Assembly (NCBI RefSeq): GCF_009389715.1
Contig: NC_052394.1
Span: forward strand, 22,632,899-22,696,898
DNA from: Phoenix dactylifera
Lineage: Eukaryota > Streptophyta > Magnoliopsida > Arecales > Arecaceae
Direction of reading: 5' to 3'
DNA length: 64,000 bases
A program made the position numbers and the translations under genes. The notes below the pieces were generated by a model. That model searched no databases, had not been told where the DNA came from, and was given only the letters and a program-made list of their open reading frames with translations. This document shows, one piece after another, positions 1 to 64,000 of the stretch. Numbering within the stretch: position 1 is the first letter of the stretch; the number at the start of each line of letters is the position of its first letter.

Positions 1-2244
1 TATATAAAATTTTATTAATTTTATTTATCTACTATGCCTGCTAGTTACGACCTTTCCGCCTCTCTCGTCGGATCCATTTCTTTCATAAGATGATAAGATC
101 AAATAGGATATTGTCCGTAATTCCACCAACCGGCTCGGGGGTAATATCGCCCTTTCAGTTTTAGGATGGGACCCATTGCAAGCTGCCAAACGTCTTGGAG
201 GTTGGCCCGCTTAATAAAAAAGTCCTTAAAAAAAAAAAGCAGTTTCCTTCGTTCGTGGGCCCGTGGCGGACGGAGAGCTCTGCGAACGCAGAGCCTTTGT
301 TTTAATATATCCTATTAGTTTGATTAGATTAGATGTATCACATATGTCATGGTTTGCTTTGGTAACGGTGGCCGACAATGTTGTCTTCGTGACGTCGACT
401 TAAAATGTCGATACAGGCTTTGGTTAGCATCACGTGTCCATTTTTTTTTAGGTGAGATGCCTTGTTTGGTTTTGCATGAACGTTATTGAGATATTATACA
501 CGGCATTCCGGTAGAATTCTCTATGTGCTCACTGTTAAAAGATTTAGAATCATAATAACATCGTGTTCAAATTTGAGAGGTATGCCTGCAGAAGCTATAT
601 TGAATACATCCTTCAATCACCTGAAATAATAGCGACTGGATCTTCCCTTCCTTTCTCCTCACAAAAGATAATCGTTCATGGGGCAAGCTATGTACCATAT
701 AGAGAGGAGAAGGGGACCTAGCCTTTATATAGAAAACATAAGGAAGCCTTCCCATTAAGGGCTCCAAACCCTAATTGGGTTTGGAGGCCTACATACTAAA
801 ATTACCACAATAAATAGAACTCAATCCTAAACATCCAAGGTGCATTAAAATTCATAAAACAAAATTATTACACATCATATTGAGTTTAACCATAGTACCA
901 TTATAAGCCATACGTCTAATCCGTTTTATAAAATAAAAATACGCAACCAGTGGAAGGCCATATTTTGAAATTATTCTAACACTCACTTAAAATTTTAATA
1001 GCAAAATTTTATGAAAATAGTTTCGAAATCACATAGTTTTGATACTTTTCCAAAGTCGCCATCCCTGCACAAGTTTGCATTTAATATTAACACCTCCAAG
1101 TGAATGACGTCCTATCTGATGGTCACACCCTAGATGGAATAATTATGCCCCTAACCTCTCTTTCTCTCTAAATAAAGTAGAATAAAATTATACAACATGA
1201 TCGCACGTCATACCAATTATATCATCTCATTTTTGCCATCTAACTCGGCCCCAAAAAATAAAACAACATGATTGATATCTGGTGCACGCGGTGCAAGATA
1301 TAATTTCTCAACAAAAAAATTTCTAAAGAGTTGGAAGAGGTGAGAATCAAAATATGGAAGAACTCATAGAATTCTATAGAGAGAAAAGGAGCCTAGTGTT
1401 GGACATACATGTTGGCATTAGCTATGTAGATAGACAGTTCAGTCATCCAAAATTGTAAAAGTTTAAAGGAGTGACAAGCAGTGTCGAAGAAACGTGTAAG
1501 AAAAAGGAAACATGTACATGCACCATACGTAACAGAAGCTCCTAAGCAACAAAAGTTTCACTTGCACCTTGAAGTGGTCCAGAACAATACGCAACGCTGA
1601 AATCGGTAACAGTGATCGGATCTGGAAAAGCTCAAGCTGGTCAAGCCCAATCCATGTTCGACTGGCTTTCCAACCTTTCCTTTGGTTCCTTTGGTTCCTT
1701 TGGAGCAATCCGCAGAGCCGAAGACCTTGATAGGGTTTGGGTGGATCCATGGCTGAGGTCTTGCCGGCCTGACGTGTCCACCAAAAGAAGAGTGGTCACA
1801 TCGGACCATTTGGTGACAAAATCTGAGAGAATCTCATGCCTAGGTTTTATTCCTCCACCTTTAGCTTTAATTATGATCAATTCAACGCCCAGACGGTCGA
1901 TCCAGCGGAATCCCTTCCAAGCTTTTCTCTCAACGGAATGCTCGCATGTTTCCAGCGCTTGATACGTTTGACGGGCCGTCCAGAACTTGCTCTCCTCTCT
2001 CATGTGAACTGTCACTCTCCGGCGTAAATTATTTGTTCTTTTAGACTGACCATGGACTTCCTCCTAGAATAATCGCATAAGTTAGGTATGGAAGAAGGAG
2101 CACTATCATTTTTATTTATTTCTTTTTGTTAAAATTGAAGGGATTATCCATGCCTAACCATCCAGTTGCAGGCAATATTCAAAATCAGGTATTGGTTAAA
2201 GAAAGGCATACAAAATATAAAATTTTATACAGATCTGATCCGAC
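1..2244. other. Intergenic, no gene recognised
   Basis: Moderately AT-rich DNA. Short open frames occur on both strands (the longest about 120 codons near 1641-2015, minus strand), but none shows a recognisable domain or convincing splice context, and frames of similar length overlap on the opposite strand. I see nothing functional that I can name. Confidence 0.5.
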
Positions 2245-2575
2245 TTGTAACAATCCAGAACTTCACCTAAAATGACTAGTTGGAAGGTATTATTTGGGTT
2301 CCTTGATTCTCTATAAATACTAAAAATTTTACCGAGCGAATAACCGATACGAGACTAAACATACCACGATCGGCCTATGGTCAGCCTCAATAGAACCGTG
2401 CTGCAGTGTCCCCTAATTACATAGATTATAGGCTGGATCTGCTCTGATGTCATTTGTAACAATTCAGAGCCTCACCTAAAATGGCTAGATGAAATGTATT
2501 ATTTGGGTTCCTTAGTCCTATATAAGTATCTAGAATCTCTTTGGTGAATTACCGATGTGAGACTAAATACACGCC
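2245..2575. repeat. Pair of diverged direct repeats (~120 bp each)
   Basis: Two related blocks, about 2245-2365 and 2454-2575, share the order TTGTAACAATYCAGA, CACCTAAAATG, TATTATTTGGGTTCCTT, a TATAA(A/G) run, then CCGAT followed by GAGACTAAA. They differ by many substitutions, so the duplication is old or the two are separate insertions of one dispersed repeat. I recognise this type of block as common in monocot intergenic DNA but cannot assign it to a transposon class from sequence alone. Confidence 0.65.
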
Positions 2576-5500
2576 CACATGAGTCCTTACACGGCTCCTG
2601 TTCAGCTGGTCTACATTGGATACAGTGGTCCAAAGACTTTACCGACTATGCTAGTTGTATGGCACCGACAAAAGGGCTTCCAAAATTCAGACCCAAAACC
2701 CCTTCTCACATGAGGAGGGATACAACTGATGCAACTACCGTGTCATATAGCCTGGTTTCTCAATCTAGCTTAATTAACACTGTTCGTCTTGTGGCCCCAT
2801 TACCCCATTACCATATGCATGAATAAGATGGTCCTTGACCGCTGTGGTAGTCATCCATCCATGATTAACTCAAAAATTTCATGCGAGTGGATGCTTTAGT
2901 GCGTACCAGTCTCCACTGGGCCCCTTTTCTACCAGAGAATGTTCGATGCGGAGAGAAATTTTGCTTATACCTTTTCCGACCTGTGGGTCACCCACGTGTG
3001 AGTATGTTACCCCAGCGCCACCTCGGTGCTAGCTGAACCAGATAGTGTTCCCACTGAACATGTCCAGATGGGAAGCATACGGTCCTCAACATTTAATCGA
3101 CGCTCGCGCGTTTCGAACCTAGACCGTGCCGGTAGAAGCAAAGCCATGTTTCAACTATGCTACCATCTTGGTGGAAAGTGGCATCGCTTCATGCATCAAG
3201 ATATATGAAATACGTGGTGCATCGATGTTCCCATTCGTGTGATGTATGTACATGGTTGCTCGCATCAAATATCATGGTGAATGAGACGTGGATATTTCTG
3301 GATCCGTCAAAATGGTGACGTGAGCACTCGAACCTAATTTAGATCATCAAAATGACGCGACGCTAACCAAAGCCTCCCCGTCTCAATCAATTTTATGCAT
3401 GGCTATCCCATGCAGTGATCGAGATGACATACTCCTGCCATGATCATGAAACAGTGGCTTCCTCAAGCATTTCAACTTCCCATCGGTTGATGTGTAATGG
3501 AGGAAGCGAGACACTTCTCCCTGCTTTATTAATAAAGAGAAATACTGCACAAATTATATGTAAAGAAAGATGTTACGGGTATGAGTTGTTCCAAAGGGAG
3601 ACGTTACAAGTATGAGTTGAGCTAGCGAGCACTAGAAGGCATCAAAAATGATAAGAGCTCCAAATCCTTCTACAACCATCAATCACCTTGTCATTATAAA
3701 GATTCTCCCAATTATGAAAGGTCTCGGACGCCTTTTGAAGAACTATATATAAAGATATAACTTTTCTTTGTTAGGAGGACTCTTGCACTCTGTCCGAACT
3801 AAATTTTTCAACTAACAGCAATCAATTACTGATCCCATGCTCTTCTACTGAATGGCTGCCATTTCTTCCTTCTCCAAGAAGCCCAAAGCATATGTAGCTT
3901 GAGTGGCAATGCTCTCAAGTTAAGAACAGTCTTAATGGTAGACCAAATACGCTATAGGAATACCTCAACTATTTCCGGCACCACTGAGAAGGTGAGTTTC
4001 CATGTTGGTGCATCAGCTAGCTATCCCTGAAGGTCTAAAAGAAGAGAGGATCGATGCTTTGCAAGTTAACCTCCCACTGGTTAACCATCTACTAAAATTA
4101 ATTAGAGATCTCAGTCGCCCTTTGTTTCTCAGTCACTATGCCATCCCCATGAACAATTCACTACAAGATGCAACCTTCTCCTTCGCCTCAAGAAGGTCGA
4201 CAACCCTGGTGCTACATTCTGATCGATCATGCAATGTCAATAATGCAGGCAATGATCATATCCTTTACAAATAAGCTCGACGGCGACCGTCGGAAATTAA
4301 CGGTGGTCCTAATGCCCCTGTCCATGTCTCATCCTTCTTTTGGTGAGCCCGGAGGTGGAAGAAAGTCGTAGTTTGGACCACTTCCGTAGCCATACACGGG
4401 CCTCTCCCATGTACACACGAATCAAGCCCATCTTGGACAGCTGGTGCACTTCTGGGGAGGGCCCCACTGATCAGAAGGTCCGGATCGATGGAGGAATTAT
4501 ATCCTGTACCACGTGCATCGGGCGAATGTTGCACCACAGAAATAATTCGAGATGAGATGAGGCGGCGACAATTCGAGAAAAAGTTATCAGATGGACATAT
4601 CTAGTGGACCGGTCGGACGTATACGGTGGAGAACATGACGATGAATTTTCATCTCTAATTTGATCTTGAATAGTTTAAATACGAAAGTCCGGCGAGTGGC
4701 TATTAGACTAGTCTATTGAACCTTGTCCATCTAATAAATTGTCCAATCCGGGACAACCTTACACTGAACAAGGTGTATGATTGGGTTGGTGGACATGGTG
4801 TAGGGTATAATTTCACGGATCAACGGACCACGGCACAATGTATGGTGGGCCACGAGCTTTTAACGGTGTACATTATACGATACAATGTGTGGTCCAGAAG
4901 AGCAACGTGGGTGGCGAGGAGGAATCTAATTGGACCGGTGAGGCGTCAACATGGACTGCTGGGGCGTCGAGAATCCAAAGATATTCCGATAGCAACGTAG
5001 TTGAGTTTGGTGTATTTGGAGGGGTCCATAGATCGGACGGGGGCAGCCGAGAGGATGGCGGGAATCGCCGGCTGTCGGCATCCGATTGATGGTCTATTCC
5101 GTCAGTCGGGCTCGGCATATCCTATGGCCCAGATTTGTGTTTGGTTTGCCATTATTTTTTTTAATAAATCGGCTACTCTCATAGCTCTGGCATGAGCATA
5201 GCCAGTTACTGGCTCTTTTTCTTTTTGGCGGATACCATTGTTTCTTTTTCCACCTTTGAAATTTGTTCCTGCACTAATCTTTTTGACTTCCAAATTTAGA
5301 CTGGTCTGCGCGTTGCAAGAGACCGAATATTTTGTAGATGGACTTGCGAGCGAACAGTCTCCGATGAAGGGAGGACTAAGTTCATTCAGTTAGAATAATG
5401 GAACACTATGTGGCGTGATTCCATCTTTGACTAGTTAATACGAGGACGAGCCTACAGGGTCCAAATTTCTAACAAAAAAAAAGAAGAAGACAGGGTCAAA

Positions 5501-5875
5501 ATTAGTTGAGCTAATTTGATGGAATTGGATGATTTCAAAGGTTTTTTTAAAAAGCAATAGGTGGGTAGTGAGACATCTGTACCTGTGGTCATGCATATCA
5601 AGGGTGCCAATTGGCTAACTCGGTAAATTTTTTATGTGGATGCAAAAGATGGGTATGTTACCCAACAACTGCTAGGGATTGCTTCGTTGTTTGCAATTTG
5701 CATGCAATTCAGCTACAAGCTGCAATTCAATTGCTTGAGGTTAGAGATAGAGGCCTTATTTAGTTGTTCATAATTGAAAACCGCAAATATAATCATAGCT
5801 TTTTGGTTGCTAGCTTGATGTAGAAAGATAGAGGGTTCTATTAATTGTAATTGAGTTGGCAAGGTTACCTCTCTT
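2576..5875. other. Intergenic, no gene recognised
   Basis: No supported gene. Several open frames of 60-95 codons occur around 3.0-5.1 kb, mostly overlapping each other on both strands and lacking domains. A T-rich run near 5153-5165 is followed by a short stretch (TCGGCTACTC) that resembles the 3' tail of the LINE at 17.2 kb. It is too short to call as a LINE end. Confidence 0.45.
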
Positions 5876-5879
5876 GGAA

Positions 5880-6250
5880 ACAATAAATTTTTCGGGTTTT
5901 CTATTACACTATAATATTTATCATATTATTTTTATAATTATAATAGAAGAATAATATTGCTATTAAATTATATTAGATCGGTGCAAGAATAATTACTATA
6001 TTAATTGTATGAATACAAAATAATTCGATAATATAGTAACCAAACATATTATTTATCATATACATTATAGTAATTAATAATTATTATATATTATTTATTA
6101 TATGTAATTGTACTTATTATTATATGTTATAATTTTATTATAATATTATAGTAATTATAATACCATAATAATAATATAATGTAGTAACATATTATGATGT
6201 TAACATATAATAATATTATAATATAATGTTAAACATTATTATAATATTTC

Positions 6251-6281
<31 letters not shown>

Positions 6282-6300
6282 ATTATTATTATTATATGAT
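5880..6300. repeat. AT-rich block with (TTA)n microsatellite
   Basis: About 420 bp composed almost entirely of A and T, with many TTAT/ATAAT words and a clean TTA trinucleotide run at about 6251-6294. The flanks (5.69-5.88 and 6.30-6.38 kb) carry AATTG/CAATT-rich sequence that might be remnants of inverted termini, but I could not pair them convincingly. No coding potential. Confidence 0.6.
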
Positions 6301-6488
6301 ACTGTTTTTTGGGTGCCTACTATTCAATTACAACCAACTCAAGTACAACCTATTAATTGCAAGCAATGAAATAGCCTATTAGCTAAGTTCATTGGCACCT
6401 CTTCCATCGGAGCTTATTGCCCTCACTTCAGTCCTTACCCAAGCTTTTATCCATCTTATTGTTAAAAAAAATAGTGGTTGTGCTTAGG

Positions 6489-8640
6489 TGTCATGCCCCG
6501 TAATCCCTAAAACAATGCCCTAGAGATCATGCACGACCTAAGATGAATAATTTTTAAATAATTCTAAAAATTTAAATCAATAAATAATAGTCAATTAATC
6601 CAACTAAATAAAACTACTATGATCAAATAACTAATTTGTTCAATTACAAAATTTTTAAATATTCAACGATGTTAGAAAGTAGGATAAACTAACTAACTAA
6701 CTAATAACTGTAAAGCTTGAACTACATGCCCCACCCATCTGAAACTGTATCATGTGACTCTAAAAAAAATTATAGAAGATGAATATGAGCTTATCCAGCC
6801 TAGTAAGAAAGCTCCAATCGCCATACCAAAAATAATATAATAATAAAAATAATCAGATAAATAATACTAGATAAAATAATTATCATAACCATATTCGGAA
6901 AGCTTATTCAAAATAAGATGCACATATGTCATCAGTATTCAACTTATAAAAAGATATTATCTATATATACACATCAAGTTTATCTAATTATTCAATAACA
7001 GTTTCGTATGTCATGTCATCCATTTCTCATTATCTTAATACTATGTTCCATAACAAATATTTTTCTGACTTTGGACTAACCAAGTTCATGTCCTAGTCCA
7101 AGACTGATAAACAAAGTAACCACATGTAAGTCCTGTAAGCTATCCCACGCGTAAGCTCGTGGAGGCTACTCCCACATATAAACTCGTGAAGGCTATCCCA
7201 TGACTAGTTTAGTCCAAACCACTTCTTAGCAATCAGATTTTGTATGTCATCTTTGTCAAATCAATTCTAATTAAATTGTGTATTCTTCATAATTTCAAGG
7301 TAACTATTATCATAGCTCATATAGTCATATCTTCAATATTTGATATCCATATATAATAAACACAGAAGTTTGTCCATACCAGAAATCATATAAAACTTAT
7401 CATCTCATGTAAAACCAAATCCATAGACACAAATCTCATGATGTAAATATGGTGGTACAAATCAATAAATATGTATATATATACTAGTAATCAAGTGCAG
7501 GAATTCTTATATATACTGAAGACAAACTCAAATACAATAACCACTGATCCATTTTACAATCTACAAACTGGGGTGCAAAGTACTCCGCTCAAAACCTTCT
7601 TGCATAGACAACTCTCCTTTACAAAACCAAACTCCATCATCAAAAGAAAAATTACATAGTGGACTCGTAGCCTGGACCTTCTACTAGTGTCCACTAGGGG
7701 TCCATCACTAGATCCCTTGAATTCTTACTACCAGTCACTCTGGTCAACTAGGGAGAGAAAAGAGAGAGAAAGAAAGAATGAAAGAGAAAGAAGGAAGAAA
7801 GGGAAGAGAGGGAAAGGAAGAGAGAAGAGAGGAAAAGAGAGAGAATAGAGAGAAAACAAGAGGCGCTATGGGAGCTCTCTCTCTCTCTCTCTTCCTCAAG
7901 ATGGAAGAAAATCAGGGCGATCTAGCCAGCAGCAACCAAAGATGGCCTGGCTCAAATAGTGGCGGGCAAAGGCGGCCTTCAGCAATAGCATCACCAACAA
8001 TGGTGGTCGGCAAGCGAAAAGGAGAGAAAGATCATCACAAAACAAATGCATCAAACTCGGCCTAGATCATGGCTATCTCCCTAATTGATGGTCACACAAC
8101 CTTAGAGATCCTAGAAGACGGTGAAGAAAGGGGCCAAAATAGGACACCTCTGTTTCAAATGGAATCCCGATGATTCATCGGCTCAAATCAAGGTGGCAAC
8201 GTCTAGAAAATCAAAAAAAGAAAGAGGAAGACGCATGAGGCGACTATTTTGGTCCAATGAAATAGTTCGACGACTTCTTCGATGGAAATCCAAAGAAGTA
8301 TTCCAAAAAAGAAAGCTTGGAATGGACGGCGATCTCTCAAGAAATTGATGATGGAGTTTGTAAGAGGAGGAGGAGACCCTTAAATAAATGAGATCCTAGG
8401 GTTTTAGAAAAGTTTGGCTTGTCTCAAGACCCTCGGAGTTTGCTGGTGTCAAAGAGAAAGAAGGCTCCCAACCGAAGTCTTCTTTCTCTGCCCCTTATAT
8501 GCATGGCACCCGTGCTCCAGTGGGACCAGGCCTCTTCATGCTGGCTCAACAATCCTAAAAGAAAACTTGGCTATTATAATAGGTTCTTCATATTTCAGTG
8601 CAAACATGTTTCATACCATGTAAGGATAGGTAAATTTTTT
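6489..8640 (+). mobile_element. Possible decayed LTR-type retroelement segment
   Basis: The stretch opens with TGTCATGCCCCG, close to the TGTCACGCCCC start that I know from Gypsy-type (Del/Tekay-like) long terminal repeats. It continues without a gene through purine-rich tracts (7.75-7.87 kb), a CT run (about 7876-7896) and C- and G-richer sequence up to about 8.64 kb. No partner LTR, primer-binding site or target duplication was found, so the right-hand limit is a guess. The long purine-rich open frame inside (7778-8065) is low-complexity Lys/Glu/Arg and is not treated as a gene. It looks like an old, broken fossil. Confidence 0.3.
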
Positions 8641-9600
8641 TTAAAAAAATCCAAAGTGTTGTTGGCTAAGATTTTTTAAGAAAATGAAAAATAATAAATA
8701 TTGTTCATTATAGGTTACCAAAACACCAAGAAAAGAAAATAAATTTTGGCTTGAAATAACTTGACACCTTATTAACACTCATTGAACCTCTTTGATTAAA
8801 ATGGATTGTGCATAAGAAATCAAAGAAATGGTTATAACTTCATCTGCTCCATATGCAATCAACTCTATGAAATTATTTGATGCCATCCACTTTGTTCTCT
8901 AAGAAATCATTCTTATGCAAAATTTGTAGAACAAAGACTTTGCACTCCTAGTGATGGTTATTTAGGCTAACCCATGATCCTAGATAAGCATAAAAACAAT
9001 TCCATGTAGATATCAAAGGATGAAGCTTTGAGTAGCCAATTTTTTCATGTAAACAAAAATGTTTCTCTTCTACCAAAAAAAAAAAACCCAAACATGTTTC
9101 TCATGTAGTCATAATTGTCTTGCTAGGAAAAATTAATGATAGGTGATTCTCTATTTTAGTTCATCCAAGCCTTATATGTATAAACTTAACATTATTGTTG
9201 CGATAGGGTTAGGTCTGATGCATATCTGGGCAACCAATGTATTATTTACCCTTGGATTTGCATTGAGATCCATGTGAAGAAAGCTTTTGATGCATTTCTC
9301 ATGCGGATCCCATCCGATGCATGCTTTACACGTACATTGGTGCATATACAAGGACTAACATTACATTTGACAATCAATGGTCTCATGAGCGAACAAAAAT
9401 CATATGGGACAGGTATCAGAGAAGAAAATATGGGGTAGGCTTCTTATTTTACCATATTTTTTCTTGTGCCCATTTTAAAGAAAAAACCTAAAAGTTGGGG
9501 ACTCCACCTACTAATTAAGCCAACTCAGTCTTGTGATTAAAAAAAAAAACAAAAAAAAAATCTTGCACGACATCCTCTTTTTTTCTTATTTTCATAACGT
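8641..9600. other. Intergenic, nothing recognised
   Basis: AT-rich sequence with several A/T homopolymers. No open frame with a recognisable domain. It could be the continuation of the decayed element on its left. Confidence 0.45.
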
Positions 9601-10050
9601 ACTTTTCATCAATACATACTGCATGGTCAGATAATACATATCAAGCAAAGTAGTAATCTAGCAAGAAAATATGCACCTCTATATAAATCAATACATAATT
9701 TTTAGAACATGGTGTTCATCAAAATATAGTACACGGTCAGCTGATATACACTTAGTAAATTAATCATCCAGTAATCTTGTACACACTTCCAAATAAATTG
9801 ATATACAGTCTCTAGAACATTATGTTCACCAATACATACTATATGATCAGAAAATACACACCCGCCGACTTTCTGATGCATGTTACAAGCTTCTTTGATA
9901 GACATCCGGTATCCAAATAATTGATACATATTTTCCAAAACATGTTTTTTTATCAGGACACTACATGACTTGGTCATCTAGTAAGCTAATATACACTACC
10001 AAATAAATCAATATACAATTTTCAGAATATGGTGTTCATCGGTTGCAGTA
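9600..10050. repeat. Degenerate tandem array, ~110-bp unit, about four copies
   Basis: The phrase TTCATC (or a variant) followed by an ATACA/ATATAGTA stretch and a GGTCA/GATCA word recurs at about 9605, 9715, 9825, about 9948 and 10035. Between repeats come CAAATAAAT(T/C)(A/G)AT and a TTTTAGAACAT(G)GTG-like segment. The first spacings are 110 bp; later ones are more variable. Divergence is high, so this is an old minisatellite-like array. Confidence 0.65.
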
Positions 10051-11803
10051 CAAGGTTTTCTAGCTTTATTTAACATAAGAAATTATATACATATCATTCC
10101 ATCGGTTCTATAAACTCTTTGGTGCAAAAATCTTAGAAAAGCAAGAGCAATTTGGAGGAGGAGAAAGGACTTGAAAAGGAGAAGAAAGACCTCACGAACA
10201 AGAGAGACAACTTCTCAAAGAAGAGGATGGATGCATGGAGAGGTTTGAAAAGGAAGAAAGAGGATGTCATGTGCGAATTCGTTTCCTTCTATCATTTCTT
10301 TTTATAAAAAATCAGAGGATTGATGACTCCTCATGAACGCAGGATACGAACTGCTCCCAACGCGGTTAGCCTTGTCATGCCTCCAACTGTGGGGTAGATT
10401 TGAAAATGTAAGGGCAGACCGGAAGTTTTCAAGTGTAACGGGGGATGGATGGCCCCTCAAAAAAATAAGAGACGGATTATATGGACTCTTCAAAATGAGT
10501 GTTTAGTCAATTAGTGTTTTCCTTTACACTTCGTTCTTAGCTAGTAGAGACTTTGTCTGTTACTTGGTAAAACTAATCCAGTGCTCTCGTCAAACTAGGC
10601 TAGCATGGAATTAAAACGCAAGTTCTTTTGCCTACTTCACTTGTGGTCCTATCGAGCATGCCAGAATAGTAGGGGATTATATGTTGATTTAAAGTCCACA
10701 TACAGTAATCCAAGAAAACAATTTGAACCTGGAAAAGGAAGAGAAGCCCAGCCAACTTAGATCACATGAATCCCTTAAATTGGATAAAGCTAGAACTCCA
10801 AACTGGTCTGCTATACATTTGACAACAACATATCCGGCCTCTGTATTGTATTGTAATTTGCAAGAGAATCAAATTTTTGTATCAAAATTCGTTCAAATTT
10901 CTAGGTACGGACATCAGCCTTATGCGACATTGGGTTAATGATCAAGTTTTCTATGAAAAATGCACGTTTAGTTGCTACGCATATAACCTGCTTTAGAAAT
11001 TTGGTTTCATATTTTAGAAATTAAAAGTAGATCCTAATATCGGAAAAATAAGTTTTATAGAAAATACTTTATATATATATATAAGAGTACAACGGCCACT
11101 CATCCTACTCTACTGTAGGAGCAGCCAACAGAATCAAGGCCTACAATCTGGCTCGGAGGGAAAGGGGCGGGGTGGCGCCCTCGTGTTGCACCCCTTTATA
11201 TTTTTCATAAAATCTGTTTTACACGGAATTATGTGCTGCCTGAAAAATAAGTTTTATTGAAAATATTTCATTTATATTTTTCATAAAATCTGTTTTACCC
11301 AGGATTATGTGCTATGTGAATATTTCTTGTACTCGGGTTCATAAACGATCAAGCTATCCCTTATGAGTGGTGGAAAATTTTACGGATAAATAATCCATAT
11401 TATATTTTGAGTACTTCATTCTAAACTTCATGCACGACGTGCTTCCTGATTTGTTGAATCACTTTACGGGCTGCAGTGTAGCAATTTTATCACGCTACCA
11501 AGTTCATACCCTCCAAAGAAGGCTTGTGGTTGCATAACATTCTTTTGTACCACATTGATCAAAAAGCACTAGTTGGTTGTGTAGTTGTGTACCGCTAGAC
11601 TGCACTACCAAATACAATATTCACAATGGCCAGCCAATACATCCACTTCATGCAGCCTCCAAGAACTCTCAACATTCTCCTTGTGAATAGAAAACAACAT
11701 TGAAAGCCACCAAACCAATTTAAAAAGAAATGAAAAACACGACATGAGGTTCCACATCACGCATTCCATGCAAGTTGAACATTTGGGGGGGAGGGGGGGA
11801 GGG

Positions 11804-11805
<2 letters not shown>

Positions 11806-11846
<41 letters not shown>
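11806..11846. repeat. (GA)n microsatellite
   Basis: Uninterrupted GA dinucleotide run about 40 bp long, preceded by G-rich runs. It lies about 490 bp upstream of the DOF start codon; GA/CT tracts are frequent in plant promoters and leaders. Confidence 0.9.
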
Positions 11847-11848
<2 letters not shown>

Positions 11849-12169
11849 AGGCAAACAGTACCACACCACCAAGACCACCTTTTTCCTTTCTCCACTGATA
11901 TATGGAGGATGTTTTTCTAACTAAGCTTTGAGTTTTTTATTATTTCTCTTCAGATAATCATAGTATTAGGGTTCCATGGCTGTCCTAGCAGCCTCCTTTT
12001 TCTATCTCTAGCTTTTCTCCATGCATGAGAGCAGCCAGCCACTAAATCCCTAAACACTGTTTCAGCATCAGCCTTAGAAGCTTAAAGGTTAAGGAACTCT
12101 CTCCAAACCCCATCTACTCAGCCAACGCTACCATAAAAAATACAGACACCAGAAAAGAAAAGAAATAAA

Positions 12170-12242
12170 CCCCCCCTCCCCCTCCCTCCTTTTCTTTTCC
12201 TTCTCTTCTCTCTATGTCTCCCCTCCTTTCCTCTCCCTTCGA
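12170..12242 (+). promoter_or_regulatory. Pyrimidine-rich leader tract upstream of the DOF start codon
   Basis: About 70 bp of almost pure C/T 90-160 bp upstream of the ATG at 12333, followed by an A/G-rich stretch just before the ATG. Such tracts are common around plant transcription starts and in 5' leaders. No clear TATA box was placed, so its role is inferred. Confidence 0.4.
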
Positions 12243-12332
12243 CTTCTTGTGGATGTGATTCTCCACCATCTCCAAACCCCATCATCCTTAAAAAACAAAA
12301 AGAGAAGAAGAAGAAAGAAGAAGAAAAAGACC

Positions 12333-13556
12333 ATGGTTTTTTCCTCAGTTCCAGTCTATCTTGATCTCCCCAACTGGAACCAGGTGAGTTTCTTCCCCTT
12401 CTCTCCTCCCCTTATTTCCAAACTTCTCGCCCCAAGCTTCTTCATCAAAAAAGCAGATTAAAAAGAGTGAAATATTCCCACCCTTTTCCCCATCTCTTCT
12501 TGAATATACCATGTTTTTTTTTTCTTCTCTTTCTTAATCTTTTTTTTATGTATATTTTTCCTCTTTTCTATTTGCACATATATATAGCAGCAAGCTCATC
12601 AGCCACCAAGCGCTAGCGGTGGCAGCGGTGGCGAGGCCCACCAGCTCCCTCCAGGGTTGGCCGCGCCACGCCCTGAGGCCGGGATGGCAGCCGGGTCAGC
12701 GAGGCCCGTTTCGATGACCGACAGGGCTCGCCTTGCTAAGATCCCTCAGCCTGAGCCGGCCCTCAAGTGCCCGCGCTGCGACTCCACCAACACCAAGTTC
12801 TGCTACTTCAACAACTACTCCCTGTCGCAGCCTCGCCACTTTTGCAAGACCTGCCGCCGCTACTGGACTCGCGGCGGCGCCCTTCGCAATGTTCCCGTTG
12901 GCGGTGGCTGCCGCCGCAACAAGCGGACCAAGTCTTCCGGGAGCTCCTCAAAATCCTCCACCACTGCTGATCGCCAGGCCGCCAACGCCTCCTCCTCGTC
13001 GTCCTCCACTGCCACAAGTGCCGGCTGCGCAATTCTTCCGAGCATCGCCCCGCCAACCCAGTTGCCCTTCATGGCCTCCTTGCACCCTTTGGCCGACTAT
13101 GGTGGTTCCTCCAATCTCGGGCTGAGCTTTACCGGGATCCATCCCATCGAGCAGCTGGATTATCAGGTGGGGAGCAGCTCGAGCATCGGCCTCGAGCAGT
13201 GGAGGCTGCAGCAGATCCAGCAGTTCCCTTTCCTAGGAGGACTGGAGGCCCCACCGCCGCCACCAGCACAACCGGTGCCGGGACTGTACCCTCTCGATGA
13301 AGAAAGTGGGGGCGAGGGCTTCGCCGGTCAGTTCCTTCCAAAGTTGTCAGGCTCCGGGCTAATCTCGCAACTGGCGTCGGTGAAGATGGAGGACAACTCT
13401 CAGCGGCTCAATTTGCCGAGGCAATATCTGGCTGTCCCCGGGAATAATCAGTACTGGGGTGGCGGCGCCGGCGCCGGCACGGCCAGTGGTGGCAGCGCCG
13501 GGTGGACAGGGGATCTCTCGGGCTTCAACTCTTCAACTTCAGGCAATATCTTGTAA
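12333..13556 (+). CDS. DOF zinc-finger transcription factor, DOF2.4/DOF5.1 (PEAR) type
   Basis: Two exons: 12333-12383 (17 codons, [17 protein letters not shown], then GTGAGT) and 12588-13556, giving about 339 residues. The plant-specific DOF finger is complete: CX2CX21CX2C at about residues 78, 81, 103 and 106, followed by the [20 protein letters not shown] segment that contacts DNA. DOF proteins bind AAAG cores. The N-terminal [11 protein letters not shown] motif and the single intron right after it match the DOF2.4/DOF5.1/DOF3.6 group. Several members of that group (the PEAR factors) act in early phloem and procambium; that role is inferred here. After the finger come a Ser-rich stretch, a Gly/Pro-rich middle and a Gly/Ser-rich tail, likely disordered regulatory sequence. 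The second exon is much more GC-rich than its surroundings, as is usual for monocot DOF genes. The intron ends in tandem acceptors (TAGCAG), so forms with and without one Gln are possible. The exact ortholog is not settled. Confidence 0.93.
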
Positions 13557-16500
13557 TTCCCAGTTCTTATTTAGTGGTTCTTGCGTTAACCCTCGCCCTG
13601 GATGCTTAATTTTTGCAATGGCTTCGGAGAAGAAAGAAGCACTTGTTTGCTACAACCTTTAATGTACTCGCGTTAAAGGCTACTGAAGAAGCTAGGAATG
13701 GTAGGTCAGTTTCTTGTTTCCGGGCGAATATATTGGGCTGGTTTTTAGATTTCTGTATCCTTCCTTTGTATCTTACAGAATGCCTACAGACGTGGTGCAT
13801 GAGTTTGATATCTCTGACATCGAGAGTTGCTTCTTAAAAAAATGGACATGAGCAATGTATGTTACTTCATTGTCTTGAATAGCTTCTTGTTAACACTAGA
13901 CCTATTACTACTGCCATGTGACGAGAAACTATTAGATTTGCTCCTGTGTTTGTGGATGTAGTTTACTTGATGATTAAGTCTTCTTCATCTTACGAAACCA
14001 CATATAGAGACTGATTTATTCTTCATTGTTTTAAGCTAGCCTCTTTGGATCGTCATAGATAAAGCAGGGTCAGATATAATTTCTCTCACCCAAATAGTTA
14101 ACCAATACATTGGAAAGTTTAGCTATTCTGCGTTTTTTTTTTTTTTTATGAACCAGGAGCTATTCTGCCATGTTGAAATGTATGTGATCTACAGTGGCAA
14201 TATTATTGGCATCATGATATTTAAAGTTTCGGTCTTCCAGAAGACAGCAAATGTGAGTAGCTAGAACAGTCATAGATTATCTTACCATAGCTACGACCTG
14301 AAGCCTACTGGTCTCTCTCTCTCTCTCTCTCCCCCCCTCCGTCCCTCCCTCTCTCCTCTCTCTCCATGCAAAATCCTGAATATATACGAAGTTTAAACTG
14401 GAGAACTGGCTCAGGATGGGCACATATTCTCCTTTCGAGGCTTTTCTTTACTGGAAATACGAGTGCATTCCGGAAGTGAAAGTTCTGAAAACAAGTATCA
14501 TTTCTCCTCTTTCGAGAGATTGTCTGATTGAACAATCGCATTGGAAGAAGTTTCTAAACAGGTCTCGACTGCCACTTCCTGGTTCCCCGTGCATAATTTT
14601 TACCGACTGCTTTGCTCGTATTTGCCATCAATACCATGTCCCCACATTGGAGGCTGAGAAGTATGTACATTTTGGAATTCAAAATAATAACTACCTCCTC
14701 AGTCAGTTGTAGTCAAAGAATTTTGCCATCACCCATATCGATGCTGCCTGCCTTCAGATTTCTAGAGTTTTGAAGCCTATTCTTGACTGGCAAGTGATAT
14801 TCTCTTCTTCCACTTTGTCTTTTCTTGGTTCTGATTTATATAATGCCTTCCCATGGTCTCTAGATTCTATACTATATGTGTATATATATATGTTTGCGTT
14901 TTGAGGTCTTATATTTCCACATTACAAGCACCGTTTTGTGAAATGGAACTTATATTTATTCTATATCGATCCTTGCAAATCCACCAAGAGATCCTGGTTG
15001 CTGTCCTTCATTTTAATTAGGAAGGTTCTTTTCTCTACATTTTGCTACAAAATTTATGTAAGCGCAAAACTACGAAGTCCCAAACATCCATAAATCGCAC
15101 AGGCACACAACACCTTATGTGAGAGACAGAGAGACAAGCACTTTATATCGGCATATACGCTGTTAGATTTGGTATGGGTTCTGCCTCGAATCAGAAGAAC
15201 CCTCTAGGCTCTAGCTAGTTATCCTTTTGACTACAGTTTTAGATTTTAATATTGCACATATATTCATGTAACCTCCTGGTTGGGTTGGGGGGGGTGAACA
15301 AAAGCCGAGATCTCACAAAAATTCATGCAGCCCAAAAAATTCTTTCATTAGAATAACCTAAGACCAAAGCCAGCCATGGAAGGAGCACACACATGCACTG
15401 AAACAAGAGAAAGGGAAGGGAAGGATCGCGGAAATGATAGCTAAAGGTGAAATCCCCAGAAAATCCCTGTTGGTTTACCTGTCGCTGTCGAAGGGGAATC
15501 TGGTTTTACGTCTGCTTTCGCGACGTCCAATGCAGGCTCTGTTGGAGGGAATAAAGCGACCAAACCAAGCCCATGTATACACTGAAAAAGAGAGAGAGAA
15601 ATCCTCCCTTGTGTTATCCTGAGCAGACGACAGCAATATGATATAAATGGAAACCAAAATCGATGGGGGGCTAGAGAGAGAGGGTTGTACGTACAACTGA
15701 ACAAGTGGTAGGGTGCAACACAAAACAGGCTTCCTTGAAGGAAGGGAGGTGAGCATCAGTATACTCATAGTTATGGGGCGATATCTGAGGATATTTTTGT
15801 TTAGAGAGGAGGAGAAGGGTGTTGTGGTGTGGGAGAAGTGATGGCAGCTTTAACTTTTTTGAATGGGCTCCTGTAAGGGTCTTTTATGTTGGTTTCTCCT
15901 TTAGTACATAGCTTACAGGGCGAGAGAGGGAGGGAGAGAGAAGGTGGAGGGGGCCCCGAGAATCCATGCCGGCTCACGTTGCCTCGCATGAGCTCAATCA
16001 TGTTCCTAATCGTGAGTGATCCATCAACAGACACCTCAGGTATTGCATTCGAAGATGACATGACACATTGTTTATGATATCAAAATACTAGTTATAAGGC
16101 TAAACAAGGACGATCTCTCTTCCAGTGTTTTCATGGGTTGTAATGAATTTGTTGGCTCAAAGAAGTTTATTTTAATCATTCTGTAAAGAAATTCATGCTT
16201 GAAGTGCTATATATATACGGTTCGATGGTAAATATTTAATAAAGTATCGCAGGGTCCAAGAACCAATTAAATCTTGATGATTAATGCGGTTTGTTGCATT
16301 GTACGTCTACACCTACGTGCAAACGAAGACTGCAAGTCAAGTACTTAATTCCTTCTTTCAAAAACAAAAGAATGGTGCATGGGGAATGACTTAAGGTGCA
16401 TAACATATGCTTATTATATTTTAATTGTGGCTTTGCAGAACGTTAATGATGGCTCGATCGGCACTTGAAATCATTACCTTAAAGTTGCAAAGAACGTTGT

Positions 16501-16965
16501 CAAGTGGCAGAACTATAAGCTTGAACCTTGTGACACATGATTGCGTTAATTATTAAATTTTCTACTACTTGCTTCTGTCTAGCAATGACGAAATTTCGCT
16601 AGCGTCTGTGTTGAAAACAACCCTATGAAAGACATTTTTATGATGTTGTATATGGCCTTATCAAGGACTTTTATATGTCACACATACTTAAAAAATCTAA
16701 TATTCATTCAGATTTTCTCAGATATCTTTTACGTACAGTAGTCATTTGGCTTTCCTCTTTCATGACCTACGTGAGAACATCACCCATATCTAAGATACTG
16801 TTCACGAGGTCATGTTTCGAATCCTTCTTGAATTCTCCCAACCTTGAAGAGCGATCAAAAATTAAACAGGATAAAGTCTGGTGTCTCCTCCACTTTGATG
16901 TGATTACTGGAATCTTCAGTGTTGGAGCGACTGAGAAGACCCTTCGCATCGTTTTATATATATAT
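13557..16965. other. Intergenic, 3' flank of the DOF gene
   Basis: No gene I can support. It holds the DOF 3' UTR, a short CT run at about 14312-14332, and a G/A-rich area at 15.4-16.06 kb where minus-strand open frames of 86-97 codons occur. None of these matches a family I know, though the 15.8-16.06 kb frame is not obviously low-complexity at its N-terminal end. Confidence 0.5.
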
Positions 16966-17010
16966 ATATTGAAGGGAAGACCTTCACATTGAAGGTCTTC
17001 CCTTCAATAT
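16966..17010. repeat. Perfect 21-bp inverted repeat (hairpin) with 3-nt loop
   Basis: Left arm 16966-16986, loop CAT at 16987-16989, right arm 16990-17010. The arms begin ATATTGAAGGGAAGACC and are exact reverse complements over 21 bp. A (TA)n run precedes it. It could be a foldback scar or a very short transcribed hairpin. It is not a typical plant miRNA precursor because the loop is too small and there are no mismatches. Confidence 0.85.
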
Positions 17011-17162
17011 GATCCGGTTAGCATAGATGGCTTGTATGGTTCTCTTAATGTTTTCAGAGATGGTTTGTTTTCATTTGCCCCATCGACTAATAAAATGCAG
17101 CAAAGCAAGCTTTGACTGTGCTTTAGTGGGTGTGCTTTATCGGAACAAAGGAGTTGGTAACA

Positions 17163-17914
17163 ATTGCATGCGTTATATTTTTTTTGGTTAAAAGCGGCTA
17201 CTCATTTCATATAATTCTGACGTGAGTACACCCAGCCATATCGCGGGACAGTAAGAGATACAAGGAAGGATGGACGTCCGACACAGACGTCCACAGAAAA
17301 TTTCCGGAGTGCCGGGCTACAAAGGAGGCGATCCAGTCTGCAGCTCTGTTCGCCTCCCTAAACACATGTCCAATCTGAACCTCACCCATCAATCGCACCA
17401 ACCCACGGATCTCCCGAACCAGGGGGTGGCCATCTCCAAAACGATCCGCTCCTCGAATCCAGTCAATAACCACAGAAGAGTCACCCTCGAGGCATACCCT
17501 CTCCACACCAAGAACATGCCATGCATAGGATATACCCTCCCATGCCGTCTGCAACTCAGCCCCAACCACTGTGAGACCCGGCGTACGCCGCCCTCCTGCT
17601 GCTATCATCCTCCCCAGATGGTCCCTGATCACAAATCCGATCCCTCCAGTCACACCATCTGCTGACCGACTACCGTCGAAATTTACCTTGAGAAAGCCAG
17701 GGGGTGGGGGTACCCAAGAAACAAGGGCAAACCGGGGCGCTGAAACAGCGTGACAAGTACCCCAGATGTTCCTGGCTAACCCAGAAGAAAACCCGACGGT
17801 AGCCGCAAGAACCTCCCTCGCAGATAGCATCGCTCTGTCTACCACCATCCTCGGAGACGACCTCCTCCCCTCGAAAAGACCGGCATTCCTGTCCAGCCAT
17901 TGCATGCGTTATAT
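17163..17914 (-). mobile_element. 5'-truncated L1-type LINE with RNase H domain and perfect 16-bp TSD
   Basis: The element body is 17179-17898 on the minus strand. It is flanked by identical copies of ATTGCATGCGTTATAT (17163-17178 and 17899-17914) and ends in a short A-tail (a T run on the plus strand at 17178-17185). It encodes an open frame of about 230 codons with the RNase H fold typical of the C-terminus of plant L1 elements: WVPPPPGFLKVNFDGSRS, GGIGFVIRDHLG, GAELQTAWEGI, the LEGDSSVVIDWI motif and HVFREANRAADWIAS. The catalytic-type Asp and Glu positions are present. The reverse transcriptase and upstream parts are absent, as expected for a target-primed insertion that stopped early. 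The intact frame and exact duplication suggest a fairly recent insertion. The first ATG of the frame lies in the target duplication, not in the LINE. Confidence 0.92.
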
Positions 17915-18458
17915 CGGAAGTACAAGTTTATGGACATTTCTAGGGGGATGAGAACTTGGGATCGTTTTGTTTCCTTGAAAAGGATTAAACAACTCTCGAA
18001 GAGGGTGAGAATGTACGGTTTTACCTGAATGGTGACATTTTTATTGTATTTTCTTAGAGATGGAGGGAGGACCCAAAAAAAAAAAGGAACTTAACACCAG
18101 GTTCTTAAATTGTTTAACTGTCATTTTATATTTAACATTTACACAATTAATATTGTAGTTTAGTTCATTGGATACAATTAGATTAGCATTTTCCAGAGCT
18201 GTCTTTATATACAATTATACCCATTTTGAAGATAGTTACACATAAAATGGCCATCAAAATCAAAAGGTGGGAATATGATTTTCAATCAACATAAATTAAA
18301 TATAAAATGGTAATCCAAGGGATGGACCTCAATTACAATAAAAAAAGAAGGGACCAATTATATTTTGCATTCCAGTTACCAATGATTCACCTACCATAAT
18401 CTTTCTCCAACAATACTCCTCCCCGCCCTATAATAGGAATCGGATCGGCGACATTTTT
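17915..18458. other. Intergenic, nothing recognised
   Basis: AT-rich sequence between the LINE and the LTR fragment, with no coding signal seen. Confidence 0.5.
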
Positions 18459-18720
18459 TGAATAAAAGAACTAGACCAATGCCTTGAGCTAAGCCTTGGA
18501 CAATTGATCTGTCAAGATAGAGGAGAAGAGAAGATGAAGATCTTTTCTTACTAAGTAGAAACCATCCATAGCCTACCTTTATAAGAAGGTGGCTATCGTA
18601 TACAGCTCATGTAAAGTTACAACGGCTATATTACAACGGCTATATTATCAGGTCATGTCACTAGCTAAGCAATATACAGCTAAGCTAACATCCTCCCTCA
18701 AACTCAAGATGGGAGTGAAG
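18459..18720 (-). mobile_element. Copia-type LTR fragment (fossil)
   Basis: On the minus strand a polypurine tract (TTGAGTTTGAGGGAGGA) is followed directly by TGTTAGCTTAGC, the usual junction of internal region and 3' LTR in plant Ty1/Copia elements. The LTR would run from 18690 down to about 18459, roughly 230 bp, and has a TATAAA-like word inside. Only this end is recognisable; I cannot follow the internal region or find the other LTR. It is a broken relic of unknown but not recent age. Confidence 0.6.
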
Positions 18721-20850
18721 CTAACATGATCTACAATTCTTATTGCCCTCTAAATACATAAAACTGACTCTGGCTTAGTGACATGCATGCATACCTGCAT
18801 CAGTTAAAAGAATACAACCCTGGTTTGCCGTTTACTAATTTGCCTCAATCAACTTTCAGTCCAAATTAACTCCCAAGGCGCAATAGAGCTCTTGCAAAGT
18901 ATAGCACTACTTGCTCTTTCCAGAACAAGTCTTCTGCCATCTCTCTGAATGGCTTTTATCACCCACCCAGGCCAACTTAGGCAAAGTTGTGCAGAGCTCT
19001 AAAGAAACCCAACAATCTAATGGCCTAAGATACGTGTTTTCCAACTCTAAAGGAAGCCTGGCCCACCTCGGTCAAAAGTTTAGAAAAAAGTAGGAAGAAT
19101 GAGCCATGAGTGTTCTACTCATTTGTCACCTCTCATTACCAAATCCTTCGCCAGCAAAAAGTTGAAAGAGAGGATGCTTGTGCTTGTTTTCTTTCTCTTC
19201 TCTCTCCTCGTCAACTCTATTTAGTAGGCCAAGGCTTACAAACCATTGAAGGGCCCTTGCGATGGGCCAGTTGGGGTTTTGCATCCACTTTATTCCGTGG
19301 AAGAAAAGTCATCGTTGCGACCACCTGACGCAACAGTGATGTCTCGGGCCTCCAACGAGAGGCTCCTACTTACGTTCAGATAGTAGGCCCATTGGAATAT
19401 TAAAACAAGCACTAAAACAGAGGCTTGCTCATAGCTTCTACTTACCAGCCAATCCTCATTGGAATGCCTTTCACATTCAAGCACACCAAACAACTTAGCT
19501 CGTCTTATGGCCATCAATCATCATAGAAAGTGAAGAAACTGACAGAGTGACCAAGGAAGCTCAGAAGATTGGATCTACACTAGTATTTATTGTCGTCCTG
19601 ACTGTATTGCCTTCAAAGAGGAGTTACATGGTTGTTTGGGATTTTTTCTTTTTTTCTTTTTTTTTTTGGCTTTAAAACTCCACTAGGTAACGTCGATTTT
19701 GGCCTTATATTTAAATACATTAAGTTAGAGTCATAGGCGGCATACGATTCAGCATTATATGGTCAAAGATTGAGGGATGATACTTTGGATTGGCTCAGCA
19801 GCATGTTGTTCGGATCAGTCCATGAACACAAGCAGCTATTCATGAATTTGGAGTTGCACAACAGGGCACAATTTAGTTAAGAAAAAGCTTCTTTATTTAA
19901 GATTTTTGACCTTTTTGTCTATCAAAACTAAGCAAATCCACAACCACATAGTATGCCCTACTGGTACTTTCTCTTGAGGGTGCTGCTCCATAGATTGAAT
20001 GCCTTGCCACTTTCTTGTATTTTTGAGGTATAATAGTTTGGGTTGTTTTTTGGAACTCAATGGAATCAGTAAATTCAAGACAATGTCTAATTTCGATATA
20101 CACAACCACGTTAGTTCGCTTCACATAGCCAAATCATGAAAAATCAAGTTAAAGCTGAATTTTTTAATAGCCCAAACCCGACTAGTTGTCACTGCTCATT
20201 GACTTGCAGATTAGGTTTTCAAGCACTAGGTGTGAATGATTGACAATTGGACTCCAACATAAGCATCCATCAATATCAAACAGAAATACTCATTTGTCCT
20301 TCTATTAAGAAAAACAGCACAAGATCGCACCAATCCTTTCATCAAGGATATTGAAAAATAGCTTTCGGAAAATAGCCCTTTACTTGCTTGTCAAAGAAAA
20401 TGACATAGCTTCACATGGAAGATGCTGTAGTCCTGCAGCTTGCGAAGGCAACAGCCTAGATATACAACTTTATCCAAAATGATCTCCCCAGAGCAAAATA
20501 CAGTAGAATGTTCCAGCTGATAGATGCATTCTCAAAGATCCTTTCTTCTTATCCAACCTGCAGTTCCACCTAGTTTATAAAGCCAAGCCTCACAGGATGG
20601 TAGACATTCAAACCTGAAGAAGCTGGTCTTCTAGAACTGAGTCCTGAAACAAAGAGGACCAGAGGAATCTTCACATCACTGCAACGTTTTATCATATTTC
20701 TCTCTACTAAAATTGAATAAGGCCACACTACATCGTGCTATATGATACATTACAAGGATTCCCTCCATATTCTCAGTCATAGGCTCTCCAACATAGGCAT
20801 AACCCCAAACTCAAATCTAACAACACAACCCATATTTAATCGGAAAGGCA
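18721..20850. other. Intergenic, no gene recognised
   Basis: May include more of the Copia relic near 18.72-19.0 kb. Open frames of 60-75 codons are present but carry no domain I know. T-rich run at about 19645-19667. Confidence 0.45.
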
Positions 20851-21053
20851 GGTGATATTACACCTCCCACGCTTTCTGATTAAAAAACAACCCTCCATCA
20901 CTACTAAATCTATATTCCAAACTCAGTACATAACAACACGATCCATAAATTAAAATCGGCAGGCAGGTGACCTTCCACCAGCCAATCTTCATATCAATCT
21001 TCCTCACCTCAACAAATTGGCACAAAAGTAACAATCCAACAAGGAGGAAAAGG
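20851..21053 (-). other. Probable 3' UTR of the U-box gene, with an internal direct repeat
   Basis: Just downstream of the U-box stop codon, two segments about 105 bp apart (near 20808-20855 and 20918-20971) share CCAAACTCA, TAACAACAC, CCATA, AATCGG and GGCAGGTGA. This is a small diverged tandem duplication. No further exon of the gene is evident here. Confidence 0.4.
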
Positions 21054-24000
21054 TTATAAATCAACAAGGGCCGTGGAAGTTGGAATTTCTGACTGTTCAG
21101 CCTCGGCAAGGACCTCGAACTGAGTGCGAACCAAAGATGCAGCCTGAGCCTGAGTCTCCTGTTGCTGCTCCATAAATCGGCTCATGCGCTCGAGCAACTG
21201 CACCGCCTTTCTCTTGCCCCTGTCTGTGCCATTCATTGCAAGCTCGTGCAAGGGTCCTAACACTCCGCAGTCCTGCGCCATGGCTAGATAATGGTACTGC
21301 TGCTCCCCACTACATAGATGCAGCAGAACAGCTGCTGCATTCTCTCTATTCCTGGGGGTTCCACTTCTGATCACCTCCACCAGCACTGGCACAGCCTCAG
21401 CAGCTCCGAGTGCAGCCTTCCCCTCAGGGTGACTTGACAGTATTGCTAGTATAGCCAGTGCTTCGTCCACCATCCCCCCTGCAGGCTCTGTTAGAAGTCC
21501 CATTAGTAATGGAACCACGCCAGCTCTCACCGCCTTTCCCTTATTCCCCTGGTATATGCACAGGTTAAAAAGTGCTGTTGCCGCATCCTTCTTGCCTCTC
21601 TGGGTGCCTTCACTCAGCAGAGATACAAGTGCTGGAATTGCCCCTGATGCCCCGATCATTACTTTATTTTCATCTACAATAGATAGGCTGAAAAGGGTGG
21701 CTGCAGCATTCTCCCTTGCTTCCATGCTACCATTCCTCAGCACATGCACAATTCCAGGCACAGCCCTTGAAGCAATAATGTTTGCCTTGTTCTCCTCGCA
21801 GATGGAGAGATTCAGAAGGGCAGTAACTGCATGCTCCTGAATGCGTGGGTCAGCCGTGGCAAGTAGATTTACGAGGCGAGGGATAGCACCAGCCTCAGCT
21901 ATACAGATGCGGTTGTCAGCATTGCGCTTGGCTAGAAGACGAAGTTCTCCAGCAGCTGATCTTTGGTCTTCGAGATCGGGGGAGGATAACTTGCACAGAA
22001 GTGCATCTATATTAGCACGTTCACTTGAGGAGCAGGCTGAGGAGGGCTTACTAGGCCGGGTAGGTCGCTTTGGTAGCTCCACACCATTGGCTTCACACCA
22101 ATGAGCTATAAGGCTGCGGAGGACAAAATTCGGTGTTATTGACACGTTGGACAACCTCTGCTGTGTCTTTGGGCAAGTGTCATGCCCAGACGCTAACCAC
22201 TTCTCAATGCATGTACGTTCATATGTCTGTAGATAGAAGATACATTACAAGGAATGAGATGAATCTTAATAATGATGGGGTGGGAAAAAAATTGAGATTG
22301 AGCAGGTACCTGTCCGGTGGCCACAATGACTGGATCGCTCATCAGATCCAGCGATATTGGACAGCGGAAGTCATCTGGAATGACCAGAGTTTTAGGCTTG
22401 CCATCGGAAAGAAATTTAGAATTTGCTGGAGTGCCCATTTCAGGGTTCTGGGTCTGCATAAAATCCTTAATCTTCTTTAGCAACATCGACATCTTTTCGA
22501 TGTTCGCTCCAGGATCTCCACCGCCACTGGCAACCACCATCTCATGTAAAGCTAATGATTCTTGTTTGAGATCATAGATAGTCATCAATTGTAATTTTTC
22601 TGCTAACTTTCCCAGGATAGTTGGATCTGCACTTGCATCAGTGCCCTTATTGTGTAGGGATAAAAGATCACCATATAGCTCAGGATCTGGCATATCAATC
22701 CGTTCTTTGGCTCTTTTAAACTGAGCATGCACAAGCTCAACCTGTACAAAATGTTTATCTTACTGCATATTTCATCAAGAACATGAACTGGGCGCGGGCT
22801 TAGTTCTTTATGATAACAAAGAAAATTGAAAACGGTCGAACTATTGTTTAATGGCAAGATTATGTGTGCTTGCTGATGTAAACAGGATGGGTAAAAATTA
22901 TGTTTAAGAATCAAGAATCTAACTGCTGTAGAGGATAACCATACCTGCTCTCTAACTTCATCTGATATGTCAAGTTCATCAAAGGAAACTCCACCCAAAG
23001 CTTGCTCCAATTGAGCAGTTACTTCCTGGAACCTTTTCATTATCTTATCCCTCTCAAGAACCTGAGATTATAAAGGCAAATATAGGCATATGGATTCAAA
23101 CGTGGATGTAACAGAGCATCTGCAGGCAGACAGCATGTATTTATCGACCAACCTAAGCAATCTGTTCTCCTCTAAGTAATCAAAAACAGATACAAAGGAA
23201 GCAGCATAAGAATGAAAAGCAAGCTACACAGGCTGTGGAGCAGAAAAGGTGGATCATGGCAGTCTTAACAGAGTGAGATTAATCAATTTGATCTAGCATT
23301 GTTTTTTTTCAAAATAAAAACAAAAGATACCATGCTACACTGGTATCCAGGATGCAGTTCTTTGGAATTCTGATATGTAGAAAATTCATTTTGAAACAGA
23401 ACAGATTATCAAAACATAATTTTTGGACCTATGAGCTATAAATCAAGAAGCATCCACATTAGCATTTGGTAGGAATAATTTCTAACGGTAGGAATTTTCT
23501 TATCTCATTCCTCTTCTCGTCGATCTTAATCATCAATCTTCTCATGAAAGCAAGGAAACAGAGATACATGTAAGTTTCCATGTTTTTTCCCTTTGAATTA
23601 TATGAAGCAGATATGGGGTAGAAAACCAGGCTCTCCATCTAACCAAGGAATTCCATGGGTACATCTGAAGCAATGCATCTATATGATCACAGCATCTCTA
23701 CTTCCGTTCTGCTATTGCCGTAGTGGATGCGCCAAAAAGAATGAAGACTAGATACAATTGCATTATTACTCAGAGTGGTGTAGCCTCACCGCCTGAAACA
23801 ATAGATAGACTATAACCTACTCCTTGCAGATCTACCACCATCTTGACCAGTTGCCACTAATTTTTTTGAGTGAGCCCATATATTGCCGAATCATCTGGAC
23901 TTAAATGCAGCAGCCAACAACTTCATCATTATAATGTTCATAACCAGGGATGAAGATAAAGCTTGTGACCAATGACTGAAAAGATCCACAACCACAAAAG

Positions 24001-24853
24001 TAATTACCTAGAATTTATGTACGTATTAAAACCACAGAATCTAAAAAGCATATATTCTTTTCTTTTTCGTCGTAAAACCTCCAATTAGCTGTTTTTCTTA
24101 CAAAGCACATCCATCCTTAACTTCCATATCCATTCCGAATATTCAGATTTCGATACCTAAGTGCAATAAAAAAAATTCCACGTTTTGATTCAAAAATATT
24201 GGCAGCCCAAACCCCCCAAGAAAGGGCAATTTAAGCAAACCCTCCATACTTCAAAAACCTCGAGTCCGGCGATCATCCAGCAAAAGGAAAAGGCCAGAAA
24301 AAGGAAAAATGATAGCTTTTTTTGGTTTTGCATGATTTGCTGTTGAATAGTCTACGATTGTGGCAAGAGAAACGACTCTAGCTGATGAATATCAAATCAA
24401 GATCAGAACTTTGACGATTATATGCGAAGAAAAATCCAAGAACTCAAGAAATCTCCAATTTCTACCGAGATCAGAGCAGTGATCGACAAGAAGCCACATT
24501 TCCCAAGGAGCAAGGCGGAAGATTAGAAGTGAGAGAGAGCTTGGTATTGGGTTTCCACATACCAGGAAGATCTTGCTCCCTTCGCTGCCGAAGCGGAGGA
24601 GCTCCTTGGCGGAGGCCAGGGCGTCCTCGAGAGGAGCTAGGGTTCTAGCCGTCGACTCCGGGATTGGGTCTCTACTGTCCTTAAGCTCGTCGAACATGGG
24701 GGCAAGCAGCTTGATCCGCCGGGAGAGGTTCCCGAGCTGCTTCCTGTAGGCGTTCCGGAAGTCACAGATGGCGGCGATCTCCTCCACCATCACCAACAGC
24801 CTCTCCACCGCCGGCACCTCCGCCGCCGCCAAGCCTTTCTCTTCTTCCTCCAT
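21054..24853 (-). CDS. U-box/ARM-repeat E3 ubiquitin ligase, SPL11/PUB12/PUB13 type
   Basis: Four exons on the minus strand: 24853-24563, 23061-22945, 22741-22310 and 22226-21054. All junctions are GT-AG and phase 0; the product is 670 residues. In order: a U-box N-terminal domain (about 1-240, including [22 protein letters not shown] across exons 2-3), a U-box (about 257-330, [20 protein letters not shown], then [10 protein letters not shown] and CPKTQQRL) that recruits E2, and about six armadillo repeats (about 375-640) with family-typical blocks such as [10 protein letters not shown] and [16 protein letters not shown]. Length and motifs match Arabidopsis PUB13 (660 residues) and rice SPL11 (694), which ubiquitinate immune and flowering regulators and restrain cell death. 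The PUB13/SPL11 assignment is from remembered sequence; PUB12 and PUB14 are close alternatives. Intron 1 is 1.5 kb. Exon 1 is GC-rich. No truncation or missing U-box core residue was seen. Confidence 0.95.
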
Positions 24854-25707
24854 CGACGCCGATGTATTCTGAGTCTATTCTAATTCTGCTTCTTATTCTT
24901 GCTCTTGGATGGAATTACTTGAAGAACAAATAACGGAGGATAAAAGCGGAGAATTCGGGCTCTGCCGGTCTTCCTCTCGTTCTTCTCTGGTTTCTTTTTT
25001 ATTTTCTTATTTTAATTACCCTTCTTTTTTTCCGGGTGGGGTCCGGATTAGCGATGACGTTGGTTGGTTGTCCTAAAGTTAAAATTTTTTTAAAAAACTT
25101 TTATTTGGTCATCCATGATGGTGACCAAAATAAGTTGGCCGCGCACCAATTTGAAAGATGATAGCAAGCAAGGGTTTGTTGAGATTTATTGCGCGGCCTG
25201 CCCTCATTAGAATTTATTTAGTTGATCATTTATTTTAATAACTTTAGAATTTAGATCCATATTAAGATAAGTTGAGTCTTAAACTTCATACAGTAGAGTT
25301 TTTTTTTTTTTGAGTGGGATAGTGATATTTTTTAACTTTTAATGCGAGTTGGGGGTGCTCTTCTCTTCAAGTGGGAGGGAGAAAGTATGTAGTTTTATTA
25401 TAAAAAAAAAAAAAGAGAGAATGTAACACGAAGAGGTGAATGGAATTTGTTTTAGTGAGATGAGGTGCTTTAAAAAGTGGGAGTTAGATTTTTTTTTCTA
25501 CTATTAATACTTGATTTAGTTGGTGTCGATTTTAGATTCTGAGTAGGTACTTTCGATCTACATTAAGTAGTGTGTCGTTATATAACCTCTGTCTAAAAGT
25601 AAAGGCATAGAGTCTCCATAGTAACATTTATCCATTATCACATAGATTTTATATGCGAGTCCCCATGCATTCAAATTTGAATAATTATGATGCTGATAGT
25701 GTATTCA

Positions 25708-25762
<55 letters not shown>

Positions 25763-26580
25763 AATAAAAATAGAATACAGACATGAGAGGAGCACTAGTT
25801 TAAATTTAAGCCAAGCCTGAGCTGATTTGGAATTTGGCTTGGGTGAGCTAATATGTGTTTAATTCATATTCATATTAAACTTGGTTGGTTTTGACCCTTG
25901 CTTAACTAGGTAGTGGGATGATAGCGTAAAAATTAGTTGATAAAAATTAGTTCTTTCTTTTAGATAAGCTAAACCCATGACATCATCTCAATTAGAGACA
26001 AATAAATTAATCAAGTGCGATTAAGCATATGATCAACAAGTGATTACCTATGTCATAGTGGGTATGATGCTTGAATTAATATGGTGCAAGACGTGGCCCC
26101 TTGAATGTCCCTAGAGAGGGAGGAATTGACCTAAACAAGAGTAAAAATGAAGGATGGAAAAGAATTTTCTCAGGAGGATAAAGTTGATCAGCTAAAAGCG
26201 TCAACGACCTGATGAAATGTCACACAGATCGGGACTCGATAGACAGGTGACCATCATTAGAAGCCGGGAGTGGCGGTGCCCTCTGTCCTCAGAAAAGTCT
26301 GAGTTGCTGATTTGGTGGTTTGGGCTCTGGAATGGCTGACTTGGGCGTGTCTTCAGACTCATCCCTTCCAGCCGCATTGCTTTCTAGGTCATACACTGCA
26401 TGAAAAACATGGCTGATAAGGAGAGCATAACACATGAAAACCAAAGACAAATGCACCTGTTTTAACACTTTCATATATAGAGTGTTTTTTTTTCCTTCAT
26501 TAACTAGTTTTGAAAGCTGCATTATTATGCTGAGAACTGATCTAACTTGAATACATGACAGTCCATGACATTTTAAATGA
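24854..26580. other. Intergenic, upstream of the U-box gene
   Basis: Holds the U-box gene's 5' leader and promoter (24.85-25.1 kb, no clear TATA box), a long (CT)n microsatellite at 25713-25759, and AT-rich DNA. On the minus strand at about 26289-26412 a pyrimidine tract ending CATGCAG is followed by an open stretch (VYDLESNAAGRDESEDT and onward) closing at a stop. It looks like an isolated terminal exon, but no partner exon was found. Confidence 0.45.
25713..25759. repeat. (CT)n microsatellite
   Basis: Uninterrupted CT dinucleotide run about 47 bp long in gene-free DNA. Confidence 0.92.
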
Positions 26581-26838
26581 AATAATATCAATTTTCAATT
26601 CTTGGTAAAATCATGTTTTTATTGGAGAGACGTTATATCAGCATTTCCACCAAAATTACGAAGAAAAGAAAAATATTGATAAAATCAGTTTACTTGTCCA
26701 TTATTCATGCAATAATTTCAGTTTTCAATTCTTGGTGAAATCATGGTTGCACGGGAGAGAAGTTATATCGCATTTCCACCAATATTACGGGGAAAAGAAA
26801 AATATTGATAAAATCAGTTTACCTGTCCGCTATTCATG
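26581..26838. repeat. Tandem duplication, 130-bp unit, two copies
   Basis: Copy one is 26581-26710 and copy two 26711-26838. Both run from AATAAT(A/T)TCA(A/G)TTTTCAATT through AAAAATATTGATAAAATCAG to a CTATTCATG-like end, with scattered substitutions and small indels. No coding content. Confidence 0.88.
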
Positions 26839-26864
26839 AACAAGATCTCCTATTTATATCGTGG

Positions 26865-27295
26865 ATTCAGATAACGGGAACTGTAATTATTATAACAGTT
26901 GTTATAATAGTTTTGGCCACCTTCTATTATATTGTTGAGATAAATAATATGAAAACATAACGAACAGCCCATCATAACTTGTAGCGGCCATCATTTTCTC
27001 TTATATTTTCGTTTTCAGTAAAAGAAATATCATTTCAGGTTTCAAAAATTTTATCTCAAAATTATCTTCAAAATTGATTATACGATCGAAAATACAATTA
27101 CTTTCCATTATTGCTGGATATTTCCCGTTATAATACTGCTATAGAAGCCATTATTTCAGTAATTATTTTAGTAATAAATTAAAATTTAAAAAATTGCTTT
27201 TGAGAAAAAGATAGCCGTTATAAATGCAATAACATTCCATAGTGGTTTCGGTAGGGGGCATTATAACGTGATAGCAGATTATATATTTCAAACTA
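26865..27295. mobile_element. Possible DNA-transposon/MITE relic
   Basis: AT-rich stretch with recurring TTATAAC/GTTATAA words and opposed halves: ATAACGGGAACTG near the left end and GCATTATAACGTGATAG near the right. The style resembles hAT- or MULE-derived MITEs of monocots, but clear terminal repeats or a target duplication could not be defined. Confidence 0.25.
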
Positions 27296-29799
27296 TGATT
27301 TATAGAGATTTGCAGTAGAAATGGAACAATGAGAAAGGTCCTGAAAGAATATTCAGAAAAATGGTTAAACTCATGATCAGAAAAGCCTTGTGATTGTTCA
27401 TTGGTTAGTGTAACTAAATAAATTAGGTAAAATTATAAAATTTTGATATAAACTTTGTCATCAGGGTAAGTGCATTACATTTCAGGTGCATGGGGCTAAC
27501 AATTTTGACTTACTTGATTCTACGTTTTAGTGATGCTAGTTGATGCGACCGTTTAAGTAGTTTAGGTTTGTAAAATAGTCTACGTTTTGTATCCATAGAG
27601 AAGGTAGTTTCACTTACTACTGCATCCTGGTGAACGAAGAGGCCAAGACCTAATCCACGTTGCCAAAATGCAGCACTTGTTGCGGTTTGGTGGTGTTAGG
27701 AAAATAATTAGCCACCTGCAACATGACAAAGAAGCATACCTCATTCTTGGTTCCATACAAGCACTAATTTTAGGTCTTCTTTTTGACTACCATATGTCAA
27801 GAAGAAAGGGACTGCAAACCCACCATCTTCTTTGCTAATTAATGTGGTAGAGGAAAACAACAATTTGTGTCCATCCATGGACCACCGTTGAGCAAGTCTA
27901 TGACTCCATAATTACCCGAACACCAATTACCTTAACCACTCATTGTGCTTAATATTTCTTCACTTCGATTACCGAAGTAGAACCTCTAGATAGAAAAGCA
28001 GCAAGCCAAGTTTGTTTAGATGCAAAACGTTTCTAGTTTTGTAGATTTAGTCCTAATCTTTGCATGTGATGTGTTATGTGGTTTAAGGAGGATACAAAAG
28101 TCTATTGTCTATATCATATGGACGTTACATGTTATTGTTTCTTCGACATGTTTCGAAAGGACATGCATCTCATGTTATTAGGAAACATGCCATGAGATAC
28201 AATGGCCTAAGATGAACTGGCAAGAATTAACTAAGCCATTAGCGCATCTCCAACATGAAGATGTCTAGGGGAAAATTCTATTGAGGTTTCTGGTATGCTC
28301 TTCTAGAGGCAATTGATATGCAATAAGTGCTAGGTCTATATAGTATTTTTTCTAGGAAAAGATGCTGTATCTCATTTCAAATGATGCTAAAGTCTATGAC
28401 CAATTAATTTTGGTAAGCGTAGTAGTTATTCACCAACAATAAGGTTTGAGATTGAAACCTCTCCTATGGAGAGATCGGGTACCAATCGGCTGATGTTGAC
28501 CTAAAGTCCATATAACTAAACCATCCAAACTTTTTTCCCAACTATTCAAAAATAATACTATTTTTAGTAACGGAAATAATAGCAATAATAATAATAATAA
28601 TCATCTTGCTAGAAAAATATAACAATAATGGTTTTGGCGGTAGCAGTATCAGTAATAACAATAATCACCAAGGCAAAAAAAAAAAAAAATCAATCTCCTT
28701 CGTTTATCATATAAATGGCAGGTAATTTAAGTTTTTCTAGCGTGCTATGCGGAATAACAAAACGAAACTTCTTTGATCTATCTATCTCACATCTTTTGGT
28801 CTAAGAAATCAATGCTGCCTGTAGGAATTAGTCTACTACTAGAAAATGAAAGAGCCCCATCTATACCATCTAAGAACCATCGAAGAAGTTACATTACATA
28901 CAGGTATGTTATTTCTTAATATGCACTTAGACCATTCTGTTATATCAGCTCAATCACAACTTGGGTCAAGCAAGGGTTATGCTTACTAATCTTGATGTAA
29001 GTTTACTTGTATCATCTTTTTTGTCGTAACTTACGCAAACATATTTAGAACTTTTTTTTAATTAATTTCTCTTTATACTTGTAACGAAAATAGTATATTT
29101 AAAATTAACATTCGTATTATCAAATAAAAATCCATGATTTTTCTTCCGGTTTTCCTAGTTTTTGCCACCTTTTTTCATTTTAGACATCAAGACAATTATA
29201 ATGGTTGGGAACCTAGAGGACTGAAATGATGAACTCCTTTCAAGCCCATCATGTCAAATTAGGCCCCAAACCAGTCCTGGGAAAAGACTGTTGGCCCGTC
29301 CAAGCTAGCTGAGTGCCTCCTTAAGTAGGGCTGGGCTTTTCTTAGTCAACTAGAATAATTACAATATTTGGAGAATTATTAAAAGATTCTCGAATTATTC
29401 TCACATTTTCTCTTGACCAAATCATTATTCCCCAGTTAATTTATTCGTGGATTATTTGTAGTAATTTAAGATTTTTTTTATGTGTTATGATACTATGTAT
29501 TATTTTTATATGTGAACAATGTTTCTCTTCCTATAATTTATTATTTTTGTCATTTCTACACTATTTTTTATGTAAATGAATTTAAAAATATTTTTAAAAT
29601 CTATATTTTTTTACTTTTAGTATATTTTTCTAATTTTTGCTGTCCGAACACCCGGTCTACGAATTGATCCAGTTGTTAATAGGAGAGTAGAGGATGCCAA
29701 TGTTGATGTTTGTCCTTGATGAAGACTCCCTTATTCAGTTATTGTTTTTATTTTAGATTTATTTTCCAATTGAAAAGGTAAATTGTTCTTGCTTGCTTC
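27296..29799. other. Intergenic, no gene recognised
   Basis: AT-rich DNA with A/T homopolymers (for example at about 28674-28689) and an (AAT)n-like stretch near 28580-28600. No open frame with a known domain. Confidence 0.5.
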
Positions 29800-30070
29800 T
29801 TTCTTTCTTCTTCTTTTTTTCTATTTTTTTTTGCTACTAGGACGGACGATTCATATCTGACAAGTATAAGTACACCCAATAAAGTCAGAAAATAGAATAT
29901 CTCGAAATGTCCGAGGTAGCTCTCCATCTCCATCCCATATGGTACTACCGTATGGCTGGCTATATAGGCGGCCATCCAATCCGCATTTGATTGATAGTTA
30001 CATTTGCTCTGAAACTGACCACTCTCTTTCCTGAACAAACTACTACCTGCGTTTAATGAGGCACCGGTTT
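29800..30070 (-). mobile_element. Decayed LINE 3' end
   Basis: T-rich runs at about 29812-29832 on the plus strand mark an A-tail. Upstream of it on the minus strand an open stretch carries NADWMAAYIASHT and then GHFEIFYFLTLLGVLILVRY, matching in order the ADWIAS and post-RNase H tail of the 17.2-kb LINE. Only the extreme 3' part is recognisable, and no target duplication is certain. Confidence 0.65.
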
Positions 30071-30526
30071 GTTCCGGGCAGTTTACACATTGGACCGACC
30101 AACCATACAAAATGGACGAAACCTGTCCGTCCCTACCAAGCATGAATCTAGAATAGAAGGTCCCAAGGGCCATGAGTTTTTTCTAGTTGAAAAGCTCAAA
30201 GATTTGACTATTAGGTGTCGAGAATCATTGCTCGATTCTACTTCAAGTTTTGTTCTATTTGGTTATCTCACTTAGAATAAATATTCTTTATTTTATTTAA
30301 TTATTTCTTCTAAAATAATTATTTTTGTCCTTTAGTGATTATCAAAATTTATTTTTTAATAGGCATTAGTTTTTAAATTTAAATAGAAATCAAATATCCA
30401 TGGACCATGAGACACTCTATTTAAAGGAAACTTTGGTGTCTCGTTTGGTGTAGCATGGGAAGAGAGAGAGATGGAGAGAATAAGAGGTGTCCTTTTTTAT
30501 GAGGTGAGATAGAAAATTTTTTTTTA
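30071..30526. other. Intergenic, nothing recognised
   Basis: AT-rich spacer between two LINE fragments. No coding signal. Confidence 0.5.
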
Positions 30527-31759
30527 GCTTAATTTATTAATAAAATATTTTTTTCTTTTTTTTTTTACATCGGCGGCTCACATACGGCGGATGTCAATGC
30601 AACCAATAAAATCATAAAGCAAAATACTATATAAGAGCTATGGTACTGGCCCTGGTCTGCCCAGGTAAAGCCTCCAGAGTGGTGAGCCGCAAAGGAAGCC
30701 ACTCAGTCTGCCGCACAGTTCGTCTACCGGTATACGTGCATAGCTTGATGGGAGGCGCACTGCCCCAATAATCTACGAATATCGTGGAGCAGCAGCCAAT
30801 CCTCGACTAAGTGACCTCGACCCTGGATCCATTCGATCACCGTGGCGAAGTCTCCCTCGAGAAGGAGGTGGTCTGTATCTAGTATCCGCCTTGCAAAGGA
30901 GATACCCTCCCAAGCAGCTTGAAGCTCGGCGCACACCACTGACGAGTCGAAGATCCGTCAACCCCTGCAACTACCAGTCTGGCGTCATGGTTCCTGATGA
31001 CGAATTCCATACCTCCGCCTCGTCCGTTTTCAACGACAATACCATAGAAGTTCATCTTAAGACAACTAGAGAGTGGAGGCACCCAGGAGACGAGCACAGT
31101 CCTGAACACTGCAAGAGCAGAATGGAGGCCCCAAATGTCCCTAGCTAACTCGGTAGGTGATGCCTCGATGATGCCTGATATCTCCGCCACATGCAGTAGC
31201 ACTTGGGCCGCCACCACCCTCAAGTGAAGGCCGCCGCCCTCGAAGACTCGGGCATTCCTATCCAGCCAGCAATAATAGACTAAGTAGGCAGCACGAGTTC
31301 TTCTGTCCTCACATCCAGACGCCCCAAGCCAAGGCCTCTAGAAACCGCAGGAATACCTCGGTGGATACCCACATCTGCCACTGGTTGGGGTGATCTGAAG
31401 CACTTATCCATATCTGACTGGCCGCAGACACCCGAAGAGAGCATGGTAGATGGACTCCTCCTCTGCTGTGCACGTCACGCAGATAGCAGGAATCCTCACT
31501 CCCCGCTGTGCCAGCACACCTCTGGTAGGTAAATACTCCCAAGCCATCTTCCAGAGGAACAGAGCAATACGGGGGTGGATGTGCATCCTCTATACTCAGC
31601 CACCATCAATCTGCTGAGCCGAGGGCCCCCCAACCATCCTCGAGAGGTCTCGGGCGCTCACCGTCGTCCTTTCGGTTCTGCTCCACACTCTCCTATCCGT
31701 CGTCTCTCCCTCAGGAATCAGCAGGGCTAGAACCCGCTCATACGACTTAGTTCATTAGT
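30527..31759 (-). mobile_element. Old 5'-truncated LINE fragment with zf-RVT and RNase H regions
   Basis: About 1.2 kb on the minus strand. From its 5' side: a zinc-binding reverse-transcriptase region (31586-31404: HPRIALFLWKMAWEYLPTRG followed by paired Cys and a His), then an RNase H region (31223-30724: SWVPPLSSCLKMNFYG, GGGMEFVIRNHDARL, CAELQAAWEGISFARR, LLLEGDFATVIEWI), then a T-rich tail at about 30542-30571. Stops and frame changes split it, so it is long dead. The likely target duplication is GCTTAATTTATTAAT (30527-30541) and ACTTAGTTCATTAGT (31745-31759). All four differences are transitions, as expected for an old insertion. Confidence 0.85.
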
Positions 31760-32034
31760 TGAGATCTTAACATGCCTGGTTAAAAGCATATAACTTAAAT
31801 GAAGACCAGTCCTAATGCAATGCATGGCTTTAGATTATGCATCATATGAATAAAACCAGATCAGATTAGGTTTACGTGACCCTTTTGCATCCCTTTAGTG
31901 TACTCTAGTTTTCTGTCCAACGCTGGTTTTAGTTGAGGTTTATTTAGAGATAAAATAATAATGTAGTGGTAGCTACTATAAATAATGGATAATAATAAAA
32001 AAAATAAATTACAAATTTTTTTTTTGAGAATAAA
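31760..32034. other. Intergenic spacer
   Basis: AT-rich spacer between the LINE and the MITE relic. Nothing recognised. Confidence 0.5.
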
Positions 32035-32403
32035 GATAAATTACGCTTACCTCCAATAATATAAAAAATCTATGCTTATCCCTCTAAAATTTATTTTATC
32101 CAACACTATAAGCTATAACTTAATATAACATTAGCAAAACTATTAACTTTAAACGGGACCTAAATGCCACATTAGAAAAAAATCTATAATGACTAAAATA
32201 ATCTTACCAGATATAACGGCCACCAAGAATATAAGAAAACACATGTATCCTCCTCCTCATTCTAGGACAATTTTGACTTTTCATATGAGATCATCGGATT
32301 TACTCATGTCGTTAATTTAACTAGGTGTAATCGAAGATTTTACCAGCTATAGGATGTAGGTATAATAAACAAAAACCTCTGAGGAATTTTTTTAATTTAC
32401 TCT
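32035..32403. mobile_element. Foldback MITE relic, related to the element at 42.2 kb
   Basis: Starts GATAAATTACGCTTACCTCC and ends CCTCTGAGGAATTTTTT then AATTTACTCT, so the outer 12-20 bp are imperfect inverted repeats. These match the ends of the better preserved 42,196-42,718 element. The interior (TATCCAACACTAT, TTTTGACTTTT) matches a third copy at 56.45-56.84 kb. No coding content. Confidence 0.6.
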
Positions 32404-33083
32404 TAGAAGAGAAACTCGATATACGAAACTCAAGAAGGTTCAATCCATCTGATTCCCCATTTCCTCGCTTAGCCGGACATAGGCACTTTAGGAAGACAAC
32501 AATGGATGTAATGGACTACTTTTCAGACAGGGCAGTTACATTCTCTAGTGATGGAGCAACCGAACTGGATGCCTCCTTCCCTGTAACAAAAATAAAACAA
32601 AGATTCCACTGCCATTCATCAAATAGAAATAATTATTTCCAACCAAGAAGATAACTTGTTTTTATAAATTTTGTTGAATTAAGATGAGCAATGATAAAGT
32701 TAAGCTACAGTTGCCACGCTTGTTACATAGCAATCGGTAGTAAAAGAGTAACCAATAAATCAAAAATGTTATTTTAAAAACCTAGTATAATATATTTCAA
32801 CTATAGTTAAGGTGCCCTAGGGTTCAAGAATCAAACTTTAGAGACCAGCTCTCCATCACACAAGTCTTTGGTGGGTCACCACGGCGGTTAAATAACTAAA
32901 TCTCGGCGCTGACCACGCAAAGGCAAGGAAAGTTCAATCTAATTTTGCTAGTAGAATGAACTGAATGGCGTCGGCACTACTTTGGCGCCAAGTAAGCGTG
33001 TTGTGACTTCTGGAAATTTCTATGCCTGCACCCGAAGAAACCGGTCTGCAAATTACGAAAGAGGCAACCGGTCTTCTAGTGTC
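32404..33083. other. Intergenic, upstream of the first DC1 gene
   Basis: Distal and proximal promoter region of the first DC1 gene. No open frame or repeat I can name. Confidence 0.5.
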
Positions 33084-33092
33084 TATAAATAG
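33084..33092 (+). promoter_or_regulatory. TATA box of the first DC1 gene
   Basis: TATAAATAG lies about 97 bp upstream of a leader-intron donor (33182). A start near 33,115 would give a leader exon of roughly 65 nt. Confidence 0.6.
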
Positions 33093-33499
33093 AGAGCAAA
33101 TGATTGAAGCTAAGATATAAGCGGTGGGTATGTCTTTAATATCTTCTACGTCCTCAGAGCTTTCAGGAGCTGGAATTCAAGGTATGCGATTTTGTAATCA
33201 GTATTTAGTTGTGTTATCTTAAACATATATCTAGCAAATTAAATTGGTTGATTGCAGAGCAAATATACCATATACTTGAGATTGAAATATGGATATGATG
33301 CTTTTCTTTTCATTTGATTCATTCATGTGATTATGTCAGCCATGGTAAAAGCAAAGAAACTTTTTTATGCAAGTGTAACTTGCAAAAATTGTTGTCAAAC
33401 TTGGAATTGGTGGGCTAGAGGGACATTCGATGTTCACTGAGCAGCCATCCCAAAGTTTCTTTCCTTTTTATATCCTCATCAAAAGAATTCATTTTCTTT

Positions 33500-33800
33500 T
33501 ATGGTTTCAATTTTTTTCTTTTTTCTTTTTTTTTCTTTTTTTTTGGGCTAAAAATAGATGTATCATACATATACGAATACAACTAAAAAAATCAAAAAAC
33601 AATACATTTCAGATAGCCCTGGGTAACTCTGCTTCTCCCATCCAGAGGTGATCTTCGAATGGTTAACAACAAAAGAAGCCACCCAATCTGCAGCCCTATT
33701 AGCCTCTCTAAACACATGCTTCGCTTGAAGTACCATCCTACTACAAATTATGGCGTGGATATGCTCACTTGTGATCATCATAATAGCAATCAAAAAATGT
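33500..33800 (-). mobile_element. LINE 3' end inside the leader intron
   Basis: T-rich runs at about 33508-33544 mark the tail. On the minus strand the frame reads MVLQAKHVFREANRAADWVA then SFVVNH, nearly the same as the RNase H end of the 17.2-kb LINE. The 5' limit is unclear because the frame fades near 33,800. It is antisense to the host gene. Confidence 0.8.
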
Positions 33801-33948
33801 TCCCACAATTCAGCAAAACTTCTTACGTCCCTCCTAGATTATAGCAACTATGCGTTTCTGATCAAAGCTGACACAAGAATATTCGGCAACTTATGATCAT
33901 CACATGTTACTGTTTTCCATTAGCCCACCAAGACAGATGCAATACTAT

Positions 33949-33996
33949 ATACATACATACATATGCATGTATGTATGTATGTATGTATGTATATGT
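33949..33996. repeat. (ATAC)n/(ATGT)n mirrored microsatellite
   Basis: A short ACAT run followed by GCATGT and an ATGT run, so the tract is partly self-complementary. Lies in the leader intron. Confidence 0.85.
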
Positions 33997-34480
33997 ATTT
34001 GGACCTATACACCTCATGTATAGCGCATCTATTTTCCTCTTTTTACAAGAGGGAAAGATACACATCAACTGTACTGTAACTTTCTGCGCCGAGAGTAGGT
34101 GCATCAAGCATTATTCAAGAAACTTATCTTCTTCTCTGTACTTTCATCCAACTACTTTGACACATACGGATGCATCATAACAAATGAATACCATACTTCA
34201 ACTCTTATCAGTCACGCATCATTATAAATAACACTCAGAACTTGGTAGTTGATCAAGGGTCAACCAAGTCTAGGTCTTAAATCATAGCTTTGCAACCAAG
34301 AAATCATGGGACCACTCCTTGAAGTCAGATTGGGAAGCTTGTGCGATTGTGTGGCATCCCTTTGACCGACACCATAAAAGGTTGCGTGGACGCTAATTTG
34401 TTTGCTCTTGTTTGTTTTTTTTTTTAACAGATAGCAAAGTCACTTGTGATTAGCTTCAACCACCAGGAGACGTCGATCAG

Positions 34481-35236
34481 ATGACGATCTACGGTAACAT
34501 AATTCACCCCATGCACCCGGACCATGTCCTCAAGCTAGAGCAGGAGGAGACACCTTACACTTGCAATGGCTGTGGGGAACTGGGATTCAACTCTCGATAT
34601 ACATGCGAAGAAAAGTCATGCAACTTTCATCTCCACAAGGACTGTGCCACCCCTGAGGACATCATCACCCATCCTTTCTTCCCGGGATGCTCCTTCCATT
34701 TCCTCCAATCAGGCGAGCCAGATCGATTCTGTGATGCATGTGGAAGGGACATCAAAGGCTTTGTCTACCATTGCTTTGATAAAAAATGGGACCTGCATCC
34801 AAGCTGTGCATCCCTTCCACATGTCATGGAGGAGGCTGAAGTAAAGCTGGTCCTCCACCGGAAGGTATCGTCAAAATGCTGCCGATGTCGGAAGAAAGAG
34901 CTCAGGAAGGGAGCCCGAAGCTGGTCTTATGTATCGACATGCAAGGAGTGCCATCTCCATGTGGCCTGTGTGAAGGAGATCCTACTTGAGAACTGGGAGA
35001 ATGAGCACCTTGGTGATGGCAGGAGAGAGGTCAAAGCAGAGACGAAGGACAGTCTAGTACTGAAGAGCACAGCGCCTAAGCTCCAAATTGTTCTTGAGAA
35101 GAAAAGGAGCAAGTCGGGGAAGTTTGCAAAGTTCAAAAAAATAGCGAAGATCGCAATTACTTTTATCATGGCTGCAGTAGTTGGAGACCCCACAGCTCTG
35201 GTTGCAGGTCTGATTGCATCCCTCATTGCACATTGA
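34481..35236 (+). CDS. DC1-domain (Cys/His-rich C1) protein, upstream tandem copy
   Basis: Single coding exon, 251 residues. Three C1-like zinc modules of the plant DC1 type: about 9-57 (HPDHVLKLE, CNGC, CNFHLHKDC), about 64-113 (HPFFPGCSFHF, CDACGRD, WDLHPSCA) and about 125-168 (HRKVSSKCCRCRKKE, SWSYVSTCKECHLHVACVKE). Cys and His ligands look complete in the first two; the third is the shorter form usual in this family. The C-terminus (about 224-250) is a hydrophobic segment after a Lys-rich stretch, possibly membrane-associated. The layout is that of proteins annotated VACUOLELESS GAMETOPHYTES-like; DC1 proteins are reported in stress and hormone responses but have few known biochemical activities. 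The start codon is the one that aligns with the downstream copy. A leader intron precedes it. A T-rich then 26-base G run follows the stop. Confidence 0.92.
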   Translation: MTIYGNIIHPMHPDHVLKLEQEETPYTCNGCGELGFNSRYTCEEKSCNFHLHKDCATPEDIITHPFFPGCSFHFLQSGEPDRFCDACGRDIKGFVYHCFDKKWDLHPSCASLPHVMEEAEVKLVLHRKVSSKCCRCRKKELRKGARSWSYVSTCKECHLHVACVKEILLENWENEHLGDGRREVKAETKDSLVLKSTAPKLQIVLEKKRSKSGKFAKFKKIAKIAITFIMAAVVGDPTALVAGLIASLIAH

Positions 35237-35275
35237 TTTTTTTTTATTTTTTTTTTTATTTTTTTGTGGTGGGGT

Positions 35276-35301
35276 GGGGGGGGGGGGGGGGGGGGGGGGG
35301 G
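35276..35301. repeat. Poly-G run (26 nt)
   Basis: Uninterrupted G homopolymer 40 nt after the DC1 stop codon, preceded by T-rich runs. Length is likely unreliable in assembly. Confidence 0.85.
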
Positions 35302-35624
35302 ATTTGCTTTGGTGTCTGCGGCAGTATTCAGTCACAAAGACAGTCTCTTCTGAACTTCAAATTTTGATGTTTCTTTCTCCCTTTTTTTTTGATGTTTGTA
35401 ATAAGACTTGGCTTCCGCGCATGCTGTCTAATTTGTTGCATGCTACTGTGAGCGTAGCGCAAAATAATATGGAATCTACAATTCCACCATATGCCGTGTG
35501 ATCTTTTCAATTATTACATTACAATTACTCCATAACTAAGAAATAAAATCGAATGTCTGGAAGAGACTCATGCGCCAAAATTACTGACAAATAAACCAAT
35601 TTTCAAATCGCAGCTCTTCATCCT
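35302..35624. other. 3' flank of the first DC1 gene
   Basis: No gene. The stretch up to about 35.72 kb is similar in order to the 3' flank of the second DC1 gene (38.2-38.55 kb), marking the right part of the tandem duplication. Confidence 0.5.
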
Positions 35625-35722
35625 CCAGCCGGCCCTTGCTGGCTCCCTCACCCTTGTCCACCGGCGGCACCGCCGGAAGAAATATTAGTTCTGGCATTTC
35701 ATCAAACAGGAAACGGGCGTCG
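35625..35722 (-). pseudogene. Duplicated fragment of the UQCC6-like gene (exon 2 plus part of the intron)
   Basis: On the minus strand this piece reads in the same order as 38,436-38,549: a GATGAAATGCCA word, then (C/G)TGCCGCC(A/G)GTGGA, AACAAGGGC-like sequence and a GAAACCAACAAGG-like end. It lines up with the intron 3' part and second exon of the small gene at 38.4-38.7 kb. The acceptor CAG of that gene is not conserved here, and no copy of exon 1 is found upstream, so the fragment cannot encode the protein. It was carried along when the DC1 block duplicated. Confidence 0.7.
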
Positions 35723-36132
35723 CACTGCTTGGCTAAATTTTTTTCTGTTTCATCATTAATATAATAATATAAAAAAATAACTATCTTACCTCATTGCTAA
35801 CGTCACCGTAATGACAATAGCACCTTTCGTCATCATTTCGAATAAAAAATAAAAACATAAAAAATAAAAGATAAAAAAAATTAAGTCATTACTTATCTTA
35901 TCTCTGGTTCGGGAACGCGTTATGCTTGACCTCGACCAAATTGTTAATTGTCCCACCTGACGCTACCGGATGCTAACGCGGAGCAACCTCGCTATAACCT
36001 CCGAGAGATTTCCAAGCCTTCACCTTGAAGGCATTAATCTCTTTAAGCACGCATTAAGAGGATATGTTCCAGCCCACGAATCTTCTCGGAGATTTCCAGC
36101 CTCAGAGACTACGGGCTGCCCAGGCCTCTAAG
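35723..36132. other. Spacer and leader exon of the second DC1 gene
   Basis: AT-rich spacer to about 35.9 kb, then less AT-rich DNA. The probable non-coding leader exon of the second DC1 gene ends at 36132 (CTCTAAG followed by GTATGTG). No clear TATA box was found. Confidence 0.45.
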
Positions 36133-37237
36133 GTATGTGATTTCTTCGCCGGCAATTGATCGGTTGTATTATACTTTGCTGAAGAATATAAGAAGATATG
36201 TTGCTTCTGCTTGGAATTGAAATATAGAGATAAATGCCTTCCATGTTCAATCACAAATGGAGATGTTAGTTATGATAAAGAGAGTACTGTTGTATCCCTT
36301 TTCCGTCTTCTGTTTTATCATCCTCAAAGGTATTACTTTTCCTTCAATTCTTGGATTTATTTTCCTTCAATGGACAAAATATGTTTATTTCTAATCATGA
36401 TGCTAGTGCTACTGTAATACACAGCTCTCACAATTTATGTAGCTTCTTCATTGAATCCTTGGACCATAATCAGAACCATTACAAAAGCACCACCTTGGAC
36501 CATGCGACATGCCATCAGCGCATGGAAAGTTTTCAGCAAGGCTGCTTTTTTCTTCTTTTTTTTTTAGTGCTAAGACCGGTTATTCATACCGTCCTAGTAT
36601 ATATACATCGAAAAAAATCAAAAAGTAAAATATCTCAAAAGGCTCTTGGAAAGAGCATATCATCCGAGTACAAAAAGAGATCTTTCTATCTGCAATTCCA
36701 TTCACCTCATGCAAAATATGTCTTGCAATAAAGAAGATGTTTTCTCTCGCCAGTCTCTAAATATTCTGCAATAGAGGACGTATACTTATCCTCCTAACCT
36801 GCCTCTAGACCCAGCCAATTGCCGTAGGGCCTACTTATTTCCTTTTTTTTTCCTTGTCAAGTTTCCACTACAAGATTTAGAGAGGTTCCCCCTGCATACA
36901 AGAACACTGTTTTCGTATTTAGAATCTGGTTAAGAAGAAGCAAACTTACCATCGTTCCAAGGTCATCCTCTTCCTCAATACTATTCTCCCATGGTGAAAA
37001 TTTCTCTGTGTCCAATTTTTCCCCTCGCATGCTGCTTTTGGTTGTCGAGGATCACCATAAACTTGGCACCCGAGGAAGCAATCTCACAGGGCAACCTAAA
37101 TTTAAGATTGTTTATGCTCGTCTATAATCCTCCATTCATATCGTAAGATTGCATGTGTGGATGTGCATGTACGATTTGCATGTTTAGCAAAAGCTAGTTC
37201 TTATAAGTGCATCTGCTCCCCTTCAGTTGATTGACAG
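36133..37237 (+). other. Leader (5' UTR) intron of the second DC1 gene
   Basis: Donor GTATGTG at 36133 and acceptor TTGACAG ending at 37237, 80 nt before the start codon. An alternative acceptor (CTTCAG, ending 37226) is 11 nt upstream. Position and donor parallel the first copy, supporting a duplicated gene with its promoter-proximal part. It contains a decayed LINE 3' end at about 36.54-36.79 kb. Confidence 0.6.
36541..36790 (-). mobile_element. Strongly decayed LINE 3' end
   Basis: T-rich tail at about 36545-36567. Reading the minus strand upstream of it, the coding sense of the family's RNase H end (a His-Ile-Phe-x-Glu-Val-Asn-type stretch, then a DILLFDFF-type tail) is still visible across several frame changes. 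More diverged than the copy in the first DC1 leader intron and apparently not the same insertion. Confidence 0.5.
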
Positions 37238-37317
37238 GTAGTTCTTTTTGGATAACGTCCATCACCTGGGTTCATCGACCACAAAGGAGACAAAAGCACA
37301 CATCGACGGAACAGGAC

Positions 37318-38067
37318 ATGATCTACGGGGAGATTAGTCACTCCAGCCACCCTGATCACAAGCTCAAGCTAGAGCACAGGGAGAGACCCTACAACTGTGA
37401 TGGGTGCAAGGAACTGGGATTTGGATCCCGGTATACATGCGAGGAGTCATGCAACTTCCATCTCCACAAGGATTGCGCCTCCCCTGAGAACACCTTCACC
37501 CATCCTTTCTTCCCAGGATGTCTGTTCCATTTCCTCGAAATCGGCAAGCCAGATCGATTTTGCGATGCATGCGGTCGGGACATCAAAGGCTACGTCTACC
37601 ATTGCTTCACCGAAGGATGGGACCTGCACCCCAGCTGCGCGCTCCTCCCGCATACTATAAACGATGGTGAGACGAAGCTGGTTCTCCATCGAGAGGTGAC
37701 CTCGAGATGCCACCGGTGTGGGAAGAAGGAGTTGAGGAAGAGTGCCAAAAGCTGGTCCTATGTGTCGACGTGCGAGGAATGTCACCTCCATGTGGCTTGT
37801 GTGAAGGAGATTCTGCTCGAGAATTGGGAGAAGCAGCACCTCTGCGATGGCAAGTTCGAGCGCAGAGCCAAGACGGAGAACAGTCTTGCAATAGAAAGCA
37901 GAGACTCGAAGCTCCACATTGTTCTCCAAAAGAAAGAAAGCAAGCCCGGGAAGCTTGCAAAGTTTACGAAGATGGTGAAGGTTGCAATCACTTTAATCAT
38001 GGCTGCGGTAGTCGGAGATCCCACTGCTCTGGTTGCAACTCTTATCGCATCCCTTATCAACCATTAA
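37318..38067 (+). CDS. DC1-domain (Cys/His-rich C1) protein, downstream tandem copy
   Basis: Single coding exon, 249 residues from the ATG that aligns with the first copy. The frame is open further upstream to 37231, but those codons have no counterpart and begin without an ATG. Same three C1-like modules: about 8-56 (CDGC, CNFHLHKDC), about 62-112 (HPFFPGCLFHFLE, CDACGRDIKGYVYHC, WDLHPSCA) and about 124-166 (CHRCGKKELRKSAKSWSYVS, CHLHVACVKE). The Lys-rich linker and hydrophobic tail with MAAVVGDPTALVA are kept almost unchanged, although the linker before them (about 175-205) has diverged most. Selection on the tail is therefore likely. Zinc ligands appear intact. Function is unknown beyond the DC1 family; likely the same kind of role as its neighbour. 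Confidence 0.92.
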   Translation: MIYGEISHSSHPDHKLKLEHRERPYNCDGCKELGFGSRYTCEESCNFHLHKDCASPENTFTHPFFPGCLFHFLEIGKPDRFCDACGRDIKGYVYHCFTEGWDLHPSCALLPHTINDGETKLVLHREVTSRCHRCGKKELRKSAKSWSYVSTCEECHLHVACVKEILLENWEKQHLCDGKFERRAKTENSLAIESRDSKLHIVLQKKESKPGKLAKFTKMVKVAITLIMAAVVGDPTALVATLIASLINH

Positions 38068-38311
38068 CAGGCTCAGACCATGCGTGGTTGCCAAGAAAGC
38101 CTCTCTTGATTCGTTAATGGCTTTTTCCTTTTGATGCTTCCTCTATTTATTTACTTATTTAGTTCATGGTTTCACAAGAAGACCCGGCTCTCACGCATGT
38201 ATTGTTATTTTTGTTTCAAGTTGCGGTGTACATGCTCTTTGTTATGTAAATTAAGATGGACTGTAATTCTATGGACCTTCCATTGTTCGTTACAACAAAA
38301 AGTAATACCAG

Positions 38312-38405
38312 AGCCCAAAAGAAGAGACTGATGTCTTACAAATTACAACTCAGTCGGCAAATTTTTTCTTTAAGCCCAAAAGAAGAGACTGATGTCTTAC
38401 AAATT
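38312..38405. repeat. 33-bp exact direct repeat, 61-bp period
   Basis: Copies at 38312-38344 and 38373-38405 are identical over 33 bp (starting AGCCCAAAAGAAGAGACTGA). They lie between the DC1 stop and the convergent stop of the small minus-strand gene, so in one or both 3' UTRs. Confidence 0.9.
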
Positions 38406-38435
38406 CACGCTCCCGCTTTGTTGGACGAATCATTC

Positions 38436-38737
38436 TCAGCGGTCCTTGTTGGTTTCTCCGCCCTTGTTCTCCACTGGCGGCAACGTCTGCATATCATCGA
38501 TTCCAGAAAAATGTTAGTCGTGGCATTTCATCGAACAGGATTTGGGCATCGACATATACACGAAGACGAAAGGCGGCTCGCTAGAGGAGGACAAACCAGG
38601 TCGGGCTTATAGATATTGTGGACCACGGAAGCGCCGGCGAGTAGGGAGACGACCACGACGACGCATGACCGGGCGAGGGACGGCGTGCCCGTCGGCTGCC
38701 TCCCGCCTCCGAACTTCTTCACGGTATTATTCCTCAT
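38436..38737 (-). CDS. Small single-span membrane protein, UQCC6/BRAWNIN-like (complex III assembly)
   Basis: Two exons: 38737-38597 (47 codons) and 38486-38436 (16 codons plus TGA), joined by a 110-nt GT-AG intron, phase 0; 63 residues. The N-terminus is basic and Gly-rich (MRNNTVKKFGGGRQPTGTPS), then a Val/Leu-rich span of about 16 residues (VVVVVSLLAGASVV), then HNIYKPDL joined across the intron to TLPPVEN, and a short charged tail. Human UQCC6/BRAWNIN, a 71-residue inner-membrane protein needed for ubiquinol-cytochrome c reductase (complex III) assembly, has SLLAMCAGAEVVHRYYRPDL followed by TIPEIP. The shared pattern is SLL, AGA, VVH, Y-x-PDLT-x-P. I also recall conserved unnamed plant proteins with the same core. 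Mitochondrial location and role are inferred from that resemblance. The gene is head-to-head with KIN17. Its exon 2 is also found broken at 35.63-35.72 kb. It is shorter than most gene-finding cut-offs. Confidence 0.8.
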
Positions 38738-39155
38738 CCCTGCTGTGCTCCGTCAATTGGATTAGGTGCGGGTCGAACCGTCTCCGGGTATAAGAAGGCA
38801 AGCCGACTGCGCCCGCCCTTTGCTCGTATCGATGTTCGGGACCGGTCGAACCGAACCTTAACCCGGATTCGGTGTATCGGATCTCGAAGAACCGGATCCG
38901 AAGTCGTGCCCGCTACGGTCACTTCGGGAATCTGAAACCATCGCTCCTCCCCCTCCCCATTCCATTTCCATACCCTTTTCGTGCCGTCCATCGCCAGCCA
39001 CCCCCACCGCCATCTCGTCCACTCCGTCGCCATCCATCGTTCCAAATCCATCCGAAACCCTCGAAAGCGGTAATCCCTTCCTCCTCCGCCGCCTCAGGTG
39101 GTCTCGATCGATTCTTGGGCTGTCCGATCGCAGGGAAAGGGATTGATCTTTTGGG
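38738..39155. promoter_or_regulatory. Short bidirectional promoter between the UQCC6-like gene and KIN17
   Basis: 418 bp separate the two divergent start codons. The sequence is GC-richer than the surroundings, has several CCGG/CGG words, and shows no TATA box on either side, as expected for housekeeping divergent pairs. Shared regulation is an inference. Confidence 0.55.
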
Positions 39156-40412
39156 ATGGGGAAGAACGATTTCTTGACGCCGAAGGCGATCGCGAACCGG
39201 ATCAAGGCGAAGGGTTTGCAGAAGCTGCGGTGGTACTGCCAGATGTGCCAGAAGCAGTGCCGGGACGAGAACGGGTTCAAGTGCCACTGCATGAGCGAGT
39301 CCCACCAGCGCCAGATGCAGGTATTTGGCCAGAACCCCCACCGCGTCGTCGACGGCTACTCGGAAGAATTCGAGAACGCCTTCCTCGACCTCATGCGCCG
39401 CTCCCACCGCTTCTCCCGCGTTGCCGCCACCGTCGTCTACAACGAGTATATCTCCGATCGCCACCACGTCCACATGAACTCCACCCAGTGGGCCACCCTC
39501 ACCGAGTTCGTCAAGTACCTCGGCCGCACCGGCAAGTGCAAGGTCGAGGACACCCCCAAGGGCTGGTTCATCACCTACATCGACCGGGACTCCGAGACTC
39601 TTTTCAAAGACCGCCTCAAGAACAAGCGCCTCCGTGCTGACCTCGCCGACGAGGAGCGCCAGGAGCGCATCATCGCCCTCCAGATCGAGCGCGCCACCTC
39701 CCTCTTTTGCTCCTCCTCCCCCTCCTCTGAAGAGCCCCCGTCTTCATCATCGGAACCTCCTGAGAACCGCGATTCCAGCTCCAATCCCGATTCCAGTGTC
39801 AAAATCGACAATGGTTCCGGTGGCAAGATAGCATTTTCCCTGCAATCAACATCTGCTACTTCAAAATCCAATATTGCAAATGAGACGACCTCCAAGGCCC
39901 CGAAATTAGGCTTTGACGAGGGACCTGAGTCCGAGAAGGATGTTGCTGCTTTCAAGAAAAGTAGAGCTGCTGGTGATCGAGGTGGCGCTGGGTCGTCGGC
40001 ATTGGATGAGTTGATGAGAGAGGAGGAGAAGGCAAAGGAGCGGAGCAATAGGAAGGACTACTGGCTCTGTGAGGGGATTGTGGTCAAGGTGATGAGCAAG
40101 ACATTGGCAGACAAGGGGTATTATAAGCAGAAAGGGGTGGTGAAGAGGGTGATTGATAAGTATGTTGGGGAGATTGAGATGTTGGAGAGCAAGCATTTGC
40201 TGAGGGTTGATCAGGAGGAGCTGGAGACGGTGATCCCGCAGATTGGTGGACTAGTGAGGATCGTTAATGGGGCATATCGAGGATCGGATGCGAGGCTACT
40301 TTCTGTGGATACCAAAGACTATTGTGCAAAGGTTCAGATTGAAAAGGGAATTTATGATGGGAGGGTGCTGAAGGCCATTGAATATGAGGACATTTGCAAA
40401 ATATTGCACTGA
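39156..40412 (+). CDS. KIN17: KIN17 DNA/RNA-binding nuclear protein
   Basis: Intronless, 418 residues, full length for the family (Arabidopsis about 411). A conserved N-terminus (MGKNDFLTPKAIANRIKAKG) leads into a C2H2 finger with ligands C28, C31, H44 and H50 (CX2CX12HX5H). A winged-helix domain follows at about 51-160 (NPHRVVDGYSEEFENAFLDL, VYNEYISDRHHVHMNSTQWA), then a Ser/Pro-rich variable linker, a Lys/Glu-rich stretch and a C-terminal tandem SH3-like/KOW region (about 302-418: WLCEGIVVKVM, GLVRIVNGAYRG). KIN17 is a eukaryotic chromatin- and spliceosome-associated protein linked to DNA replication and repair and to splice-site fidelity. The 5' half is GC-rich and the 3' half is not. A broken duplicate lies 4.4 kb downstream. 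Annotation is secure from the motifs. Confidence 0.97.
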   Translation: MGKNDFLTPKAIANRIKAKGLQKLRWYCQMCQKQCRDENGFKCHCMSESHQRQMQVFGQNPHRVVDGYSEEFENAFLDLMRRSHRFSRVAATVVYNEYISDRHHVHMNSTQWATLTEFVKYLGRTGKCKVEDTPKGWFITYIDRDSETLFKDRLKNKRLRADLADEERQERIIALQIERATSLFCSSSPSSEEPPSSSSEPPENRDSSSNPDSSVKIDNGSGGKIAFSLQSTSATSKSNIANETTSKAPKLGFDEGPESEKDVAAFKKSRAAGDRGGAGSSALDELMREEEKAKERSNRKDYWLCEGIVVKVMSKTLADKGYYKQKGVVKRVIDKYVGEIEMLESKHLLRVDQEELETVIPQIGGLVRIVNGAYRGSDARLLSVDTKDYCAKVQIEKGIYDGRVLKAIEYEDICKILH

Positions 40413-40989
40413 GGGGCTTGAGTTCAAGGAATATTCGGAGTAAAAGGCAAGTCTGACCCTTTAGCAACTTTTTTTTATGCATTTACTAGTTATGTCATGA
40501 TCATTGTATATATCATTCTTATATGTCCAGATTGTTATTCTCCTGATCAGCTTTAAATATTGGTAGTCGTCGTACTTCAAGTAGAATTATGTAGTACTAG
40601 ATGTGCATTTTTATTTTTTATCTCAAGCAATGTGTTTTGTTCCTTTTTTTTTTCTTCTTATTGGTATGTGCATTTAGTAAATAACACCATGCTTAGAGTT
40701 TATCAGCTTTAACCAAAACTTATACTCTCCATACATATATCATAGTTATGTTTATCAACATAAATGTGATAATACATTGTAGTATTATATTAATTTGTTG
40801 CCTTCGATGACAATCAATTTATTTGCGTGATTTCATTTCTTCATCATCATGCTCATGTAGGGTGATGCCTATATGTTAGCATCATATTTGTTAAGTTCTT
40901 TGATACAAACCTTTCAACTTCGAGTTATGCTTCATAGCCCTCCTGGTGTTAATAGAGCGATGGACGATGACGATGAGGTATCTTAGATT

Positions 40990-41198
40990 CACATCTATAA
41001 CTGGAAGGTGCCACTATCATTCTTCTTCTCCCACTATTGAAGAAGTCCAATCTTTACAATTGGAAGAAGCAAATGATTTTGGACACACTAGACTTAGGCT
41101 GCACATCTATAACTAGAGGGTGCCAATATCATTCTTCTTCTTCCACCATTGAAGAAAACCCAATCTTTATAATTGGAAGAAGCAAATGATTTTGGACA
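40990..41198. repeat. Tandem duplication, ~112-bp period
   Basis: Two copies of about 96 bp share AGGTGCCA(C/A)TATCATTCTT, CAATCTTTA(C/T)AATTGG and AAGAAGCAAATGATTTTGGA, with about ten differences. Confidence 0.85.
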
Positions 41199-42012
41199 AT
41201 AAGCTTCCCTTTGCAACTGCTACATGCACTAAACTTTAGTATCAAATTAAAATTCATGACATAATCTAAGACATACTTTTGCTCTCTATAGAGCAAGATG
41301 AAGGTTTAAAAAACTCTCACAGAACATTGCCCTTTATAATGCCAAGCAGAAATTTTATATTTGTAGCTCGTAGAACATCTTCACCAAACTCTCACCCACC
41401 TGCCCTTGACGTCATCTCACGTAAGATGGAAAATTCTGGAGTTACAAGGGGAATTTCTGTATGCTCTCATTTTCATTAACTGAGAAACCTCTGTAGTGCT
41501 CTCCTTCATCACAGAAACTAATTTTTTTCTTCAGTTGTGAGGCACACTTCTCTAGTAATGTAGACCCATCCACATCAATTGATTCCTTTTGAAACAAGAA
41601 AGAAAGAAAAAGAAAGGTAAATCTTGCTGGGGAAAAAAGAAAGAAAAACATCAATTCCTTTATGTTTTAATGCACCAAACTATGGTCTCTCTTTGTTTCA
41701 ATGAGAGAAGCCATTTTTCTTGCATCTCCTCTTGTGATCTCCTCCTTCTCCTTCACCTCCAAGATGCAACTTCTCCCTCATCAAAGTTCGTAGGTAATGT
41801 TGAAAAGTATATCTTAATTAGCAATCTCTGGGCATCTACATTAATTCTTGATTCAATCCTCTCTCTTTCCTAATTTCAGTGGGTTGTAAAGCATAACATA
41901 TCAAATTGGATGCCGTTATAATTCATATTCTAATGAAACATTCTAAAGTGCAAATTTTCTTATTGGAAGTGAAACAAGATGTAATACTATAATATAGAAT
42001 ATTGAGACTTTC

Positions 42013-42015
<3 letters not shown>

Positions 42016-42061
<46 letters not shown>
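42016..42061. repeat. (CT)n microsatellite
   Basis: Uninterrupted CT run of about 46 bp. Confidence 0.92.
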
Positions 42062-42063
<2 letters not shown>

Positions 42064-42195
42064 CAATTTGTCTTCAAATGCAATTGACGATAGCTTCTCT
42101 TTTGCATGCTCAATTTAATAATTAAGAGTTATTGTTCAAAATGAACTGGTGCATTGTTGTTAAATGAAACTAAGTAAATGGGGCTGACAAGTGAC

Positions 42196-42718
42196 AGAGT
42201 AAATTACACTGACCTCCCTTGAGGTTTGGGGTAATTGCAGATTCCCACCCAACATTTGGAAAATATACATTTCACTATCTAATTTTTGCTAGTGCACAAC
42301 ACACAACCCCCTACTGTAATCTTTCTGTTAAATTAGCAAATGGACCTTGATGATGCCATCTCTCTCCAATATATTTGAGTCTTAAAATATCTTAGTTGAT
42401 TTGGGGCAAGGTTAAGAAGACCAGGTTAGTCTTAAAAAGACTAGGTTAAAATCCAAAGAGATTAGCTGATTTGGGATACTTTAGCCTTTTTAACCTTGCC
42501 TCAAATTAGCTAAGATGTTTTAAGATTCAAATAGGTTAGAGAGTGATGACATCAGCAAGGTCCATTAGCTTATTTAACATAAAATAATGGTAGGGGGTTA
42601 TGTGTTATACACATAGCAAAAGTTAGGTAGTGGAATGATTATTTCTCAAATATTGGCTGGGAATTTGTAACTACCCCAAACATTGAGGGGGTCGGTGTAA
42701 TTTACTCTAATTGGTGTA
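42196..42718. mobile_element. Foldback MITE with ~230-bp inverted arms
   Basis: Starts AGAGTAAATTACACTGACC and ends GGTCGGTGTAATTTACTCT, its near-perfect inverse. The complementarity continues inward: TTGGGGTAATTGCAGATTCC pairs with a near-inverse copy on the right, and so on through AAATGGACCTTGATGATG and GGGGCAAGGTTAAGAAG, so almost the whole 523 bp can fold on itself with mismatches. No coding content and no clear target duplication. Two diverged relatives lie at 32.04-32.40 and 56.45-56.84 kb. Confidence 0.88.
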
Positions 42719-43648
42719 TTGGATTTAGTATCAAAGCTAGAATAAGTGAGGGTGAGGTGGTATGGAAACAATTGAGATAGGTAAGTTTGATGAAATTGTG
42801 AGAAGGGGTATTCAAAAAAAATGTATTAATGGTTAGGTAATTCTATATATACTCCCTTTGTGTTTTGCATTTTACTCAGGCTTCAGGCTTTGGGCCGGCT
42901 TTTGGGCTTCTTGGACCCTTTTTTCAATATAAAAATTCTTTCAAAGATTAAATATTTGAAAGGGATTAGTAAGGCTCATGAACTTGTGTTTATGGTTGTT
43001 CATAAGGAGTATTGGTGCATGGAAGAGAGCTATTAATATTTTTTTGGTCACCAAAACCATATTCTTAAAGCATAAGTATACATTATATATTATATAAGAT
43101 TCAGATAGGGTCGTGCCAAACTAAATTCGAGCTCGGCTCATTTTAACAAATGGGTTCATATTTCAAGCCCGGCCTAGCCCAGCCCGTCAAGCTTAAAATC
43201 TAGGCCCAGGCCTGTCCAAAATATGTCGGGCTCGAGCGGGCCTGGCAGACCGTCCAACCCATGATAGGTCTAGTTATGATACCTCAATCTTGCATGTGCT
43301 AAAAACCATTTTAGCCTCGGTTGGCAAAGCTTTCGGGGGAAAATAGGCTAGGCATCAAGCTAATTGAAGCCAACAAAGAATCATGAATTTCACAAATCTC
43401 TTTCCTCATTCTCCCTCCATCTTTGTGCACCCCTAGTCTCAGTTGCCCTGTCCACATGGCCACCTACCTCATTTGGCTAACCTCACCCACCATTCAGCTC
43501 GTATGGCCAGCCTAGCCCATCGCTGGCCTCTTTGCCCAAGTAGATGCCCCACCCCCACCTTTCTTCGGTCCTCTCTTTGACTTGGATTTCTTTTGTATCT
43601 CTCCCCCCCTCTATGTTGTCCGATACTTTGGCTATCGTGTATTCTTTA
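42719..43648. other. Intergenic, nothing coding recognised
   Basis: A G/C-richer patch at about 43100-43260 (GCTCGGCTC, AGCCCGGCCTAGCCCAGCC, GGGCTCGAGCGGGCC) resembles the pro-rich GGCCCGA-type dispersed repeats common in plants. Otherwise unremarkable. Confidence 0.4.
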
Positions 43649-44115
43649 GAACTCATTTGGTTCGTAGGAAGAGGCGAGGAAAAAGTGCGATTAATGAAAA
43701 AATGGAGAAATGTTTCATGTTTGGTTGCAGTTTTCAAAGAAAAAAGATGAAAAAGTAGTTTTTCCATAGGGATAAGATTCCCACATTTTATGGGAAGGAA
43801 AACTCTGTGGGATATAGGAAAGTCCTATACCCATCGGCTGGAAATTGGAGATTTTTTTTTTAAAAGTGCTCTTAAGCTTTTAGATAGAATGGGGTAAGGT
43901 CTTTTCCTTTATTAAGGGCATAACAGGTATTTTATATAATTTTTTCAGAAAAATAGGTGTTTTACCAAACACAAGCCACTCTGAAATGTGCCACTTTTTC
44001 ATGGTCAATCAAACATGTAAAAACCATTTTTTTAAGCATCATATACTCAGGCATCAGCTTCCCAAAAAAACATTCCAATGAGAAAAAATCTTTCCACAAA
44101 CCAAATGAGTACTTA
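43646..44115. mobile_element. Tourist-like (PIF/Harbinger) MITE, TTA target duplication
   Basis: Element 43649-44112 with TTA on each side (43646-43648 and 44113-44115). Left end GAACTCATTTGGTTCGT; right end, reverse complemented, GTACTCATTTGGTTTGT. Length 464 bp, non-coding. Relatives lie at 55.46 and 57.25 kb. TTA duplications and these ends are typical of PIF/Harbinger-derived MITEs. Confidence 0.8.
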
Positions 44116-44754
44116 GTCTTCACTACTCTCATGCCCTAGGGTTTCATTGGTGGTCTCCAGAAGTCTTTTATCGAGACCAGCCTAATGTTGGCTTATCTTG
44201 AATAAAGGATATTGTGATTGGGGAACTTAACATCTTATCCATGTTATATTATATGTTTCCTTCTCCTTTAATGAAATTTAATTCTTCCTACTAGAAAACA
44301 AAAATATATTACCTTTCTTCCTTCAACTATGAGGACAATGCCTCAAATCCCTTTCTCCATCTAGCAAACTTTTTTACTAATTATGATACTAAGAAGCCGA
44401 AGGGACCTGCTTTGAAGTGGTTCACAAAGAGATGAAGATCCAAATCTGGCTTGGATCTTGTTGGACCCAACCAGCATCTTAGGAGGAGGAAAATTGGAGA
44501 ATCACCAAATACTCCTGGGTTAGGCAATCAAATTTCAACCGTCTACTAATATCCCAACATCTTGAATCATTCTTTATACATATGGGACGTTTTTACCGAT
44601 TTAACGAATAGCAACCATCCATCAATCACACCAATGCTCCTCGAATCAATCACATACACCCAATGTGTCCAACCCAGAAGTAATCCATTTTCAAAATTTG
44701 TGACCTTCTTGTGTTCTCCCTTCACGTATAAATCCTTGCTTTACAGTCAAGCAA
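44116..44754. other. Intergenic, nothing recognised
   Basis: AT-rich spacer with no coding or repeat signal I can name. Confidence 0.45.
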
Positions 44755-45480
44755 GTTTCCTGGCCCAACCCAATTCCTTCATCCTCCATCCGAACCCTCC
44801 CATCCTTTCAATTGTGCTTTCAATTTCTAGTGTAATATAGGGATTAGTGAGGAAGAATGATTTCTTGGTGCTGAAGGTGATTATGAATACGATAGAGTCA
44901 AAGGCAATGTCCGCAATCTTGGTACCGAGTATCTTATTAGTACTTTGTCGGTTTGGTATGGTACGGTATGGTACGTCTCTGTGCCAAAATATTTTTTTTA
45001 CTCATTTTCTCAATTTTCATCTTGGTACGGACCAGTATGCACATCGGGACGCCTCGGTACAGGGCTTGTAGCAACTTGAATGTGTGTTTTGTACCGATTT
45101 TCTCCTGGTACAGTACGGTACGCTCTGTACTGGACGGTATGGCAGACCTTGGTCAAAGGGCTTGCAAAAGCTACTATGGTACTACTAGATGTGCTAGAAG
45201 TAGTACCAAGGCAAGAATGGGTTCAGGCAACACTGCATAAGTGAGTCCAAATGCATGTCTTCAGCCAAAACCCTACTTGTGACATGAATGACTAACTCGA
45301 GAAAGTCAAGCATGCCTTCCATGATCTAATGTGTTGCTTCCACTTCTCTCTGTTTCTACCCACCTCTATCTACAATGAGTACATCTTTGATCGCCACCGC
45401 ATCCCCACGAACACCATTTTGCGAACCACCTGTTCCAAGTTGTCAAGTACCTTCACTGCACGAGCAAGAAATGGAATTGA
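44755..45480 (+). pseudogene. KIN17: KIN17 pseudogene, split by a hAT-type MITE
   Basis: From about 44755 the sequence follows the 5' UTR of KIN17 (CATCC(A)TCCGAACCCTC-type text). From 44847 it follows the coding start, GTG AGG AAG AAT GAT TTC TTG, with GTG where the parent has the ATG. After a 247-bp insertion it resumes at GTCAAAGGGCTTGCAAAAG and continues through the equivalents of the zinc finger, FGQNPH and YNEYISDRHH regions to about 45480, where the match fades. Stops and small indels are scattered throughout, and the last two thirds of the gene are missing. Because KIN17 has no introns, a retrocopy and a DNA duplication cannot be told apart by splicing. The 5' UTR match and nearness favour local duplication. 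Confidence 0.85.
44897..45159. mobile_element. hAT-type MITE with 8-bp TSD, inside the KIN17 pseudogene
   Basis: Element 44905-45151 (247 bp) between two copies of GTCAAAGG (44897-44904 and 45152-45159). Ends CAATGTCCGCAAT and, reverse complemented, CAAGGTCTGCCAT: imperfect terminal repeats of about 13 bp starting CAA. The interior is rich in GGTACGGTAT/GGTACC words. An 8-bp duplication and CA-starting short terminal repeats point to hAT. It interrupts a sequence with one copy of GTCAAAGG in the parent-like arrangement, confirming the boundaries. Confidence 0.88.
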
Positions 45481-46320
45481 TGGGCTATAATCCAACAAGA
45501 TCGCAGTCAATAAGATGAAACTTTTGGTAGCATAGGATCATATGTTACCACCTTTAAGTATCATAGGAATCTATTTTAGGCAATGATAAATTTTTTATGT
45601 TAACATAAATCTTGACAAATATATTTAACCTTTGATGGCCAAAATTTAATTTCTAGAGAGCAACATTTGGCCAACAACCTATAAAATCGATCACTAATTT
45701 TACACAATAACTGCTATGGTATTACCTATAAATTGTAAATAATAGATGCCAGTATAGTTAACGTAATAAGATAATGTGTCAAGCTTCTGAAGAATGATAG
45801 GCTTGTACATGTATTCTTTGATGAATCATGTGCCAATGTATCCTGCCCATGATTCATCCTATAGATTTGTACCACCATGTAGTGAATATACTATACTGTA
45901 CCAATAAGGCACTGATACTGTATCAAGGTTCAATACAGTGCAATGGTCGAACCGGCTGGTGGAACCGATTGGTACTACTCAATTTGATGTTGTATTGACG
46001 TGTACCACGCTGTTTCAGGCAGTGCCATGGCTATGCATGAAAAAAAGACTCCCAACCTTATTATCAATATGGGAGTGTGTATTGTACTACATCTGGTAAG
46101 GTACCTTATGAAACACAGTACAAATATAGCAAACCTTGATCTTGCTCTTTTTTTCCATATGTGTGTGTCTGCGGAGGGAGGGTTAATTGAGCCCTTAGGC
46201 TGAATGTAGACCACTACAAGTATACGAGATTCAAAAGATTTGGGATAATTTGATTGTCACTTTTCAGTCCACCCATTCTCTGCTCCATCTAGCAGCTAAT
46301 TGGTAAATACATTCCTCTCC
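45481..46320. other. Intergenic with a possible second hAT-type MITE (45924-46138)
   Basis: The stretch 45924-46138 starts CAAGGTTCAATACAG and ends TAGCAAACCTTG, and has GGTAC(C/T)-rich interior words like the MITE at 44.9 kb, but an 8-bp duplication is not evident. The rest is AT-rich DNA without genes. Confidence 0.4.
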
Positions 46321-48500
46321 CTATGTACAAAGAAATCATCACTTGCTTGACTATACTTATTAGCCAACATACCTTTTTGATGATTAGTAATCTCTGCTGG
46401 CCAAACTGCATTGAGCAATATATAATTCACTGCATTAAGGGTATCAAATTCCCTGCAAGGCCTCATAAAAGCTGTCTTTAATAATTGCAATCCCATAGAT
46501 TGTATGCCTTCTGTGTAACCTCATTCCGCACTGCCCAAACCAACTTGGCTTTGCTTCCAGGACATTCCTGACTCCTTCCATCATATATGCAGTTTAAGTC
46601 ATATATTATCTGTCAGTTTCCATTGGATAGTTTTATGATTTTTCTCTGTATTCTTTCCCTAGATAACAGTAGAGAAGAACTCTTTGATTTGCATAATAAT
46701 TTCACATACCATATATCTCTGACCTTTCCCATGTCCTCTTGAGGTAAATTCATTTCTCCTTCCATATTATCTGTAAACAGCATCTGTCATTGCTAACCTT
46801 CTCTGCTTGGTAATATGAAAGCTAGAATCACTCAGGAACTTGGCTGCCATGCAGACAAGTGTGTCCAATTCTTATTCCATGTTTTGCAGCAGGGACTAGA
46901 GGTACCTGACATGCATCTGAATTTTAGTGAGCAGCAGTTGGGATTTAAAAAAGAAGAAGAAGAAGAAGGACATGGTCTCCATATATTAATTCATCTAGTT
47001 TCATTCTTGTCTATGTTATTCTCTATCTATTCTTGAGAGAATTTATAGGCCGATTTAGTACGAAGTTGCCCCCCGGGATGATGCCCCGGGATGATGGACT
47101 GTCATTGCTTTGTCCAATACCTATTTTACAGAGAGAGACAAGGTAAGAATTTTCTTTTGTACTGTGGTATCAACAAACATCTTTGCCAATCTATTGACCA
47201 AAAATGAGCTTGTTCACCTATCATTCTGTAAACATATGCAGACATCTTAGGACCGCTAAGCAATACTCCACTCTTTTGGTGGCTGGCTCTGAAAGAATGA
47301 CTTCAAGTACTTTTTTGAGATTTGCATGAATCTGCCTATAGTTGGTTTTTGGTCAATAAATACCAGCAACTTGTAATACTGAGTCAGGGCTGAAATTGTA
47401 TGTTGGAATACTCTAATAAAGGTTCCAATTTACATTCTTCTGCAGGTTAGGACAAGTGCTTAATTCGAGGACCTTTATGTCAGCAATTTGGATTGTCCGG
47501 GCTCTGGAAGAGAACTTCAGTTTGAGATCCCCTGATATGTAGGCAGACAAGATTGGCTAGGAACCCATGTTATTGCTGACTTTATCACCTTGCACCCACA
47601 AACAAAATGAGGCACAAATAAGAAGTATTTTATCCTTGGAATACAGTTTGAGCTAGAAAGTGGACTTCTCTTCAATCATTTGCACGTGAGTGATATTATT
47701 AATGTTCTATCGATTGGACAATCTTTGAAGCATGACATGTTATAGGCATAATGCAAATTCCCGTGTCCTTCAGAGGTAGTTTTGATAGGACACTTTACAG
47801 GAAGCTTCTTGTAAGTCTTGTTAGGTCTTTACCCTTCCTCAAGAGATTTTGACAGCATGGGGCTTTCCAATGCCAATATGCTGAAAGTTTTGACAGCCTG
47901 GGTCGCAGAAAGCATCATTACAATCCTCTTGCCTGTGTGGCCTCGTATGCAAACAATCACCTACCTTCCATGCTCAGGATTTCAGATACCTTCCCCACTA
48001 TCAGAATTTGTGCCATATGAGGACAAAACCAGTGCTTCGTAACAGATGAGCATGCCCATGGGCCTTCATTAAATTAAACGGGGAAATGCATCTTACTAAT
48101 TCACTTGAAATGCTTCCTTCTCCGAAGTCCCTTGAAACCATAATTCTTTCTGGAAGGATGGATGAGTGGAATCGGCATTTGTTTAAATATGGATTTTGCT
48201 CGCCCGCAAACATTTTATGTTAATTAGGTGGTTCAGGAAATGCATGTTAGAATCGGGAACCGTGTATGGTTCGAATGAATGAAGCACCTGTGCAGATTAC
48301 GGCAGTCGTTACAACTATAACAAATTCACAGGAGCAATTTTTAAAAGGAGCTTGCACCAAGCATCTTCTTCTGTGTTATTATTATTCACTTGCTATTCTA
48401 AAGAGGATCAAACAGCTGCATCACAGGATCCCAGAAATATTTGAAAGGGCCTAGTAAGGCTCCCAAAAAATTGTCTGGAGCGTAGCAGGACCAACGAATA
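46321..48500. other. Intergenic, no gene recognised
   Basis: Less AT-rich than its neighbours, with several open frames of 60-75 codons, but no domain and no consistent splice pattern. An old gene or retroelement remnant is possible but not demonstrable. Confidence 0.4.
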
Positions 48501-48935
48501 GGATAGCAATTTATAACCCGACCCACTTTAAGCAAATTTAAATTAGACATAAATGAACTGTCTAAACCTATTTATTAAATTGATTAAATTTATATTTAAA
48601 CTCTTAACTAGTTTAATAATTATACCAAATTATAACCTAATTCATTCGATCGGTTTATAATCTACTTAATCTATTCCTAACCTGATCCACTTAACCTATT
48701 TAAATCTATTAAATTTATTGAAAATCAATTTAACCTAATTAACCTAAGGTGATCGTGGATCTAGCTAGATTATCTATTTAATAAATAAATCAAATTTAGA
48801 TGTAAAATGTTGATTTATTTAATAAATTAATTAATTTTAGTTGAATTTTTTATCTGATTAGTATCCAATCTGTATCTAACTTGATCAAGCTCATATCCAA
48901 CCTGTATCTAACTCAATCAAGCCCAATTGCCACCC
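48501..48935. mobile_element. Possible hAT-like MITE
   Basis: About 435 bp of AT-rich sequence with a left end GGATAGCAATTTATAACCCG and a right end that reads GGGTGGCAATTGGGC on the minus strand. The shared GG(A/G)T(A/G)GCAATT terminus and the many ATCTAACTC/ATCCAACCTG repeats resemble the GGGTGGCAAT-type MITEs of plants. No exact target duplication was found. Confidence 0.45.
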
Positions 48936-49516
48936 TTGACCATAAGACTTCTTTGGCGCGCTTACCGTGCACGATTACAACAAGAATGGCCAATTAGAAA
49001 GAAGAAAATAAGCTTGAAAGTGGGCTATCCTTGCAAGGGGTGACGCCCATCTGTAAAATAAAGCCGGCCGCTGGTTATGCCATACGGATAAATGCATGAG
49101 CTTTGCATGAAACATGATAAAGATTAACAGTAGCATCGAAGCGAAAAATTTAAAACCTACAGAAATCCACATCCAAATAAAAATGTGCACAGCAATTCAG
49201 AGAAGGTTGCATTTTCATCAACTGTTTTTTTCTGAGCTGGAGATTCAAATAGCAACACATCATTGGCATATTGCCGAACCAATTTGTCACTAAGAAAACG
49301 CAGTCAGAGGAGGATTGCACAGATGAAGTGCCACCACCCAGAATTGAAATATTCTCAAGCCAATATCAAAAAGAAAGTTTATCGCAAAACTAAAAATTAG
49401 ACAAACTTGCATCTTAACAGTCCCAGCTTTCCTACCAGCACAAAGGATCAAAATTCTTCACTAGTTTAGGAATAAAATCCGGAGACCGGAGTGTATTATG
49501 AATAGGCTGCTCCACT
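48936..49516. other. 3' flank of the eL36 gene
   Basis: Contains the 3' UTR of the ribosomal gene at its right edge. Otherwise no gene or repeat recognised. Confidence 0.45.
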
Positions 49517-52500
49517 TCATTTCTTCTTCTCAGCCACTCCGGCAGATCTGCACAGAGTAAAGCCACATGAAACAGACAAGCATCGCCAAATATTCATCCA
49601 ATTTGCCACAAAGAGAAGCAGCCATTAACCGCTGTTATTACCTCTTAACATCATTGCGCTAAATGAAACAAAGTAACAAGAGTAACAAATAGCCCCGCAG
49701 GTGATCGCTGGGAGTGGGGGCTAAATGGAATTGAAAATTGGACATTGCGAATAAGAAGACAAACTGTATTGTCACAGATATGATGCAACGTGAAAAAAAG
49801 GAGTCTTTCGTGAATTTAACTGATGGAAGATACCTGATACATTTGAACAGTGCTTAAAATGAACTGATTAAACCATTTCACCAAGGATAGAAGAGTTTGG
49901 GTCCTCTCCAGTTCAATATCCATCAGATTCAGCCACCATCATATTCAGGTGGGTCAGACCCATCTAAAGTCAGCGGTGGGTAACTAATGGACAGAACTGG
50001 TGATAAGAAAACAATAAATATGCCATAGCCCATGAAAAGAAACAAGCCATACAAAGTTCTAAAACCAATGATTCCTCTTTAGGAAGGTCATGGCACCACC
50101 CCTCCCCTCTCATCTCCTCATAAGATCGTTGGACATACTATTGTTCCAAAAGGCAGACATGAGGCTCTCCTTGGCTCACACCTTAAAGTGAGACTCTTAA
50201 AAAATGCTGCTGCTTAGGAATGATACTTCTCGAGTCAAGGCATATGTATAACAAATGTGAGGTGCACACCTTGTAACTCCAGTTACCCAATAAATGGGAA
50301 GTATCCATATTTACCTTTAATTATTTTCACAATAAATACAAGCCAACAAATAGACCCTATTTATATCCGCACGTTGCTTTGCACGCATAATCAACTTCCA
50401 AACCAAAGTAGGTAAGATGGTAGCATATACAGACTACAAAAATTGACCAAACTCAGAAATGTGAAAATCCATTATCCTTAACAAATATTGGGATCAGATT
50501 AAAACAAAATCTACATCCTTTACCTTCACTTATCTTTAAATATTTTTTTAGATTCTAAACATCATAGGAAAATTCATTTAGCTCATGCCTTAATAATTGT
50601 GACTAATGCTCAAACCATTAATAATTTGAAGGCCTCTACGATAATTGGCCACATATTCTGTTAAGAGATCCTTGTGTTGTGTCTAAACACCTATCACAAT
50701 CACAATTAAAGTAGCTTCCAAAGAAAATAAACAGCTAAATATGTTTCCCCACATGTTTTTCGAAAACAAATTTTAAAAAGTAATTAACCAGGTTGCTTAC
50801 CTCATCTTCCTGAGAACATTAGCCATTTCCTCACGCTTCTTCTTTGCTCTCTTGTGAGTTCCAAGCTTTCTCTTCGCCACTTTGAGTGCACGCTTGTCCT
50901 TTCCAACTTTCAGGAGCTCGGTAATCCTCTTCTCATAGGGAGCAAACCCAGCAACTTCCCTGATTAAGTTTCTGACAAAATGCACCCTCTTGCTGGTTTT
51001 CTGAAACAAAAAAGTTCACAAACTCAAACACTCCATTCAGACTTTGCAACTGTCAGCTGATGGAGAAAATACCTTACATAATTCTTCATAGGACAGCCAC
51101 CAGTATGGATTTTCATCATTTGAATAGAATCATGACAACAGAACTTCAGGGGACTTATATAATGCTAATAAAGCATGCTAAAAAATACTATATGTGGGTA
51201 GCAACAAGTAAAGGGAAAAAAACAGAGAAAATGAAGAATCTAAAAATTCAAAATACAAAGAAATAACTACATTCCATCAAAATATGAAACATAGCCAAGA
51301 GATCCACAAAAAATGAATACTGATATACAGACTTTGCTAAATGAGGCAGGTGTATATATATTGCTTTTGAATTTCAAATATACAAAGTCAGTTATAGTAA
51401 ATAAAAAGGCAAAAAGCTGGTCTTAAAAATTGCCTAGTTAGTGCTATCCACATTCTTTTGAAAAACTTCAGGATTCCATTTCTTCCTAATCAGAGATTGA
51501 CATAAGTGCAGGCAGTCCAGGAAAATTTTCCACAGATGGAGATATCACTGGCTGAGTATGAAAACACGATATTCCTTTAAGATCATTCATGGTGTACATG
51601 TTGTGCTACAAGATGCACAATGCATTTTGTACGACAAAAAAGTTCTTAATTCCAATCCAAATATTACAAGTGCTAGTAATACAGTAAGTACCTCAGGCAA
51701 CTCTAGCACAGATAAAGTGCATGACAATAACTTATTGCAAAAGAAGCCAACAATCTGTATGGGTGGAAGACATGATGGATCTTTGAGAAAGAGATTTATC
51801 AGAACCATGTTCCTTACTTGCTCCAGGGCGAATTGTAAGGTGCCATGAAGCAAACCAATGTTTAATACAATTAAATTTAATAAAATAAATCATTCTGTTA
51901 CAGCTTCTCCTAGTATAATATCTAAAATATCATCTGGCCTGCACCTTTCTGAATTTCACGCAACCATATGTCTTCATATGTTTAAACGTGCTGTGCATCA
52001 ACGCACATCACACTATAAAATTGCAAAACATCTATACAAAAGCAGAATTTGGAATCAAAATACAAATATAAAAAGGCAACATGAAGCACATAACTCTACT
52101 TCCATTGGACCAAATTTATTTGGCGAGCACAAATCATGAACCTACAAACCCAAACCAACCAGGTGTCCAGACAATCAGGAAAAATGGTCTCAATCATGCT
52201 TACCTAGTTCATTAAATTGCTATTCCATTGTCAACTGGTACACAACAGACCTCTCAATATTATGATTTGTCTAATACAACAAGATAAGCAAATTAAAATC
52301 CATACAGACTGCTGTTTACTAAGTTAATTCCTAAATATCCTATACCTTTTCGTCTTTCTCTTTTTCCAAAATAAGTTTGTCTCTAGTATTTAAATGAAAT
52401 GAACCACTGCATTAGCAAACCTTATACAAAGAAATTATGGTACCAAGATGTTGATAATCAAGAAAGAAACTATCTCATCAGATCTCAAGTGAACTAATTC

Positions 52501-53579
52501 ACTGGAATAAGCAAATAAATAAATTGCAAGCCAGAACAAATTAAATCAAACAAACCAACTATGATCCAAACCAGTTTATCTAAAGTGTTGTGGATGTTCA
52601 ATTAAAATTTCATTCTCCCCATCCTCTAGACAACACTTCAATACTAGGGATGATCCTAATTCGCATGCTGACACTATTTATTCAGAAACTTTCTAGATGA
52701 AAAAATTTGCAATGAAAAACTAAAAGCAGCCTTCCATACACAGACCATCAGAACACTAATGGTTATATCATATAACACGTGCATCCAGGCAAAGACAGCT
52801 TGCATGCTGCATGGACCGCAACCCAGCTCCCACTAAATCCTAGGCCCCATGAAAGCTGGTTGTAAGTTGCACATGAGGACGGGCTGCGAGTGGTTCATGC
52901 TGCATGCAGGTGGTCTTGACCTACGCATGCCTACTCGTGCAGCAGCTCTCTCATTGCATTAGCATTTAGTAGTACTTGCTCCTTAGCCCATGATTTTCTG
53001 ATTTCCTACAAAACTCCCTAATACTTGAGTGCAATTAAGGTAAATTTGCTTCTTAGCCCAGAATCTTCTGCCTCCCACAAAAACCCCAAGTACTTGAAAG
53101 CAAGTCTAGTAGAACATAGTTGTTTTACATAATCAAATATGCGTGTGCTGTAAAGCCATGCGCACGGTATAATTAACCCATTCCAGAATTATTTTTGCTT
53201 GTATACCTTCATTTCAAAATCTACTCCAGACAGACATGTTTGGAAGGGAGGTAGGAAAAAGAACTCCATAACTTAGAAACACTCTTGGAACATAGCAAGA
53301 TATTGCTAAGATGCGCAGCTATAAAATATATAATTTAGGAAAAAGAGAGAACATCAAGGACCAAAAAATACAAATCATGAAATCAACTGAAGCACTCGCA
53401 GGGGTTAAAAAAGAAAGGGGGGGGGGGGGGGGGGGGGGGGGGGCTGAGGTTTCCACCATTCACTACTGAGACTTTACCCCTTTTCTGCTAGAAGGGCGAG
53501 GAGCCAACTCCCGCTTGGTGACAATGTGCCCTTTGTTGAGCCCAACAAAGAGACCGGTATTCGGCTGCGGCGGGGCCAT
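49517..53579 (-). CDS. RPL36: Ribosomal protein eL36 (60S subunit)
   Basis: Three coding exons on the minus strand: 53579-53478 (34 codons), 51000-50801 (66 codons plus 2 nt) and 49547-49517 (to TGA), 110 residues, the normal length for plants. All junctions are GT-AG. The protein starts [20 protein letters not shown] and continues [73 protein letters not shown] and ends [10 protein letters not shown]. The basic character and the [17 protein letters not shown] signature identify eL36. It is a structural component of the large ribosomal subunit. A further leader intron sits before the start codon. Introns are long for the family (2.48 and 1.25 kb), and the first holds a 27-base G run. Confidence 0.97.
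53417..53443. repeat. Poly-G run (27 nt) in eL36 intron 1
   Basis: Uninterrupted G homopolymer 35 nt inside the intron from its donor. Length is probably unreliable. Confidence 0.85.
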
Positions 53580-53617
53580 CGCTATCGGCCCTCTTGGAGG
53601 TTTTCGGACTGATTCCC

Positions 53618-53975
53618 CTGTACACAAACAGCAAAGCAGGTCAAATCAGCTCAAGTCGACACACCATCATAAAGAAACAAGAAAATGGCGTCCAAATGGC
53701 CGCCAGATCCACCGCCGGAAGTTTATAGATCAGCAAGAACATATCAAGATCCTTTCCTGGAAAGCACGCAGCACTGATTCGACCAAACACTCACAGATAC
53801 AGGAAAGGAGATTCCAAGAGGTATGGGATCTTTCTTCTTCAAAAGATTTAGAGATACAAATAAAACTGCGATTTCTGCCTACCGAAGGGACAACAGAGGG
53901 AAAGCCGAACGAATTGGGCTTGAGAACAAGGAAATTTGAATTGAAACAAGAAGGATTTCTTCTCTTATCGCTTAC
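53618..53975 (-). other. Leader (5' UTR) intron of the eL36 gene
   Basis: Minus-strand donor CAGAG/GTAAGCG at 53975 and acceptor GTACAG ending at 53618, 38 nt before the start codon. Leader introns are frequent in plant ribosomal protein genes. Confidence 0.7.
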
Positions 53976-53994
53976 CTCTGGATCAGATGCGAAC

Positions 53995-54053
53995 AAACCC
54001 TAGCAGCCGGCGACGACGTCAAGAACCCTAGCGGCCGATGGAAGAAACCCTAA
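53995..54053. promoter_or_regulatory. Two telo-box motifs in the eL36 promoter/leader
   Basis: AAACCCTAG at 53995-54003 and AAACCCTAA at 54045-54053. A third AACCCTAG occurs at about 54024-54031. The telo-box is an established element of plant ribosomal protein promoters, usually just around the transcription start. Confidence 0.7.
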
Positions 54054-54324
54054 CACAGGACCGCGCCGAAGAGAGTACCTTATCCATGTAAAATGACAGA
54101 AAATGTCTTGGTCCATTTTACAATGACGGATATGTCCTCCGACGATCATAACCATCCGATTTGTTCAGCAGTTCATCAACGGAGGAGGTTGAGAGTGCTG
54201 ACCGATGGACGATTGCATTGGCTGGACGGCTCAAATTAGTGATGCCATCAGTGGGACCACTGCGACATGTTAGCTTTGAGATTCGTTTTGCATTGTGTGA
54301 CGCTCGAATACGAGGATTTCTAAC

Positions 54325-54335
54325 GGCCCAGCCCA
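54325..54335 (-). promoter_or_regulatory. Site II (TGGGCY) elements upstream of the eL36 gene
   Basis: On the minus strand TGGGCT and TGGGCC overlap at 54335-54325. Site II motifs bound by TCP factors act together with telo-boxes in ribosomal protein gene expression. A further TGGGCT lies at about 54373 on the plus strand. Confidence 0.5.
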
Positions 54336-55462
54336 CGGGCCAACTTTATACTCGTTCTGGAATAGACTGGACTGGGCTTCTAAATATTTTGTGTGCTCCC
54401 GGACCTAGTGGCTAGGGTTCGATCCTAGACTCCTAGTTGGGGTCGTCTCTTTGTGTTTGATGGGGAGGGTTGTAGGATAGAAAAAGTTGGATTAGCCCCT
54501 CCTAAACTTCAAACGAAATAGAAAGCAGCTACATGGAGCTTAAACTATAAGTTAAACAAGGAACACAACTCTCTACTTGATTTAGCACCGGGCTAAGGAT
54601 AGCCCGAATCCTCTTAAATTTGGGAGTAAATTTAGAGAGTCAAGTTTTACGATCACGACATCCATGTTTGGCCTAATAGCCATGATACGGTGACTAGTGA
54701 GGCATAATTTATATGTGGGACATTGGCTCTGCAATTCATGGGTGAAATTGTGTTACAATCATCATGTAACACATGAAAGAGCAGAACTAGGCACTCAAGT
54801 TCACTCTGACTCGCCGAACTTCAAAAGATCACACTCAGAGATCGAGTCCGACCATGAAAATCAACAAATGTTGCAACCACGAGCTAGGGCCACAAGGAGA
54901 AAATCACCATAAACCTAGCGCATTGGCATCTTCAATAGTCGGCAGCGAACGGAATATATGAAGCATTGCTATACATGCAATAGCCAATTGAATAGTTAAA
55001 GCTCTTCAGTTACTGTGGCATCAATGATGATCATCAGATTTTCGATCTATGCAATGTCCTTCAAAAGAGTGGCCTATTGAATGTTGCTTAGCCCTATGTA
55101 TATGTTTCAAAGTTAAGCCCAATAATCTAGAAAGCTACTCTCCAATAAAGTTAGCTCTATTGCATAGCAGATACCAGTTAACACACCACATCGCTTTTTT
55201 TTAGCTCATCATGCGATGTTTGGTCTGTGGCCCGGGTCATGAGGACTTTGGGGATTTTGTCTCCTTAATACCAGACATAGACCCACCCTCGCTCATGATG
55301 CATCACATCATATTGTTTAACTCACAAAACGGACAAGTATTACAAACAAAAGAGACCCAAGCCTTTGTAGTTAGATTATTAGATCTAAATCATTATCACC
55401 AATTTACCAATTATCAAGTGAGTTCCGATGATATCTATCTTTTCCTCCCTCCAAGATCCTTA
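54336..55462. other. Intergenic, no gene recognised
   Basis: A tRNA-like B-box word (GGTTCGATCC, about 54416-54425) might belong to a short tRNA-derived SINE, but no A-box at the right spacing or A-tail is convincing. Otherwise nothing. Confidence 0.4.
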
Positions 55463-55874
55463 GGGCTCGTTTGGTTCGCGGAAAGTTTTTTTCCTCCTAT
55501 GAATATGATTCTTGGAAAGCAGATTACTAGGAAGATGATGCCTAGGAAAATACTTTTAGCATGTTTGGTTGACCATGGGAAAGTGACAAATTTCCAAAGT
55601 GCTTATATTTAGTTGACCATCCACTTTCCTGAGAAAATTATGTATAATTCCTATTATACCCTTAATAAAAATTAGGTCTTTAATGCCTTTTTAATGCTTC
55701 TTTAATGCTAAAGGGTCTTTTTAGAAAAAAGTAAAAATATGGGAATCATATTTCCATGGAAATATAACTTTTCCGTCTCTATCCTTTGAAAATTCCAACC
55801 AAACAAAAGATATCTCATTACTTTCCCGTTGACCACACTTTCCCCTCTTCTACCTGCGAAGCTAAACTGAATTA
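55460..55874. mobile_element. Tourist-like MITE, TTA target duplication
   Basis: Element 55463-55871 with TTA on both sides (55460-55462 and 55872-55874). Left end GGGCTCGTTTGGTTCGCGG; right end, reverse complemented, TTCAGTTTAGCTTCGCAGG, a diverged match. Interior words (CTTTTAGCATGTTTGGTTGACCA, AACCAAACAAAAGATAT) are shared with the copies at 43.65 and 57.25 kb. Non-coding. Confidence 0.75.
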
Positions 55875-56451
55875 TGTGGTGCTTCTTACGTTCGGAAGAT
55901 TCTGAGAAATGCTAGTTATGACTTGGATTCGAATGAAATCAGCCAAACATTTACAAAGTATTGTACTTTGAATGTTGGTCGCAATATTGATTACTTAGTT
56001 GATTAGCCATCTCATCTATTTGACTCACCAACCACAGCATCATCAAGCATAGAAAATGCCTATGAATCTTAAAATAAGTTAAGAGATTTGCTTTTTTTTT
56101 CTTTTCTTTTCTTTTCTTTCTTTTTGGTGGAAGGCATATCTAAATCTAAAACAAGTTGGTATCAGCAGCATTTATTTGATACTGCTTGACAAAATATTTT
56201 GGCGCTTTTTTATGTAAGAACTCAAGTCGTCTAATATTGGTTTAACATTATCTCTCACCGTACAAATTCAAGAATTTAAAGGTAAGGAAAAAAGAGAACT
56301 CTTGCCTCGCATATTGTCACCAGGTCCTTCGATCTCGAATCTTGACATTCATGAATAAAGTTTAGAATTTAAATCCATGTTAATATACAGCACAAACACG
56401 CTTGCAAATATTAATCTATGCTGCAACTGTCATTATTGCTCACAAATTAAA
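55875..56451. other. Intergenic, nothing recognised
   Basis: AT-rich spacer with a T-rich run near 56090-56115. No coding signal. Confidence 0.5.
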
Positions 56452-56841
56452 AAGTAAATTATAAAAACCCCTCTAGATTGGGGTAAATAATGTTTACGCC
56501 CAACTGTTTGAAAAATTTATAATTATTTTTTTATATTTATTTTTATCCAACACTTTGACTCATAATTTAACAAAAATTAGTCAAATCATTAACCTTAAAT
56601 CGAATCCAAATATGATATCATAAAAAAATTTCAAAAATAATAAAAACAATTTTAAGTGACATAATAGCTATCCAAAGATATAAAAAAATGCATGCATTTA
56701 TCTTACTATCCAAAAATAATTTTGACTTTTTACATAAATAAGTGATTTCAATTAATTTAACGGGATATACGTGTATATTTTACAAACTATTAGATGCAAG
56801 TGTAATGAATATAAATCTAAAAAAAAAATTATAGTTTACTC
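56452..56841. mobile_element. Foldback MITE relic, related to the element at 42.2 kb
   Basis: Begins AAGTAAATTATAAAAACCCC and ends ATAGTTTACTC. The interior matches the 32-kb copy (TATCCAACACTTT, TTTTGACTTTTTACAT). Only the outer ends still pair. Non-coding and old. Confidence 0.55.
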
Positions 56842-57249
56842 AAAAAAATAAAACTTATTTATAAATAATGATGGGAAACAACATTAACACAGTGCTTGAG
56901 GCCAAAGTATTGGCCAAAAAAATTCTGAATCTCTGAATAACATGAAGCCCATTGCTAATTTCACATAATTACTGATTCTCTAGAAATTTGATTGATAAGA
57001 GCAATGATGATAGAGGCAAAAGCTTATGTTATCCTACTAATGCAGAAATCTACGAACAATTTAGATAAAGCTCCTGGATCAAAGTCATACTAATATGCAA
57101 GGGATGCTTAACATCCATTAGGTGATTGGTCATTGTCAACCGGGGCATAAAGAATGAAATGCTTCTAGTTGGAGTCAGGAATATTAAACGGACTGCTCCA
57201 TGAAACCATAAAAGAAAAGATTTTTCGGTCTTCTTTCCTTTGCATTTTC

Positions 57250-57653
57250 TTAAGTTCACGAAAAAAAAATCACACTAAAATATTTTTCTAAAAAATATTT
57301 TTTATGAAAATGATGCCTGAGAAAATAATTTTAGTATATTTGGTTGATCACAAAAAAGTGGTATATCCTAAAATGGCTTATGTTTGGTTGAGTATCTACT
57401 TTCATAGAAAGTTATATGAAATACTTATTATACTCTTAATAAAGGAACATAACTTACCTCATTAATTTTGATGGCTTAATAGTATTTTTAGAAAAAAAAG
57501 AGGAAGACTCCAATTTCCAATAGATAAAAAAGTAGTTTTTTCATATCCCCATGCTACTTTCTTATCTTCCTCCTTTCAAAATTTCAACCAAACAAAAGAT
57601 ATTTTTTTATTTTTTATTGATCATACTTTTTTTTTTTTGAACCAAATGAGTCC
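57250..57653. mobile_element. Tourist-like MITE relic
   Basis: Shares ATGATGCCTGAGAAAATAAT, TTTGGTTGA and TTCAACCAAACAAAAGATAT with the 55.46-kb element and ends GAACCAAATGAGT. The left end is eroded and target duplications are uncertain. Confidence 0.65.
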
Positions 57654-59975
57654 GGTCGGAGGTTAAAATGCATGCTTTAGCCAATAGTAAATTTGCATGG
57701 AGCCCTTTGAGTCGTGGTCCTGGACCCTAAACATGCAGGACCCACCTCTGTGCGTGGGGAAAGAAAACAGCATGGCCCACAAACTTCAGCTTTCTCACCA
57801 TTGGATTATATGAAATGATTGAAGAAAATAATGTACAGATCATTCTAATAATGTTTCAATGGTTTTAACTGAATTGAAAGTATGTTTGGTTGGTAAAAGC
57901 TGGACTTTGATATGGAAATGAAAATGAGCGACTCCCATTCAACCCATTTGGTTGGCAGAAGTTTCATTTCAAGAGAAAATGAAAATATCCTAATTTCTTA
58001 AAATTCAATTCCTACGCTTTCCTACGGATCAGACTTGTGGTTGCCTCTACCAATCTAATCTTAATTAACTTTTTGGTGGTAAATTTAGCCACACTGAGGG
58101 TTTTATTTTTTTTTTATTTTTTTTTTTATTTTTTGAAGCATCTTCTGCAGGGGGAGGAGGCAAAGTGCAGCAACCCACAATACCCATTACCAAGGTTTAT
58201 GGGGTGGAGGGCGGTACGCCGGCAACACTTTTTTTTGTCTCCGATGCGCTAACACTTTGAATGGAATCCCGGAAAAAGAGAAGTCCGCTGCAAAAGCTGT
58301 AGCTCTACTGCAGAAAAATTGAAAAAAAAATGAAGCTACGAACTAAAAGAAGTTTTTACTAAGTATTGTTTGCATTTTCTGATACCCAGATAATTAACAA
58401 CAAGCACTCTTTTTTGTTTATAATTTGCAGCTGCGGACAAAATTCATGTGGATTGGTTTGAGTTTGAGCATGGTCTATAAGTTTACCACAGCCGGCAACT
58501 CCATATGAGTTAATAAATATTTTTTTTTTTAAGTGGCTCTGTTTCAGATTATTATATTGATTTTGAAAGCAGTTTTATGACAGAATCGATTTACAGCCAT
58601 GCTTTTAGTGATTTAATCGAATATAATTATTGGTTAGTTGAGATTATGGTTGCTCATCCACATTAGTTGCTTAATTTTAAGAACCAGCCAACAAGCAATT
58701 ATTCTGATGGATGCACTGTATATATTGCCCTGTATTCGTTAAGCCTATGACGAAGAAAATTGGACAAAAAATTTACTTTATTTCATATTTATAAATCTAC
58801 TATTTAAATAATTTATTCAACATTAAGATGAGTTATGAAAACAAAGTATAGGAAGTTTAAGGTACACTAGGTCTGTTCTTATAATTATAAAAATAAAATA
58901 CTTTTTTTCTTTTTGGAAAATAGGCAAAGACCAATCACCAAAAATTGAGCCAAACTGCTAGTGTAGGCTTGTCACGGAAACTCTGCTTGTAAATATTCAT
59001 TAATGTCGCTTTGCTAATTAGCTTTTCTGGAGCCATTATATGAATTCATTACTTTATTTATATAACTTTTTTGTTATTATAAAATTTTGTGACTTGAGAT
59101 GTAAGTTTTATTTAAAATAAGTGTGCTGTTATACTTGGAACTGACATCTGCCTAGCTTTGAAAAAAAAATCAATGGCAAAGAGCTCATGACTTGAGACCC
59201 ATGTAAATTTTTAAACTATCAATTTCTACTTTCTGTTCTTATATCCTTTCTTTCACCTTTTTGCTTTGCGATATGCTTTAACTTTTTGCTTTGCAACCAC
59301 ATCATAGAAGCAAATATCTAAACTCGCAATTGTATGACTTTATACATTGCGTTCTTCCCGCATATTGTCTCAAGATGGTTGGATACCGGTGGATTTGATA
59401 GTCAGGTTGGATTAGTCCCTCTTAATCTCACAAAAAATAAAAAAAATGCTACTATATTTAATATACAAAATAAAACTTTGTTGGAAATTATTATTATTAT
59501 ATATATAGATATATGTAAGGATATATATATGTGTCAAATATGATGGGATTTTTAAAGCAAATCTAAGATAAATAACACAAAGTTTTTTGCCTCATGAGAT
59601 CTTTGGCATTGCCGTACACTGCAGTTTCTTTTGGATGTGTGTGTGTGTATATATATATATATATAATTTAATAGTAAGATAAATAAAGTAAAGTTTTTTT
59701 GCCACTGGAGATCTTTGGTGTTGCTTCATTTTTTTTTTTTTTTGGCGTGTTGGGGGAGGTAACCTCACCATCAACTCGTCATCAGATCTCCTAATCATGA
59801 ACAAAAACAAAAACCTTTCAATCCAAACCCACCCCCCCACCCCCCCCACTTGCCTTTTAAACCGTCCTCGCTCTCGCCACGGTCCGACCCCGCTCCTCCT
59901 CTGCCGGTAGCGCACAATAAGAAGGCTACGGCGCGCCATTCCGGCGGCGGAGGAGGCGAAGCTGGGGCGGCGGAG
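57654..59975. other. Intergenic and promoter of the XB3-like gene
   Basis: No other gene seen. T-rich runs (58.1 and 58.5 kb) and a (GT)n/(AT)n microsatellite at 59635-59665, then the GC-rich 5' leader of the XB3-like gene from about 59.83 kb. No clear TATA box for that gene. Confidence 0.5.
59635..59665. repeat. (GT)n(AT)n compound microsatellite
   Basis: GT run passing directly into an AT run, about 30 bp. Confidence 0.88.
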
Positions 59976-62900
59976 ATGGGCCAGGCCCCGAGCTGCGGCC
60001 GCTCGAGCTACGACCACGACTTCCTCAAGGCCGTGGAGGCCGGGGACTTGGCAATTGTGGAGTCTTCGCTGAGGATGGATCCCGACATCCTCCACAAGAC
60101 CACCCTCTACGATCGCCTCTCCCCCATCCATATAGCTGCGGCCAATGGGCGACTCGAGGTCGGCTCCTTGCCTCCTCCCTCGAGGGAATCCTCGTTTTTT
60201 GCTCTTTTTTTTGGGTTTTTCCGTCGATTTTCTGGTTTTTTGATGATAAAGTTCTGTTCTTTTTTTTTTCTATGATTGTATTCGTTTGCAGGTCCTTTCT
60301 AGGATTCTGGATCTATCTGTTCATCCTGACCTCCTTAACCGGCATAAACAAGTAAGGAAATTGCAAAAGGATGTCTTTTTGCGGTTTTTTCTTTTTATTG
60401 GTTCCACTGGCATTGTTAGTGTGAAAGTTCTGAACTTTGTTTGGATTCTTTTGGTGAAAGACTCCTTTGATGCTGGCTGCTATGCATGGGAAGATCGCCT
60501 GCTTGCAAAAACTCCTCCAAGCTGGCGCAAATGTATGCCAAGTTCATTCCTTTTTCACCTTTTCCCTATTTCTCTCGATCTCTATCATGTTCTTGGGCTA
60601 ATTTGGAAATGCTCGGTTAGATTCTGATGTTTGATTCGTTGCACGGAAGAACTTGCTTGCATTATGCTGCATATTATGGCCATTTGGATTGTTTGCAAGC
60701 GATTCTGGCAGCTGCTCGGTCCACTCCGGTAGCTGACTCATGGTGGGTTCTATGAAATCCGATTACCATTTGGTGGTTTCCGATCCATCAAGATATTGGG
60801 ACATGAGGATTTGTTTCTGGAATATTTTTTCTCTCAATTTGATATTGCCGCTGTGCTGCAGGGGATTTGCCCGTTTTGTGAATGTTAGAGATGGCAAGGG
60901 GGCAACATCATTACATCTTGCAGCAGGGCAAGGGTGGCCTGACTGTCTCCACATTTTATTGGGCAATGGGGCTTTAGTCAGTGCATCAACTGGTGGATAC
61001 AGGTGAGATCGGATCCGTATCTCTTGTTTGCTTAACCATGGATAAAGTTTCTTTTGCTGTGAGACTAATAGAATCCTGATTGCAGCTACCAAGGGAGCAC
61101 CCCTCTTCACTTGGCAGCTCGTGGGGGATATCTGGATTGTGTTCGGGAATTGCTTGCATGGGGAGCTGATAGAAAACAAAGAGACTCACCTGGGTAAGCA
61201 TTTATGGTTGGCATTATAACATTTAGCCCATCAAAATGGAATCATTTTCTGTAACTTGGTATGGCAGTTTTAGGCATTGAAATCCACATCATGCGATCCT
61301 GAGTTCTAACCTTGGCATTTCTAATTGTCTCTTATTTCCAAGATCTCAGTTTTGCAGATGAGTTTCGATAACAGCTTGCGATCTTCCTTTCAATTTTCTA
61401 TCTGGCTAAGTTTCATCTCTGATCGATCCATGTCAGCAATTTCTTTCACTGCCTTGTGCTTCTGAACCATGTTTAGTTGTGTGATGCTACTTTACATCTG
61501 TTTTGTCTGTGAAGGATGAATTCCATGGAAGAAGTCAGTCATATTGCTCATATATGATTATATATAGGAAAAGCCCAGCACATTTTTCTCCAGTATTCTT
61601 ATTTGTTTGTCATGTCATTTTAGTCTATTAACTCTGCTACCCAATTCCTATGGTAAATTTCTTGTCAACCAGTCAACTCATTTGCAGTTGAAGTGCTTAT
61701 TCTAGATACAGATTAAGAATCTCTTCAGTATAAATATGATCTAAACGTTGATATCTGCAGGAGGATACCATATATCGTTGCTTTAAACAGAAAGCATGGG
61801 GCTTGTGCGGCTCTACTAAACCCATCGTCAGCAGAGCCCCTGGTTTGGCCTTCACCACTGAAGTTTATAAGTGAACTCAAACCAGATGTAAAGGCACTAT
61901 TAGAGGCAGCTCTCATGGATGCTAACGGGGAAAGGGAGGAGAACATATTGAAAGGGACCTCATATTCATTGCCATCCCCTGTCCATTCAGAAGGCGAGAT
62001 TGATAACGATAATGCCTCTGAGGTAGTCCGTTCCTCTTGCTTTTATTTTTGTTTTTGAATAAAACAATAACCAGAACAAGTATAATTTTATAGTGGTGCT
62101 ACAGCAATGCGAGGATCGGAAGTTGGCAGGATGTGGGTGGTCATTTGTGATATCTGAAATTGTGTGGAATTGTCTTTAAAAAATTTCCTTTGTTAAGCTG
62201 AATAGGCAATGCAGTTTCTCACGACTATCGAACTTTCATCTTGAGCTTTCAGGGAAACAGTTATAGTGACAAAAATTAGTATCCTCATGCTTAGATTCTG
62301 TTGTTAGACTTAGATCCCTATCTATCCAATTGCTTTTCAAGTTGGACAAGATATGCTCATTATTATGCTTTTAACCAAAATTTGTTAGAATGCTTTAATA
62401 ACCTCGTTAGTGCTTTTCTCAATGCAAACCTTTCCATATTAGCTTGTTCGGTACATGACTCATTTGGCTATCCTAAGTATGCCGGTAAAACATTTAGTCC
62501 TTAGTATGAAGCATGATACTGATGGACGGATGGCTAATTCATGGTATGATAGTAAAATTATTTAATTTTGTTAAGCAGCGGCATACCACATCCTGGTTGC
62601 TTCCCATTAATGTTCTTCGGTTTTGTCCAATGCCATGGCCTGGATAGTGATTAGAAGTTGAGAATGCAAACTGATATGACTCCTAGAAGAAATTTTGTTT
62701 TTCGCAAGTTTGTTCATTGCTCTCCTGGTCATGATAAGGAGACAAATTAAAAGGGATTCGTGAGGAGTGCGTCTGAGTTGATTAATTGGGACAATGTATC
62801 TTGCAGGCTAGTGACATGGAGCTTTGCTGCATCTGCTTCGACCAAATCTGCGCCATCGAGGTCCAAGACTGCAGGCACCGGATGTGTGCCCATTGTACAT

Positions 62901-63181
62901 TAGCTCTTTGCTGCCACAGCAAACCCAATCCTGCAACCTTGTGTTCACCTGCTCCCCTCTGCCCCTTCTGCCGCAGCAGCATAGCCCAATTGGAGGTTGC
63001 GACAACCAGGGCAAGGGAGGAGGGGGACAAGGACAGTGTCTCAAAGCCATGCAAGTCAAGGAAGTCTCAGAACTCGAGCAGCGAAGGAAGCAGCAGCTTC
63101 AAAGGCTTGTCTTCAGCTATGGGCTCGCTTGGAAAGATGGGCAACCATGGGTTAGGAAGGATAGCTGATGTTGTGATATGA
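59976..63181 (+). CDS. Ankyrin-repeat RING E3 ubiquitin ligase, XB3/XBAT31 type
   Basis: Eight exons: 59976-60158, 60292-60351, 60461-60532, 60621-60742, 60862-61002, 61086-61193, 61761-62022 and 62807-63181; all GT-AG; 440 residues (rice XB3 about 450). The start MGQAPSCG is a likely N-myristoylation site with a nearby Cys, suggesting membrane attachment. Ankyrin repeats span about 11-250 (LYDRLSPIHIAAANGRLEVL, RHKQTPLMLAAMHGKIACLQ, GRTCLHYAAYYGHLDCLQAI, STPLHLAARGGYLDCVRELL). Family blocks follow (LLNPSSAEPLVWPSPLKFIS), then a C3HC4-type RING at about 322-372 (ELCCICFDQICAIEVQDC through CPFC) and a Ser-rich tail with SSSFKGLSSAMGSLGKMG. Rice XB3 binds the XA21 immune receptor; XBAT31 and relatives act in cell death and development. 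The loop usually reading DCGHQMC is DCRHRMC here; the His ligand is kept. Role assigned by family; XBAT31 and XB3 are hard to separate. Confidence 0.95.
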
Positions 63182-64000
63182 TGGAGAAGCCTTAGAGGCC
63201 TTTGGCACTCATCAAGTAGATTATCAATGCCAAGGGATCGCCCTATCAAATTATAGAGGATTTCATTCCTTGTTTATACTTTGGCATTATTATATGCGCA
63301 AGAGGGGAAATCAAATAAGCAGTCTTCTTGCAGCTTTCGAGGTCGGTATTGTATGTTGCTGTGAAGCTCAAGGCCTAGTTCTTTTTGTGTAGAAATATAT
63401 ACGTCCCCGGAATAAAATTGTGATGTATAATATGCAAGGAAGGCTGCCCCTTCATGCGGGGACTCATAGTCTTCTGTGTAAGCTTTAGCTATTTTGTTTG
63501 AACCATCTAAAGAGAGTGAAAGGGTGTGCCATTTCATGATTCGAAGTGCACAAAGGACTTGTTGGATTTTGTTTCTCATGTGGCTTCCTAAATAATTGAG
63601 CACGGCGATGGGCTCCATCTCTGAGAAGTCCTTTTAATGCTTGCATGGCCCTTGTCTCATCTGGGTGACCTGGTCCAGGAATTTCAGATATCCCTTGTAG
63701 ATTGTTTGTCGGAACGTAGGCAAACAAGTGAAGAGGAGAATAATATCTCAGCTTTTTTTTACTACTACTTACTAAATTTTTTCTGCCAGCTGCTCTATTA
63801 GTTCCTCATCAGAAATTTTCTGACTTTGTCCTTCCGAGCTAATCTCTTTTATTAAAAAAAATCAAAGAAGTTTGAAAAATAAAAAAAAAGTAAAAATTTT
63901 TTTAAAAGGCGTCTTAATGTAATTGGCTCTGTCCAACGTACCATTCACCTACCAAGTAACCCATCCTTGTCCCACCTAAGTATTATCTTCTTGTGTGATC
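63182..64000. other. 3' UTR and flank of the XB3-like gene
   Basis: The 3' UTR holds an AATAAA signal at 63411-63416. Beyond about 63.45 kb no further gene is recognised; A/T homopolymers occur near 63.85-63.9 kb. Confidence 0.6.
63411..63416 (+). terminator. Polyadenylation signal of the XB3-like gene
   Basis: AATAAA 230 nt after the stop codon, followed by GT- and T-rich sequence. Confidence 0.5.

Follow-up and report, generated by a model that had tools for sequence, protein, structure and literature searches.

A two-exon Phoenix dactylifera gene for a 63-residue protein of the UQCC6/BRAWNIN/Sloth2 family (DUF4516)

A two-exon gene and its surroundings

The stretch of Phoenix dactylifera DNA analysed here (64,000 nt, hereafter the window) carries on its minus strand a gene of two exons, 38737-38597 and 38486-38436, which on translation encodes 63 residues. 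The first exon supplies 47 codons for the N-terminus, a predicted membrane-spanning stretch (residues about 21-39) and the VVHNIYKPDL core, as delimited by translation, hydropathy and the DUF4516 match described below; the second supplies 16 codons, TLPPVENKGGETNKDR, followed by a TGA stop. Between them lies a phase 0 intron of 110 nt (38487-38596, minus strand) with GT-AG borders (GTTTGT...ATGCAG) and a branch-point-like CTAAC at 38513-38517, recognised by consensus match only, whose A at 38514 lies 27 nt short of the intron's final base. Translation returned exactly the gene model that a sequence-only reading of the window had put forward (47 plus 16 codons, a 110-nt intron, 63 residues). 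A TGA in frame six codons upstream of the ATG bounds the start, provided that there is no coding exon further upstream, and the third codon positions are 81% GC.

Divergent from this gene is a KIN17-type gene (39156-40412, plus strand) with a WH_KIN17 domain (E 1.5e-46), two SH3-type KIN17 domains and a KIN17 zinc finger; a search of the genome with E limited to 0.001 gave no KIN17 match besides it. About 420 bp separate the two ATGs, and a common promoter is possible. Downstream and convergent, an ORF of 278 aa (37231-38067, plus strand) contains three C1_2 (DC1-type) stretches, a family typical of plants.

Family membership

Searched against Pfam, the spliced protein matched PF14990 (DUF4516) and no other family, with an E-value of 1.3e-16 and 60.4 bits over a cut-off of 27, residues 15-55 aligning with profile positions 2-44 of 46. 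A 24-residue stretch quoted by the earlier reader as the core of human BRAWNIN matched DUF4516 too (46.4 bits, E 3e-12); 12 of 22 aligned residues are identical between this quoted core and the window protein, and 18 of 22 are similar. The kinship with UQCC6/BRAWNIN proposed in that reading is supported by the profile, both sequences falling in PF14990.

Permuted versions of the protein did not match DUF4516 in any of nine cases (two gave weak matches to unrelated families, below the cut-off), and neither the reversed sequence nor one hand-scrambled sequence had any Pfam match. A search of solved structures returned none matching the spliced protein, and a ribosomal L28 chain returned as a structural match of the human core (E 0.87) was taken as chance. 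Within the window, tblastn found the two exons and three further, weak matches (E 1.3, 5.0 and 5.7), also taken as chance, while one pattern scan of prokaryotic contigs for relatives gave 416 pattern matches, none of them confirmed. That the resemblance is accidental or the gene a pseudogene is barely credible given the strength of the profile match, the failure of all nine permutations, the open frame and the GT-AG sites, even with a disrupted related copy on C12 of the same genome to indicate that copies do decay there. Judged by the profile, the gene adds one more ordinary member to the UQCC6/BRAWNIN/Sloth2 family.

Via the quoted human core, the window protein thereby shares its Pfam family with human UQCC6 (BRAWNIN, C12orf73) and Drosophila Sloth2. 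The tail and the N-terminus of human UQCC6 probably differ from its own. Both proteins are small (63 aa against 71 aa for human BRAWNIN), and, as far as the available descriptions go, both combine one N-terminal hydrophobic stretch with a VVHxxY[KR]PDLT[IL]P core. The window protein is unlike SMIM4/Sloth1 (UPF0640, PF15114), since DUF4516 was the sole family that it matched.

Spliced and unspliced forms

Of the 995 GT/GC..AG pairs compared in the region where exon 1 ends, a single one, the proposed pair, reads [KR]PDL[TS][ILV]P across the junction; this screen targeted a word already expected, and it supports the model but is no substitute for reads. The frame also stays open past the donor, and the resulting intron-retained ORF of 69 aa still scores 51.3 bits with DUF4516, so that the profile match alone is no proof of the splice. 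The donor itself, GTTTGT, is weak, the usual consensus being GTAAGT. Both observations would suit a functional product of 69 residues instead of the spliced 63, which we nevertheless regard as very improbable: exon 2 contributes about 9 bits to the match (60.4 spliced vs 51.3 read-through), joining it to exon 1 gives TLPP, the family word arises from only that one site pair, and in the C12 copy the stretch corresponding to exon 2 (L003:1365-1409; 9 of 15 residues identical) keeps both its frame and its stop.

Protein features

From its start, the spliced protein runs through a basic N-terminus, a hydrophobic stretch and the conserved VVHxxYKPDLT[IL]P segment to a tail that is short and polar. 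Net charge over residues 1-23 is +5. Residues 21-39 form the single hydrophobic 19-residue stretch (Kyte-Doolittle mean 2.18), which on hydropathy is long enough for one membrane span and would make up a predicted N-terminal helix. The stretch and its +5 flank match the description of BRAWNIN in the available text of PMC7066179.

Copies in the genome

A DUF4516 scan of the plant's own genome (773 Mb in 2391 contigs, searched one exon at a time and with 24 candidates scored) gave a single match with an E-value of 0.001 or below, the window gene. Searching the genome with the protein at E up to 10 returned five places: its own two exons, a stretch of C12 that contains one TGA (27.1 bits) and two weak ones (19.3 and 17.2 bits) that were set aside, as they gave no alignment in local tblastn. 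The C12 copy aligns with both exons and part of the intron, and it was considered as a working paralog. It was rejected as an intact gene, for an in-frame TGA stands where the exon 1 core ends, a short repeat lies within the copy and the position matching the donor has no GT; the stop and the missing donor indicate that it has probably decayed. Set against it, the window copy with its open frame and GT-AG sites is favoured as the gene. The family thus stands here at a single match over the cut-off and a disrupted copy, in contrast to the two genes reported for Arabidopsis in the available text of PMC9681215.

Family biology and plant relatives

Human BRAWNIN is described in the accessible part of PMC7066179 as a 71-residue inner-membrane peptide that is targeted and anchored by an uncleaved N-terminal segment, and its deletion in zebrafish led to complete loss of complex III (PMC7066179). 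The human protein, as C12ORF73, points its C-terminus into the intermembrane space, was found together with new CYTB and with UQCC1, UQCC2 and SMIM4, and depends on SMIM4 for its level (PMC8719881, available text). The same source assigns its role to early assembly, in contrast to the later stages named in a 2020 report. A review, in the portion available, gives BRAWNIN, SMIM4 and C16ORF91 as the components of a COMB complex (PMC12455275).

Plant relatives are already in print. The eLife 2022 study of Drosophila Sloth1/2 lists, in its accessible text, AT5G57080 and AT4G26055 as Arabidopsis orthologs of Sloth2/C12orf73 and one ortholog in Plasmodium, notes that both organisms have homologs of Sloth2 similarity only, and names SMIM4/Sloth1 as the partner of Sloth2, of which it is proposed to be a distant paralog (PMC9681215). 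The likeness of the two Arabidopsis proteins to the window protein is one of published family assignment (PMC9681215), and one or other of the two loci is also mentioned in PMC4526543. The novelty implied in the sequence-only reading, of a plant counterpart to a vertebrate peptide, does not hold against these published orthologs (PMC9681215): the finding is correct in substance and, the Arabidopsis orthologs being in print, not new in kind. It is in line with published work, in which the BRAWNIN family extends beyond vertebrates, and adds a clean two-exon gene model from another genome. The literature searched, as far as its text was available, yielded no experimental work on a BRAWNIN from plants, the accessible part of PMC10372682 is silent on plant BRAWNIN, and the term 'DUF4516' was not found in the literature searched.

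Partner genes

The UQCC1/CBP3-family model, whose Pfam accession we take to be that of UQCC1, matched two stretches of C2 with 57.9 and 29.1 bits (cut-off 21.5). It also matched 3 of 14 control genomes, all three bacterial, and is therefore not specific to mitochondria. PF15114, presumably SMIM4, gave nothing over the cut-off in the genome (best E 2.67, 17.5 bits), and UQCC2 (PF20180, UQCC2_CBP6) had no match there, the 14 control genomes being silent too; exons were searched unjoined in both cases, so the absence of SMIM4 and UQCC2 is not proven. With SMIM4 below the cut-off and UQCC2 unmatched, the partner set in this genome may differ from the human one. The SMIM4 result of this exon-wise search sets the genome apart from human, where C12ORF73 has SMIM4 as a partner according to the available reports.

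Proposed role

We consider it very probable, on the analysis as a whole, that the window holds a nuclear gene for a plant UQCC6/BRAWNIN/Sloth2 member, a microprotein of the inner membrane that would take part in early cytochrome b and complex III assembly. The role is assigned by homology with the human and fly proteins only; what supports it is the DUF4516 match, the hydrophobic stretch with its basic flank, the UQCC1/CBP3-family match and the Arabidopsis orthologs. The uncleaved helix would target the protein to the inner mitochondrial membrane and anchor it there, with the C-terminus presumably facing the intermembrane space; the protein may then join UQCC1-type chaperones on cytochrome b that has just been made, and could in this way stabilise an early complex III intermediate. 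Against this explanation stand the unmatched SMIM4 and UQCC2, the unspecific UQCC1 model, the early/late disagreement and the weak donor.

The same SMIM4 result, together with the presence in Arabidopsis of Sloth2-like proteins only (PMC9681215, available text), would fit a DUF4516 protein that works elsewhere in plant mitochondria, for instance as a small accessory subunit or on another complex, plants on this view lacking the SMIM4 partner. We hold this to be unlikely, considering that the core segment is strongly conserved and that a UQCC1-family match is present in the genome.

We tentatively suggest, as a reading that we would not yet favour, that flowering plants carry out a step of complex III assembly by BRAWNIN alone, without SMIM4, and may preserve an ancestral single-peptide state that preceded the animal Sloth1/Sloth2 duplication. 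The published observation on Arabidopsis and Plasmodium, in the text available, already points in this direction (PMC9681215). Should plants truly be without SMIM4, a plant knockout would test whether BRAWNIN by itself suffices in complex III assembly.

The duplicated block on C12

Compared codon by codon, the window gene and its C12 copy differ 9, 2 and 13 times at positions 1, 2 and 3 in exon 1 (n=27; 8 synonymous and 11 nonsynonymous codons) and 5, 3 and 4 times in exon 2 (n=15; 2 synonymous and 6 nonsynonymous codons). This hints at constraint on exon 1 but not on exon 2, and we do not count it as evidence, because the sites are few and one of the two sides has probably decayed.

The likeness extends well beyond the gene. 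A block of C12 (L013, G000:C12:6763000-6772900) reads as a compressed duplicate of the window from 16.7 to 52.4 kb, its pieces being 67-83% identical. Of 15 matching pieces, 13 keep the same order and orientation, at 16.7-19.6 kb, 37.3-38.6 kb and 49.4-52.4 kb of the window, and two short ones fall off the line. Given this collinear order, the C12 copy appears to descend from an old duplication, segmental or of the whole genome, as the partner that decayed. The duplicate block has no KIN17 match and holds the disrupted DUF4516 copy.
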